NCBI GenBank assembly: GCA_021847345.1
Contig: JAJZTW010000016.1
Span: 1 to 63,440, forward strand
DNA from: Pseudomonadota bacterium
GTDB taxonomy: Bacteria > Pseudomonadota > Gammaproteobacteria > Burkholderiales > Burkholderiaceae_C
DNA length: 63,440 bases
Reading direction: 5' to 3'
This document shows positions 1 to 63,440 of the stretch, one piece after another. The stretch's first letter is position 1; every line of letters starts with the position of its first letter. The position numbers and the translations under genes are program-made. The notes below the pieces were generated by a model that worked only from the letters and a program-made list of their open reading frames with translations, made no database searches and was not told where the DNA came from.

Positions 1-109
1 CTCGAACTCGAACCAGCCTGAGCACCCATGCGGATCGCCACCCACTGCGCCAGCGCGCCACGGCAGCAACGTTCCTCATCGTCTGAGCCCGAGCCAAGCT
101 CCAGACGCC

Positions 110-140
110 AAAAAGCCCGAGTGGCGTGAGCCACTCGGGC
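110..140 (-). terminator. Rho-independent terminator, probably the displaced tRNA-Glu terminator
   Basis: A perfect 11-bp stem (GCCCGAGTGGC at 115-125 with GCCACTCGGGC at 130-140, loop GTGA) is followed on the minus strand by five T residues (plus-strand AAAAA, 110-114). It lies just outside the 13-bp repeat that copies the tRNA-Glu 3' end. I infer that it was the terminator of the tRNA-Ala/tRNA-Glu transcript before the element inserted. Confidence 0.85.
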
Positions 141-148
141 CTTGAAAC

Positions 149-161
149 TGGCGCCCCCTAG
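149..161. repeat. Candidate attL: partial copy of the tRNA-Glu 3' end
   Basis: TGGCGCCCCCTAG differs at one base from TGGCGTCCCCTAG at 4930-4942, which is the last 13 bases of tRNA-Glu read on the plus strand. The copy is followed outward by a minus-strand terminator, as expected for the sequence once adjacent to the tRNA. I read the two copies as left and right ends of the integrated element. With 12 of 13 matches it is short, so confidence is moderate. Confidence 0.6.
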
Positions 162-275
162 ATTTCCACACTCTCACCATGATTTAGCGCGACGCCCCAG
201 CTGGGAAGTGACGATAACGTTGAAAACGCCACGACTGCAACGGAGAAAGCGCCTTCGCTTCTAATCAGCAAACAC

Positions 276-1022
276 TTACGGCTGCAACCCGAGAGCCAGC
301 AAATCAGAAACCCGTTCAACTAATTCAACAAGATCGCGATCCATGAATTCCGAGCGCGCATCAGGTCTTGCAAGCAACCCGCTCTTAAAGACCGTTCCAC
401 CATATTTTTTGGCTACGTAAATGCAACGCTTACGCTTACCACGAATTGCGACGAACTCAGAATCAATAAGCAAAGCACGCGCAATGCGCTCGAGTTCAAT
501 CTCGCGCGCATTTTCTTCTTCATCGTCCGCCGCCTCCTTGAATTGATCTATGGCTGCAAGCAGGCGCTGACAAGCGCCGGATGCATAGCCAAGTGAGATT
601 GCATACGATCCGTGAAGCGCCAGAACCTCAAAATAAATATATCCTCCGCTTTCATGTTCCGCTTCTTTTGCCAAGAGACTATGTCTTCTCATGAAAGCGG
701 CAATTTGTCTTTCGCTGTCTTGCCCCTCGAACGCCTCATTGATAGCCTCCTGGACATCGAATGACGCAGAATATACAAAGACAATATCCGGCTTGATTGC
801 GCGCAGATAATCCATAAAGGGCTCAGCCTCTAAAATCACCACATTCGCCGCCTTTTGAATTAAATCAGCACACTCAATGGGCGCGACTCCTTCAGTTTTA
901 ATGGTCGCGATTGTCTGGGCAAGAAGCACAGATAGCGGCTGATTTGCGATGCAAAAAGATTCGGCATACATATCTTCTCCCAGCCGCCACGATGGCGCCA
1001 ATTGGTAGAAATTATCTGTCAA
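276..1022 (-). CDS. Hypothetical protein, low-GC island cargo
   Basis: This is an open frame of 248 residues from a TTG start. A better-supported start may be the ATG at 969-971 (231 residues), which has GGGAGA about six bases upstream. I do not recognise the family. The protein looks soluble, with an acidic stretch around residues 167-174 (DDEEENARE) followed by a basic patch (RGKRKR) and YVAKKYGG. No signal peptide or membrane segment is apparent. Base composition is clearly lower in G+C than the rest of the window, which indicates recent acquisition. It is the only clear cargo-type gene of the element and is transcribed toward its left end. A defence or effector role would be guesswork. 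Confidence 0.7.
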   Translation of the reverse strand: MTDNFYQLAPSWRLGEDMYAESFCIANQPLSVLLAQTIATIKTEGVAPIECADLIQKAANVVILEAEPFMDYLRAIKPDIVFVYSASFDVQEAINEAFEGQDSERQIAAFMRRHSLLAKEAEHESGGYIYFEVLALHGSYAISLGYASGACQRLLAAIDQFKEAADDEEENAREIELERIARALLIDSEFVAIRGKRKRCIYVAKKYGGTVFKSGLLARPDARSEFMDRDLVELVERVSDLLALGLQP

Positions 1023-1316
1023 ACGGGCCGACCGCAGATGGCTTACGTCATCTTCTCATGCATCTTCGCTTCCCATGCAGCATCCTTTCCATTGATCGTC
1101 GTCACATTGGAAGCCGACTCTTCCTGCAGCAAGTCCAGCAGCGCGTGGAGCGCAGCTCACTTCTCGGCTAGATGGTCGTGATCGTCGTAATGCCGGTCCT
1201 TACGTCCCCAAGGCATGGCTCTGTAGTCCTTGGCCGAATTACAGCCTCCGCCGAGCGGGAGGGCTGCACGAGCTGCCCGCGTGGCACGCCACCGGTTCGT
1301 GCAAGCGAGGTCTTAG

Positions 1317-1340
1317 GCTCAGCGCCTGCAGGCGCTGAGC
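1317..1340. repeat. 24-bp perfect palindrome
   Basis: GCTCAGCGCCTG is followed directly by its reverse complement CAGGCGCTGAGC. It opens the hairpin-dense block. Its role is unknown; it could be a dimeric protein site or part of an RNA fold. Confidence 0.8.
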
Positions 1341-1365
1341 TCGGGGGAGCCGCGAAGCGGGGGTG

Positions 1366-1380
1366 CGGGCGTCCAGCCCG
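1366..1380. repeat. Hairpin with GTCCA loop, copy 1
   Basis: Stem CGGGC (1366-1370) and GCCCG (1376-1380) closes a GTCCA loop. Flanking GCGGG and CCCGC can extend the stem. The same 15-base core recurs at 1697-1713 in a different sequence background. Confidence 0.7.
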
Positions 1381-1517
1381 TACCCGCAGGCGCGCGGCAG
1401 CGCGCAGGCCTGGGGGGAGCCGCCGTGGGGCCGGACACTGGCGGCGGGAGCGGTAGCGACCAAAGACAGGGTAGGCGCCACGAGTGGGGGGCGAAGCCCC
1501 GCCCCCCGCCGAAGGCA

Positions 1518-1615
1518 CGGGCAAAAGGCTTCGCGATGCCGCAAGGCACCCGACAGGGCAAGCTCAGCCGGGCCGCCAGGCACGGGTGAGCGCAGTCGGC
1601 GAAGCCTTTTGCCCG
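1518..1615. repeat. 17-bp inverted repeat, 64-base spacer
   Basis: The arm at 1518-1534 (CGGGCAAAAGGCTTCGC) is perfectly complementary to 1599-1615. Unlike most of the surroundings the arms include an A/T-rich core (AAAA/TTTT), so the match is not just a product of high G+C. It would form a long stem in RNA or a cruciform in DNA. Confidence 0.85.
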
Positions 1616-1695
1616 CGCATTCGCGCGGGGGGCCGCAAGCTGCATCCGCAGCGCGCAGCGAGCCGCAGGCGCGTAGGCAAGTCAGGGGGGCGGAT

Positions 1696-1714
1696 GCCGG
1701 GCGTCCAGCCCGGC
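1696..1714. repeat. Hairpin with GTCCA loop, copy 2
   Basis: Stem GCCGGGC (1696-1702) and GCCCGGC (1708-1714) closes the same GTCCA loop found at 1371-1375. The sequence just before it (GCGGATGC, 1690-1697) is complementary to 1642-1649, giving a compact nested structure. Confidence 0.7.
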
Positions 1715-1959
1715 AAGCACGCCGTCCGCCCCTAGGCGGCGAGGGCCGAAGGCACGCGAGGTGTGCGGTCGACTCCCTGGCGCGCAGGGTCGCAACGCGA
1801 CCCGAAGGGCCTTGACGTCACTGGATTGGCGAGGGCCGTGTCACTGGATTGACCTCTGGGGCTTCGAGCCCAGAGAGCCGACAGGGGATCGATCCAGCGG
1901 TCTTAATTCCTGGCGCGCCAAAGTTCCGTGGGCCTAGACGGTGCAAGGAGGACTTCATC

Positions 1960-2880
1960 GTGAGCAACTTGCCCCGCGAACATCATCATCTCAACGCCCA
2001 TGCGCGCCACCTGGAAAAGGCCCTGACCGCACTGCTCTGGACCGTCAGGTTCCGGTGGACGGCCACGCTGGTCATCGACCGCCTGCTGGGCGGCAACGGC
2101 CTTGTGCGCAAACTCATCGCGCGAAAGTTCTTGGTCGAGCACCGCGTCCCCAGTCCGTTCTCGCCCGTGCGCTATTACGTCACGCTGGGCTTGGAGGGTC
2201 TGGCGCTGCTGCAGCGGAACTGGCAGGCGATCGAGGGCGGCGCGTACGGCCACCTCGCCCTGTGCCTTTCCCGGTCCTTCGAATTGCCCATCCGCCCGGA
2301 CCATCGCATCCGCGAGCACCGCTTCGAGCACGATCTGCACCTGCAGTTCTTGGTCACAGACGAGTTTCGACGCGAGGGCCTGCGACTCCAATACCTGCAA
2401 CTGTCGGATGATCTTGAGCGAACGCCGCCGGCCAAGCGCCCCAGCAAGATTCCGGACGCGATCCTCCACCTGCGTTCGAAGGACGACCCCACCGATCCGA
2501 CGATCAGCACGCGCTGGATCGAGGTCGAGTATTCCAGGAAGAACTCCCGGGAAGTCGATACGTTTTGCGCGTACTACCGAGCCGCACTCGTCGGCAGCGC
2601 GAAAAAGCCGTTCGACGAGCTGATCATCTACTGCCATGCCTCGCTGTATGCTCAGTGGCGTCGGGACTTCCTACGGACGACCATTCCCAAGTGGATCTTC
2701 CGCAAGGACAAGCGCACCTGGGTACGCCTCGATCCGAAGGACTGGCTCCATTTCCCGGAGCTGACCTTCATGGATCGGTTCAAGTACGTCCAACAACTCC
2801 CAGCGGACGGCAAAAAGAGCTCGGCCGCGCAGGCGCCAGCGCGGGATGCGCTTGCGGCATCAGGACAACGCTCAGGCTAG
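1960..2880 (+). CDS. Replication-relaxation-like protein
   Basis: This codes for 306 residues from a GTG start, chosen because a perfect AAGGAGG lies eight bases upstream (1945-1951). The first ~100 residues look like a winged-helix domain ending in YYVTLGLEGLALL. The remainder contains HRFEHDLHLQFL, then PDAIL and WIEVEYSRKN, a spacing reminiscent of the PD-(D/E)XK-like half of replication-relaxation proteins of plasmids and integrative elements. Catalytic residues are not certain. It sits between the hairpin block and the recombinase, in the same orientation as the recombinase. The family call is from overall pattern and is moderate; a regulatory or replication role for the element is inferred. 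Confidence 0.6.
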   Translation: MSNLPREHHHLNAHARHLEKALTALLWTVRFRWTATLVIDRLLGGNGLVRKLIARKFLVEHRVPSPFSPVRYYVTLGLEGLALLQRNWQAIEGGAYGHLALCLSRSFELPIRPDHRIREHRFEHDLHLQFLVTDEFRREGLRLQYLQLSDDLERTPPAKRPSKIPDAILHLRSKDDPTDPTISTRWIEVEYSRKNSREVDTFCAYYRAALVGSAKKPFDELIIYCHASLYAQWRRDFLRTTIPKWIFRKDKRTWVRLDPKDWLHFPELTFMDRFKYVQQLPADGKKSSAAQAPARDALAASGQRSG

Positions 2881-2959
2881 CTCCCGCGTCCCGGCGTCAA
2901 GGGTGAAGGCTTGCGCCCGGGCCTGCGGCCCGCCCTTGACTCCGGGCCTGCTGCGGGAG
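2881..2959. repeat. Long imperfect hairpin downstream of the replication-relaxation gene
   Basis: Nested complementary blocks run inward: CTCCCGC (2881-2887) with GCGGGAG (2953-2959), GTCAAGGG (2896-2903) with CCCTTGAC (2933-2940), and an internal GGGCC-TGC-GGCCC loop. It begins right after the stop codon. There is no T run, so this is not a standard terminator. It may end or stabilise the upstream transcript. Confidence 0.6.
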
Positions 2960-3187
2960 CTGCTGGAGCGCCGCCCCGACGCCGCAAGCACCTCCCACGC
3001 GAAAGGCCGCGCCTGGCTCACACACTGACGCTGACACCGCGCATGCGGCCCCTTCCCCCCGCCCTTCCCCTGCCCGGGGAAGGGAGCGCCCCTCTGCCGC
3101 AATCACCTTGCTCGTCCACGCCAGCAACATCGAGCGCCCGGAAATTTCTCAGCAGGATTTGTTTTTGGGCTGCCTTCTGTGCAGCGG
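2960..3187. other. Gap before the small recombinase-linked ORF
   Basis: No convincing gene. It contains a perfect 9-bp hairpin (CCCTTCCCC 3062-3070 with GGGGAAGGG 3076-3084) with no T tract, then a more A/T-rich stretch (about 3125-3215) that may hold the promoter of the following genes. I could not assign -35 and -10 boxes with confidence. Confidence 0.4.
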
Positions 3188-3415
3188 ATGGAAATCAAAA
3201 CTATCGATCGGCCATCCCTGCCTTCCACCCACCAGGCCGATATCCAACCTACGGCGCCTAAGCCTCTGCGCCGGCGCAGCAAGCGGCTGGCGCCCATGAC
3301 GGTCGACACTCTGGGCGAACCCGTGAACCTTGCCGGGATGGCGACATTGCTGCTACACCTGCATCGTAAGCAGCTTGCCCAGCCGCGCCCACACGAGGTT
3401 CAAGACGATGACTGA
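3188..3415 (+). CDS. Small hypothetical protein overlapping the recombinase start
   Basis: A 75-residue frame from ATG; a GTG three codons upstream is also possible. It is basic in the middle (PLRRRSKRLAP) with a leucine-rich helix near the end (NLAGMATLLLHLHRKQL) and an acidic tail. The last eight bases overlap the recombinase start (ATGACTGA), the pattern of translational coupling. Size, charge and position would suit an accessory factor such as an excisionase-like protein, but no family is recognised. It could be a fortuitous frame. Confidence 0.45.
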   Translation: MEIKTIDRPSLPSTHQADIQPTAPKPLRRRSKRLAPMTVDTLGEPVNLAGMATLLLHLHRKQLAQPRPHEVQDDD

Positions 3416-4970
3416 CGAACACCGCGCCGCCCTCTACCTGCGTTCTAGCAAGGACCGCAACGACGTGTCGATCGACGCGCAGCGCCGCGCGCTGCATGAG
3501 CTGGCCATCGCGCACAAGCTGGTCGTGGTGCATGAGTTCGCCGATGCCGTCGAAAGCGGCAAGGACGAGATGCGCCCGGGCTTCATCGCGCTGCGCGAGG
3601 CCGTGAAGAACCCCAGGCGTGGCTGGTCGCATCTATGCGTGCTGGACACCAGCAGGGTGGCGCGCAAGCAGCTGATCGCGATGGCCTTCGAGCACGACTG
3701 CGAGCGCTTCGCTGTGAAGGTTCTGTACAAGACCCTTCCGGACATTGATCCGATCTACGCCAACTTCATGCGCTCGATCATGCAGGCTATCGACGAGTTG
3801 CACTCGATGACCAGCAAGGCCAAGGGCATGGCCGGCATGGCGGAGAACGTGCACAAGGGCTGGCGCGCTGGCGGCAGCGCGCCGCGCGGCTATTCGCTGG
3901 AGCATGTGCCCACCGGGGCCATCCGCGATGGCCTGCCGGTGATGAAAAGCCGCCTGGTGCCGAACGAGGATGCCCAGCTCGTCGCGGCCTACCTGCGCGG
4001 CCGCGCGGCGGGCAAGTCTCGTATGGAACTGGTGCGACAGCTCGGCATCCCGTGGAAGGTCGACGGGCTCAACGGCATGGAGTGGATGGCGTTGACCTAC
4101 GCCGGGCACACGGTGTGGGGCGTGCATGCCGAGCGCAGCGCCCAGGGCGGCTACCTCGGCGGCGAGAAGCGCCGCCCGCGGTCGGAATGGCTGGTCAAGC
4201 GCGACACCCACCCTGCCCTGATCAGCGACGCCGAGGCCGAGTTTGTCCTGATGCAGATCGAGCGCGGCCGCACCCGGCGCACGCGCAAGAGCAACCACCC
4301 CTACCTGCTGACCGGGCTGCTGGTCGACGGCCAGGGACGGCCGTGGCATGGCGAGTGGGACGTGCGCAACGACAGCGGCATGTACCGACTGGTGCACGAG
4401 AAGAAGGTGGCCGCGCACCGGGTCGACGACCCGGTGCTGGAGCGGATCCTCGCCGACCTGCGCGCCCCGGAGACGGTCGACCGGCTGCTGCAGACGCTGC
4501 GCGGCCAGATGGGCGAGGTGCAGGCGCCCGACGGGCGCGCGATCGCGGGCAAGGAGAAGCGCCTGGACGCGCTGACGCGCAAGATCTCGCAGCTGATCGA
4601 CCTGCAGTTGGAGGCGCCGACGCCCGAGACCCGCCTAGCCTATGCGCGCAGCGTCGAGCAGTCGGAGGCGGAGCGTGCGCTGGTGGCGCGGGAGCTGGAG
4701 CAGTTGCGCGCGGACGGTCAGGTGCAGCGCGACGCGCAGGGGCTGGAGCGCCGCGACGTCGTTGCTCTGCTGGATGACTTGTTCGCCCGGATCAAGGGCG
4801 GGCTGGATGCGGATGACCTGGAAAAAACAAAGGCCGCATTGAGCGGCCTTGTTCATCGCATCGAGCTGGAACCGGGAGCGGATACGCTCCGGATCTGCTA
4901 TCAAGTCGAACCCTTGACAGGGTTTAACTTGGCGTCCCCTAGGGGATTCGAACCCCTGTTATCGCCGTGA
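3408..4970 (+). CDS. Large serine recombinase (element integrase)
   Basis: The protein has 520 residues from an ATG following ACGAGG. The N-terminal resolvase domain begins AALYLRSSKDRNDVSIDAQR, with the serine of YLRSS as likely nucleophile. A recombinase domain follows (LVPNEDAQLVAAYLRGRAAGKSRMELV), and then a zinc-ribbon-like region without an obvious cysteine set. A helical stretch rich in Glu, Lys and Arg comes next (about residues 390-460). The last codons, reading ASPRGFEPLLSP, are encoded by the tRNA-Glu gene itself and the TGA stop overlaps the tRNA anticodon. This tail is a product of the integrated state, since excision would join a different sequence. It probably catalyses integration and excision at tRNA-Glu. 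Confidence 0.88.
   Translation: MTDEHRAALYLRSSKDRNDVSIDAQRRALHELAIAHKLVVVHEFADAVESGKDEMRPGFIALREAVKNPRRGWSHLCVLDTSRVARKQLIAMAFEHDCERFAVKVLYKTLPDIDPIYANFMRSIMQAIDELHSMTSKAKGMAGMAENVHKGWRAGGSAPRGYSLEHVPTGAIRDGLPVMKSRLVPNEDAQLVAAYLRGRAAGKSRMELVRQLGIPWKVDGLNGMEWMALTYAGHTVWGVHAERSAQGGYLGGEKRRPRSEWLVKRDTHPALISDAEAEFVLMQIERGRTRRTRKSNHPYLLTGLLVDGQGRPWHGEWDVRNDSGMYRLVHEKKVAAHRVDDPVLERILADLRAPETVDRLLQTLRGQMGEVQAPDGRAIAGKEKRLDALTRKISQLIDLQLEAPTPETRLAYARSVEQSEAERALVARELEQLRADGQVQRDAQGLERRDVVALLDDLFARIKGGLDADDLEKTKAALSGLVHRIELEPGADTLRICYQVEPLTGFNLASPRGFEPLLSP
4822..4850 (-). terminator. Antisense terminator for the tRNA operon, inside the recombinase gene
   Basis: AAGGCCGC (4830-4837) pairs with GCGGCCTT (4843-4850) around a five-base loop. 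On the minus strand the hairpin is followed by TTTGTTTTTT (plus 4822-4829 is A-rich), an excellent intrinsic terminator about 80 bases past tRNA-Glu. The same bases encode recombinase codons (EKTKAALSGLVH). It would replace the host terminator moved away by insertion. Confidence 0.82.
4909..4924. repeat. Short dyad beside the tRNA end
   Basis: AACCCT (4909-4914) and AGGGTT (4919-4924) form a perfect 6-bp dyad six bases from the tRNA 3' end. It could be a recombinase half-site pair or a minor hairpin. Function unknown. Confidence 0.35.
4930..4942. repeat. Candidate attR: tRNA-Glu 3' terminal 13 bases
   Basis: TGGCGTCCCCTAG is the encoded CCA end, discriminator and acceptor strand of tRNA-Glu read on the plus strand. 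It matches 149-161 at 12 of 13 positions and marks the right end of the element. Confidence 0.6.
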
Positions 4971-5005
4971 AAGGGCGGTGTCCTAGGCCTCTAGACGAAG
5001 GGGAC
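4930..5005 (-). tRNA. tRNA-Glu (anticodon TTC)
   Basis: A 76-base gene with encoded CCA. Acceptor stem GTCCCCT pairs with AGGGGAC, the T arm reads GGGGTTCGAATCCCC, and the anticodon loop is CTTTCAC. It lies 32 bases downstream of tRNA-Ala on the same strand. It is the integration site of the element to its left, and integration keeps the full tRNA sequence intact. Confidence 0.97.
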
Positions 5006-5037
5006 AGGACGTACTGCGAACTACCTTTTTGCTTGGT

Positions 5038-5113
<76 letters not shown>

Positions 5114-5145
5114 GCAAGCAAAGACGTGAATATTAGCTGATTTTT

Positions 5146-5190
5146 CGTGAAGTGCGCAAGTCCCATCGTGTGGAACCTGCGCACTTCACG
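5146..5190 (-). repeat. 13-bp inverted repeat after lon
   Basis: CGTGAAGTGCGCA (5146-5158) is perfectly complementary to 5178-5190, with a 19-base loop, starting 11 bases past the lon stop. On the lon strand it is followed by AAAAATC rather than a T run, so it is not a classic terminator. It may protect the lon mRNA 3' end or separate lon from the tRNA genes. Confidence 0.75.
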
Positions 5191-5201
5191 GGTGGCTTCG
5201 C

Positions 5202-7634
<2,433 letters not shown>

Positions 7635-7800
7635 GTTGGCCCCCTGTAGGAATCATGGTGCACAGATGGGGAGCCCGGCGCGGATTGCAAGCCCGCGCGT
7701 TCGGCGCCCCCTGAAATGCCGAATCAGCTCTCGCACCGCAAGCTCAGGGCGCATGCGGTGCGAAAGCGGGTGCCGGGGCGGCGTGGGCCGCCGCGGGTGC

Positions 7801-9069
<1,269 letters not shown>

Positions 9070-9100
9070 GGCTCGCTACTCGAAAATACAACAATGCCGA

Positions 9101-9709
9101 TCAGCTGCGCGCGGCGATGACTTCGTCGAGCAGGCCGTATTCCTTGGCCTGGTCGGCGGACATGAAGAAATCGCGCTCGGTGTCGGCGGCGATCTTCTCC
9201 AGCGGCTGCCCGGTCCGCTCGGACAGGATGCGGTTCAGGCGCTCGCGCAGATACAGGATCTCGCGCGCCTGGATCTCGATGTCGGTGGCCTGGCCCTGCG
9301 CCCCGCCGAGCGGCTGGTGGATCATCACCCGCGAGTTCGGCAGCGAATAGCGCTTGCCCTTGGCGCCGGCCGCCAGCAGGAAGGCACCCATGCTCGCCGC
9401 CAGGCCCACGCACAGCGTGGACACATCCGGTTTGATGAATTGCATGGTGTCGAAGATCGCCATGCCCGCCGAAACCGACCCGCCCGGGGAATTGATGTAG
9501 AGCGAAATGTCCTTGTCGGGGTTTTCGGATTCCAGGAACAGCAGTTGCGCAACCACCAGGTTGGCCGTCTGGTCGTTGACCGGACCCACGAGAAAGATCA
9601 CCCGTTCGCGCAGCAGGCGCGAATAGATGTCGTAGGCGCGTTCGCCACGCCCGCTTTGTTCGATGACGATCGGCACCATGCCGAGATTCTGGGTTTCTAG
9701 AGCACTCAT
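9101..9709 (-). CDS. clpP: ClpP proteolytic subunit
   Basis: A 202-residue serine peptidase that forms the tetradecameric Clp chamber. The catalytic triad is Ser106 (GLAASMGA), His131 (VMIHQPLGG) and Asp180 (TERDFFM). The N-terminus includes [22 protein letters not shown], typical of the mature enzyme. It lies between tig and clpX on the same strand, the common proteobacterial order. Confidence 0.98.
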
Positions 9710-9929
9710 GACCGTGCGTTGCGATGGAATGCTTCAAGGTTAGCATGCCCCCGCCGACTCGTCCGCAGCGCTGATGCGGGGCGGTGACGCGCTTTGACCA
9801 GTCTGCTAACAGGGGTATTCGGCACGCGCCAAAGAAAACCGCCCGGCCGCGCCCCGCTCACGGGGCGCTGGCCGAGCGGCCATGGCCGCGGGCCACAGGC
9901 CCGCCGGCGCTCGAAGGCGCTTGGAGGCC

Positions 9930-11243
9930 TCAGGCCGACTGCATCAGCTCGTCGAAGCTCAGCGCCTTGTCGGTGGTGCGCGCCTGGCCGAACACGTAGT
10001 CGGCCACGTTGTTCTCGATCACGATCGACTCCACCTGCGACAGGCGCTGCGGGTCGCCGTAGTACCAGCGCACGACCTCCTGCGGGTCTTCGTAGCTGGA
10101 AGCCATGTTCTCCACGTGGGCGCGGATCTGCTCCGGCTTGGCGTGCAGTTCATGCTCCTTGACCAGTTCGGCCACGATCAGACCCAGGCGCACGCGGCGC
10201 TCGGCCTGCTCGCGGAACATGTCGGGCGCGATCGGCAGCTTGTCGGCGTCCTTCATGCCGCGCGCGGCCAGGTCCTGGCGGGCGCCCTGGATCAGCTGCT
10301 CGATCTCCTCGGCGACCACGCCGGAAGGCAGGTCGACCGGGTTGACCTTCAGCAGCGCCTCCATCGCGGCGTTGCGGTTGCGCGAGCTCAGGCGCGCCTG
10401 CACCTCGCGCTCCAGGTTGCGGCGGATGTCGTCGCGCAGCTTGGCCACGTCGCCGTCGGGAACTCCCAGCTCCCTGGCGAACTCGGTGTTCACCTCGGGC
10501 AGCTGCGGGGCCTCGACCTTGAGCACGCGCACATGGAAGCGCGCGGTCTTGCCGGCGACTTCGCGGCCCTGGTAGTCCTCGGGGAAAGGCAGGTCGAACT
10601 CGGCTTCCTCGCCCGCCTTGCGCCCGCTCGTGCCGGTCTCGAACTCGGGCAGCATGCGGCCTTCGCCGAGCACGAACGCGAAGCCCTCGGCGCTGCCGCC
10701 GGGGAAGGCCACGTCGTCGATCTTGCCGACGAAGTCGACGGTGACGCGGTCGCCGTCGCGCGCCGCGCCGTCGGCGGCGTCGCGCTCGACGAAGCTGCGG
10801 CGCTGGCGGCGCAGCACGTCGACGGTCTTGTCCACCGCGGCGTCGTCGACCGCGCAGCTGGCGCGCTCGACCTCGACCGTCGACAGATCACCCAGCGCGA
10901 TGTCGGGATAGACCTCGAACTCGGCGTCGAAGGAGAAGGAGTCGGCGGCGTCGGCGGCGTCGTGCGGGGTGAAGCGGGGCATGCCGGCCACGCGCACATG
11001 GGCGGCGCGCACGGCCTCGAAGAACACCTGGCCCACCTTGTCCTGAAGCACCTCGGCTTCCACCGACGGCCCGTAGCGCTTTTGCATCACGGCCAGCGGC
11101 ACCTTGCCGGGACGGAATCCGGACACGCGCGCCGTGCGGGACATGTTCTTCAGGCGCGACGCGACTTCGGTCTGCAGGTCGGCCTTGGGAACCGAGACGG
11201 TGATGCGGCGTTGCAGCTTATCCAGGGTTTCTACGGCTGTCAT
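9930..11243 (-). CDS. tig: Trigger factor, ribosome-associated chaperone
   Basis: This codes for 437 residues from ATG at 11241-11243. The open frame continues upstream through tRNA-Leu, so an annotation using the longest frame would be wrong. The N-terminal ribosome-binding domain contains GFRPGKVPLAVMQKRYG, matching the GFRxGKxP signature at the ribosome contact. A central PPIase domain (DRVTVDFVGKIDDVAFPGG) and a helical C-terminal chaperone domain follow. It heads the clpP-clpX-lon series and lies 45 bases downstream of tRNA-Leu. Confidence 0.97.
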   Translation of the reverse strand: MTAVETLDKLQRRITVSVPKADLQTEVASRLKNMSRTARVSGFRPGKVPLAVMQKRYGPSVEAEVLQDKVGQVFFEAVRAAHVRVAGMPRFTPHDAADAADSFSFDAEFEVYPDIALGDLSTVEVERASCAVDDAAVDKTVDVLRRQRRSFVERDAADGAARDGDRVTVDFVGKIDDVAFPGGSAEGFAFVLGEGRMLPEFETGTSGRKAGEEAEFDLPFPEDYQGREVAGKTARFHVRVLKVEAPQLPEVNTEFARELGVPDGDVAKLRDDIRRNLEREVQARLSSRNRNAAMEALLKVNPVDLPSGVVAEEIEQLIQGARQDLAARGMKDADKLPIAPDMFREQAERRVRLGLIVAELVKEHELHAKPEQIRAHVENMASSYEDPQEVVRWYYGDPQRLSQVESIVIENNVADYVFGQARTTDKALSFDELMQSA

Positions 11244-11288
11244 GGAAAAATCCGTTGTTCGTTCTCGAGGTTTCGGCCGGTGGCGTCG

Positions 11289-11375
11289 TGGTGCGAGGGG
11301 GGGGACTCGAACCCCCACGCCCGTGAGGGCGTCAGGACCTAAACCTGGTGCGTCTACCAATTTCGCCACCCTCGC
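11289..11375 (-). tRNA. tRNA-Leu (anticodon TAG)
   Basis: An 87-base class II tRNA with encoded CCA. Acceptor GCGAGGG pairs with CCCTCGC, the anticodon loop is TTTAGGT, and the long variable arm reads ACGCCCTCACGGGCGT. It is directly upstream of tig on the same strand. Confidence 0.96.
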
Positions 11376-11496
11376 GCGTCCGTAAAGCATGCGCGGCGCG
11401 AACCCACGCAAACGTCGGCGAAAAAAGCATTCTATCCTTTGCGCCGGCAGCGCCGGTAACCGCACATCCCGCGCCGGCCGCGAGCCCGTCCTTTCC

Positions 11497-12327
11497 ATGT
11501 CCGCAACCGATCCGCTGCAACCCGATTTCGCGCCTCGCGGCACCGCCTGGTACTACGCCACGCTGCACCTGCCCCCGGACACGCGCCGCGAGCTGATGCT
11601 GCTGCAGGCCTGGTGGCGCGCGGTGCGCGCCATCCCCGGCTCGGTGTCGGACCCCATCGTCGGTGCCGCCAAGCTCGGCTGGTGGCAAAGCCAGCTGCAC
11701 GCGCTGGAGGACGACCGCGCGGAGCATCCGCTGCTGCGCGAACTGCAGCCGGCGCTGCGCCAGGCGCCCGGCGCCGTCGCGCTGCTGCGCCAGGCGCTCG
11801 ACACGGTGCAGCCCACCGCGCCGCAACCCCGCGAGAACTGGCAGGCGCTGCACGCCGAACTGCTGCGCGGCAGCGGCAGCGTGGCGCGCGTGGCCATGCG
11901 CCTGGCCGGCGGGCGCGACGCCCCGGCGCAGGAATACGCCGCCGAGATGGCGGCCGCGCTGGACGCCGTGGCCCTGCTGCGCGATGTCGGCCGCGACGCG
12001 CGCGAACAGGTGGTGCGCCTGCCGCGCGCGCTGCTGCGCTCGCACGGGCTGAGCGAGCACGATCTGCTGGAGCTGCGCGACACCCCGCAGCTGCGCGCCG
12101 CGCTTCGCCAGGCGGGCCAGCTCGCGCGCGCGCAACTGCTGCAGGCGCAGGCCCTGCGCCCGCGCGGCCCGCGCCGTGCCGGGCGGCTGCCGGCCGCGCT
12201 CGGCAACATGGGCCAGGCGCTGCTGCGCGAACTCGAGCAGGCGGACTATGCGCTGCTCGAGCAGCGCATCAGCCTGCCGCCGCTGCGCCTGCTGTGGGCC
12301 TCGTGGCGCGCAAGCTGGGCGCGCTGA
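11497..12327 (+). CDS. Squalene/phytoene synthase family protein, degenerate active site
   Basis: The protein has 276 residues from ATG. The start YYATLHLPPDTRRELMLLQ and the later KLGWWQSQLHAL fit the family. The second conserved helix is recognisable (ALDAVALLRDVGRDAREQ), but the first aspartate-rich motif of true synthases is replaced (RAVRAIPGSVSDP). That suggests a non-catalytic or altered activity, like the assembly-factor branch of this fold (for example NDUFAF6). It stands alone, divergent from tRNA-Leu and tig and convergent with the acetoacetyl-CoA synthetase gene, with no carotenoid or hopanoid genes nearby. Confidence 0.8.
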   Translation: MSATDPLQPDFAPRGTAWYYATLHLPPDTRRELMLLQAWWRAVRAIPGSVSDPIVGAAKLGWWQSQLHALEDDRAEHPLLRELQPALRQAPGAVALLRQALDTVQPTAPQPRENWQALHAELLRGSGSVARVAMRLAGGRDAPAQEYAAEMAAALDAVALLRDVGRDAREQVVRLPRALLRSHGLSEHDLLELRDTPQLRAALRQAGQLARAQLLQAQALRPRGPRRAGRLPAALGNMGQALLRELEQADYALLEQRISLPPLRLLWASWRASWAR

Positions 12328-12354
12328 GCACCCGAGCGGCCGCGCGCCGGCGCG

Positions 12355-14385
<2,031 letters not shown>

Positions 14386-14456
14386 ACAGGTCTCCGTGGG
14401 GTGTCTTGTCGGTTCTCGCGGATTCGTGCCGGCGCTTGCGCGCCGCGGCCGCACGC

Positions 14457-14900
14457 TCAGGCCGGCGCCAGCGCCTGGCGCAGCGCGGTCGGCAGGGGCA
14501 CGCTCCTGCGCTGCGCGTGGTCGATCCACACCACCTTGGCGCCGCCGCTGGCGAACACCTCGTCGGGCTGGTCGTCGCGCGCGAGTTCGTAGAAGGTGTC
14601 GAAGCTGCTGCGCCCGGGGTTGGCCGCGTACAGGCGCACCAGTACGGAGCCCGGATAGCGCAGTTCGCGCAGGAAGTTGCAGAAGGCATTGACCACCACC
14701 GGACCCTGGCCCGGCGGCGGCGCCTCGCCGGCCCGCGTGGCCTGGGCCAGCATCTGCTCCATCCAGTCCATGCGGGCGATTTCCATGTAACGGAAGTACA
14801 GGGTGTTGTTGACGTGCCCCATGGCGTCCATGTCGCCCCAGCGCATGGGCACCACGGTCTGGTACACGAGCAGGCGCTGCTCGGGAAGGCTCAGATCCAT
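14457..14900 (-). CDS. Acyl-CoA thioesterase, hotdog fold (4HBT family)
   Basis: A 147-residue single hotdog domain. RWGDMDAMGHVNNTLYFRYM holds the conserved Asp and His-Val-Asn signature of YbgC/FadM-type thioesterases. It would hydrolyse an acyl-CoA in the cytosol. It begins 10 bases after the SDR stop and precedes the acetoacetyl-CoA synthetase, suggesting a shared role in short-chain acyl-CoA turnover; the substrate is unknown. Confidence 0.9.
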   Translation of the reverse strand: MDLSLPEQRLLVYQTVVPMRWGDMDAMGHVNNTLYFRYMEIARMDWMEQMLAQATRAGEAPPPGQGPVVVNAFCNFLRELRYPGSVLVRLYAANPGRSSFDTFYELARDDQPDEVFASGGAKVVWIDHAQRRSVPLPTALRQALAPA

Positions 14901-14910
14901 GCCGCCCCCG

Positions 14911-15693
14911 TCAGACGCCGAAGCCGTCGTCGGCGGCGACCACGGCGCCGTTGACGAAATGGCTCTGGCCGCTGACCAGCATCAGCAGCACCACGTCGAG
15001 GTCCTCGGGGCGCCCCACGCGCTTGCGCGGCAGCATGTCGATGAGCTTGCGCCCGCCCTCGGTGCTCCAGTGCTCGTGGTTCATCTCGGTATCGATGTAG
15101 CCGGGGCAGATGGCGTTGGCGTTGATGCCGTAGCGCCCCCACTCCAGCGCCATCGCGCGGGTCATGTGCACCACCGCCGCCTTGCTCATCGCGTACACGC
15201 CGATCTGCGGCAGCACGCGCAGCCCGGCCATCGACGCGATGTTGACGATGCGTCCGCCGGCCCAGGTTCCGGGAGCGGCTCCACGTGAACGGGCGATCAT
15301 GCGCCGCGCCACCTCCTGCGCGACGAAGAAGGCTCCGCGCACATTGGTGTCGAACATCAGGTCGAAGTCCTCGGGCTGCACGTCGACCAGCTTGGAGGCC
15401 ACCGACACGCCGGCGTTGTTGACCAGGATGTCGATGTTGCCGACTTCGGTCTCGGCATGCGCGACCGCGCTGCGAATGCTCGCCGGATCGTCGACGTCGA
15501 GCTCGACCACGTGGGCATCGCCGCCCGCGCCCTCGATGCTGGCGCGAAGTTCCTTGAGGCGCCCGGCGCGGCGCCCCGCCAGCACCACGGCCGCGCCGGC
15601 CGCTGACAGCGTGCGCGCGAACTGCCAGCCCAGGCCGCTGGAGGCGCCGGTGACGAGCGCGACGCGCCCGGATAGATCGATGGTGTAGGCCAT
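14911..15693 (-). CDS. Short-chain dehydrogenase/reductase
   Basis: This codes for 260 residues from ATG at 15691-15693. The Rossmann motif [12 protein letters not shown] is near residue 16, NNAG lies in the fourth strand, and catalytic YAMSK follows the Ser of NIASMAG. This is the classical SDR layout, as in 3-hydroxyacyl-CoA or 3-oxoacyl reductases. It is the first gene of the operon with the thioesterase and acetoacetyl-CoA synthetase, so a 3-hydroxybutyrate-type or acyl-CoA substrate is plausible but unproven. It diverges from moaA. Confidence 0.9.
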
Positions 15694-15874
15694 GAAGTCG
15701 ATTCGGGTGATGCACGCCCGCGCCGCCGGCGGCGGCGCGAAGCCTTGTGCGAAGACGCCGCGGCCGGGCGGCCGGGCACACGAACGCCCCATGCTACGCG
15801 CACTGACGCGGCGCAACAATGCTGCCGACCCTGGCCCCGCAGCGCCTCGGTCGGGATTTGCCGATAATGCGCCC

Positions 15875-17014
15875 ATGTCCGAACGAACCATTTCCCTGGT
15901 CGACCATCGCTACGCCGCCAGCGTGCCCAAGGTGCCCGCGGTGGCGCCCGCCGCCGGCAGCGTGGTGCTGGACCGGCTCGGCCGGCCCCTGCACGACCTG
16001 CGGATCTCGGTCACCGACCGCTGCAACTTCCGCTGCAAGTACTGCATGCCGAAGGAAATCTTCGACACGCAGTACGAGTTCCTGCGCCACGACGAGTTGC
16101 TGCGATTCGAGGAAATCGAGCGCGTGGCGCGTGCCTTCGTCGAGCTCGGAGTTCGCAAGCTGCGCATCACCGGCGGCGAGCCGCTGCTGCGCCGCGGCCT
16201 CGAGGACCTGGTCGGGATGCTCTCCCGCCTGCGCGGCGCCGACGGCAGCCCGGTCGAGCTGACCATGACCACCAATGCGTCGGCGCTGGCGCGCAAGGCG
16301 CGCGCGCTGCGCGACGCCGGGCTGCATCGCGTCACGGTGAGCCTGGACGCGATCGACGACGAGGTGTTCCGGCGCATGAACGACGTCGACTTCCCGGTGG
16401 CCACCGTGCTCGAGGGCATCCGCGCCGCGCAGGAGGCGGGGCTGGCGCCGGTGAAGGTCAACATGGTGGTGCAGCGCGGCGTCAACGACCAGCAGGTGCT
16501 GCCGATGATCGAGCACTTCCGCGGCAGCGGCGTGGTGCTGCGCTTCATCGAGTACATGGACGTCGGCACCACCAACGGCTGGCGCATGGACCAGGTGGTT
16601 CCGGCCGCCGAGCTGCTCGAGCGCATCGGCAGCCGGCATGGGCTGCGGCCGCTGGATCCGACCGTGGTCGGGGAGACCGCCGAGCGCTGGATGCTCGACG
16701 ACGGCAGCCTGGAGATCGGGCTGATCTCGAGTGTCACGCGGGCCTTCTGCCACGACTGCAACCGCGCGCGCCTGTCGATGGAAGGCAAGCTGTACCTGTG
16801 CCTGTTCGCCGCGCACGGCCACGACCTGCGCGCGCTGCTGCGCGGCGACACCGCGCGCGGCATCGACGCGGTGGACGACCAGGCGCTGCGCGGCGCCATC
16901 GCGCAGGTGTGGAACGCTCGCGCCGACCGCTATTCCGAGCTTCGCGGCCAGGGCGCCAGCGAGCCGGGCGGCTCGGCGCCGCGGCGCGTGGAAATGTCCT
17001 ACATCGGCGGCTGA
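15875..17014 (+). CDS. moaA: GTP 3',8-cyclase MoaA
   Basis: A 379-residue radical SAM enzyme for the first step of molybdenum cofactor synthesis. The N-terminal [4Fe-4S] motif is Cys50-x3-Cys54-x2-Cys57 (CNFRCKYC). The C-terminal cluster motif begins [10 protein letters not shown] and ends at the Cys of LYLCLF. The protein ends in the conserved Gly-Gly (YIGG). ATG at 15875 gives the expected family N-terminus with a short extension. It heads a moaA, small membrane protein, mobA, moeA series. Confidence 0.97.
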
Positions 17015-17029
17015 GAAGGTCTGCGCGCC

Positions 17030-17338
17030 ATGAACCGCGACCCCTTCCGTCCGGTGCTGCCGGGCTGGGAGCAGCGCATCTCGGGCTGGCTGATCCCCGG
17101 CTACGTCGCGGGCTCGGGCCTGCCGCTGCTGGCCATGCTGGCGCTGCACCTGCGCCAGCCGCCGGGCCCGCCCAGCGTGGCCTGGATCAAGAGCACCGGG
17201 GTGTTCGACGCCATGGCCATGGCGCTGGCGGTGTTCGACGCCAGCGCGGTGTTCACCTTCGCGCTGGGTTGCCTGATCGTCACGCTGATGAAGGCACGAG
17301 CGCGCCACGCCGACCCGATGCCGCTGCCGGCCGACTGA
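17030..17338 (+). CDS. Small membrane protein within the moa/mob cluster
   Basis: A 102-residue protein with two predicted hydrophobic segments (about residues 20-42, IPGYVAGSGLPLLAMLALHL, and 62-87). The family is not recognised. It begins 15 bases after moaA and ends four bases before mobA, so it is probably cotranscribed. No cofactor-binding motif is visible, so a role in molybdenum metabolism rests only on position. Confidence 0.7.
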   Translation: MNRDPFRPVLPGWEQRISGWLIPGYVAGSGLPLLAMLALHLRQPPGPPSVAWIKSTGVFDAMAMALAVFDASAVFTFALGCLIVTLMKARARHADPMPLPAD

Positions 17339-17342
17339 AGGC

Positions 17343-17984
17343 GTGAACGACTCCTCGTCAACCCCGGCCGCCGACGCCTTGCCCGGCATCGACGCGAAGC
17401 GCATCACCGGCCTCGTGCTGGCGGGCGGGCGCGGCTCGCGCATGGGCGGCGCCGACAAGGGGCTGCTGCTGCTCGACGGCCAGGCCCTGGCCCGGCACGT
17501 GCTGCGGCGCCTGGCTCCGCAGGTGGGCCCGCTGCTGATCAGCGCCAATCGCCACGCCGACGCCTACGCCGGCTTCGGCGCCGAGGTGGTGGCCGACGAC
17601 GACCCCGGTGCCTACGCCGGGCCGCTGGCCGGCCTGGCCGCCGGGCTGCGCGCCTGCGGCACCGAATGGCTGCTCAGCGCGCCCTGCGACGCGCCGTTCC
17701 TGCCGCCCGATCTGGCGCGGCGCCTGAGCGCCGCGGCGCTGGCCTGCGATCGCCCGGCCGCCATCGCGCTCGCCGCCGGGCGTCGCCAGCCGGTGTTCGC
17801 GCTGCTGCGCCGTGATCTGCTGGAGTCGCTGACGAGCTTCCTGCGCGGCGGCGGCCGCAAGGTCGAGACCTGGCTGGCGCAAGTGGGATTCGCCGAGGCC
17901 GCCTTCGACGAGCCCGGCTGCTTCGACAATATCAACCTGCCCGAGCAGCTCGAGGCGTTGCGCACGCGCTCCGGCAACGCCTGA
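17343..17984 (+). CDS. mobA: Molybdenum cofactor guanylyltransferase MobA
   Basis: This codes for 213 residues from GTG, four bases after the preceding stop. The signature LVLAGGRGSRMGGADKGLLLLDG is at the N-terminus and binds GTP. It attaches GMP to Mo-molybdopterin to make the bis-MGD cofactor. The ending with DNINLPEQLEAL is typical of MobA. It is coupled to the upstream genes and followed by moeA. Confidence 0.95.
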   Translation: MNDSSSTPAADALPGIDAKRITGLVLAGGRGSRMGGADKGLLLLDGQALARHVLRRLAPQVGPLLISANRHADAYAGFGAEVVADDDPGAYAGPLAGLAAGLRACGTEWLLSAPCDAPFLPPDLARRLSAAALACDRPAAIALAAGRRQPVFALLRRDLLESLTSFLRGGGRKVETWLAQVGFAEAAFDEPGCFDNINLPEQLEALRTRSGNA

Positions 17985-18020
17985 AGCCGCCCCGCGCCGC
18001 CTCGACCGTCCTCTTGTCCG

Positions 18021-19280
18021 ATGTCCACCCCCTGCCCGTCCCCGGACGACTCGCTGCTCAGCGTGCAGCAGGCACGCGAGCTGCTGCTGCGCCTGCCGGC
18101 GCCCTCGCTGGAAACCCGCGTGGTGCCGCTGCACGAGGCGCTGCAGCGTGTGCTCGGCGCCGACCTGATCGCCCCGTTCGACGTCCCCGCGCACGACAAC
18201 GCCGCGATGGACGGCTACGCGCTGCGCGCGGCCGAGCTGCGCACGGACGGCCCGACGCGCCTGCGCGTGGCCGGCAGCGGCCTGGCCGGGCATGCCTTCA
18301 CCGCGGAACTGCCACCGCGCGCGGCGGTACGCATCATGACCGGCGCGGTGCTGCCGCCTGCCTGCGACACCGTGGTTCCGCAGGAGCTGTGCCGGGCGGC
18401 GGACGGCGAGGTCGAGATCCCGCCGCGAGCCGTGCCCGCCGGGGCCAACGTGCGCAGGCGCGGCGAGGACCTGTGCGCGGGCCGGGCCGCGCTGCCCGCC
18501 GGCCGGCTGCTGCGCGCGGCCGATCTCGGCCTGGCGGCGTCGCTGGGAGTCGGGGAACTGGCCGTGCGGCGACGCCTGCGCGTGGCCTTCCTGTCCAGCG
18601 GGGACGAGCTGCGCTCGATCGGCCAGCGTCTCGACCCGGGCAGCATCTACGACAGCAACCGCCACACCCTGCGCGCCATGCTCGCGCGCCTGGGCTGCGA
18701 GCCGCTGGACCTGGGCCTGGTGCCCGACGACCCCGCCCGCATCGAGTCGGCGCTGCTGCGCGGCGCCGAGCAGGCCGACGTGATCATCAGCTCGGGCGGC
18801 GTGGGCGTGGGCGACGCCGACCACCTCGGGCGCACGCTGGCGCGCCTGGGAGACGTGGCCTTCCGCCACGTCGCGATGCGCCCGGGACGCCCGCTGGCCT
18901 GCGGCGTCCTTCGCCACGGCCCGACGCACCCGGTGCTGATCGGGCTGCCGGGCAATCCGGTGGCGGTGATGGTCACCTTCTACATGCTGGTGCGCGACCT
19001 GCTGCTGCGCTTCATGGGCGCGCAGGCGCAGCCGCTCGCGCTGCTGCCGGTGCTGGCGGCGCAGGATTTTCGCAAGCGCCCCGGACGCACCGAGTTCCAG
19101 CGCGCATGCCTGGAGCGCGGGCCCGACGGACGCCTGCAGGCGCGCAGCACCGGCAACCAGGGCTCCGGTGTGCTGCATTCGATGAGCCAGGCCGACGGCC
19201 TGGTGGTGCTTCGCCACGAACAAGGCGACGTGGCGGCGGGGCAGACCGTCGACTTCCTGCCCTTCGACGGCCTCGTCTGA
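18021..19280 (+). CDS. moeA: Molybdopterin molybdenumtransferase MoeA
   Basis: A 419-residue enzyme that inserts molybdate into adenylylated molybdopterin. Family hallmarks are DVPAHDNAAMDGYALR near residue 60, RIMTGAVLPPACDTVV in the middle, SSGGVGVGDADH in the MPT-binding domain, and GLPGNPVAVMVTF before the C-terminal beta domain. It is the last gene of the Moco group, 36 bases after mobA. Confidence 0.97.
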   Translation: MSTPCPSPDDSLLSVQQARELLLRLPAPSLETRVVPLHEALQRVLGADLIAPFDVPAHDNAAMDGYALRAAELRTDGPTRLRVAGSGLAGHAFTAELPPRAAVRIMTGAVLPPACDTVVPQELCRAADGEVEIPPRAVPAGANVRRRGEDLCAGRAALPAGRLLRAADLGLAASLGVGELAVRRRLRVAFLSSGDELRSIGQRLDPGSIYDSNRHTLRAMLARLGCEPLDLGLVPDDPARIESALLRGAEQADVIISSGGVGVGDADHLGRTLARLGDVAFRHVAMRPGRPLACGVLRHGPTHPVLIGLPGNPVAVMVTFYMLVRDLLLRFMGAQAQPLALLPVLAAQDFRKRPGRTEFQRACLERGPDGRLQARSTGNQGSGVLHSMSQADGLVVLRHEQGDVAAGQTVDFLPFDGLV

Positions 19281-19283
19281 ACC

Positions 19284-19307
19284 GCGCCCGCGGCGTGCCG
19301 CGGGCGC
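19284..19307. terminator. Hairpin between convergent genes moeA and the 148-aa gene
   Basis: A perfect 11-bp stem (GCGCCCGCGGC 19284-19294 with GCCGCGGGCGC 19297-19307) has a two-base loop (probably four when folded). It fills the gap between convergent genes. There is no long T run, so it is a weak intrinsic terminator at best. Confidence 0.5.
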
Positions 19308-19308
19308 T

Positions 19309-19755
19309 TCAGAAAATCCGGTTGATCAGGTCTTCGCCCAGCCCGATGCCGGCCCCCATCGCGATGGCCTGGCCGAATCCCGAGCCGAGAAAGCCGCGCA
19401 GCGTCGAGCCGATGCCCCCGCCCTGCGGATAGGCGCCGGGATAGCCGGCGGCGGCCTGTGCAGGCATGACCTGCTGCGGCGGCATCAGCGGCTGTGGCGG
19501 CGCTGCCGCCTGCAGGCGGTCGTGCTCGGCCTGCCACATGCCGTGGATGGCCTGCAGCAGCGCGTTGGTCTGCTGCTGCTGCGCCTGCACCGACAGCGCC
19601 AGCTCGCGCAGGTCGAGCTGCCACTCGCGAGCGTCGCTGCTGCCGGACTGCGCCGCGCCCTGCAGCTTGCCGGCCAGCGCCTGCAACTGCTGGGCGATGG
19701 TCTGGTCCTGCGCCTGCAGCTGGGCGTAGGCCTGGTCGATCGTGGGCACGTCCAT
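19309..19755 (-). CDS. Hypothetical protein with C-terminal glycine zipper, isc operon end
   Basis: A 148-residue protein with a Gln-rich helical, possibly coiled-coil, N half (AYAQLQAQDQTIAQQLQALAG). A Pro/Gln linker follows, then a Gly-rich C-terminus (GIGSTLRGFLGSGFGQAIAM, then GAGIGLGEDLI). AAGGAGG lies just before the fdx stop and the ATG follows that stop by one base, so translation is coupled to fdx. This is the position where iscX is often found, but the protein does not resemble IscX. Not recognised. Confidence 0.75.
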   Translation of the reverse strand: MDVPTIDQAYAQLQAQDQTIAQQLQALAGKLQGAAQSGSSDAREWQLDLRELALSVQAQQQQTNALLQAIHGMWQAEHDRLQAAAPPQPLMPPQQVMPAQAAAGYPGAYPQGGGIGSTLRGFLGSGFGQAIAMGAGIGLGEDLINRIF

Positions 19756-19756
19756 C

Positions 19757-20092
19757 TCATCCCTCCTTGGCGTGGTTGATCGAGTACTTCGGGATCTCGA
19801 TGGTCACGTCCTGGTCATCGAGAATGGCCTGGCAGGAAAGGCGCGACGTCGGCTCCAGGCCCCAGGCGCGATCGAGCAGGTCCTCCTCGCTCTCATCGGC
19901 CTCGCCCAACGAATCGTAGCCCTTGCGCACCACCACGTGGCAGGTGGTGCAGGCGCAGGACATCTCGCAGGCGTGCTCGATCTCGATGCCGTGCTCGAGC
20001 AGCGCCTCGCAGATCGACGTGCCGCGCCCGGCCTCGACGCTGGCGCCCTGCGGGCAGTACTCCGGGTGCGGCAGCACGGTGATCACCGGCAT
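19757..20092 (-). CDS. fdx: [2Fe-2S] ferredoxin of the Isc system
   Basis: A 111-residue ferredoxin from ATG at 20090-20092; a longer frame exists upstream but runs into hscA. Cluster ligands are Cys42, Cys48, Cys51 and Cys87, identical in position to E. coli Fdx. It donates electrons for Fe-S assembly on IscU. Its start overlaps the hscA stop region closely, so the two are coupled. Confidence 0.97.
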
Positions 20093-20096
20093 GGAT

Positions 20097-21983
<1,887 letters not shown>

Positions 21984-22031
21984 GCGGAGTCGAGCGCGCC
22001 ACCGGGGCGCTTCGCGGAAATCGGCCGGGCC

Positions 22032-22652
22032 TCAGGCCGGGTTGGAGGGTTTGCGCGCGGCGCCCGGGGAGAGGTCGCGGCGGAACTTGTCGATGAACAT
22101 CAGGATACGCACCTGGGCAGCGGCCTGCCGCGTGGCCTGCCCGCCGGCGGCATCGTCGCGCGGCGCATGGTCGAGCAGGCGGGCCAGCTCCCCCAGCACT
22201 TCGACGCGCCTGCGCCCGACCCGCTCGCGCAGCGCCTGCAGCGCCGCCACATCGCCGGCGTCGCGCGCCTCGTCGAGCTCCTCGCGCCACTGCATCTGCT
22301 CGTGCAGGAACTGCACCGGCATCGCGGTGTTGCGCTCGGCATCGATCGCGACACCGCGCAGCTCGCACAGGTAGGCGGCCCGCGAAAGCGGCTCGAGCAG
22401 CGTGCGGTACGCGGTGTTGACCAGCGTCGACCATTGCATGGCCAGTCGCAGCTGCGCTGCGCCACCGCCCGCGAAGCGGTCCGGATGCACCAGCGCCTGC
22501 ACGCGGCGCCAGGCCGCGCTCAGCGCGTCGGTGTCGAGCTCGAAGCGCCGGGGCAGCCCGAACAGCGAGAAATGGTCTCCGCGAAAATCGATTCCCGGCT
22601 CCGTCGCAAGCTGCTGCGGGGCTGGGTCGCGGTCGTGGACGGCCGTGTCCAA
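22032..22652 (-). CDS. hscB: Co-chaperone HscB (J-domain)
   Basis: A 206-residue J-protein. The J domain includes the HPD tripeptide at 56-58 (VHPDRF), which stimulates HscA ATPase. The C-terminal helical domain (HEQMQWREELDEARDAGD) binds IscU. It starts one base after the iscA stop, consistent with one polycistron. Confidence 0.95.
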   Translation of the reverse strand: MDTAVHDRDPAPQQLATEPGIDFRGDHFSLFGLPRRFELDTDALSAAWRRVQALVHPDRFAGGGAAQLRLAMQWSTLVNTAYRTLLEPLSRAAYLCELRGVAIDAERNTAMPVQFLHEQMQWREELDEARDAGDVAALQALRERVGRRRVEVLGELARLLDHAPRDDAAGGQATRQAAAQVRILMFIDKFRRDLSPGAARKPSNPA

Positions 22653-22653
22653 T

Positions 22654-22977
22654 TCAGACCCGGAACGACTCGCCGCAGCCGCAGCGGTCGCGCTCGTTGG
22701 GGTTGCTGAACTTGAAGCCCTGCTGCAGCCCCTCGCGCACGAAGTCGAGCTCGGTGCCGTCGAGGTAGCTCAGGCTTTGCGGATCGACCAGCACCTTGAC
22801 GCCGTGACACTCGAACACCTGGTCCTCGGGTGCGATCGCATCGGCATACTCGAGCTTGTAGGCCAGGCCCGAACAACCGGTGGTCTTGACTCCCAGGCGC
22901 ACGCCGACGCCCTTGCCGCGCTGGCTGATGTACTTCGACACGTGCCTCGCGGCGCTTTCGGTCAGGGTGATGGACAT
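22654..22977 (-). CDS. iscA: Iron-sulfur assembly scaffold IscA
   Basis: A 107-residue A-type carrier from ATG at 22975-22977. The three invariant cysteines are Cys35 (TTGCSGLAY), Cys99 and Cys101 (RCGCGESF). It receives or delivers Fe-S clusters or iron. It follows iscU after a 129-base gap rich in GC repeats. Confidence 0.97.
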
Positions 22978-23106
22978 GACGATGAACTCCGATGCTGCGG
23001 ATGGTGCGGAAGGCGCGGAAGGCGCGCGCGCCTCGGCCACGGACGGACCGCCGTTGCCGGGGCGGGCTCCCGCCGGGCTGTCGGCGCGCGCGGCGAGGCG
23101 CGGACC

Positions 23107-23514
23107 TCAGGCCGCGGCCTGCTGCGCGGGCTCGGCGCCGTGGCGCTCCTGGTAATCCTTCACCGCGGCCTTGATCGCGTCCTCGGCGAGAATCGAGCAG
23201 TGGATCTTCACCGGCGGCAGCGCCAGTTCCTCGGCGATCTGCGTGTTGCGGATCTTCAGCGCGTCGTCGAGGGTCTTGCCCTTGACCCACTCGGTGACCA
23301 GCGACGACGACGCGATCGCCGAACCGCAGCCATAGGTCTTGAAGCGCGCGTCCTCGATGATGCCCTGCTCGTTGACCTTGATCTGCAGCTTCATCACGTC
23401 GCCGCAGGCCGGTGCGCCGACCATGCCGGTACCCACCGAAGGGTCATCCTTGGCGAAGGAGCCGACGTTGCGCGGGTTCTCGTAGTGGTCGATGACTTTG
23501 TTGCTGTAGGCCAT
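23107..23514 (-). CDS. iscU: Iron-sulfur cluster scaffold IscU
   Basis: A 135-residue scaffold. Ligand cysteines are Cys37, Cys63 and Cys106, and the HscA-recognition motif LPPVK precedes HCS. It accepts sulfur from IscS and assembles [2Fe-2S] and [4Fe-4S] clusters. It lies 36 bases after iscS. Confidence 0.98.
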   Translation of the reverse strand: MAYSNKVIDHYENPRNVGSFAKDDPSVGTGMVGAPACGDVMKLQIKVNEQGIIEDARFKTYGCGSAIASSSLVTEWVKGKTLDDALKIRNTQIAEELALPPVKIHCSILAEDAIKAAVKDYQERHGAEPAQQAAA

Positions 23515-23550
23515 GTTGTCCTCCTGATTCGGTTCGTGCCGAGACGCGGC

Positions 23551-24771
23551 TCAGTGCGCCGCCCACTGGATGGTGTTCAGGTCGATTCCGTCCTGGTGCA
23601 TTTCCCACAGCGGGGAGAGCTCGCGCAGCTTGGCCACCTTTTCCTTGAGCAGCGCGACTGCCTGGTCGATCTGCTGTTCGGTGGTGAAGCGGCCGATGGT
23701 CATGCGCAGCGATGAATGCGCCAGCTCGTCGCTGCGCCCGAGAGCCCGGAGCACATACGACGGCTCCAGGCTGGCCGAGGTACAGGCCGAGCCGCTGGAC
23801 ACCGCGATGCCCTTGAGGGCCATGATCAGCGACTCACCCTCGACGAAATTGAAACTCGCATTGACGTTGTGGGGCACGCGGTGCTCGAGGCTGCCGTTGA
23901 TGTAGACCTCCTCGATGTCGCGCAACCCCGTCAGCAGGCGCGCCTGCAGCATGCGCACGCGTTCGATCTCGGTGCCCATTTCCAGTCGCGCCAGGCGATA
24001 GGCCTCGCCCATGCCGACGATCTGGTGCGTGGGCAGCGTGCCCGAACGCATGCCACGCTCGTGGCCGCCTCCGTGCATCTGCGCCTCGATGCGCACGCGC
24101 GGCTTGCGGCGCACGAACAGCGCTCCGACCCCCTTCGGGCCGTAGGTCTTGTGCGAGGCCAGGCTCATCAGGTCGATCGGGCTGTTGCGCAGGTCGATGC
24201 TGACCTTGCCGGTGGCCTGCGCGGCGTCGACGTGCAGCAGGATGCCGCGCTCGCGGCAGATGGCGCCGATGGCGCCGACGTCCTGGATCACGCCGATCTC
24301 GTTGTTGACCAGCAGCACCGAGACCAGGATGGTGTCCGGGCGCAGCGCCTGGCGGAAACGGTCCAGGTCGAGCATGCCGTCGGGCTGCACCTCGAGGTAG
24401 GTGACCTCGAAGCCCTGGCGCTCGAGTTCGCGGCAGGTGTCCAGCGTGGCCTTGTGCTCGGTGCGCAGCGTGATGATGTGCTTTCCGCGCCCCTGGTAGA
24501 AATGCGCGGCGCCCTTGAGCGCCAGGTTGATGGACTCGGTGGCTCCCGAGGTCCACACGAGTTCACGCGCGTCGCAGTGCACCAGTTCGGCCACCTGCGA
24601 GCGGGCACGCTCGACCGCTTCCTCGGCTTCCCACCCCCAGGCATGGCTGCGCGAGGCCGGGTTGCCGAAATGCTCGTACAGCCAGGGAATCATGGCCTCG
24701 ACGACACGCGGATCCACCGGGGTGGTCGCGCCGTAGTCCATGTAGATCGGGAAATGCGGGGTGGTCGGCAT
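23551..24771 (-). CDS. iscS: Cysteine desulfurase IscS
   Basis: A 406-residue PLP enzyme from ATG at 24769-24771. The PLP lysine is in [12 protein letters not shown]. The mobile catalytic cysteine is in [14 protein letters not shown]. The C-terminus [18 protein letters not shown] is the IscU-binding tail found in IscS. It provides sulfur for Fe-S clusters and tRNA thiolation. It follows iscR after a 127-base gap holding a strong hairpin. Confidence 0.98.
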
Positions 24772-24829
24772 GGTCTGGATACGTTTGAAGTCTCTGATGA
24801 TGGAATAACGATACCGATACAAGTGATCA

Positions 24830-24867
24830 GGAGGCGTTGGCGAGCAGGTCTGCCCACCAACGCCTCC
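24830..24867 (-). repeat. Hairpin in the iscR-iscS intergenic mRNA
   Basis: GGAGGCGTTGG (24830-24840) is perfectly complementary to CCAACGCCTCC (24857-24867), with a 16-base loop. It begins about 30 bases past the iscR stop and is not followed by a T run. A 3'-protective or decay-controlling stem at this junction would allow iscR to be kept while iscSUA mRNA is removed, as seen by another mechanism in E. coli. Confidence 0.8.
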
Positions 24868-24898
24868 CGGCCGTCCCGAGGCCCCGCGGCGACTTCGG

Positions 24899-25435
24899 TC
24901 AGGCCAGGTTCTGCGCCAGGTTGAACACCGAATTCGGCGCCCTCACCTTCGATGCCTTCGCCACCGGCATCGGCGACACCGGCTTGCGGATCACCGCGGT
25001 CTGCTCGATCGACACGCCCTGCGCCAGGTTCTGCTCGACCATGGTCTTCAGGTTCACCGAATCGAGGAACTCGACCATGCGCGTGTTCAGCGCCGCCCAC
25101 AGGTCGTGGGTCATGCAGCGGCCGTCCATGCCGTCGCCGTTGCAGTTGGCCTTGCCGCCGCACTGCGTGGCGTCGAGCGGCTCGTCGACCGCGATGATCA
25201 CGTCGGCGATGGAGATGTCCTCCGGACGCCGCGCCAGGCTGTAGCCGCCGCCCGGACCGCGAACCGATTCCACCAGTTCATGGCGACGAAGCTTGCCGAA
25301 CAGCTGCTCCAGGTAGGACAGCGAGATATGCTGGCGCTGGCTGATGCTGGCAAGGGTCACCGGGCCGAGGTGCTGCCGCATGGCCACGTCGATCATCGCG
25401 GTAACCGCAAATCGTCCTTTGGTCGTCAGTCTCAT
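24899..25435 (-). CDS. iscR: Fe-S sensing repressor IscR (Rrf2 family)
   Basis: A 178-residue regulator from ATG at 25433-25435 with GGAG upstream. The N-terminal winged helix begins [18 protein letters not shown]. The three cluster cysteines sit in [17 protein letters not shown], with the usual spacing, before the His of MTHDLW. With its [2Fe-2S] cluster it represses the isc operon. Its promoter at 25539-25567 overlaps a type 1-like site. Confidence 0.97.
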
Positions 25436-25516
25436 GGTGGTCTCCAAGTTTGCGGGTGCTCACGCCTGCCGGTACCTTGGCGATCATGTCGCCAAGCCTG
25501 CGGACGGGCCGCCCCA

Positions 25517-25540
25517 ATACCTGACGAATTCAGTCGGGAT
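25517..25540 (-). promoter_or_regulatory. IscR type 1-like operator
   Basis: On the minus strand ATCCCGAC-N7-GTCAGGTAT forms a dyad close to the IscR type 1 consensus. It covers the region from the -10 box to the likely transcription start. A related sequence (GACGAATTCGGTAGGT) around 25551-25566 overlaps the -35 region and may be a second site. Confidence 0.75.
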
Positions 25541-25567
25541 TGTAGAAAGACCTACCGAATTCGTCAA
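25539..25567 (-). promoter_or_regulatory. iscR sigma70 promoter
   Basis: TTGACG (plus 25562-25567) and TACAAT (plus 25539-25544), both read on the minus strand, are separated by 17 bases. This is a near-consensus housekeeping promoter ~100 bases upstream of iscR. Confidence 0.85.
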
Positions 25568-25808
25568 CTTCTCGGTGTCTTACCCTTGACAGCAAGCGGA
25601 TACCTGTTGTCACAAACACCAAGCTCGAACCTCTAGGAGTCGAGCCATGCCCACAGGTTCCCGTCAAGATTCAAGGAATTTGCAAGTTATTGCCATAAAA
25701 AGGGTTTTTTGCCGAAGGGCCTCTTGGCGACGCAGCGCACCGGCGACTTCGCGGCCGCAGATCGAACGACGGATGTTCCGGATAGAATCCCATCAACCGG
25801 AAATTTCG

Positions 25809-26681
25809 ATGAGACTCACCCTCAGGCAACTCGACGTGATGGTCGCCATCGCCCGCAGCGGAAGCACGACCGAGGCGGGACGACAACTCTCGCTCTCCCA
25901 GTCGGCCGTCAGCGCGGCGCTGGCCGAGCTCGAAAGCCAGCTCGGCGCCAAGGTGTTCGACCGCGTGGGCAAGCGCGTGGTGCTCAACGACTGCGGGCGC
26001 CTTCTGCTGCCGCGGGCGCTGGGCGTGCTCGACCAGATGCGCGAGATCGAGCACCTGTTCGACGACGGCGCCGGCGCGCTGCGCGTGGGGGCCAGCACCA
26101 CCGTGGGCAACTACATGATGCCGTCGGTGCTGGCCGCGTTCCAGCGCCGCTGGCCGCTGGCCCGCGTCGAGCTCGAGGTCGGCAACACGCGCGAGGTCGT
26201 CGACGCGGTGGAGCAGTACCGCGTGGATGTCGGCTTCATCGAGGGCCCCTGCCACCATCCCGACCTCGAGGTGCACGCCTGGATGGACGATGAACTGTGC
26301 ATCGTGGCCGCGCCGACGCACGCATTGGCCCGCGACGGCGCGCCGGTGGCCGCTCTGGCCGCCGCTCGCTGGATCCTGCGCGAGCCCGGGTCGGGAACCC
26401 GCGAAACGGTGGAATCGCTGCTGCAGCCGCACCTGCCGACCTTCGGGTCGACCATGCACCTGGGCGATTCCGAGGCCATCAAGCGCGCCGTCGCCGAAGG
26501 CATGGGAATCAGCTGCCTGTCGCTGCGCGTGGTGCAGGACTGGCTGGACAATGGCAGGCTGGTACGCGTCGACGCAGCGCTTCCTCGCCTGCAGCGCACG
26601 TTGTTTCGAATCCAGCCGCGGCGCAAGGTGCTGTCGCTGCCGCTGCAGCGCTTCGTGGAGCATTGCGGCACCTGGCATTGA
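25809..26681 (+). CDS. LysR-type regulator, YeiE-like
   Basis: The protein has 290 residues from ATG at 25809. The winged-helix starts LTLRQLDVMVAIARSGSTTE, and the effector domain holds VGFIEGPCHHPDLE, GSGTRETVE and EAIKRAVAEGMGISCLSLRV. These strings closely resemble YeiE, a regulator reported to sense sulfite and anions. It diverges from iscR and is 85 bases upstream of selD on the same strand, so it may control sulfur or selenium genes; that link is inference. Confidence 0.85.
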   Translation: MRLTLRQLDVMVAIARSGSTTEAGRQLSLSQSAVSAALAELESQLGAKVFDRVGKRVVLNDCGRLLLPRALGVLDQMREIEHLFDDGAGALRVGASTTVGNYMMPSVLAAFQRRWPLARVELEVGNTREVVDAVEQYRVDVGFIEGPCHHPDLEVHAWMDDELCIVAAPTHALARDGAPVAALAAARWILREPGSGTRETVESLLQPHLPTFGSTMHLGDSEAIKRAVAEGMGISCLSLRVVQDWLDNGRLVRVDAALPRLQRTLFRIQPRRKVLSLPLQRFVEHCGTWH

Positions 26682-26766
26682 CCCCCGGACCCGCGCGCGG
26701 CGCTGCGGGCACGCTGCCCCGCACGCCATCCCCCTTTCGCCTTTCTTCGCCTTTCTCCGCCTTCCC

Positions 26767-27834
26767 ATGTCCCAAGCCCCCGCCTCATCGCCCGCGGCCA
26801 TGCCGCCGCGCCTGACCTCGCTGTCGCACGGAGGCGGCTGCGGCTGCAAGATCGCGCCGGCGGTGTTGCGCGACATCCTGCGCCAGCACATGCCGCTGGC
26901 AACGCCGCCGGAGTTGATGGTCGGAACCGAGACGGCCGACGACGCCGCGGTCTGGCGCCTCAGCGACACCCAGGCGCTGGTGGCCACCACCGATTTCTTC
27001 ATGCCCATCGTCGACGATCCGCATGATTTCGGCGCCATCGCGGCGACCAATGCGATCTCCGACGTGTATGCCATGGGCGCGCGCCCGCTGCTCGCGCTGG
27101 CCATCGTCGGCATGCCGGTCGGCGTGCTGCCGCCGCAGACCATCGGCGCCATCCTGCGCGGCGGCCAGCAGGCCTGCGCGCGCGCAGGCATCCCGGTCGC
27201 CGGAGGGCATTCGATCGACTCGGTCGAGCCGATCTACGGCCTCGCGGTGATCGGCATGGCGCATCCGGACGCCATCCGGCGCAACCGCGACGCCCGCGAC
27301 GGCGACCTGCTGGTGCTGGGCAAGCCGCTGGGGGTCGGGATCTACTCCGCGGCGCTGAAAAAGGACCGGCTCGACGCCGAAGGCTACCGCCACATGCTGG
27401 AGGCGACCACGCGACTGAATACGCCTGGGCCGCTGCTGGCGGCCCTTGACGGCGTGCATGCGATCACCGACGTCACCGGTTTCGGCCTGCTCGGCCACTC
27501 GCTGGAGGTGTGCCGCGGCGCCGGTCTGGGCGCACGCATCCGCGCCGACGACGTGCCGCTGCTGCCCGGAGTGCGCGAACTGGCCGCCGCCGGCATGCTC
27601 ACCGGCGCGTCGGCACGCAACTGGAACAGCTACGGCGACGACGTGCTGCTGCGCTGCGCCGACCCGCTGGCGCGCAGCCTGCTCACCGACCCGCAGACCT
27701 CGGGCGGCCTGCTGGTGAGCTGCGCGCCCGCGGCGCTCGAGCGCGTGCTGGAGGTGTTCCGCGCCGAGGGCTTCGGCGACGCCACGGTGATCGGCTCCAT
27801 GCACGCGGGCGAGGCCCGCGTTCTGGTGGAATAG
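26767..27834 (+). CDS. selD: Selenophosphate synthase
   Basis: This codes for 355 residues from ATG at 26767. The catalytic motif GGGCGCKIAP has Cys25 and Lys28 in the positions of E. coli Cys17 and Lys20, so this is the cysteine form rather than a selenoprotein. It makes selenophosphate for Sec-tRNA or 2-selenouridine synthesis. Neither selA, selB nor selU is in the window. It is convergent with gcvP. Confidence 0.96.
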   Translation: MSQAPASSPAAMPPRLTSLSHGGGCGCKIAPAVLRDILRQHMPLATPPELMVGTETADDAAVWRLSDTQALVATTDFFMPIVDDPHDFGAIAATNAISDVYAMGARPLLALAIVGMPVGVLPPQTIGAILRGGQQACARAGIPVAGGHSIDSVEPIYGLAVIGMAHPDAIRRNRDARDGDLLVLGKPLGVGIYSAALKKDRLDAEGYRHMLEATTRLNTPGPLLAALDGVHAITDVTGFGLLGHSLEVCRGAGLGARIRADDVPLLPGVRELAAAGMLTGASARNWNSYGDDVLLRCADPLARSLLTDPQTSGGLLVSCAPAALERVLEVFRAEGFGDATVIGSMHAGEARVLVE

Positions 27835-27856
27835 CCGCTCCGCGGCGCGCCGCGCC

Positions 27857-30796
<2,940 letters not shown>

Positions 30797-30924
30797 GATG
30801 CGCTCGGCTTCGTGACGGACCACCGGCGACGGACCCGGCGGAACTGACGGGAAAGGCGGGAAAAACCCGAAGACGGCAAGTCGGCGCGCGCGCCCCGGCA
30901 CGGGGCGGCGGCCTCGCCGGGTGA

Positions 30925-31299
30925 TCAGGCGCTTTGCAGCAGGCGGTCGTAGGCCGCCTGGTCGAGCAGCGCGTCGAACTGCGCCGGATCGCTCGGGCGC
31001 ACGCGGAAGAACCAGCCGGCTCCCTGCGGGTCGCTGTTGGCCAGCGAGGGGTCGGCCACCAGCGCGTCGTTGGTGGCCACGACTTCGCCGGAGATCGGCA
31101 TGTACACATCGGCCGCGGCCTTCACCGACTCGACCACGCCGGCCGTGTCCTTCTGCGCATGGCTGCGCCCGACCCCGGGCAGCTCGACGAACACCACGTC
31201 GCCCAGCGCGTCCTGCGCATGAGCGGTGATGCCGACGGTCAAGGTGCCGTCGGATTCCATGCGGACCCATTCGTGGTCGGGGGTGTACTTGGTGGTCAT
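30925..31299 (-). CDS. gcvH: Glycine cleavage H protein
   Basis: A 124-residue lipoyl carrier from ATG at 31297-31299. The lipoylation lysine is in [18 protein letters not shown]. The C-terminal helix ([14 protein letters not shown]) is standard. It shuttles the aminomethyl group between GcvP and GcvT. It is separated from gcvT by about 100 bases. Confidence 0.97.
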
Positions 31300-31399
31300 G
31301 ACGAACTCCGGATCGAGGTTGCGGATGGCGGGTACGGTCACTCGTGGCGAGTGCGACGGGGCGGGCATCGCCGCCACGCGGCGCCCGCCGGATGGGGTT

Positions 31400-32581
31400 T
31401 CAGGCTCGCGCGTAGCGATGCGCGACGAAAGGCATGTCGACCACGTGCATGGGCAGGCGCCTGCCGCGCACCTGCGCGAGCAGCACGGTGCCCACGGCCG
31501 CGTGCGCGGCTCCCACGTAGGCCATGGCGATGGCCGCGTCCGCGCTCGGGGTCAACGCACCGCTGGTCACGCGGCCGACCTCGACGCCGGCGGCGTCGAA
31601 CAACTGCGCGCCTTCGCGCACCGGCGCGCGCTCCACGCCGCGCAGTCCCACGCGCACGCTGGCCACGCGCGACGGGTCGTCGAGCTGGCCCAGCACGACG
31701 TCGGCGCCGGGGAAGCCGCCGGCGCGCGCGCCGCCGCTGCGCCGCACCTTCTGGATCGCCCATTGCAGGCGAGCCTGCACCGGCGTCGTCGCGCTGTCCA
31801 TGTCGTGCCCGTACAGGCACAGCCCGGCCTCCAGGCGCAGGGTGTCGCGCGCGCCCAGCCCGGCGGGAGCCACGCCCGGCAGGCCCAGCAGCGCGCGCGC
31901 CAGGGCCTGCGCATGCTCGGCCGGCACCGAGATCTCGAAGCCGTCTTCGCCGGTGTAGCCGCTGCGACTGAGAAACACCTCGGCATCGCCGACGCTGGCC
32001 GGCAGGCGGGCCCAGGCAACGTCCATGAAACGCATCTGCGCGACCACCGGCAGCAGGGACTGAAGCGCCTGCGCCGCCGTGGGGCCCTGCAGCGCCAGCA
32101 GCGCATGGCGCGGCAGCGTCTCGATCTCGCAGCGCGTGCCCAGGTGCCCGCGCAGCCAATCCACGTCGTGCTGCTTGCGCGCGGCGTTGACCACCAGGAA
32201 ATATTCCGCCGAACTGCCGGCGCTGCCGGAGCGCGCACGGTGCGCGAGCATCAGGTCGTCGAGAATGCCCCCGCCGGCGTCGAGCAGGAATCCGTAGCGC
32301 TGGCGCCCGGCGGCCAGGCCGGCCACGTCCACCGGGATCAGGCTTTCCAGCGCCTCCGCCGCCTGCTCGCCGCGCACGCGAAGCTGACCCATGTGGGACA
32401 CGTCGAACAGCGAGGCCGACTGGCGCGTATGGCGATGTTCGGCGACGATTCCCGTTGCATACTGCAGGGGCATCGCGTAGCCGGCGAAGGGCACCATGCG
32501 GGCGCCCAGGCTGAGGTGAAGCTCGTGCAGCGGGGTCTGCTGCAATTCGGCCGCCTCGGCGACGGGCGTGGGTTCGGACAT
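31400..32581 (-). CDS. gcvT: Aminomethyltransferase, T-protein
   Basis: A 393-residue tetrahydrofolate-dependent enzyme. It starts with [20 protein letters not shown], contains [13 protein letters not shown] and the folate-binding [13 protein letters not shown], and ends in a [11 protein letters not shown]-type C-terminal domain. It is the first gene after the glycine riboswitch, consistent with glycine-induced expression. Confidence 0.97.
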
Positions 32582-32640
32582 GCAAGGCTCCTCGGGCTGA
32601 CCAGACCGCGCCGCGAATTCGCACGACGCTCGAGCCCCCG

Positions 32641-32872
32641 CTGTCCTTGGTACCTGAGAGATTGACCCGCGACGCGCCGGGCTTGCCCCTTCGGTGGACG
32701 CCGCACCGCGACGCCGCTCTCCAGTGAGGTGAACCCCGTTGCCGGGATCCCGTCAGTCCTTGTGCCTGCGCGGTACGCCGCGTCGCGCCGCCAACCTGGC
32801 CGCGCCTCGCAGGCTTACGCCTTCGGCGGCCCGGCAGTCGCGCAGCAACGCGCTCCGGGCTCTCTCCTGACG
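32641..32872 (-). promoter_or_regulatory. Tandem glycine riboswitch
   Basis: Two glycine aptamers precede gcvT. Aptamer 1 starts with GGAGAGA (plus 32861-32867), contains GCCGAAGGCGTAAGCC and ends near CAAGGACTGACGGG (about 32752). Aptamer 2 starts with GGAGAG (plus 32717-32722), contains CCGAAGGGGCAAGCCC and ends with ATCTCTCAGGTACCAAGGACAG-like sequence at 32641-32665. The spacing, conserved cores and position upstream of gcvT match the known class, which usually activates gcv expression when glycine is abundant. Confidence 0.95.
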
Positions 32873-32930
32873 GCGCGAAGTGTATCCCAATCGGCATCGC
32901 CCGGGCAGCATTGCGCCCACCGCGACGCGC

Positions 32931-33188
32931 TCAGCGCCCGTCGCGGCCGTCGCGCGGGGCGCGCATGCCCAGGTTGCGCCGGGCGCGGGTCGTGCGCTCG
33001 CTCTTGCGCTGCTCGATCTTGCGCATCGCGCGGCGCTGCGAAATCCCGAACATGGGGTCGATGACCTCCCACCAGGCGAACACCACGCCCAGCGGCACGC
33101 CGATCCACCACCAGGACACGCTGGCGAAGGGACCGACGGCGCCCAGCTTCAGTCCCAGTAGCAAGATTGCAACAAGCAGGATCCACAT
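32931..33188 (-). CDS. Small Trp-rich membrane protein (TIGR04438 type)
   Basis: An 85-residue protein with two hydrophobic segments (1-18 and about 25-42). The second holds the unusual Trp cluster VSWWWIG and then FAWWEVIDPMFG. A basic tail follows (RRAMRKIEQRKSERTTRARR). This pattern matches a betaproteobacterial family of small Trp-rich proteins of unknown function. It lies upstream of the glycine riboswitch on the same strand. Confidence 0.85.
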   Translation of the reverse strand: MWILLVAILLLGLKLGAVGPFASVSWWWIGVPLGVVFAWWEVIDPMFGISQRRAMRKIEQRKSERTTRARRNLGMRAPRDGRDGR

Positions 33189-33335
33189 GGAGGCGCTCCC
33201 CGGATGGCGGTCAATATTGCGGGCAATGATCGTCGACGAGGCAACGTTTTGGCGCCCCGGCGTCGGGTAGCATATCCTTTGCTGTCACGTCGGGCGCGTT
33301 TTTCGCGGTCAAGCGGTCAACGTACCCGTGCGCAA

Positions 33336-33350
33336 GTGCGTTAAACGCAC
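33336..33350. promoter_or_regulatory. Dyad upstream of the cytochrome c gene
   Basis: GTGCGT-TAA-ACGCAC is a perfect 6-bp dyad 43 bases before the cytochrome start. It could be an operator or part of the 5' leader. No regulator can be assigned. Confidence 0.4.
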
Positions 33351-33392
33351 GAATGCAGCGCGAACGCTTCGCTCAACCCTGGAGAATCGAGA

Positions 33393-33707
33393 ATGAAGAA
33401 GATCGTCATTGGTGTCGGCCTCGCCGTGGCCGCGATGTCGCAGGTCTACGCCGCCGACATGATGGCCCTGGCCAAGTCGAAGAACTGCCTGGCCTGCCAC
33501 GCCGTGGACAAGAAGCTGGTCGGCCCGGCCTACAAGGACGTCGCCGCCAAGTACGCCGGCAAGCCGGGCGCCGAGGCCAAGCTGGTGAACGCGGTGCTGC
33601 ACGGTGAGTCGGGCACCTGGGGCCCGGTGCCGATGCCTGCCAACCCGCAGGTCACCCCGGCCGAAGCCAAGGAACTGGTGAGCTGGATCCTGAGCCTGAA
33701 GAAGTAA
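33393..33707 (+). CDS. Class I c-type cytochrome, c551/c552-like
   Basis: A 104-residue protein with a Sec signal peptide (residues 1-20, cleaved near VYA-AD). One haem site is CLACH at about residues 32-36, and the distal Met ligand is in GPVPMPANP. It is a small periplasmic electron carrier. GGAG precedes the ATG. It is a single-gene unit closed by a strong terminator. Confidence 0.95.
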   Translation: MKKIVIGVGLAVAAMSQVYAADMMALAKSKNCLACHAVDKKLVGPAYKDVAAKYAGKPGAEAKLVNAVLHGESGTWGPVPMPANPQVTPAEAKELVSWILSLKK

Positions 33708-33760
33708 TCGGGCGATCAGGTCGCGGCGAGCCTGCCGGCCCGCCGTGACGGCTGCAGGAA

Positions 33761-33793
33761 AACGGGAGCCCGCGCGCTCCCGTTTTTCTTTTT
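33761..33793 (+). terminator. Intrinsic terminator after the cytochrome c gene
   Basis: AACGGGAGC (33761-33769) pairs with GCTCCCGTT (33776-33784) around CCGCGC, followed by TTTTTCTTTTT. Confidence 0.92.
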
Positions 33794-33812
33794 CGACGCC
33801 CGAAGCGGCCTT

Positions 33813-34529
33813 TCAGCGACCCGCCAGCGGGCTGCGCTCGACCGGCAACTGCTGCAGCAGGGTCAGCGTGGTGCTGATGTGGGCTTCCAGCGCCAGCGCG
33901 GCGCGTGCGTCGGCGCGGCGCATCGCGGCGTCGAAGATCTCCTGATGCTCATGGTGCACGTCGCGCGCGCTGTTCTCCAGGCCCACGGCGAGGCGACGAT
34001 AGCGCTCGCCGTGCTGCGAAAGAATGCGCAGCACGTGATAGGTCCACGGCGTCGCCGCGGCCGAAATGAGCTGCTCGTGGAACACCCGGTTGCAGGCCTC
34101 CCACGCCGGCAGGCGCGCCAGCGAGATCGGCTGCTCGTAGGCGCTCAGGCGCTCGAAGGCCTCGCGCACCCGGCGCTCCCACTGCGCGTCGCCGCCGCGC
34201 ACCGACTGGCGCAGCGCGTCCACCTCGATGTGGATGCGCAGCCGGGTGAGGTCGGCCAGGTCCTGCAGCGACACCGGCGTGACGCGAAAGCCGCGCTGCC
34301 CCTCGGCGATGACCAGCGCGTCGCTGACCAGACGGGTCAGGGCCTCGCGCAAGGTGCCGGCGCCGACGCCGTAGTCGTCCTTGAGGTGCTCCACGCGAAG
34401 CTTGGCGCCGGGCGGGTAGTGGCCCTCGATGATGTGGCGCCGCAGTCGCATGTAGGCCAGCTCGGCCAGCGTGCGGGGTGCTGCCTCGTCGGAGGCCTGC
34501 TCGGCGGCGGCGATCTGCGGCTGGTTCAT
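33813..34529 (-). CDS. GntR-family regulator (FadR subfamily), AphS-like
   Basis: A 238-residue protein from ATG at 34527-34529. The N-terminal winged helix contains [18 protein letters not shown] and [12 protein letters not shown]. The C-terminal all-helical FCD-type ligand domain (about residues 95-225) includes [15 protein letters not shown]. Its ATGA start overlaps the stop of the sigma54 activator gene, so the two are translationally coupled. In Comamonas testosteroni a GntR repressor (AphS) next to AphR silences the phenol genes, so I infer a repressor role here. Confidence 0.88.
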
Positions 34530-36244
34530 GGCTGCTGCGACCCGGCGTCGGCACGCGACCTCGCGCCGGCCTGCCCGCGCCCGAGACGATAGCTCAGCTG
34601 GGCCCGGCTGATGCCCAGCAGGCGCGCCGCCGCCGACAGGTTGCCGCGCGCCATGTCGACCGCCGCGGTGAGCAGGCCGTGCTCCAGGTCGTCCAGGCTC
34701 TCGCCGCATCCCTGCAGCTTGTGCAGCAGGGATCGGCAGTCCAGCGCACTGTCCGGGCGCGGCGCGAGCTGGCCGCTGGCGTCGACCGGCAGCCCGCCCG
34801 GCCTGCCGATGCCGGGAAACAGGTCGGCGGCGTCGACCGCGCAACCCGGGCGCGCCAGGATCACCGCGCGTTCCACCAGGTTCTCGAGCTCGCGCACATT
34901 GCCGGGCCAGTCGTGCCCGCGCAGCGCGGCATAGGCATGGTCGGTGAGCAGCGGCAGCGCCTTGCCGTGCAACGCGGCGAAGCGCTCCAGCATGGCCTGC
35001 GCCAGCGGCTCGATGTCGTCCGGACGATCGCGCAGCGGTGGAATATGCACCGGGTAGACATGGATTCGGTAATACAGGTCGGCGCGAAAGCGCCCGTCGC
35101 GCACCGCCGCTTCCAGGTCGCGGTTGGTCGCGGCGACCAGGCGCACGTCGACCTTGCGCGACTGCGTGCCGCCGAGGCGCTCGAGCTCGCCTTCCTGCAG
35201 CACGCGCAGCAGCTTGGCCTGCGCCTGCAGCGGCAGCTCGCCGATCTCGTCCAGGAACAGCGTGCCACCGTCGGCGCGCTCGAAGCGCCCGGCGCGCGCC
35301 GCCTGCGCCCCCGTGTAGGCGCCCTTCTCGGCGCCGAACAGCTCGGATTCGATCAGCTCGTGCGGAATGGCCGCGCAGTTCACCGCGACGAAAGGCTTGT
35401 CGGCGCGCGGGCTCAGCGCGTGCAGCGCGCGCGCGAATCGTTCCTTGCCGACCCCCGTCTCGCCGGTCAGCAGCACCGCCACCGAGGTTCGCGCACCGGT
35501 CTGCAGCAGCGCGTAGGCAGCACGAAAGGCCTCCGACCGGCCGATCAGCTCGGTGCGCTGGTCGTCGGCGGCGATCTCCAGGCGCAACGACTCGACCTGG
35601 GTCTGCAGGTCCTGCATGGTGCGCAGCATCGAGCCGGGCTCGAAGTACGAGGCCAGTTCCTCGGCGTCGTCCCACTCCTCGCGCGGCTTGCCGACGATGT
35701 GACAGCAGGCGTCGCCACGCCCGACGCAGGCAACTTCCTTGAACAGGATGGGGCGGCCCATGAAGGCGCTGGTATAGCCGCTGGCGTAGCCGATGAGCAT
35801 CCAGCACACCGGGTAGCCCTGCACGCCGAAATCGCGCTTGTGCGACTCCGCCTCCCAGGAATGCACCCACTGGAACTCGCCGCGGAAATGCCCGGTCGCC
35901 GGGTCGGCATCGAACTCCACCGGGGTGACCTGCACCGCGCCCTCGAGCATGTGCAACTGCGGCCCGACGACGAACATGTCGTACAGCGCAGCGTTCGGGC
36001 GGATCTGCCGCGCCAGCGCGGCGTCGCGCTCGCCGGCGGCGAAGCCGGCGCGCGTGAACAGGCGCCGCGACTGCTCGGCACCGACGCCCTGCATCAACTC
36101 CTTGCGCAACGCGCCGAGCGCCGCGGTATGCACCAGCACCATGCGCTGGCCGGCCAGCCAGATGCGCCCGTCGCCCGCCGAGAAATGAATCAGGCGCCGC
36201 AGGTCGGCGTCGCTGGGCAGCGGCGGAAGCTTGCTCTTGCTCAT
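34526..36244 (-). CDS. dmpR: Phenol-sensing sigma54 activator, DmpR/MopR/XylR family
   Basis: A 572-residue regulator. The N-terminal sensor domain keeps the phenol contacts known in MopR (His98 in GPQLHML, Trp126 in EFQWVHSW) and the zinc site Cys147, Glu170, Cys173 and Cys181 in the V4R segment. The AAA+ domain has Walker A GETGVGKE (261-268), the sigma54-contact loop GAYTGA (308-313, a known GAFTGA variant) and Walker [12 protein letters not shown] Fis-type helix-turn-helix ends the protein ([20 protein letters not shown]). It is divergent from dmpK and should activate the catabolic operon when phenol binds. Confidence 0.96.
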
Positions 36245-36299
36245 GGAATTGAATCGAGATTTTCACTCTGGCCAGTCTTCGGCGCAGCTTAGGCTGGAT

Positions 36300-36315
36300 T
36301 TGATCATTTCGTCAA
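36300..36315. promoter_or_regulatory. Upstream activator site 1 for DmpR
   Basis: TTGATCATTTCGTCAA is an imperfect inverted repeat resembling the XylR/DmpR binding site (TTGAT...ATCAA). It lies about 190 bases upstream of the sigma54 promoter, typical for enhancer-like action. Confidence 0.75.
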
Positions 36316-36331
36316 ACCAGCCCCCTTCGGC

Positions 36332-36347
36332 TTGATGAAATCATAAA
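36332..36347. promoter_or_regulatory. Upstream activator site 2 for DmpR
   Basis: TTGATGAAATCATAAA repeats the half-site arrangement of the first site. Centre-to-centre spacing is 32 bases, about three helical turns, so both sites face the same side of the DNA. Confidence 0.65.
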
Positions 36348-36491
36348 AACACGCCATTCGTTCAGCAGGTTACTGATCAATGGGGGCAGCTGATCGTCCC
36401 GGGTTAACCCTGAAAAGCGGCCAGCCCTCGGGCATTTCGAATGGGTGTTTTCCCTGAATTCTCGAGAATTTCAGCATCGGAGCGCCTCGGC

Positions 36492-36506
36492 TGGCACGCT
36501 TGCTGC
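36492..36506 (+). promoter_or_regulatory. Sigma54 promoter of the phenol operon
   Basis: TGGCAC-GCTTG-CTGC has the required GG and GC separated by 10 bases. The expected start site is about 36518, just ahead of the dmpK ribosome site GGAG (36524-36527). Confidence 0.85.
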
Positions 36507-36534
36507 TGCATGGCAGGCGAACAGGAGACGTACC

Positions 36535-36762
36535 GTGAGCCCATCCACCCCGCCCCGACAGCAAGCCGACGAGTTCGATCCGCGCAGGCGCTTCGTGCGG
36601 GTCACCGGGGTCAGTTCGCGCGGCTTCGTCGAGTTCGAGTTCAGCATCGGCAGCCCCGAGCTGTGCGTGGAGCTGGTGCTGCCGCCGACGGCGTTCGAGG
36701 AGTTCTGCGCCGCGCAGGCGGCCGAGCGCCTGGACGACCTGGCCTGCGACCCAAGGCGCTGA
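36535..36762 (+). CDS. dmpK: Phenol hydroxylase P0 (assembly) protein
   Basis: A 75-residue protein from GTG at 36535, preceded by GGAG. The body RFVRVTGVSSRGFVEFEFSI is characteristic of DmpK. In Pseudomonas DmpK is needed to activate the apo-hydroxylase and may help iron loading. It is the first gene after the sigma54 promoter. The small size and GTG start make it easy to miss. Confidence 0.9.
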   Translation: MSPSTPPRQQADEFDPRRRFVRVTGVSSRGFVEFEFSIGSPELCVELVLPPTAFEEFCAAQAAERLDDLACDPRR

Positions 36763-36815
36763 CGCACCCGCAACGGACGCCAAGACGACAACCCAACGAA
36801 GGAGAGGAGCAAGCG

Positions 36816-37811
36816 ATGACCCTGGACCTGAAGACCGTCGACATCCAACCCCTGCGCCACACCTATGCGCATGTGGCGCGCTTCATCGGCGGCGACAAGA
36901 ACGCGTCGCGCTACCAGGAGGCGACCCTGGGCGCGCAACCGGAGGTGAACTTCCACTACCGTCCGACCTGGGACCCGGCGCACGAGCTGTTCGACGCGTC
37001 GCGCTCGGCCATCCGCATGCGCGACTGGTATGCGCTGCGCGATCCGCGCCAGTTCTATTACGCGACCTGGACCATGACCCGGGCGCGCCAGCAGGACGCG
37101 GTGGAGGCGAACTTCGAGTTCGTCGAGTCGCGCGGCATGGTCGACATGATTCCTCCCGAGATGCGCCAGCGCGCGCTCGACGTGCTCGTGCCGCTGCGCC
37201 ACGTTGCGTGGGGCGCGAACATGAACAACTCGCAGATCTGCGCGCTGGGCTGGGGCGCCGCCTTCACCGCGCCGGCGATGTTCCACGCGATGGACAACCT
37301 GGGCGTGGCGCAGTTCCTGACCCGCCTGGCCCTGCTGCTGGGCGGCCCCGAGGAGCTCGACCGCGCCAAGACGGCCTGGATGGATGCGCCGGCCTGGCAG
37401 CCGCTGCGCCGCTATGTCGAGGACACGCTGGTGGTGCAGGACCCGGTGGAGCTTTTCGTGGCGCAGAACGCCGCGCTCGACGGCCTGCTCTACCCGGTGG
37501 TCTACGGCAGCTTCGTCGACGACCACGTGGCGCTCTCGGGCGGCAGCGCGGTGGCCATGCTGAGCGCGTTCATGCCCGAGTGGCACGACGAGAGCGCGCG
37601 CTGGATCGACTCGGTGCTGAAGACCATGGGCGCCGAGTCGGACGCCAACCACGCCCAGCTGCAGCAGTGGCTGCGCGTGTGGGAGCCGCAGGCTGCCGCC
37701 GCGCTGCAGCCGGTGGCGCAGCTCGCGCTGGGCTCCAGCGGCAGCGGCGCGCTCGACGATGCCCGCCAGCAACTGCGCGCCCGCCTGGCCAAGGCCGGGC
37801 TGGAACTGTGA
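36816..37811 (+). CDS. dmpL: Phenol hydroxylase P1 (beta) subunit
   Basis: A 331-residue ferritin-like subunit without iron ligands, the partner of DmpN in the hydroxylase core. Recognisable segments are ASRYQEATLGAQPEVNFHYRP near the start and AFTAPAMFHAMDNLGVAQFL in the middle. GGAGAGGAG precedes the ATG. Confidence 0.95.
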   Translation: MTLDLKTVDIQPLRHTYAHVARFIGGDKNASRYQEATLGAQPEVNFHYRPTWDPAHELFDASRSAIRMRDWYALRDPRQFYYATWTMTRARQQDAVEANFEFVESRGMVDMIPPEMRQRALDVLVPLRHVAWGANMNNSQICALGWGAAFTAPAMFHAMDNLGVAQFLTRLALLLGGPEELDRAKTAWMDAPAWQPLRRYVEDTLVVQDPVELFVAQNAALDGLLYPVVYGSFVDDHVALSGGSAVAMLSAFMPEWHDESARWIDSVLKTMGAESDANHAQLQQWLRVWEPQAAAALQPVAQLALGSSGSGALDDARQQLRARLAKAGLEL

Positions 37812-37833
37812 CCCCCGAGCCGAGCCCGACACC

Positions 37834-38103
37834 ATGTCCAACGTATTCATCGCCCTGCAGACCAACGAGGAAACCCGCCCCGTGATCGAGGCCATCCTGG
37901 CCGACAACCCGCACGCCGTTGCGGTGGAGTCGCCCGCGATGATCAAGATCGACGCCCCCGACGAGCTGTGCATCAAGCGCGCCAGCATCGAGCAGCGCAC
38001 CGGCGGGCGCTACGACCTGCAGCAACTGCACGTGAACCTGATCTCGCTGTCCGGCCACATCGACGAGGACGACGACCAGTTCACGCTGAGCTGGAAGCAC
38101 TGA
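37834..38103 (+). CDS. dmpM: Phenol hydroxylase P2 regulatory (coupling) protein
   Basis: An 89-residue cofactorless effector protein with the MmoB/DmpM fold (VFIALQTNEETRPVIEAIL at the start). It binds the hydroxylase and gates substrate and oxygen at the diiron site. It is separated from dmpL by 22 bases. Confidence 0.95.
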   Translation: MSNVFIALQTNEETRPVIEAILADNPHAVAVESPAMIKIDAPDELCIKRASIEQRTGGRYDLQQLHVNLISLSGHIDEDDDQFTLSWKH

Positions 38104-38131
38104 ACGCCCCCCCCGCAGGAGACAAGACACC

Positions 38132-39682
38132 ATGGATACACGCACCGCCAAGCCCAAGCTCGGACTCAAGGATCGCTACGCCGCGATGACCCGCGGCCTG
38201 GGCTGGGAAACCAGCTACCAGCCGATGGACAAGGTGTTCCCCTACGACAAGTACGAGGGCATCAAGATCCACGACTGGGACAAGTGGCAGGACCCCTTCC
38301 GCCTGACCATGGACGCCTACTGGAAGTACCAGGGCGAGAAGGAACGCAAGCTGTACGCGGTGATCGACGCGTTCCAGCAGAACAACGGCTTTCTCGGGGT
38401 CACCGACGCGCGCTACGTCAATGCCCTCAAGCTGTTCATCCAGGGCGTGTCGCCGCTGGAGTACTACGCACACCGCGGCTTCGCGCATGTCGGGCGTCAC
38501 TTCAGCGGCGCCGGCGCGCGCGTGGCCTGCCAGATGCAGTCGGTCGACGAACTGCGTCATTACCAGACCGAGACCCACGCGATCTCGACCTACAACAAGT
38601 TCTTCAACGGCATGCACCACGCGAACCACTGGTTCGATCGCGTGTGGTACCTGTCGGTGCCGAAGTCGTTCTTCGAGGATGCGAACACCGCCGGGCCGTT
38701 CGAGTTCCTGACCGCGGTCAGCTTTTCCTTCGAGTACGTGCTGACCAACCTGCTGTTCGTGCCCTTCATGTCGGGCGCCGCCTACAACGGCGACATGTCC
38801 ACGGTGACCTTCGGCTTTTCCGCGCAATCGGACGAGTCGCGCCACATGACCCTGGGCATCGAATGTATCAAGTTCATGCTCGAGCAGGACCCCGGCAACG
38901 TGCCCATCGTGCAGCGCTGGATCGACAAGTGGTTCTGGCGCGGCTTCCGCCTGCTGACCCTGGTGGGCATGATGATGGACTACATGCTGCCCAAGCGAGT
39001 GATGAGCTGGCGCCAGGCCTGGGAGATCTACGCCGAGCAGAACGGAGGCGCGCTTTTCCGCGACCTCGCGCGCTACGGCATTCGCGAGCCCAAGGGCTGG
39101 AAGGACGCCTGCGAGGCCAAGGACCACATCAGCCACCAGGCCTGGGCCACCTTCTACAACTACGCCGCGGCCGCGCCCTTCCACACCTGGATCCCGCGCG
39201 ACGACGAGATGGAGTGGCTGTCGCAGCAGTACCCCGACAGCTTCGACAAGCTGTACCGCCCGCGCCTGGAGTACTGGAAGGAGCAGGCCCAGCACAGCAA
39301 CCGCTTCTACAACAAGACGCTGCCGATGCTGTGCACGACCTGCCAGATCCCGATGCTGTTCACCGAGCCGGGCGACGCCACCAGGATCTGCTACCGCGAG
39401 AGCGACTGGAAGGGCGACAAGTACCACTTCTGCAGCGACCACTGCAAGGAGATCTTCGACCACGAACCGCAGAAGTACGTGCAGTCGTGGCTCCCGGTGC
39501 ACCAGATCTACCAGGGCAACTGCTTCAAGCCGGGCACCGACCCCACCGCCGAGGGCTTCGACCCGCTGGCCGCGGTGCTGGACTACTACGAGTTGAACTT
39601 CGGACGCGACAACCTGGACTTCGAGGGATCGGAAGACCAGAAGAACTTCGCCCGCTGGCGCGGCCAGGCGCAGGGCGTCTGA
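38132..39682 (+). CDS. dmpN: Phenol hydroxylase P3 (alpha) catalytic subunit
   Basis: A 516-residue diiron monooxygenase that converts phenol to catechol. Iron ligands are Glu110, Glu140, His143, Glu201, Glu235 and His238, with DELRH and DESRH motifs and spacing matching toluene/o-xylene monooxygenase. The C-terminal YHS-like segment has CTTC and CSDHC pairs, probably a zinc site. Length is normal for the family. Confidence 0.97.
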   Translation: MDTRTAKPKLGLKDRYAAMTRGLGWETSYQPMDKVFPYDKYEGIKIHDWDKWQDPFRLTMDAYWKYQGEKERKLYAVIDAFQQNNGFLGVTDARYVNALKLFIQGVSPLEYYAHRGFAHVGRHFSGAGARVACQMQSVDELRHYQTETHAISTYNKFFNGMHHANHWFDRVWYLSVPKSFFEDANTAGPFEFLTAVSFSFEYVLTNLLFVPFMSGAAYNGDMSTVTFGFSAQSDESRHMTLGIECIKFMLEQDPGNVPIVQRWIDKWFWRGFRLLTLVGMMMDYMLPKRVMSWRQAWEIYAEQNGGALFRDLARYGIREPKGWKDACEAKDHISHQAWATFYNYAAAAPFHTWIPRDDEMEWLSQQYPDSFDKLYRPRLEYWKEQAQHSNRFYNKTLPMLCTTCQIPMLFTEPGDATRICYRESDWKGDKYHFCSDHCKEIFDHEPQKYVQSWLPVHQIYQGNCFKPGTDPTAEGFDPLAAVLDYYELNFGRDNLDFEGSEDQKNFARWRGQAQGV

Positions 39683-39716
39683 GGCGATCGACCGCAACCC
39701 ATCCAAGGAGACCAAC

Positions 39717-40073
39717 ATGAGTGTCGTCGCCGCAGCTCCCTACGACCTCCCCGCCCGCGATTCGGTGGACAAGTTCCCCGCGCCGCTGCTGTACATCGGC
39801 TGGGAGGACCACCTGCTGTTCTGCGCCCCCTTCTGCCTGCCGCTTCCACCCGACATGCCCTTCGGGGCGCTGGCCACGCAGGTGCTGCCGGGCGTGTACG
39901 GCTACCACCCGGATTTCGCGCGCATCGACTGGAACCAGGTGCAGTGGCTCAAGTCCGGCAAGGCGTTCTCGCCCGACCCGGCGAAGTCCCTCGCCGACAA
40001 CGGCCTGCGCCACAAGGACGTGATCCGCTTTCGCACCCCCGGGCTGAACGGCATCCAGGGCTCGTGCAGCTGA
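39717..40073 (+). CDS. dmpO: Phenol hydroxylase P4 (gamma) subunit
   Basis: A 118-residue small subunit of the hydroxylase. Family features are ALLYIGWEDHLLFC-like sequence near residue 25, then LPPDMPFGALATQVLPG and YGYHPDFARIDW. It packs against DmpL/DmpN and has no cofactor. AAGGAG lies upstream of the ATG. Confidence 0.94.
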   Translation: MSVVAAAPYDLPARDSVDKFPAPLLYIGWEDHLLFCAPFCLPLPPDMPFGALATQVLPGVYGYHPDFARIDWNQVQWLKSGKAFSPDPAKSLADNGLRHKDVIRFRTPGLNGIQGSCS

Positions 40074-40134
40074 ACCCACGCCGCCCGGCGGCGGCGCCCG
40101 TGGCGGGCGCCGCCGCTGTCCCCGCGAGACGACC

Positions 40135-41193
40135 ATGAGCTTTCAACTCACCATCGAACCCCTGGGCGCGACCATCGACGTCGACGACGGCCAGACCGTG
40201 CTCGACGCTGCGCTGCGCAACGGCATCTACCTGCCCCACGCCTGCGGCCACGGCCTGTGCGGCAGCTGCAAGGTGCAGGTGCAGTGCGGCGAGGTCGACA
40301 TCGGGGAGGCCAATCCCTTCGCGCTGATGGACTTCGAGCGCGACGAGGGCAAGGCGCTGGCCTGCTGCGCCACGCTGCAGGCCGACACTACCATCGAGGC
40401 CGACATCGACGAGGAGCCCGACGCCCGAGTCATCCCGGTGCGCGACTTCGCCGCCGAGGTGGCGCGCATCGAGGACCTGACGCCGACCATCCGCGCCATC
40501 TGGCTGCGCCTGGACAAGCCGATGGACTTCCAGGCCGGCCAGTACCTGCAGCTCGAAATCCCCGGACTCGGCGCCAGCCGCGCCTTCTCCATCGCCAACT
40601 CGCCCGCCGACGCCGCAGCCAGCGGCTGCGTCGAGATCAACGTGCGCCGCGTGCCGGGCGGTCTGGGAACCGGCTACTTGCACGAGCAGCTCGAGCCCGG
40701 CCAGCGCCTTCGCCTGGCAGGCCCCTACGGGCGATTTTTCGTTCGCCGCTCGGCGCAGCGGCCGATGCTGTTCATGGCCGGCGGCTCGGGGCTGTCGAGC
40801 CCGCGCTCGATGATCCGCGACCTGCTGCAGGCGGGCTGCGAGCACGACATCACCCTGGTCTACGGCCAGCGCAACGCGGCCGAGCTGTACTACGACGCCG
40901 AATTCCGCGAACTGGCCGCGCGCCACGCCAACTTCCACTACCTGCCGGCGCTGTCGGAATCCGGCGGCGCAGCCGACGTGGCGCAGGGCTTCGTGCACGA
41001 CGTGGCGAAGACCCACTTCGGCGGCGATTTCTCGGGCCTGAGCGCCTACCTGTGCGGCCCGCCCCTGATGATCGACGCCTGCATCAGCACCCTCATGCAA
41101 GGGCGCCTGTTCGAGCAAGACATCTACCACGAGAAGTTCATTTCGGCGGCCGATGCGCAGCAGGTGCGCAGCCCCTTGTTCAAGAGGATCTGA
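40135..41193 (+). CDS. dmpP: Phenol hydroxylase P5 reductase
   Basis: A 352-residue NAD(P)H reductase. The N-terminal plant-type [2Fe-2S] domain has Cys37, Cys42, Cys45 and Cys77. The FAD motif is RAFSIANSP, the nucleotide motif is MAGGSGLSSP, and a CGPPLMIDACISTL segment follows. It passes electrons from NADH to the DmpN diiron centre. Confidence 0.96.
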   Translation: MSFQLTIEPLGATIDVDDGQTVLDAALRNGIYLPHACGHGLCGSCKVQVQCGEVDIGEANPFALMDFERDEGKALACCATLQADTTIEADIDEEPDARVIPVRDFAAEVARIEDLTPTIRAIWLRLDKPMDFQAGQYLQLEIPGLGASRAFSIANSPADAAASGCVEINVRRVPGGLGTGYLHEQLEPGQRLRLAGPYGRFFVRRSAQRPMLFMAGGSGLSSPRSMIRDLLQAGCEHDITLVYGQRNAAELYYDAEFRELAARHANFHYLPALSESGGAADVAQGFVHDVAKTHFGGDFSGLSAYLCGPPLMIDACISTLMQGRLFEQDIYHEKFISAADAQQVRSPLFKRI

Positions 41194-41194
41194 C

Positions 41195-41554
41195 ATGGAC
41201 CGGGCGGCCTGCGACAAGCTGCAAGTGACCATTCGCCAGACCGGCGAGTCCTTCGCCTGCCGCGACGACCAGTCGGTGCTGGCGGCGATGGCCTGTACCG
41301 GGCGCCGTGGCATCCCGGTGGGCTGCCTGGGAGGCGGCTGCGGGGTCTGCAAGATCCGCCTGCTCAGCGGCCAGGTGCAGCGCCTGGGCCCGGTCAGCCG
41401 GGCGCATGTCAGCAACGACGAGGAAACCGAGGGCTTCACGCTGGCCTGCCGCGTCGCCCCCCGCAGCGAGCTCGAGATCGAGGTCGCGGGGAAGTTCTGC
41501 AAGCCGTTTTTCAAGGGATGCGCGAACCCCGCGAATCCCGGTTCGGGCAAGTAA
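41195..41554 (+). CDS. dmpQ: [2Fe-2S] ferredoxin for catechol dioxygenase reactivation
   Basis: A 119-residue ferredoxin with cluster ligands Cys44, Cys49, Cys52 ([10 protein letters not shown]) and Cys85. XylT-like proteins of this type reduce the oxidised iron of catechol 2,3-dioxygenase. The ATG follows the dmpP stop by one base, and dmpB comes next. Confidence 0.93.
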
Positions 41555-41576
41555 CCACCACAACGAGGAGATCGAC

Positions 41577-42521
41577 ATGGGTGTGATGCGCATCGGGCAT
41601 GCCAGCCTGAAGGTGATGGACATGGCTGCCGCTCTGAAGCACTACGAGAAGGTGCTGGGCATGAAAAAGACCATGGAGGACAACCGGGGCAACGTGTACC
41701 TCAAGTGCTGGGACGAGTGGGACAAGTACTCGGTGGTGCTGACCCCGGCCGACGAAGCCGGCCTGAACCACGTGGCCTACAAGGTCGAGCACGACGCCGA
41801 CCTGGACGCGCTGCAGGCGCGCATCGAGGCCTACGGCATCCAGACCAGCATGCTGCCGGAAGGCACGATGCCGGCCACCGGGCGCATGCTGCAGTTCCAG
41901 CTTCCCAGCGGGCACGAGATGCGCCTGTACGCGATGAAGGAAAAGGTCGGCACCGACGTCGGCTCGGTCAACCCCGACCCGTGGCCCGACGACATCACCG
42001 GCGCCGGCGCGCACTGGCTCGACCACTGCCTGCTGATGTGCGAGCTCAACCCCGAGACCGGCGTGAACAAGGTGGCCGAGAACACCGAGTTCATGTCCAA
42101 GTGCCTGGACTTCCATCTGGCCGAGCAGGTCATGGTGGGCCCGGGCAACGTGATCCAGGCCGCGACCTGGATGTTCCGCACCTCGACCCCGCACGACATC
42201 GCCTTCGTCGGCGGTCCGCGCATGGGCCTGCACCACATCGCCTTCTACCTCGACTCGTGGGACGACGTGCTCAAGGCGGCCGACGTGATGGCCAAGAACA
42301 AGACCCGCATCGACGTGGCGCCGACGCGCCACGGCATCACCCGCGGCACGACCATCTACTTCTTCGACCCCAGCGGCAACCGCAACGAGACCTTCGCCGG
42401 CCTGGGCTACATGGCGCAGCCCGACCGACCGGTGACCACGTGGACCGAGGAGCAGCTCGGCAGCGGCATCTTCTACCACACCGGCGAGCTGGTGCCCTCC
42501 TTCACCGAGGTCTACACCTGA
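41577..42521 (+). CDS. dmpB: Catechol 2,3-dioxygenase
   Basis: A 314-residue extradiol dioxygenase, cleaving catechol to 2-hydroxymuconic semialdehyde. The Fe(II) ligands are probably His150 (WLDHCLLM), His220 ([10 protein letters not shown]) and Glu271 (GNRNETFAG). It is slightly longer than XylE because of a loop around [20 protein letters not shown] precedes the ATG. Its stop overlaps the next gene (TGATG). Confidence 0.96.
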
Positions 42522-42982
42522 TGCGCCACGCCAGCCGAGGCGACGCCACGCCGATCAGCGTGGCGCAGCGCCAGGTCGACTGGCCCGCCGCGGCGCGGGC
42601 CGTGCAGGCCGCCGCCGCGCACGCGGCGGCGCTGGGCCTGCGGGTCAACGTCGCGGTGGTCGATGCCGGCGGCAACCTGGCGGCGTTCCTGCGCATGCCG
42701 GGTGCGCCGCTGCACTCCATCGACATCGCCATCGACAAGGCCTACACGGCGGCCAGCTTCGGCCTGGCCACCGGCGCCTGGAGCGAAGCGCTGCAACAGC
42801 ACTCGCCGGCGGTGCGCCAGGGGCTGGTGCAGCGGCCGCGCTTCGTCGCCTTCGGCGGCGGGCTTCCGCTGCTCGACGGCGACCAGCGCATCGGCGGCAT
42901 CGGCGTGTCCGGCGGCAGCGAGCAGCAGGACGAGCTGTGCGCCCAGGCCGGTGTTCTCGCCCTGACGAATTCCCCCTCCTGA
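42521..42982 (+). CDS. GlcG/HbpS-like (DUF336) protein
   Basis: A 153-residue protein with the GlcG/HbpS pattern (VNVAVVDAGGNLAAFLRM and KAYTAASFGLATG, then FGGGLPLLDGDQRIGGIGVSGG). Family members bind haem or corrinoid-like ligands or are of unknown function. Its start overlaps the dmpB stop, so it is part of the operon. No signal peptide is present. A role protecting or regulating the iron dioxygenase is only a suggestion. Confidence 0.9.
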   Translation: MRHASRGDATPISVAQRQVDWPAAARAVQAAAAHAAALGLRVNVAVVDAGGNLAAFLRMPGAPLHSIDIAIDKAYTAASFGLATGAWSEALQQHSPAVRQGLVQRPRFVAFGGGLPLLDGDQRIGGIGVSGGSEQQDELCAQAGVLALTNSPS

Positions 42983-42998
42983 ACTTTCGACGTCCATC

Positions 42999-44504
42999 AT
43001 GCTGATCACCGAACCCCAGGCCCCGGCGCGCGCCCGCGCGGTAGCGCCACTGCCGCAGATCGACCATTTCATCAACGGCGGCTTCGTCGCCTCGGACAGG
43101 CGCTTCGACAAGCGCTCGCCGGTCGACGGCAGCGTCATCGCGCGCGTGGCCGAGGCCTCGCGCGAACAGGTCGACGCCGCGGTGCGCGCCGCCCGCGCGG
43201 CGCTGCACGGGCCGTGGGGCGCCTTGAGCGTGGCCCAGCGCGTGGACCTGCTGTACGCGGTGGCCGACGGCATCAACCGCCGCTTCGACGACTTCCTGGC
43301 CGCCGAGGTCGCCGACACGGGCAAGCCGGTGAGCCTGGCCAGCCATGTCGACATCCCGCGCGGCGCGGCGAATTTCAAGATCTTCGCCGACGTGGTCAAG
43401 AACGTGCCCACCGAGTTCTTCGAGATGTCCACCCCCGACGGGCTGGGCGCCATCAACTACGCACTGCGCCGCCCGGTCGGCGTGGTGGGCGTGATCTGCC
43501 CGTGGAACCTGCCGCTGCTGCTGATGACCTGGAAGGTCGGCCCGGCGCTGGCCTGCGGCAACACCGTGGTGGTCAAGCCCTCGGAGGAGACGCCGCAGAC
43601 CGCCGCGCTGCTGGGCGAGGTGATGAACGCCGCCGGCGTGCCGCCGGGGGTCTATAACGTGGTGCACGGCTTCGGCCCCGGCTCGACCGGTGAATTCCTC
43701 ACCAGCCACCCCGGCGTGAGCGCCATCACCTTCACCGGCGAGACGCGTACCGGCGAGGTGATCATGAAAGCCGCCGCCACCGGCGCGCGCCCGGTGAGCC
43801 TGGAGATGGGCGGCAAGAACGCCGCCGTGGTGTTCGACGACTGCGATTTCGACGCCGCCATCGAGGGCACGCTGCGCTCGTGCTTCGCCAATTGCGGCCA
43901 GGTCTGCCTGGGCACCGAGCGGGTGTACGTGCAGCGCGGCATCTTCGAGCGCTTCCTGGGCGCCCTCAAGCGCGGCGCCGAGGGCCTGCAACTCGGGCGT
44001 CCCGAGCTGCCGACGACCACGATGGGCCCGCTGATCAGCCAGGAACATCGCGACAAGGTGCTGTCGTACTACCGCAAGGCGGCCGATCTGGGCGCCAGGG
44101 TCGTCACCGGCGGCGGGGTGCCCGAGATGCCGGCCGATCTCGCTGGCGGCGCCTGGGTGCAGCCCACGTTGTGGACCGGCCTGGGCGACGACTCGGCGAT
44201 CGCGCGCGAGGAGATCTTCGGGCCCTGCGCACTGGTCATGCCCTTCGACACCGAGGAAGAGGTGCTGCGACGGGTCAACGACAACGACTATGGACTCGCC
44301 ACCGCCATCTGGACCCGCGATCTGCAACGCGCGCACCGCGTGGCCGCCGCCATCGACGTGGGAATCGCCTGGGTCAACTCCTGGTTCCTGCGCGACCTGC
44401 GCACGCCCTTCGGCGGAGCCAAGCAGTCAGGCATCGGACGCGAGGGCGGCGTGCACTCACTGGAGTTCTACACCGAACTCAAGAACGTGTGCATCAAGTT
44501 GTGA
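42999..44504 (+). CDS. dmpC: 2-Hydroxymuconic semialdehyde dehydrogenase
   Basis: A 501-residue aldehyde dehydrogenase. Conserved parts are GVICPWNLPLLLMTWK, SLEMGGKNAAVVFDD with the general-base Glu, and the nucleophile Cys in NCGQVCLGTERVYV. It oxidises the ring-cleavage product to 4-oxalocrotonate with NAD. It starts 16 bases after the GlcG-like gene. Confidence 0.95.
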   Translation: MLITEPQAPARARAVAPLPQIDHFINGGFVASDRRFDKRSPVDGSVIARVAEASREQVDAAVRAARAALHGPWGALSVAQRVDLLYAVADGINRRFDDFLAAEVADTGKPVSLASHVDIPRGAANFKIFADVVKNVPTEFFEMSTPDGLGAINYALRRPVGVVGVICPWNLPLLLMTWKVGPALACGNTVVVKPSEETPQTAALLGEVMNAAGVPPGVYNVVHGFGPGSTGEFLTSHPGVSAITFTGETRTGEVIMKAAATGARPVSLEMGGKNAAVVFDDCDFDAAIEGTLRSCFANCGQVCLGTERVYVQRGIFERFLGALKRGAEGLQLGRPELPTTTMGPLISQEHRDKVLSYYRKAADLGARVVTGGGVPEMPADLAGGAWVQPTLWTGLGDDSAIAREEIFGPCALVMPFDTEEEVLRRVNDNDYGLATAIWTRDLQRAHRVAAAIDVGIAWVNSWFLRDLRTPFGGAKQSGIGREGGVHSLEFYTELKNVCIKL

Positions 44505-44517
44505 GGAGCCCCGGATC

Positions 44518-45396
44518 ATGAACGCATCCATCGCGGCCGAATCGGCCAACCCCGAGATCGCCCGCAGCATCGTCGCAGCGGGGATTCGTACCAACTACCA
44601 CGACGTGGGCGAAGGCCACCCGGTGCTGCTGATCCACGGCTCCGGGCCCGGCGTGTCGGCGTGGGCCAACTGGCGCCTGCTGCTGCCGGAGCTTTCGCGC
44701 CAGGCCCGCGTCATCGCCCCCGACATGGCGGGCTTCGGTTTCAGCGAGCGTCCGGCGAACCATCGCTACGACATGCCGGGCTGGGTGGCGCAGGCGGTCG
44801 GCCTGCTCGACGCGCTGGGCATCGAACGCTGCGACCTGGTGGGCAACTCCTTCGGCGGCGCGCTGGCGCTGGCGCTGGCCATCGCCCATCCGGACCGGGT
44901 ACGCCGCCTGGTGCTGATGGGCAGCGTCGGCGTGCCCTTTCCCATCACCCCGGGACTGGACGCCGTCTGGGGCTACGAGCCGTCGCTGGCGCGCATGCGC
45001 GAGTTGCTCGACATCTTCGCCTGGGACCGCTCGCTGGTGAACGACGAGCTGGCGCAACTGCGCTATGCGGCGAGCATCCGCCCCGGCTTCCAGGAGTCCT
45101 TCTCGGCCATGTTCCCGGCGCCGCGCCAGCGCTGGGTGGATGCGATGGCAAGCCGCGAGGCCGACATCCGCGCGCTGCCGCACCAGACCCTGGTGGTGCA
45201 CGGGCGCGAGGACCAGGTGATCCCGCTGTCGACCTCGCTGACCCTGGCCTCCTGGATCCCGCGCGCGCAACTGCATGTGTACGGCCAGTGCGGGCACTGG
45301 ACCCAGATCGAGCATGCGCGGCGATTCGCGCGCCTGGTCGGCGACTTCCTCGCAGAGGCAGCGGCCGACGAGCCGCTGGCGCTGGACAAGGCCTGA
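44518..45396 (+). CDS. dmpD: 2-Hydroxymuconic semialdehyde hydrolase
   Basis: A 292-residue alpha/beta hydrolase. HGSGPGVSAWANW forms the oxyanion region and the nucleophile Ser is in GNSFGG. The acid Asp is in HGREDQVIP and the His in GQCGHWTQIEH. It hydrolyses the semialdehyde to 2-hydroxypent-2,4-dienoate and formate, the branch required for ketonic products of methylated catechols. Confidence 0.95.
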   Translation: MNASIAAESANPEIARSIVAAGIRTNYHDVGEGHPVLLIHGSGPGVSAWANWRLLLPELSRQARVIAPDMAGFGFSERPANHRYDMPGWVAQAVGLLDALGIERCDLVGNSFGGALALALAIAHPDRVRRLVLMGSVGVPFPITPGLDAVWGYEPSLARMRELLDIFAWDRSLVNDELAQLRYAASIRPGFQESFSAMFPAPRQRWVDAMASREADIRALPHQTLVVHGREDQVIPLSTSLTLASWIPRAQLHVYGQCGHWTQIEHARRFARLVGDFLAEAAADEPLALDKA

Positions 45397-45399
45397 ACC

Positions 45400-46182
45400 A
45401 TGCAAAGCCAAATCATCGATTCACTGGGCGACGAACTGTTCGAGGCGCTGCGCGCGGGCCGCGTGGTCGAGCCGCTGAGCACGCGCCACTCCGACATGAG
45501 CATCGAGCACGCCTATGCCGTGCAGCAGCGCATGATCGCACGCCGCCTGGCCGACGGAGAGACCGTGGTGGGCAAGAAGATCGGCGTGACCTCGAAGGCG
45601 GTGATGGACATGCTGGGCGTGTACCAGCCCGACTTCGGCTGGCTGTTGTCGGGCATGGTGTTCGACGACGGCTGCACCATCGAGCGCGCCAGCCTGATCC
45701 AGCCCAAGGCCGAAGGCGAGATCGCCTTCGTGCTCAAGCGCAGGCTGCAGGGCCCCGGCGTGACGGCGCCCGAGGTGCTGGCGGCCACCGAATGCGTGAT
45801 GCCCTGCTTCGAGATCGTCGACTCGCGAATCCGCGACTGGAAGATCCGCATCCAGGACACGGTGGCCGACAACGCATCGTGCGGGGTGTTCGTGCTCGGC
45901 GACCGTGCGGTCAGTCCTCGCCAGGTCGACCTGTATGCCTGCGGCATGGTGCTGGAGAAAAACGGCGAGGTGTTCGCAACAGGCGCCGGCGCCGCCGCGC
46001 TGGGCTCGCCGCTGCACGCGGTGGCCTGGCTGGCCAACACCCTGGGCGCCCTGGGCATCGCGCTGGAGCCCGGCGAGGTGATCCTGTCCGGGGCGCTGGC
46101 GGCGATGGCGCCGATCGCCGCCGGCGACCAGTTCCGCGTCAGCATCGGCGGACTCGGCTCCTGCGCCGTGCGCTTCGCCTGA
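45400..46182 (+). CDS. dmpE: 2-Oxopent-4-enoate hydratase
   Basis: A 260-residue member of the hydratase/decarboxylase family. Features are GKKIGVTSKAVMDMLGVYQPD, PKAEGEIAFVLKR and IVDSRIRDWKIRIQDTVADN. It hydrates the dienoate to 4-hydroxy-2-oxovalerate. It begins three bases after dmpD and is a paralogue of dmpH. Confidence 0.94.
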   Translation: MQSQIIDSLGDELFEALRAGRVVEPLSTRHSDMSIEHAYAVQQRMIARRLADGETVVGKKIGVTSKAVMDMLGVYQPDFGWLLSGMVFDDGCTIERASLIQPKAEGEIAFVLKRRLQGPGVTAPEVLAATECVMPCFEIVDSRIRDWKIRIQDTVADNASCGVFVLGDRAVSPRQVDLYACGMVLEKNGEVFATGAGAAALGSPLHAVAWLANTLGALGIALEPGEVILSGALAAMAPIAAGDQFRVSIGGLGSCAVRFA

Positions 46183-46192
46183 GGAACCGGCC

Positions 46193-46987
46193 ATGGACCT
46201 GCAACTAAGGGGCAAGCGCGCACTGGTCAGCGGATCGACCGCCGGAATCGGTCGCGCGATCGCCGCGATCCTGGCCGCCGAAGGCGCCGAGGTGCTGATC
46301 AACGGGCGCTCGCGCGAACGCGTCGACGCCACGATATCGGCCCTGCGCGCCGAGCTGGGCGCACAGGCGCGGCTGCTGGCGGCGCCCGCCGACCTGGGAA
46401 GCGCCGAGGGCTGCGCCAAGCTGCTGGCCGCGCACCCCGACCTCGACATCCTGGTCAACAACCTGGGCATCTTCGAGCCCAAGGCCTTCGAGGCCATCCC
46501 GGACGCCGACTGGATGCGCATGTTCGAGGTCAACGTGATGAGCGGCGTTCGGTTGTCGCGCCACTACCTGCCGCGCATGAAGACCGCCGGCTGGGGGCGC
46601 ATCGTGTTCATCTCCAGCGAGTCGGGGCTGTGCCCGCCGGCCGAGATGGTGCATTACGGCATGAGCAAGACGGCGCAGATCGCGGTGGCGCGCGGCATGG
46701 CCGAGACCACCACCGCAAGCGGCGTGACGGTCAACAGCGTGCTTCCCGGGCCCACCGGCACCGAGGGCGTGGGCGAGTTCTTCACGCGCCTGGCCGAGCA
46801 GGCCGGAGTGTCGCGCGAGGACTTCGTCGAGCGCTTTTTCCGCGAGGCGCGGCCGACGTCGATCAACCGGCGTCTGGCCGACCCCGTCGAGGTCGCCGCG
46901 GTGGTGGCCTTCGTGTGCAGCCCGCTGGCCAGCGCCATCAACGGCGCCGCGGTGCGCGCCGAAGGCGGCGTCGTGCGCTGCATCTGA
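46193..46987 (+). CDS. SDR-family oxidoreductase inserted in the meta operon
   Basis: A 264-residue classical SDR. SGSTAGIGRAIA is the NAD(P)-binding motif, NNLG replaces NNAG, and the catalytic Ser/Tyr/Lys are in ISSESG and YGMSK. It lies between dmpE and dmpF in the same direction with an ~10-base gap before it. The canonical dmp order has no gene here. It might act on a dihydrodiol, hydroxy-acid or aldehyde side product; the substrate is unknown. Confidence 0.9.
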   Translation: MDLQLRGKRALVSGSTAGIGRAIAAILAAEGAEVLINGRSRERVDATISALRAELGAQARLLAAPADLGSAEGCAKLLAAHPDLDILVNNLGIFEPKAFEAIPDADWMRMFEVNVMSGVRLSRHYLPRMKTAGWGRIVFISSESGLCPPAEMVHYGMSKTAQIAVARGMAETTTASGVTVNSVLPGPTGTEGVGEFFTRLAEQAGVSREDFVERFFREARPTSINRRLADPVEVAAVVAFVCSPLASAINGAAVRAEGGVVRCI

Positions 46988-47029
46988 GGCGGCCTCCCCT
47001 TTTCCATGTTCCCTGCAAAGGAAGACATC

Positions 47030-47950
47030 ATGAGCAAGAAAATCCGCTGCGCCCTCATCGGGCCCGGCAACATCGGCACCGACCTGCTGGCCAAGCTGAT
47101 GCGCAGCCCGGTGCTCGAGCCGGTGTGGATGGTCGGCATCGACCCCGAATCCGACGGACTGAAGAAGGCGCGAGAGCTGGGCCTGAAGACCACCTCCGAC
47201 GGCGTCGACGGACTGCTGCCGCATGTGCTGGCGGACGACATCCAGATCGCCTTCGACGCCACCAGCGCCTACGTGCACAAGGCCAACTCCGACAAGCTCA
47301 ACGCACTCGGCGTGATGATGATCGACCTCACGCCGGCGGCGATCGGCCCGTATTGCGTGCCGCCGGTGAACCTGGCCGAGCACATCGGCCGGCGGGAGAT
47401 GAACGTGAACATGGTCACCTGCGGCGGCCAGGCCACGATCCCGATGGTGTATGCGGTGTCGCGCGTGCAGCCGGTGGGCTACGCCGAGATCGTCGCCACC
47501 GTGTCGTCGCGCTCGGCCGGGCCCGGCACGCGCAAGAACATCGACGAGTTCACCCGCACCACTTCGGGCGCGGTGGCCAAGGTGGGCGGAGCGCGCGAGG
47601 GCAAGGCCATCATCATCATCAACCCGGCCGATCCGCCGCTGATCATGCGCGACACCGTGCACTGCCTGACCGACGGCGAGCCCGACCAGGCGGCCATCCG
47701 CGAGTCGGTACGGCGCATGGTGGCCGAGGTCAACAAGTACGTGCCGGGCTACCGCGTGGTCAACGGCCCGGTGTTCGACGGCAAGCGGGTGTCGATCTAC
47801 CTGGAGGTCGAAGGCCTGGGCGACTACCTGCCCAGGTACGCCGGCAACCTCGACATCATGACCGCGGCGGCTGCGCGCACCGCCGAGATGTTCGCCGAGG
47901 AACTGCTGGCCGGGCGCATCACGCTGGAGCCTGCGGCCGTGGCCGCCTGA
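47030..47950 (+). CDS. dmpF: Acetaldehyde dehydrogenase (acylating)
   Basis: This codes for 306 residues from ATG at 47030, chosen because AAAGGA lies upstream and the NAD motif [12 protein letters not shown] follows. A start eight codons earlier is possible. The catalytic Cys is in [10 protein letters not shown]. It converts acetaldehyde, CoA and NAD to acetyl-CoA and works in a channelled complex with DmpG. Confidence 0.96.
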
Positions 47951-47986
47951 ATTCTTCCGACACCCCTCATTGCCAAGGAACCCATC

Positions 47987-49033
47987 ATGGAACTCAAGGG
48001 CCCGAACATCACGCTGCACGACATGACCCTGCGCGACGGCATGCACCCCAAGCGCCACCAGATCACGCTGGAGCAGATGCGTCAGGTCGCCCGCGCGCTG
48101 GACGAAGCCGGCATGCCGCTGGTCGAGGTCACGCACGGCGACGGCCTCGGCGGCGCGTCGGTGAACTACGGCTTCCCGGCCCACAGCGACCGCGAATACC
48201 TCGAGGCGGTGGTGCCGCTGATGAAGCGCAGCAAGGTCTCGGCGCTGCTGCTGCCGGGCATCGGTACCGTCGATCACCTGAAGATGGCCCACGAACTGGG
48301 CGTGCACACCATCCGGGTAGCCACGCACTGCACCGAGGCCGACGTGTCGGAGCAGCACATCACCCAGGCGCGCAAGCTGGACATGGACACCGTGGGATTC
48401 CTGATGATGGCCCACATGAACAGCCCCGAGGGCCTGGTGAAGCAGGCGCGGCTGATGGAAGGCTACGGCGCCAACTGCATCTACGTCACCGACTCGGCCG
48501 GCTACATGCTTCCCGACGACGTCACCGCGCGCATCTCTGCGGTGCGCGCGGCGCTCAAGCCCGAGACCGAACTGGGCTTCCACGGGCACCACAACCTGGC
48601 GATGGGCGTGGCCAACTCGCTGGCAGCCATCGCCGCCGGGGCCAACCGCATCGACGCCGCCTGCGCCGGGCTGGGCGCCGGCGCCGGCAACACGCCGATG
48701 GAAGTGCTGGTGGCAGTGCTCGACCGCATGGGCGTGCGCACCGGCGTCGACGTTTGGAAGATCCAGGACGTGGCCGAGGACCTGGTGGTTCCGCTGATGG
48801 ACTTCCCGATCCGCATCGACCGCGACGCGCTGACCCTGGGCTACGCCGGGGTCTACGGCTCGTTCCTGCTGTTCGCCAAGCGGGCCGAGGCGAAGTACGG
48901 CGTGCCGGCGCGCGACATCCTGGTCGAGCTGGGACGCCGCGGCATGGTCGGCGGCCAGGAGGACATGATCGAGGACACCGCGCTGACCCTGCAGCGCCAG
49001 CGCGCACAGGCCGCAAGCCGGGAGGCAGCATGA
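47987..49033 (+). CDS. dmpG: 4-Hydroxy-2-oxovalerate aldolase
   Basis: A 348-residue HMGL-like metal-dependent aldolase. Features are [14 protein letters not shown] near the start, [20 protein letters not shown] and the metal-binding [15 protein letters not shown]. It splits 4-hydroxy-2-oxovalerate to pyruvate and acetaldehyde, which passes to DmpF. Its stop overlaps the dmpH start (ATGA). Confidence 0.97.
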
Positions 49034-49818
49034 GCCTGGCACATTCCACCGTCGCCGCGCTGGCGCAGCGCCTCGACGAGTGCGCGCTGCGGGCTCGCGA
49101 CACGACCAAGATCACCGACGAGCACCCGGACATGGACTGGGACGACGCCTACGGCGTGCAGGATGCGCTGCGCGCGCGCCAGCTGGCGCGCGGCGCGCGC
49201 CTGGTCGGCTACAAGGCCGGGCTGACCTCGTTCGCCAAGATGCGCCAGATGGGCGTGGACTCACCGGTGTTCGGCTACCTGCTCGACGCCCATGCGCTGA
49301 GCGACGGCGGGGACTGCAAGGTGAGCGAGCTGATCCACCCCAAGGTGGAGCCCGAGATCGTCTTCGTGCTCGGACGCGAACTCAAGGGCCCCGGCTGCCA
49401 CATCGGCGCGGTGCTCGCCGCGACAGACTTCGTGCTCGCCGGCATCGAGGTCATCGACAGCCGCTACCGCGACTTCAAGTTCGACCTGAAAAGCGTCATC
49501 GCCGACAACACCTCGGCGGCTCGTTTCGTGGTTGGCGGCCAGGCGATGCCGGTGATGGGAGCGGACCTGCGCACCACCGGCGTGGTGCTGGAGAAGAACG
49601 GGCGCCCGGTGGCCTTCGGCGCCGGCGCCGCGGTGCTCGGGCATCCGGCCACCGCGGTGGCGATGCTGGCCAATCACCTGGGCGCGCGCGGCGAGTCGCT
49701 GCCGGCAGGCAGCGTCGTGCTGTCGGGCGGCATCACCGAGGCGGTGGCGGTGGGCGCCGGCGACCACGTCAGCCTGCGCGTGCAGGGCGCCGGCTCGACC
49801 TCGCTGTGCTTTGTGTGA
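49030..49818 (+). CDS. dmpH: 4-Oxalocrotonate decarboxylase
   Basis: This codes for 262 residues from ATG at 49030, with GGAGG upstream. Family segments are [37 protein letters not shown] and [19 protein letters not shown]. It decarboxylates 2-oxohex-3-enedioate to 2-hydroxypent-2,4-dienoate, and in known systems forms a complex with the DmpE hydratase. Confidence 0.95.
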
Positions 49819-49835
49819 ATCCGACGGAGCCCGCC

Positions 49836-50027
49836 ATGCCCATTGCCCATCTCTACATCCTCGAAGGCCGCGACGACGAGCGCAAGGAGCGCCTGATCGC
49901 AGAGGTCACCGAGGCCATCCACCGCGCCATCGACGCGCCGGTGGAGTCGATCCGCGTGCTGCTGGTCGAGATGCCCAAGCAGCACTTCGGCATCGCCGGG
50001 CAGAGCGCCAAAAAGCGCGGACGCTGA
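49836..50027 (+). CDS. dmpI: 4-Oxalocrotonate tautomerase
   Basis: A 63-residue tautomerase with the catalytic Pro right after the initiator Met (MPIAHLYILEGR), and Arg residues in DERKERLI. It isomerises 4-oxalocrotonate for the decarboxylase. It is the last gene of the operon and ends 36 bases before a convergent response regulator gene. Confidence 0.95.
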   Translation: MPIAHLYILEGRDDERKERLIAEVTEAIHRAIDAPVESIRVLLVEMPKQHFGIAGQSAKKRGR

Positions 50028-50063
50028 AACCCGGGAGTCCGGGGGCCAGGGGGGCCGCCCGCA

Positions 50064-50753
50064 TCACTCGCGGCCCTCCATCCACTGCATGGCGCTGCGC
50101 GTGAGATCGCTGCCGTTTTGCAGATTGAGCTTTTTCTTGATCTTCTCGCGGTGGGTTTCCACGGTCTTGACGCTGAGGTGGATCTGCGCCGCGATCTGCG
50201 ACGGCTTGAGACCGCGCCCGATGAGTTCGAACACCGCGAGTTCGCGCGGTGTCAGGCGCGCCATGGCTTCACCCGCCGGAGTCACTTCCGCGCTGTCGCC
50301 CACGTGGTGCTCGCTCATCGCGCGGCTAAGCCATACGCGCCCGGCGAGGCATTCGCGAACCGCCTCGACGACATGCCGCCCCGCCTGCTCCTTGCCCACG
50401 TAGCCGCAGGCTCCGGCGTCGAGCGCACGCATCGCGAACAGGCGCTCGTCGTGCATCGAGCACACCAGCACGCGCAGGTCCTGATGCTGCGCCTGCAGGC
50501 GCTTGATGAGTTCCAGTCCGTTGCCGTCACCCAGTGACAAGTCGGTGACCACGAGGTCGGGGCGCAGCCTGCGCACGGCTGCCACCGCCTCGGCCAGCGA
50601 ACCGGCCTCGCCGCAGACCTGCAGGTCCGGCTCGGCGTCGAGCAGGCCGCGCAAGCCCATGCGCACCAGCGGATGGTCGTCGACGATCAGGATGCGCCGA
50701 GCGCCGGGACTCGCGGCGCCGGCCTGCGGGGATGCTTGCTGGGCCATGGTCAT
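50064..50753 (-). CDS. NarL/FixJ-type response regulator
   Basis: A 229-residue protein from ATG at 50751-50753; an ATG two codons later is equally possible. The receiver domain has Asp25-Asp26, phosphoacceptor Asp71 (VVTDLSLGDG) and Lys in GYVGKEQ. The LuxR-type HTH contains LTPRELAVFELIGRGLKPSQIA and VKTVETHREKIKKKL. No histidine kinase gene adjoins it, so it is an orphan here. It is convergent with dmpI and downstream of the fnr-like gene on the same strand. Confidence 0.93.
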   Translation of the reverse strand: MTMAQQASPQAGAASPGARRILIVDDHPLVRMGLRGLLDAEPDLQVCGEAGSLAEAVAAVRRLRPDLVVTDLSLGDGNGLELIKRLQAQHQDLRVLVCSMHDERLFAMRALDAGACGYVGKEQAGRHVVEAVRECLAGRVWLSRAMSEHHVGDSAEVTPAGEAMARLTPRELAVFELIGRGLKPSQIAAQIHLSVKTVETHREKIKKKLNLQNGSDLTRSAMQWMEGRE

Positions 50754-50844
50754 GCAGCGGGCTCCGGCGCCATCGCCGGCCGCGTACCACAGCGCAAGAT
50801 AGCCCAGGCACGGAGAATTGCAAGGAACGCCACCAGTGCCAGCG

Positions 50845-51720
50845 TCAGCCCGCGGCCAGCGCAGGATCGGCCCGCTGCGCTCGCGCGAGTCGCGGCAACG
50901 GCTGCAAGGCGCTTCGGCCCCCCGGTTGCGAGGCCGTGGCGACGGGCGACGGGCCGGCGTGCACGGCCGCACCGGCGGCATCGAGCAATTCGGCCAGCGC
51001 CTGTCGATCGCGGATGCGCACTCGGCGCCGCGCCAGTTCGATCAGTCCGGCACGGTGCAACTCGGTGAACACCCGACTGACCGTCTCCAGGCGAAAACCG
51101 AGATAGTCCCCGATATCCTCGCGGCTCATGCGCAAGGTGAATTCGTCGGCGGCCAGACCGCGCTGCGAGGCGCGCTGGGCAATGTCGAGCAGGAAGCGCA
51201 CCAGGCGCTCGCGCACATGCATGCTGCCGAGCGAGAACTGCTGGCCCTGCGCATGCACCAGCGCCTGCGCCATGGCGCGGCACAGGTAGCGCTGCAGCGC
51301 GGGAACGCGTGCGGCAAGGTCTTCCAGCCCGGGCAGGTCGACCTCGCAGACCTGCGAGTGCTCCAGCGCAACCACGTCGGCGCGGTACACGCCCGACAGG
51401 CCCTCCAGCCCCAGCCAGTCGCCGGCCTCGTGGAAGCCGACGATTCGCTGGCGCCCGTCGGCCACCCCGACCAGGGACTTGAAGGCGCCGTTGTGCACGA
51501 TGAATACACCGAGCGCGGCCTGCCCCGCCTGCACCAGACGCGTGCCCTTGGCCACACGCTGGGGCGCTCCCAGCACCTGGCGCAGCAGCACCGGCGCCTG
51601 CTCGCCGACCACCGCGGGAAGGCAGTTGCGACGATGGAAGCACATGGCGCAGGCGTCGCCCGCCGAGGCCTGCGCGCCCGCCGCGGGGCGCAGATGCCGT
51701 ACCGCGCAGGGGGCATTCAT
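50845..51720 (-). CDS. fnr: FNR-type oxygen-sensing regulator
   Basis: This codes for 291 residues from ATG at 51718-51720. N-terminal Cys24-x2-Cys27-x5-Cys33 has the same spacing as the [4Fe-4S] cysteines of E. coli FNR. The fourth cysteine is present in the sensor domain (SQVCEVDLP). The DNA-recognition helix has ETVSRVF, which reads TTGAT half-sites. It should bind DNA only under low oxygen. A low-complexity C-terminal extension of about 45 residues is unusual. Confidence 0.93.
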   Translation of the reverse strand: MNAPCAVRHLRPAAGAQASAGDACAMCFHRRNCLPAVVGEQAPVLLRQVLGAPQRVAKGTRLVQAGQAALGVFIVHNGAFKSLVGVADGRQRIVGFHEAGDWLGLEGLSGVYRADVVALEHSQVCEVDLPGLEDLAARVPALQRYLCRAMAQALVHAQGQQFSLGSMHVRERLVRFLLDIAQRASQRGLAADEFTLRMSREDIGDYLGFRLETVSRVFTELHRAGLIELARRRVRIRDRQALAELLDAAGAAVHAGPSPVATASQPGGRSALQPLPRLARAQRADPALAAG

Positions 51721-52025
51721 GGCCGCGCTCCAGCGGCGGTCGCCGCCGCCTGGACGGGCGCCTGGCGCGCGCCCCGGATGAGCCGTTGGAGTGGTTTCAT
51801 GGTGGCCTCCGCCATGCTGGAAGATCCCGAGTCGAACCGCGCGGGCGCACCAGGCACGTGCGCCGCCACCACGTTCCGACACGCTATGGAATCCATCCTA
51901 GTAACAAAAGGAAACCTGCTCCATCAGGGATCCACCGATATACCGCCCGGGGTTTGTCGCGATTCCGGGGGTTTCGCGTCCGCGCGCCGACCGGACCCGG
52001 GTAGCGCGCGCTATGCTGGCGGCCC
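51721..52025. promoter_or_regulatory. Divergent intergenic region between fnr and the MFS gene
   Basis: About 305 bases without a supported gene, holding the promoters of two divergent genes. TATGCT at 52012-52017 is a possible -10 for the MFS gene but no convincing -35 was found. The more A/T-rich segment 51895-51950 is the likeliest place for the fnr promoter. No TTGAT-N4-ATCAA site was recognised. Confidence 0.35.
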
Positions 52026-53246
52026 ATGCCCGATCCCGCGCAATCCTCCCCCGTCTCCGGCAGGCTGCCGCGTACCGTCTGGGCACTGGGCTGGGTGAGC
52101 CTGTTCATGGACATGTCCTCCGAGCTGATCCATGCCGTGCTGCCGGTCTACATGAGTTCGGTGCTCGGCCTGAGCCTGTTGAGCATCGGGCTCATCGAGG
52201 GCCTGGCCGAGGCCACTGCGTCGCTGCTCAAGGTCGTCTCCGGCGCATGGTCCGACCGCGTCGGCAAGCGCAAGTGGCTGGCAGTGCTCGGCTACGGCCT
52301 GTCGGCGGCGACCAAGCCGCTGTTTCCGCTCGCCTCGGGCGCCGCCGAGCTCATCGCCGCGCGCCTGCTCGACCGCGTGGGCAAGGGCATTCGCGGCGCA
52401 CCTCGCGACGCGCTGCTGGCCGACGCCACGCCGGCCGGACAACGCAATGCGGCGTACGGACTTCGCCAGAGCATGGACACCGTGGGGGCCTTTCTCGGCC
52501 CGCTGGCCGCCATCGTGCTGCTGGGGTGGATGCCGGGGCATCTGCGCGGCGTGCTGTGGTTCGGCATGCTTCCGGCGCTGGTCGCGGTCGTCGTACTCGT
52601 GCTGGGGGTGCGCGAGCCACGCGGCGCGACCTCGCAAGGCGCGCCGGCGGCGCGGCGCTGGCGCCTGCCCCGCCTGGCGGACGCACGCCGGCTGCCCCGG
52701 GCCTACTGGGTCGTCGTGCTGACCGCCGGGCTTTTCACGCTGGCTCGCCTGTCCGAGGCCTTCCTGGTGCTGCGCGGCCGCCAGCTCGGCTTGTCGCTGC
52801 ACTGGGTGGCTTCGGTCACGCTGGTGTTCAGCCTGGTCTACGCGCTCAGCGCCTACCCGGCCGGCCTGCTGGCGCAGCGGCGCGGTCGCGGTCCGCTGCT
52901 GGCGGCCGGCATGGTGGTGCTGCTGGCATCGATGCTGGCCCTCGCGGCGGGCTCGTTGCCGACACTGTGGCTGGGCGTGGCCTTGTACGGACTGCACCTG
53001 GGCCTGACCCAGGGCGTGTTCGCGGCCGCGGTGGCCGCCACCGCGCCGGCCGAGCTGCGCGGCAGCGCCTTCGGCGTGTTCCACCTGTGCACGGGCATGC
53101 TGCAACTCGTCGCGGGACTGGGAGCCGGCTGGCTGTGGCAGGAGTTCGGCGCGTCGGCAGCCTTCGGCGCCGGCGCGCTGCTGGCTGCCGCGGCGCTGGG
53201 CCTGAGCCTGCTGGCACGCGCCCGCCCGGGCGACGCGCTGGCCTGA
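52026..53246 (+). CDS. MFS transporter
   Basis: A 406-residue membrane protein with about 12 hydrophobic segments. The cytoplasmic loop between segments 2 and 3 carries GAWSDRVGKRKW, the MFS motif A (GxxxDRxGR/K). LLDRVGKGIRGAPRDALLAD is a strong family signature. The substrate is unknown. It is divergent from fnr and convergent with a LysR gene. Confidence 0.9.
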   Translation: MPDPAQSSPVSGRLPRTVWALGWVSLFMDMSSELIHAVLPVYMSSVLGLSLLSIGLIEGLAEATASLLKVVSGAWSDRVGKRKWLAVLGYGLSAATKPLFPLASGAAELIAARLLDRVGKGIRGAPRDALLADATPAGQRNAAYGLRQSMDTVGAFLGPLAAIVLLGWMPGHLRGVLWFGMLPALVAVVVLVLGVREPRGATSQGAPAARRWRLPRLADARRLPRAYWVVVLTAGLFTLARLSEAFLVLRGRQLGLSLHWVASVTLVFSLVYALSAYPAGLLAQRRGRGPLLAAGMVVLLASMLALAAGSLPTLWLGVALYGLHLGLTQGVFAAAVAATAPAELRGSAFGVFHLCTGMLQLVAGLGAGWLWQEFGASAAFGAGALLAAAALGLSLLARARPGDALA

Positions 53247-53248
53247 GC

Positions 53249-53265
53249 CCGGCGCGTCGCGCCGG
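53249..53265. terminator. Hairpin between convergent MFS and LysR genes
   Basis: CCGGCGC (53249-53255) pairs with GCGCCGG (53259-53265). No T run follows. It probably marks the transcript ends of both genes. Confidence 0.4.
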
Positions 53266-53267
53266 CG

Positions 53268-54173
53268 TCAGCCCGCCGGCAGCGCCGACGGGCCGATTCG
53301 CCGCTGTTCGCGCACCACGTCGAGCCAGGCCCGCGCAGCGTGCGACAGATAGGCTCCGCGCAGCCATGCGAGGTCGATGCGCCAGGAGATCTGCGGCTCG
53401 ACGAGTGCGGAAATCGCGAAATCCCCTCCCCGCAGACCCCGCAGCTCGGAGCCGGGCAGCAGTGCGACACCGACTCCGCTTCGAACGAGTTCCTGAATGA
53501 ACCCGATCTGGCCGCTGCGCCCGGCGATCTCGGGCTCGAAGCCGGCTTGCCGGCAGGCTTCGACGATACGCTCGTTGAGCATGTAGGGCGCCAGGAACAG
53601 GATCAGCGGCTCGTCGGCGAGTTCGGCCAGGCGCACCGAGGCATGCCGCGCCCAGCGCGAACGAGCCGGCGCCAGCAGCGCCAGGCGGTCGTCGATGAGC
53701 ATCAAGTGCTCGTAGCGCCGATCGTCGAGCGGGGCCAGCAGGCCGCCGAGTTCGAGCTCGCCTTCGAGCATCGCCTGCTCGATCGCCCGCGAGCCGTCCT
53801 CGTACAGCCTGAGCTCGATTCCCGGGTGGCGCAGCCGGAACGCGTGCATCAGCGGCACGAACAACTGCGGGCCCAGCGGCGGCACGCCGATGCGAAGCTC
53901 TCCCCGCAGGCCGCGCGACAGGTCGGACACGCCGCTGCGGATTGCGGCCGCCTCGCGCAGCATGCGCTCGGCATGGGGCAGCACCAGGCGCCCCGCGTCG
54001 GTGGGCAGTACGCGCCGCGTACCGCGCTGCAACAGCGCCTGCCCGAGATCTCGCTCGAGTTGCGCCACGAGCTTGCTGACCGTGGGCTGCGTGGTGCGCA
54101 GGCGATCCGCGGCGGCAGTGAAGCCCCCGCATTTCACGACCTGCCAGAAGGCCTCCAGTGCGCGAAGTTCCAT
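53268..54173 (-). CDS. LysR-type regulator, probably of the cidAB-like genes
   Basis: A 301-residue regulator. The winged helix is RALEAFWQVVKCGGFTAAAD followed by TTQPTVSKLVAQLE. The effector domain has GLRGELRIGVPPLGP and LVRSGVGVALLPGSE. It is divergent from the cidA/cidB-like pair, the arrangement seen with CidR. Control of that pair is inferred from position. Confidence 0.88.
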   Translation of the reverse strand: MELRALEAFWQVVKCGGFTAAADRLRTTQPTVSKLVAQLERDLGQALLQRGTRRVLPTDAGRLVLPHAERMLREAAAIRSGVSDLSRGLRGELRIGVPPLGPQLFVPLMHAFRLRHPGIELRLYEDGSRAIEQAMLEGELELGGLLAPLDDRRYEHLMLIDDRLALLAPARSRWARHASVRLAELADEPLILFLAPYMLNERIVEACRQAGFEPEIAGRSGQIGFIQELVRSGVGVALLPGSELRGLRGGDFAISALVEPQISWRIDLAWLRGAYLSHAARAWLDVVREQRRIGPSALPAG

Positions 54174-54294
54174 GGAACCGGGGATCCATTCCGTTTTCGA
54201 ATGGATTCAATACTAAAGAGGCATTCATGGAATTCCAAGCCTGGCCTAAAGTGCGGGTTATCCCGAGTCCCCGAAATCGCATCGAGCCCGCGTC

Positions 54295-54780
54295 ATGTCC
54301 CGCTACCCCATTCCGGCCCTGCACGGCGGCAGCATCGAGCAAGCCGCGCGCGCTTCGAGCCCGCCCTTCGGCGCTCCTCTGCGGACCCACCTGCGCGCGG
54401 CCCTGCAGGTGCTGTTCTTCGTCGGCGTCTGGTACGCCACGCAGCGCCTGCTGCAATGGCTGCACTGGTCGCTGCCGGCGGCCGTGCCCGGGCTGTTCGC
54501 CGTGCTGCTGCTGCTCGCCAGCGGCGTGCTGCCGGAGCGCCGCCTGGCGGCCGGCGCGGACTGGCTGCTCGGCGAAATGCTGCTGTTCTTCATCCCGCCG
54601 CTGCTCGCCGTCGTGCGCTATGGCCCGCTGCTGGAGCAAAGCGGCTGGCGCCTGCTGGCCACCATCGTGCTGGGCAGCCTGCTGGTGCTGGTGGGTACCG
54701 GGCTGGTGGTCGAGCGCACCTTGCGCTGGGAGCGTGCGCGCCACGCCGCCCGCGCCCGACGCGCGGAGTCGAGGCCATGA
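54295..54780 (+). CDS. CidA/LrgA family membrane protein
   Basis: A 161-residue protein with four predicted membrane segments (about residues 36-55, 60-78, 88-103 and 120-140). LHWSLPAAVPGLFAVLLLL and MLLFFIPPLLAVVRYGPLL match CidA/LrgA, holin-like proteins linked to programmed lysis or small-metabolite export. Its stop overlaps the next gene (ATGA). Confidence 0.88.
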   Translation: MSRYPIPALHGGSIEQAARASSPPFGAPLRTHLRAALQVLFFVGVWYATQRLLQWLHWSLPAAVPGLFAVLLLLASGVLPERRLAAGADWLLGEMLLFFIPPLLAVVRYGPLLEQSGWRLLATIVLGSLLVLVGTGLVVERTLRWERARHAARARRAESRP

Positions 54781-55481
54781 ACCTGCCCGTCGACGACGCG
54801 CGAGCGGCCAGTGCGATCTGCCTGCTGGCCACGCTGGGCTGCTACGCACTGGCGCGCTGGCTGTATCGCCGCCACCGGCGCGCCTGGCTGCAGCCCCTGC
54901 TGACCGCTCCGCTGGTGCTGCTGGCCCTGCTGCTGCTCAGTGGCATCGACTACAGCGTGTACCTGCATGACACACGCTGGCTGATGTGGATGATGGGCCC
55001 GGCCACCGTGGCTTATGCCTATCCCATCTACCAGCGGCGCGCGCTGCTGCGCCGTTACCCGGTCAGCCTGGCCTGCGGCGTGCTGGCCGGCCTGCTGCTG
55101 GGGCTGCTGGGATCCTGGCTGCTGGCGCACCTGCTCGGGCTGCCCGGCACGGTGGCGCGCAGCGTGCTCACGCGCTCGGTGTCGACCCCGTTCGCGATGG
55201 CTGCGTCGGGCTATTTCGGCGGTTCGCCCGACATCACCGCGCTGTGCGTGCTGGGCACCGGCGTGTTCGGCCTGCTGGTCGGAGAGACGGTGCATGCCTG
55301 GATCGGACTGCGCTCGACGCTGTCGCGCGGCGCGTCGCTGGGAGCCGCCGCGCACGCCGCGGGCACCGCCAAGGCCTACGAACTCGATCCGGAAACCGGA
55401 GCGGTGTCCAGCCTGACCATGGTGTTCGCGGGCATCGCCATGGTGCTCGTGGCGCCGTGGATCGGGCATTGGCTGGGTTGA
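54777..55481 (+). CDS. CidB/LrgB family membrane protein
   Basis: This codes for 234 residues from the ATG that overlaps the cidA-like stop. About seven hydrophobic segments are present. Family signatures are MMGPATVAYAYPIYQRRALL, RSVSTPFAMAASGYFGG and SPDITALCVLGTGVFGLLVG, plus GAAAHAAGTAKAYE. It acts with the CidA/LrgA partner. Antiholin or transporter function is not resolved by sequence. Confidence 0.92.
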   Translation: MNLPVDDARAASAICLLATLGCYALARWLYRRHRRAWLQPLLTAPLVLLALLLLSGIDYSVYLHDTRWLMWMMGPATVAYAYPIYQRRALLRRYPVSLACGVLAGLLLGLLGSWLLAHLLGLPGTVARSVLTRSVSTPFAMAASGYFGGSPDITALCVLGTGVFGLLVGETVHAWIGLRSTLSRGASLGAAAHAAGTAKAYELDPETGAVSSLTMVFAGIAMVLVAPWIGHWLG

Positions 55482-55586
55482 CGCGCCGGACCAAGGGTTC
55501 TGTAAATCCATGTTGCTGACGTAGGCTAATGGCTTGCGCGTCGCGCCACGGCGGATGTCGACCAAAATAGCCTTAGGCGCGTTGTT

Positions 55587-55598
55587 GGGAATATTCCC
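55587..55598. promoter_or_regulatory. Palindrome GGGAATATTCCC
   Basis: A perfect 12-bp palindrome 21 bases upstream of the glycine-zipper gene. A close relative, GGGAAAATTTCCC, lies 75 bases before the next gene. This may be an operator for a shared regulator. Confidence 0.45.
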
Positions 55599-55618
55599 GC
55601 TTCCTCGAGACCTTTCTC

Positions 55619-56377
55619 ATGTCCAGCCCGACCCCACCCTCCTCCGGGGGAAGTTCGATTCCCAAGGCTGCCTGGATCGCCATGGGCACCATCGGCACGC
55701 TGATCGTGGTGCTGCTCGCCGCCGTGCTCTACAAGCTCAGCGTGCCGGGCAACGCGATGCATGCCCAGGTGGCGTCCGCACCGGCTGCGCAGGCCAGCAT
55801 GGCGGCGCCGCAGCCCGGCTCGACCGGAGGCACCGGAGCGCAGTCGGCGGTGGCCGTCACCGGCGCCAGCCCGTCGCGCCAGCCGAGCGCGAACTTCGCG
55901 CCGCTGCCGGGCGCGCGGCATGCGGCTGCCACCCGCACCAGCGAGCGTGATGCCCCGCGCGAGCAGCATGCGCAGGCCGCCGGCGCCGAAAGCTTCGCGC
56001 CGCAGACCTTCGCCCCGCAGGCGCCGGCGCAGCCGGCGGCTCCCGCCTGCGCCGATTGCGGCACGGTCACCGCGGTGGTGCCGGTGCGCGAACCCGGCCA
56101 GGCCAACGGCGTGGGCGCGGTGGTCGGCGGCCTGGTCGGCGGCCTGCTGGGCAACCAGGTCGGCGGTGGCAACGGCCGTACCGCGGCCACCGTGATCGGC
56201 GCGGTGGGCGGTGGATTCGCCGGCAACGAAGTGCAAAAACGCATCGATGCCAAGACGGTGTACCAGGTGCACATCCGCATGGACGATGGCGCCACGCGCA
56301 GCGTCACGCTGAGCAACCCGCCGCCGGTGGGCCAGCGCGTGCGCATGCAGCCCGACGGTTCGCTCAGCCCGATCTGA
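55619..56377 (+). CDS. Glycine-zipper 2TM domain protein
   Basis: A 252-residue protein with one N-terminal membrane segment (about residues 17-41, signal-anchor) and an Ala/Pro/Gln-rich linker. The glycine-zipper 2TM domain (GVGAVVGGLVGGLLGNQVGG, then GAVGGGFAGNEVQKRI) lies at about 163-207. The C-terminus (YQVHIRMDDGATRSVTLSN) is typical of the 17-kDa outer-membrane antigen family. It probably faces the periplasm. Function unknown. Confidence 0.88.
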   Translation: MSSPTPPSSGGSSIPKAAWIAMGTIGTLIVVLLAAVLYKLSVPGNAMHAQVASAPAAQASMAAPQPGSTGGTGAQSAVAVTGASPSRQPSANFAPLPGARHAAATRTSERDAPREQHAQAAGAESFAPQTFAPQAPAQPAAPACADCGTVTAVVPVREPGQANGVGAVVGGLVGGLLGNQVGGGNGRTAATVIGAVGGGFAGNEVQKRIDAKTVYQVHIRMDDGATRSVTLSNPPPVGQRVRMQPDGSLSPI

Positions 56378-56415
56378 CGAGCTCGGGCCCGCGCCGGGCC
56401 GTGGGCAGCATATTG

Positions 56416-56428
56416 GGGAAAATTTCCC
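56416..56428. promoter_or_regulatory. Palindrome GGGAAAATTTCCC
   Basis: A 6-bp dyad around a central A, upstream of the DUF6502 gene. It resembles the palindrome at 55587-55598 in front of the previous gene; both follow a TTG-rich base step. Confidence 0.45.
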
Positions 56429-56502
56429 AGCCAACCGGGGCTGGGCTACCATTCGGTTAATCGAGACTCGTCGCGCGATCGCGCGGCCATGCCCCGCCGA
56501 CC

Positions 56503-57399
56503 ATGGGACGCCCTCCCCTTCGCCCGCCCGCTCCGCCCGCCGCCAGCGCAACCGTGCCGCCCGCGCCCGACGTGCTTCGCGCGCTGGGGGAGGTGCTGGC
56601 GCCGCTGGTTCGATTGCTGCTGGCCAGCGGAGTCGACTACACGCGCCTGACGGCCGAGCTCAAGCCCGTGTTCATCGAGCAGGCGCGCGCCGAATTGCAG
56701 CGCCACGGCCAGCGCGAAACCGATTCGGCCGTCAGCGTGCTCAGCGGAGTGCACCGCAAGGATGTTCGCGCCTGGCGCGAGGGCGGGCTGGGCTCGCGCA
56801 TCGCGCAGGAAATCTCGCCGAGCTCGCAGCTGTTCGCGCGCTGGCTGAGCAGCCCGTCGCTTTGCGACGAGCAGGGACGCCCCAGGGCGCTGCCGCGCAT
56901 GGGAGCCGACAACTCCTTCGAGAGCCTGGCGAGGTCGGTGACGCAGGATGTACATCCCTTCACGCTGCTGGGAGAATTGCTTCGCCTGGGACTCGTGCAG
57001 GTGCGCGAGGTCGACGCACAGGACTGGGTCGAACCCAACCCTGACGGTTTCGTGCCGGCGCCCGGGTCGCGGGAACTGGTCGAGTTGTTCGGCGCCAACA
57101 TGGCCGACCATGCGAACACCGCGGTCGCCAACCTGCTCGGCCAGCGGCCGCGCATGGAACAAAGCGTATTCGCCAGCGGGCTGAGCCCGGAATCGGCGAC
57201 GCAACTGGGGGAACTCGCTCGCACGCTGTGGATGCAGGCGCGCCGGCAGATGATCAGCGAGGCCAGTCGCATGTACGAGGCCGATCGCGGACGTGCCGAT
57301 GCCCGCCACCGCATGCGCTTCGGCGCCTATTACTGGGCGCAGGAACAGGATGAGCCCCCACCGGCCGGGCCGGCGGGCGGCCAGGGAGACCCCTCTTGA
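56503..57399 (+). CDS. DUF6502 family protein
   Basis: A 298-residue soluble protein. A proline-rich N-terminus precedes a helical domain (VRLLLASGVDYTRLTAELKPVF) with GVHRKDVRAWRE, and a middle region EISPSSQLFARWLSSP. The pattern is that of a widespread betaproteobacterial DUF6502 family with a possible helix-turn-helix part. Its stop overlaps the start of the DUF5666 gene, a pairing seen often. Biochemical function is unknown. Confidence 0.85.
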   Translation: MGRPPLRPPAPPAASATVPPAPDVLRALGEVLAPLVRLLLASGVDYTRLTAELKPVFIEQARAELQRHGQRETDSAVSVLSGVHRKDVRAWREGGLGSRIAQEISPSSQLFARWLSSPSLCDEQGRPRALPRMGADNSFESLARSVTQDVHPFTLLGELLRLGLVQVREVDAQDWVEPNPDGFVPAPGSRELVELFGANMADHANTAVANLLGQRPRMEQSVFASGLSPESATQLGELARTLWMQARRQMISEASRMYEADRGRADARHRMRFGAYYWAQEQDEPPPAGPAGGQGDPS

Positions 57400-59039
57400 T
57401 CTCGCGGACCTGCAAGCGCCGGCTGGGCGCGCTGGCCGCCGTGCTGCTGCTGGGAGCGCTCGCCGCCTGCGGTGGCGGCGGCAGCGTGGCCATGACCGGT
57501 GTGGGCACCGGTGGCACAGGCATCTCGCTGGGCACGGTCACGGGCTTCGGCAGCGTGGTCATCGAGGGCCGCGGCTACGACGGCGCGGCACCGCATTACT
57601 TCAACGACGACGACCCGGGCGTGGGCCAGGCGGCGACCTCCGTCGGCCTGGGCCAGCGCCTGCAGCTCATCACCGACTCCAGCGGCAGCGCCGCGCTGAT
57701 CGAGCCCGACGTGGCGGGCCCGCTGCAATCGGTGTCGGCCGCCAGCGGCAGCTTCACGGTCAACGGCCTGCGGGTGCGGGTCAACACCGACCCGTCGGCG
57801 GGCCCGGTCACCTTCTACTCGGGACTCAGCGGCTTTTCCGCGCTGAGCCCCGGCTCCATGGTCGTCGAGGCCGACGGCGCCTTCGGTCTCGACGCATCGG
57901 GCCAGCCCTACCTGCAGGCCACGCGCGTGGTGCAGCTGCCACCCGGCTCACAGGCCGTGCGCCTGACCGGGTTGGTCTCCGGCCTGAACGCCGCCGGCAC
58001 GAGCTTCGACCTCGGCGCGATTCACGTGCAGCTCGACAGCGCGACCCAGGTCTATCCGGCGGGCAGCAAGCTGGCGGACGGGGAGCTGGTCAATGCGTGG
58101 AGCGCGGCGCCCATCAACGCCGGCGTGCTCAGCGCCGGCGTGGTGCGCGTGCGCAGCCTGCTGGGCGCGTCGGGCGCTGCCCGCCTGGGAGGGCTGCTGA
58201 CCCGCGACGCGGCCGGGGCCACGCGCGTGGCCGGCATCGTCGTCACGCCCGCCGACGACAGCGTGGCGACGGCCTTGCAGGCCGTCGGCGTGGGGCAATA
58301 CGTGATCGTGCAAGGCCGCATCGCGCCCGACGGCAGCAGCGTGCTCGCCACCAGCGTCGTGCCCTACGCCAGCCAGCCCGCGCTGGTGGAGCTTCGCGGC
58401 AACATCACCGGCTACGTCGACGACGCCCACTTCCTGGTGCGCGGCGTACCCGTGAACGCATCGGCGGTGGCCGCCGGCGCGCGCCTGGGCAACGGCGTGT
58501 TCGTCGACATCACCGGCGCGGTCGACCCCGCCGCCCCCAACACCGTGCGCGCGTCCAGCCTGCAGGTCGACGCGGCGGCGCCGAGCGGCGGCACCGTGGA
58601 CCTGACAGGCACGGTGAGCCAGTACGACGCCGGCGCCGGCACCTTCCTGCTCAGCTGGACCGACGACGGCGTGACCACCGCGTCGGCGGTCACGCTGCTG
58701 CGCAACGCGGTGCTGAGCGGCCCCGGCGGCAACGGCGCGCTGCCGTCGCTGGCCAATGGGTCCTATGTGGAGGTCGAGGCCACCAGCACGCCGTCGGGGC
58801 TGCAGGCCTACAGCCTGCGCTTCCTGACAGGCAGCGACGACGCGTCGGCTTCGCGCACCAGCGGGCGCGTGTACGCGCTGGACGCCACCGGCTTCTACGT
58901 CAACGGACTGCGCATCCAGATCAACGGGATCACCGTGCAGGGCGGAACCCTGGCGGACGGCGAGGACGTGGACGTGCAGTTCAACACCGACCCGGCCACC
59001 GGGCAGAACCTGGCCAGCGCCATCGCCATCGACGACTGA
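57396..59039 (+). CDS. DUF5666-type repeat lipoprotein
   Basis: This codes for 547 residues from TTG at 57396, overlapping the previous stop, with AGGGAGA upstream. The signal peptide ends in a lipobox (LGALAACGGGG, Cys25). The rest is several repeats of a beta-rich DUF5666 domain, each with phrases like VTGFGSVVIEGRGYD and LTGLVSGLNAAGTSFDLG. It is probably an envelope-anchored protein. A role with the DUF6502 protein is suggested by overlap. Confidence 0.85.
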   Translation: MISRTCKRRLGALAAVLLLGALAACGGGGSVAMTGVGTGGTGISLGTVTGFGSVVIEGRGYDGAAPHYFNDDDPGVGQAATSVGLGQRLQLITDSSGSAALIEPDVAGPLQSVSAASGSFTVNGLRVRVNTDPSAGPVTFYSGLSGFSALSPGSMVVEADGAFGLDASGQPYLQATRVVQLPPGSQAVRLTGLVSGLNAAGTSFDLGAIHVQLDSATQVYPAGSKLADGELVNAWSAAPINAGVLSAGVVRVRSLLGASGAARLGGLLTRDAAGATRVAGIVVTPADDSVATALQAVGVGQYVIVQGRIAPDGSSVLATSVVPYASQPALVELRGNITGYVDDAHFLVRGVPVNASAVAAGARLGNGVFVDITGAVDPAAPNTVRASSLQVDAAAPSGGTVDLTGTVSQYDAGAGTFLLSWTDDGVTTASAVTLLRNAVLSGPGGNGALPSLANGSYVEVEATSTPSGLQAYSLRFLTGSDDASASRTSGRVYALDATGFYVNGLRIQINGITVQGGTLADGEDVDVQFNTDPATGQNLASAIAIDD

Positions 59040-59107
59040 TCCGCGTGTTCGCGCATCCCAGGCCGGGCGCTGCGGCACAATGAAGGCTTTGGCCCCGTGT
59101 CTCGCGC

Positions 59108-59482
59108 ATGCTCTCGTTGTTGTCGATCGCCTGCTTCGCCGTGCTCGGCGCCTGGACGCGCTACGCGCAGTCGCTGCTGGTGCAGCGCTGGCTGGGGCGC
59201 GGATTTCCGTATGCCACGCTGTCCATCAACCTGCTGGGCTCGCTGCTCATGGGCCTGCTGTTCTTCGCCACGGCGGGGCGCATGGACCCCGTGCTGCGTA
59301 CCGGGCTGCTGACGGGCGGGCTGGGCACGTACACCACCTTTTCGACCTTTTCGCTGGAAGTCGTGACCCTGCTCGAGAACCGGGAGACCGTGAAGGCCGT
59401 GGGCTACGCGCTGGTCTCGGTGCTCGGCGGCGTCTCGGCGGCGGCGCTGGGTGCCTTGCTGGCACGAGGAGTCCTGCCTTGA
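59108..59482 (+). CDS. crcB: Fluoride channel CrcB (Fluc)
   Basis: A 124-residue protein with four membrane segments. The signature GGLGTYTTFSTFSLE and Asn in SINLLGSLLMG line the fluoride pore. It exports fluoride as a dual-topology dimer. No fluoride riboswitch was recognised in the short upstream gap. Its stop overlaps the next gene. Confidence 0.95.
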   Translation: MLSLLSIACFAVLGAWTRYAQSLLVQRWLGRGFPYATLSINLLGSLLMGLLFFATAGRMDPVLRTGLLTGGLGTYTTFSTFSLEVVTLLENRETVKAVGYALVSVLGGVSAAALGALLARGVLP

Positions 59483-59796
59483 AAACCGTGACCATGGTTC
59501 GCCTGTATATCCGGGAAGGCGACAAGTTCGAGGGCCACAGCCTGATGCGCGAGGTGTTCCGCCTGCTGCACGACCAGCACCAGGTGGCGGGACTGACCGT
59601 GTTCCGCGGCATCGCCGGCTTCGGCAGCCACGGCGAGAGCCATGCCGACGACCTGCTGCGCCTGAACGTGCACCTGCCGCTGGTGCTCGAGTTCTACGAC
59701 GCACCGGACGTGGTCGAGGTCCTGCTGCCCAGGCTGCGCGAACTGGTCGACCCGCGGCACATCGTGTGCTGGTCGGCGCAGTGCGCGGCGGACTGA
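59479..59796 (+). CDS. DUF190 family protein
   Basis: This codes for 105 residues from TTG overlapping the crcB stop (TTGA); ATG five codons later is the alternative. RLYIREGDKFEGHSLMREVF and GLTVFRGIAGFGSHGE identify DUF190, a PII-like fold often encoded next to crcB. It may regulate or assist the fluoride channel; not proven. Confidence 0.88.
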   Translation: MKTVTMVRLYIREGDKFEGHSLMREVFRLLHDQHQVAGLTVFRGIAGFGSHGESHADDLLRLNVHLPLVLEFYDAPDVVEVLLPRLRELVDPRHIVCWSAQCAAD

Positions 59797-59902
59797 CCCT
59801 GCTCGCCCCAGCGAACATGCATCTACAATTCCTGTTCATGGTCCGGCGTCTCGCCAGCCGGTGAAAACGGCTTGTTGCCGGGCCCGGACACGAGGAGTGA
59901 CC

Positions 59903-60499
59903 ATGGACATTGCCCTGCACGGCTCGACGGCGCCAGGCGCCGGATTCGAGGTTCCGCTGGAAATGCTCGCCGCCTGCCATGGCCGCGTGCAACAGCATTG
60001 CGAACTGCTGCAGCGCCTGCTCGCGCATGTTCGCCAGCATGGAGCTGACGCCCAGGCGCGCGATGCGGCGCAGCGGGTGCTGCGCTATTTCGACACCGCC
60101 GCGCGCTATCACCACGCGGACGAGGAGCAGGACCTGCTGCCCGCGTTGCTCGAGGCCATGGCCGGCTCCGACGCCGTGTGCATACGCGACATGATCCGCC
60201 GCATCGGCAGCGAGCACCGCGCGCTCGAGCAGCGCTGGGCGAGCCTGCGCGAGACCCTGCTGGCGTGGCAGCGCGGCGAGCAGGTCGATCCCGACGAAGC
60301 CCAGGCGCGCGAGTTCATCGACGCCTACGCCGCCCACATGGCCTACGAGGAGGCCGAGGTGATGCCGATGGCGTCGCGCCTGCTCGCCGACGACCAGCTC
60401 GACGCCATCGGCAAGGCCATGCGCGAACGCCGGGGCATCACGCGCCTGCCGGCCGGGCTCACAACTCCTGCGCCGTCGGGCGGAACAGGATCTCGTTGA
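59903..60499 (+). CDS. Hemerythrin-domain protein
   Basis: This codes for 198 residues from ATG with GAGGAG upstream. The four-helix diiron pattern is visible: His26 (CHGRV), a [14 protein letters not shown] stretch, His in GSEHRAL, and [11 protein letters not shown]. Hemerythrin-like proteins bind oxygen or NO or sense metals. The last 41 bases overlap the convergent SDR gene. Confidence 0.92.
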
Positions 60500-61208
60500 T
60501 GTCGACGTCGTCGGGCTGGCTCATCGCGTAGACGACTGCGCGCGCGAACGAATCGGCGGGGATCGCCAGTTCGTAGAGCTTGCGCACGTTGCGCGCGACG
60601 TCCGGCTCGGTGATGCTGTCGGGCAGCTCGGTGGCCACGGCCCCGGGCGAGATCACCGTGGTGCGGATGTTGTAGGGCTTGACCTCCATGCGCAGGCCCT
60701 CCGAGATCACGCGCACCGCGTGCTTGGTCGCAGCGTAGACGGCGCTGCCCGGGCGCACCTTGTGCCCGGCCACCGAAGACACGTTGATGATGTGCCCCGA
60801 CTTGCGCTCGCGCATGATCGGCAGCACCGCGGCGATGCCGTACAGCACGCCCTTGATGTTGACGTCGATCATGCGGTTCCAGTCTTCGAGCTTTCGCCGC
60901 TCCAGCAGGGAATGCGGCATCAGGCCGGCGTTGTTGATGATCGTGTCGACGCGCCCATGCTCGGCCACCGCCGCGTCGACCAGCGCCTGCACCTGCGCCG
61001 CATCGGTGACGTCGGTGACACGCGCCATCGCGCTGTGTCCCTGCCCGCGCAGCTGCGCGGCCAGGTCCTCGATGCGCTCGCGACGCCGCGCGCCCAGGAC
61101 CACGTGCGCTCCGAGGCCGGCGAGCATGCGCGCCGAGGCCTCGCCCAGCCCGCTGCTGGCGCCGGTGATCACGACCACCTTGTCGTGGATGTTGTTGTTG
61201 GAGTCCAT
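60459..61208 (-). CDS. SDR-family oxidoreductase
   Basis: A 249-residue classical [16 protein letters not shown] binds NADP(H), NNAG is near residue 92, and the active site uses Ser in NVSSVAG and [15 protein letters not shown] suggests NADP preference. It resembles YdfG-like serine or 3-hydroxy-acid dehydrogenases. It is followed on the opposite strand by an overlapping hemerythrin gene. Confidence 0.92.
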
Positions 61209-61241
61209 GTCGAAGATCCGGTCGATGAATCGGATGGGGCG

Positions 61242-61841
61242 TCAACGCGGCAAGGTGTCGGCGAAGGCCGGGCGCCGGCGCAGCTGCGCCACCCACGCGT
61301 CGAGCGCCGGTGTCGGAACCCGCCACGGCGCCTCGGCAAAGCGGAACTGCAGGTAGTCCAGCGCGACCACGCTGGCGATCACGTCGAGCTCGACATGCGC
61401 GGCCGCTGCGCCGGCGCAGTCGCGCTGCACCTGCAGCTCGAGGCCTTGCATGCCCTCGACCATGGCGCGCCTGCGACGCAGCCCGAGGGGGGTGTCGTCG
61501 AACAGGGTCGGCGCGGTCGCCTTGCGCCCGATGATGGTTTGCACGGCGGCGTCGATCACGCCGATCGCGAGTCCCGCTCGCCGCAGGCAGCGCGCGTCGC
61601 CGAACAGCGCCGGGCGCGGGAATTCGCGTTCCAGCCACGACAGGATCACGGAGGTCTCCGACAGCGCGATGCCGTCGTCAAGCACCAGCGCTGGAACGCG
61701 CGTGGCGGGGTTGACCTCGCGCAGCCCGGCGTCGTCGGCCCAGGGGTCGACCATTGCCAGATCGAAGGCCACGCCCTTCTCGAGCAAGGCCACGCGGACC
61801 ATGCGGCCGTACGGCGAAGTGGGACTGGTGAAGAATCGCAA
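61242..61841 (-). CDS. Glutathione S-transferase family protein
   Basis: A 199-residue protein. The thioredoxin-like N domain begins RFFTSPTSPYGRMVRVALLE with the catalytic Ser region, and NPATRVPALVLDDG plus SETSVILSWLE form the glutathione site. A helical C domain follows. It is in the same direction as the SDR and may be cotranscribed. Confidence 0.92.
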   Translation of the reverse strand: MRFFTSPTSPYGRMVRVALLEKGVAFDLAMVDPWADDAGLREVNPATRVPALVLDDGIALSETSVILSWLEREFPRPALFGDARCLRRAGLAIGVIDAAVQTIIGRKATAPTLFDDTPLGLRRRRAMVEGMQGLELQVQRDCAGAAAAHVELDVIASVVALDYLQFRFAEAPWRVPTPALDAWVAQLRRRPAFADTLPR

Positions 61842-61904
61842 GATGTTCTCCTGATGATGGTCTGGAACAGGATGGGCGTGCGCCGACCGACGCGCGAGGC
61901 GCCG

Positions 61905-62549
61905 TCAGGGAGCGCCGACCTGGGCGGCGACGAACTCGCGCAGCAGCTGCAGCCGCGCGGTGAAGAAATGGTCGGCCCCCGGCACCACGAACACCGGGTG
62001 GCTGCGCGGGCGGGCCCAGTCGAGCAAGGCCTGCAGGCTGGCTCGCTCGTCGCGCTCGCCATGCACCAGCCAGGCTCCTTCGACCATGCCGGGCTGGTAG
62101 TCGCGCCAGTCGCGCACGCGACCGACCGGCATGCCCGCCAGCAGCACATGTCGCGCCGGCTCGCCACGCGCGGCCAGCCGCGCCGCGACATGCGACTGCA
62201 CGTAGGCGCCGAAGGAAAAGCCCATCAGCGCCAGCGGCAGGCCGGGGTGCTCGCGCCGGGCCTGCTGCGCCAGCTCGAACAGATCGTCGATCTCGCCGGC
62301 GCCCTCGTCGTGCACGCCGTCGCTGTGCCCGACCCCCCGGAAATTCGGGCGCAGCGCGAGCCAGCCCTGGTCGCGCAGCGCGTGGGCGAGCACATGCGGC
62401 ACCTTGTGCCTGGCGCTGGCCCCCATCAGCGGGTGGGGATGGGCGACGATTCCCACGCCACGCGGCGCGATGGCGGGCCGGTCGAGCAGAATTTCGATGC
62501 GCCCGGCAGGCCCCTGCGCGAACTGGGTCTGGGTGGGAGGAGCAGCCAT
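61905..62549 (-). CDS. Alpha/beta hydrolase
   Basis: A 214-residue protein from ATG at 62547-62549. HPHPLMGAS and PNFRGVGHSDG are typical of small dienelactone-like hydrolases. The nucleophile Ser is in GFSFGAYV, the acid is near HGERDE, and the His is in GADHFF. Substrate unknown. It diverges from the ArsR-type gene. Confidence 0.9.
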   Translation of the reverse strand: MAAPPTQTQFAQGPAGRIEILLDRPAIAPRGVGIVAHPHPLMGASARHKVPHVLAHALRDQGWLALRPNFRGVGHSDGVHDEGAGEIDDLFELAQQARREHPGLPLALMGFSFGAYVQSHVAARLAARGEPARHVLLAGMPVGRVRDWRDYQPGMVEGAWLVHGERDERASLQALLDWARPRSHPVFVVPGADHFFTARLQLLREFVAAQVGAP

Positions 62550-62672
62550 GGTCCGACATTGTCGGTGCTGCGCGCAGGTTTTGCAGACGGCCATCGTTGA
62601 CCTGCAACCCCGTGGTTGCCTACATTGTCGGCGCGCGCGAGCTTGCGCGCACCGAAGCACGCCGAGCGCCCG

Positions 62673-62990
62673 ATGACCGACGACCTGGTGTTCCACGCCC
62701 TCAGCGACGCCAACCGGCGACGCCTGATCGATCGCCTGCATGCGCAGGACGGCCAGTCCCTGCGCGCGCTGGGCGACGGCCTGGCCATGACCCGCCAGGC
62801 CGTGGCCAAGCACCTCGCCTGCCTGCAGCGCGCGGGCCTGGTGCACAGCCTGCGCGCCGGGCGCGAGCGCCACTACTTTCTCGATGCCGCGGCGATGCAC
62901 CAGGTGGCCATGGGCTGGGTGCGCAAGTTCGAGCATCCGCGCCCGCCGCCCGTGCCGGTCATCGGGGAGACGGAACGCCCCGGGGTATAG
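62673..62990 (+). CDS. ArsR-family regulator
   Basis: A 105-residue winged-helix protein from ATG at 62673. FHALSDANRRRLIDRLHAQDG and MTRQAVAKHLACLQRAGLV form the DNA-binding domain. No metal-binding ELCV cysteine motif is seen, so it is not a classical arsenic sensor. It is divergent from the hydrolase gene and might control it. Confidence 0.88.
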   Translation: MTDDLVFHALSDANRRRLIDRLHAQDGQSLRALGDGLAMTRQAVAKHLACLQRAGLVHSLRAGRERHYFLDAAAMHQVAMGWVRKFEHPRPPPVPVIGETERPGV

Positions 62991-63048
62991 ACTGCGGGCA
63001 GGCGCGAGGCAGCGCCATCGAACTCCGCGCGTCCTTCACAGGCTGTTC

Positions 63049-63234
63049 ATGCCCGCCCAACGCTCCAAGCTTCGCTACGCAATTTCCGCCGCCATCGGCC
63101 TGGCAGCGGCCCTGGCCGTCGATTTCCTGGTCGTGCCCGCCGGCTGGCGCCTGCTCATGGGACTGGCCTTGTGCCTGTCGCTGGGCTTCGCGGGCGTGTT
63201 CTTCGCCGCGATGACCGATCCGCGGCTGCGCTGA
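63049..63234 (+). CDS. Small membrane protein
   Basis: A 61-residue protein with two hydrophobic segments (about residues 10-28 and 33-53) and a basic N-terminus. No family recognised. It starts 58 bases after the ArsR-type gene. Codon use is normal for the window. Confidence 0.6.
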   Translation: MPAQRSKLRYAISAAIGLAAALAVDFLVVPAGWRLLMGLALCLSLGFAGVFFAAMTDPRLR

Positions 63235-63440
63235 GCCGCACACCGGCCACGGCGCCCGCCCGGCCGGTGGGTCCGACAAAGGCCGACGGATCGCAACCCA
63301 GCGTACCCAATTGATGCTCGGCTACCTCGATGCACTGCGCGAGGAACTGGGCTCGAGTTCGCCCTGACCGCGCAGGATGCGTCGCCACGGCGCCGCAATC
63401 CTCGGGGAATCGTCCGTCGCAAAAGAAAACAGGCACCGAC
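63235..63440. other. Window end, no supported gene
   Basis: About 200 bases. A short frame ending at 63367 (reading about RTQLMLGYLDALREELGSSSP) has no clear start and could be a gene remnant. Nothing else was supported. Confidence 0.3.

Follow-up and report, generated by a model that had tools for sequence, protein, structure and literature searches.

Read on the opposite strand, the final codons of a large serine integrase gene are predicted to form an intrinsic terminator that refits the 3' end of a tRNA operon cut by integration at that site, a reading to which we assign a probability of roughly three in four from the sequence comparisons set out below. The window analyzed here is a whole contig of 63,440 nucleotides from a genus of 28 genomes that includes Thiomonas delicata. 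The genes for tRNA-Ala and tRNA-Glu are located after lon on the minus strand, and the integrase gene is convergent with tRNA-Glu. The relevant features of the window are as follows.

110-143, minus strand: native terminator of the tRNA operon, displaced by the insert (from comparison with loci lacking the integrase)
149-158, plus strand: displaced copy of the att core, TGGCGCCCCC, differing by a single base and lying at the insert's far end
276-1022, minus strand: 248-amino-acid ORF near the far end
3408-4970, plus strand: large serine integrase, 520 codons plus stop
4822-4829, minus strand: U-tract of the terminator, TGTTTTTT (terminator scan)
4830-4850, minus strand: hairpin of the antisense intrinsic terminator (terminator scan, folding)
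4872-4893, minus strand: another hairpin of the trailer, located between tRNA-Glu and the terminator
4902-4931, minus strand: trailer hairpin right after tRNA-Glu, including ACAGGGTTTAA, read as an attP arm
4930-4939, plus strand: att core TGGCGTCCCC on the tRNA side (attR), identical to the 3' end of tRNA-Glu
4930-5005, minus strand: tRNA-Glu (TTC), the integration target, transcribed towards the terminator
5038-5113, minus strand: tRNA-Ala (GGC), the upstream gene of the pair

An earlier note on this DNA had placed an antisense intrinsic terminator in the 3' coding region of the recombinase, about 80 bases after tRNA-Glu, and both points are borne out: the signal runs from 4850 to 4822 on the minus strand, 79 nt downstream of tRNA-Glu, and lies in frame among the last codons of ORF 3408-4970. 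The hairpin (4850-4830; AAGGCCGC-TCAAT-GCGGCCTT on the minus strand) has eight pairs, six of them G-C, a loop of five and a predicted folding energy of -14.8 kcal/mol, and the U-tract TGTTTTTT follows directly 3' of it, giving the G+C-rich stem, short loop and immediate U-tract of an intrinsic terminator. Over the first 5.2 kb of the minus strand, this signal was outscored only by the native terminator at its displaced site and by a hairpin behind lon with a weak tail, and the same kind of hairpin tail was found at two other places in the genus. None of 100 dinucleotide shuffles of the 215-nt stretch matched the score, which was reached in 12 of 3000 trials with one codon table and 11 of 3000 with another when the last 67 codons before att were re-sampled synonymously, and in 34 of 3000 when the stretch's own synonymous codons were permuted. 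The rare codons ACA, GCA, CTT and GTT (0.04-0.05 each) lie on or beside the hairpin, and a loose promoter/terminator scan was not significant alone (five in 8 kb, both strands, against 5.7 expected). As the significance from the single sequence is moderate, the case is carried by comparative evidence. Termination on the sense strand at the same hairpin was considered and rejected, since the sense score was 28.7 against 35.1 antisense and the integrase would be truncated.

An Rfam search of window positions 1-8000 placed the two tRNAs alone above threshold. The att core coincides with the 3' end of tRNA-Glu and a displaced copy lies at the far end of the insert, the arrangement looked for in targeting of a tRNA 3' end, and the last 13 residues of the integrase, LASPRGFEPLLSP, are the antisense reading of tRNA-Glu (4932-4970, plus strand). 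On the circle the protein would have another C terminus, as seen in free phage forms, and protein records ending in an antisense-tRNA tail may point to integration at tRNA-Glu. By eye, a second attP arm of the window integrase was not recognizable at 159-190, so the element as it now stands may be a composite or may have decayed. Three inserts have similar far ends (window 159-190; L072 after 3060; L080), with no recognizable second attP arm of the window integrase, and they may be composites or may be linked to a different recombinase. For the 248-amino-acid ORF at 276-1022, neither PHROG (E 0.01) nor Pfam (E 0.001) gave a match; circularization would orient it towards the integrase 3' end.

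The earlier note had also supposed that insertion separated the tRNA genes from their own terminator, which it put at 110-140, and sites without the integrase show this to be so. A terminator nearly identical to window 110-143 lies directly after tRNA-Glu in L004, L005, L009, L018 and L020; in the window, and likewise in remnant G008, the native terminator lies beyond the second att core copy, and together with the integrase-free sister sites this means that the insert parted the operon from its terminator. One of these sites, G016 (L018/L080), is not a clean empty site, as a second native terminator copy and a partial att core are found ~ 7.8 kb further; the ORFs between the two terminator copies in L080 look metabolic by eye. 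The displaced native terminators of the window and G008 still pair on folding, so a loss of constraint on them is not seen. The G008 (L072) copy had been a candidate for a decayed terminator (-19.0 kcal/mol, against -24.7 for an undisplaced copy), which was rejected because it pairs by way of two G-U pairs.

What follows tRNA-Glu was compared at 20 loci, namely those of the 19 of 28 genus genomes with a lon-linked tRNA pair, together with L064, which is not lon-linked in the DNA examined; the other nine genomes gave no lon-linked tRNA pair. The native terminator was found in five, tRNA-Asp came next in four, an integrase-coding 3' end was present in five (the window, L061, L062, L063 and L064), integrase remnants in five (L065, L066, L011, L014 and L016) and another terminator, at a contig end, in one (L019). 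Among the coding loci, L062 is frameshifted further up, L063 is truncated on the 5' side and L064 is truncated close to the contig end. A terminator-like hairpin with a U-tract lay downstream in all 20 loci, 18 of them called by the scan and two by eye (L013, where the loop is too long for the scan, and L019, cut by the contig end). In the ten loci with integrase sequence or a remnant of it, the hairpin ends 99-102 nt downstream of where the CCA of the tRNA begins. The terminator is retained in all five remnants: only the last 49-64 integrase residues were found in the DNA examined from L065, L066 and L011, L016 retains a diverged, frame-broken integrase stretch, and in L014 the homology beyond the tRNA is weak. 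L062 also holds a second, partial integrase copy (425-1234), which has the same antisense terminator and no att core. The deletion end points of three remnants fall just beyond the terminator; these were too few and were not used as evidence.

Across the eight close loci, three of which are remnants in which no further integrase sequence was found, none of the 24 stem and tail positions was variable, compared with 23 of 100 in the surroundings (Fisher p 0.007; one extra T in the L011 tail was excluded from the count), and the loop varied at four of its five positions. The five coding loci alone gave p 0.07 and the three close remnants alone p 0.04. When the two diverged loci were added, 6 of 24 positions were variable against 80 of 100 (p 7e-7), and by inspection the L014 stem carries one G-C to A-U double change and has lost two outer A-U pairs. 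The phage locus L119, with an integrase protein 55% identical to that of the window, has the same stem at the same place; its six stem codons are all identical to the window's, set against a same-codon rate of 0.42 (111/267) for identical residues, and its tail, TTGATCGTTTTT, is weak. Free synonymous change in the hairpin, which the earlier note had named as a finding that would count against it, is therefore not what was seen, whether in the close loci (0/24 against 23/100) or in L119 (6/6 codons). A replacement terminator brought by the element, also proposed there, is supported by this conservation and by the retention in remnants, from which termination by RNA polymerase at the site, and a selective reason for it, are inferred.

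Relatives of the integrase were collected from genome searches at the level of family (399 genomes), order (399) and class (369), with the weak matches that made up most of the 62 and 21 genomes in two of the searches left out, and a family profile found at least 70 loci in IMG/VR (by short patterns, not exhaustively). The single window protein gave no match in IMG/VR, no place covering 80% of it was found in the plasmid and phage collections, nor any covering 80% of the L119 protein in the phage collection, and the genus of G553 held no second member (1/5 genomes). There were 87 family loci with a match. Nine were without a core by pattern (five hold the core reversed, L160 has none at the ORF end, and L182-L184 are fragments), and removal of four exact duplicates from the other 78 left 74 distinct stretches, among which the L174 core is spurious, L121 and L173 have a one-letter core variant and L067 is a remnant. 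The integrase frame runs through the att core in 78 of 78 core-placed loci. The core abuts tRNA-Glu in 26 (one locus counted twice) and matches the tRNA-Glu T-arm in 13, 12 within 50 nt of the sequence end and the thirteenth, L147, probably a free form; in 39, including the spurious-looking L174, no tRNA follows the core. Inverted attP arms surround the core in 19 of 39 free forms, compared with 14 of 780 control positions, and were not seen in the other 20 at the same threshold. From this placement the family is predicted to be specific for tRNA-Glu, with its gene running through attP.

YxRxS is the catalytic motif of the N-terminal resolvase domain of serine integrases. In the family Y10, R12 and S14 are invariant in 32 aligned rows, PF00239 was found in 8 of 8 members tested, and PF07508 reached E 0.001 in only two of the eight. 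A model of the window integrase (mean pLDDT 83.6, pTM 0.40) falls below 50 in the swappable tail, residues 502-520; its best structural matches are full-length serine integrases, in keeping with a long C-terminal recombinase and coiled-coil region, with TM-scores of 0.19-0.37 for the top nine, which leave the domain placement unsettled. The protein is accordingly classed by motif and domain as a large serine integrase, predicted to recombine attP with attB.

The recurrence of the signal in this tRNA-Glu-specific serine integrase family goes beyond the earlier note. An antisense terminator scoring at least 34 within 200 nt next to att was found in 11 of the 74 distinct stretches (0.37 expected from dinucleotide shuffles) and in 1 of 363 control windows taken from the same integrase genes; this cut-off was chosen after the scores were seen, and at a cut-off of 28 the count is 18 of 74 against 3.3 expected. 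The 11 are five of the window clade, L187, L118, L124, L141, L145 and the remnant L067, the tails of L145 and L067 being weak, and counted by lineage they come to 7 of 70 against 1 of 363 (p 1.5e-5). Long stems followed by good tails are found in several distant members, and in L118 (same locus as L086) the terminator lies in an added C-terminal stretch. On a quick tree, with many open forks and the fragments left out, the terminator label changes six times by gain or loss, four of the changes being forced by starred branches. The other 63 near-att stretches fall below the cut-off of 34. Hairpins scoring at least 26 regardless of tail occur in 23 of 74, compared with 16 of 656 control windows and 0.65 expected from shuffles, and most strong near-att hairpins have no U-tract; L033, L083, L068, L164, L156, L130 and L186 have strong hairpins next to att without a good one. 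Among 36 members with a strong near-att hairpin, a good U-tract lay antisense in seven and sense in two (paired p 0.024), the window clade being scored in this count on the trailer hairpin and not on the terminator. Since gene-internal hairpins lean likewise (good tails antisense in four and sense in two of 81), the strand asymmetry of the tail is weak evidence.

The core runs in the opposite direction relative to the integrase in L142, L146, L148, L153 and L159. In three of these, tRNA-Asp(GTC) and an intrinsic terminator are predicted right after attP (IMG/VR):

L142, 2967-3172: attP-adjacent tRNA-Asp and terminator, score 33.9
L148, 4269-4471: attP-adjacent tRNA-Asp and terminator, score 32.3
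L153, 4088-4299: attP-adjacent tRNA-Asp and terminator, score 39.9

In L159 a terminator scoring 40.2 follows attP without tRNA-Asp, so a terminator lies on the tRNA side in 4 of 4 reversed loci with enough downstream DNA (scores 32.3-40.2; L146 is excluded, as the sequence ends there). Four loci of the window's genus have tRNA-Glu followed by tRNA-Asp, and a phage of the L142, L148 or L153 type would, after integration, restore tRNA-Glu, tRNA-Asp and the terminator. The L142 attP/tRNA-Asp stretch has matches in 178 phage records, each covering no more than 80% of it, and the best 15 of the 178 cover the tRNA-Asp part alone. The terminator of the reversed group also follows the integrase gene, which makes the group an unclean control, and it could simply be the integrase's own.

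It is proposed that integration at the 3' end of tRNA-Glu carries the native terminator of the operon off to the element's far end and places the convergent integrase 3' end directly downstream of the tRNA. The tRNA-Ala/tRNA-Glu transcript would then stop at the antisense terminator, after a trailer of ~ 110 nt, and be kept from proceeding antisense into the integrase gene; on the circle, transcripts that cross attP would meet this signal and end there too. With the native terminator displaced, the host would depend on the new one, and such dependence would let the terminator persist after the integrase decays. On balance, the tRNA-Glu-specific family as a whole seems to be under selection to keep transcription of the operon intact, either by an antisense terminator with a swappable C-terminal tail or, where attP is reversed, by a terminator or tRNA-Asp plus terminator beside attP, with hosts keeping the refits as scars after decay.

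The terminator might instead serve the element, ending attP-crossing transcripts in the circle, with the effect on the tRNAs a by-product. Of the 33 free forms for which downstream DNA exists, 21 have a next ORF convergent with the integrase and 12 a co-directional one (by greedy ORF picking, with no gene caller and two near-identical pairs included), and ORF 276-1022 of the window would likewise be convergent in the circle. A role in the circle, however, leaves unexplained the retention in remnants where nothing of the integrase beyond its 3' end was found, and as a separate account it is thought unlikely; it is compatible with a refitted tRNA operon and does not exclude it. Also improbable is that the hairpins next to att function at the DNA level or in protein binding, for instance as an accessory site for the integrase or its directionality factor, or that they shield an RNA 3' end generated by Rho or a nuclease, the U-tract of the window clade being incidental. 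Strong near-att hairpins are indeed commoner than U-tracts and most are without a tail, but in the window clade stem and U-tract are invariant around a variable loop, as a terminator needs, and the long stems of distant members carry good tails. Chance combined with coding constraint, whereby the conserved residues EKTKAAL(S/G)GLV happen to yield a hairpin, is already disfavoured and seems very improbable: some 0.4 to 1.1% of synonymous re-samplings or permutations do reach the score, but the stem and tail do not vary in three remnants for which the rest of the gene was not found, the stem codons are identical in L119, and the signal recurs in other lineages at other positions.

Terminators refitted in this way would be of interest beyond the window. 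Elements that insert at tRNA genes restore the tRNA; to our knowledge, the fate of the operon's terminator is less often asked about. The window seems to offer a concrete case of dual coding across strands, in which a protein gene conceals a terminator that the element apparently brings and on which the host apparently comes to depend, and such dependence would be a way to fix the scars of mobile elements. Its conserved tRNA target might also make this serine integrase family useful as a tool. The family resembles Bxb1, PhiC31 and TP901-1 in fold, catalytic domain and symmetric attP arms; well-known large serine integrases use sites other than tRNA genes. The integrase of ICEKp1 is a tyrosine integrase and that of the window a serine integrase. 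In ICEKp1 (PMC13023037), integration at the 3' end of tRNA-Asn parts the tRNA gene from its Rho-independent terminator, which comes to lie on the other side of the element, as in the window; unlike the ICEKp1 integrase gene, described there as co-directional and transcribed from the tRNA promoter, the window's is convergent and has a predicted replacement terminator on its antisense strand. The IntP of phage Mx8 and the SSV integrases extend across attP according to the available part of PMC4383910, which restricts the word integrase to the tyrosine family. The frame of the window integrase crosses attP as theirs do, so that integration alters the C terminus, and that part of PMC4383910 describes no antisense terminator in them. 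In the available parts of the open-licence literature, neither a serine integrase at tRNA-Glu nor an antisense terminator in one was found. Ordinary terminators of the genus, for example AAGGCCGGCAATGCCGGCCTTTGTTTTTC elsewhere in G001, share the form of the window's, which is distinguished by lying inside a protein-coding frame on the other strand. The predicted signal is thus of a common type, its location is what is unusual, and it recurs in several lineages of a single integrase family.
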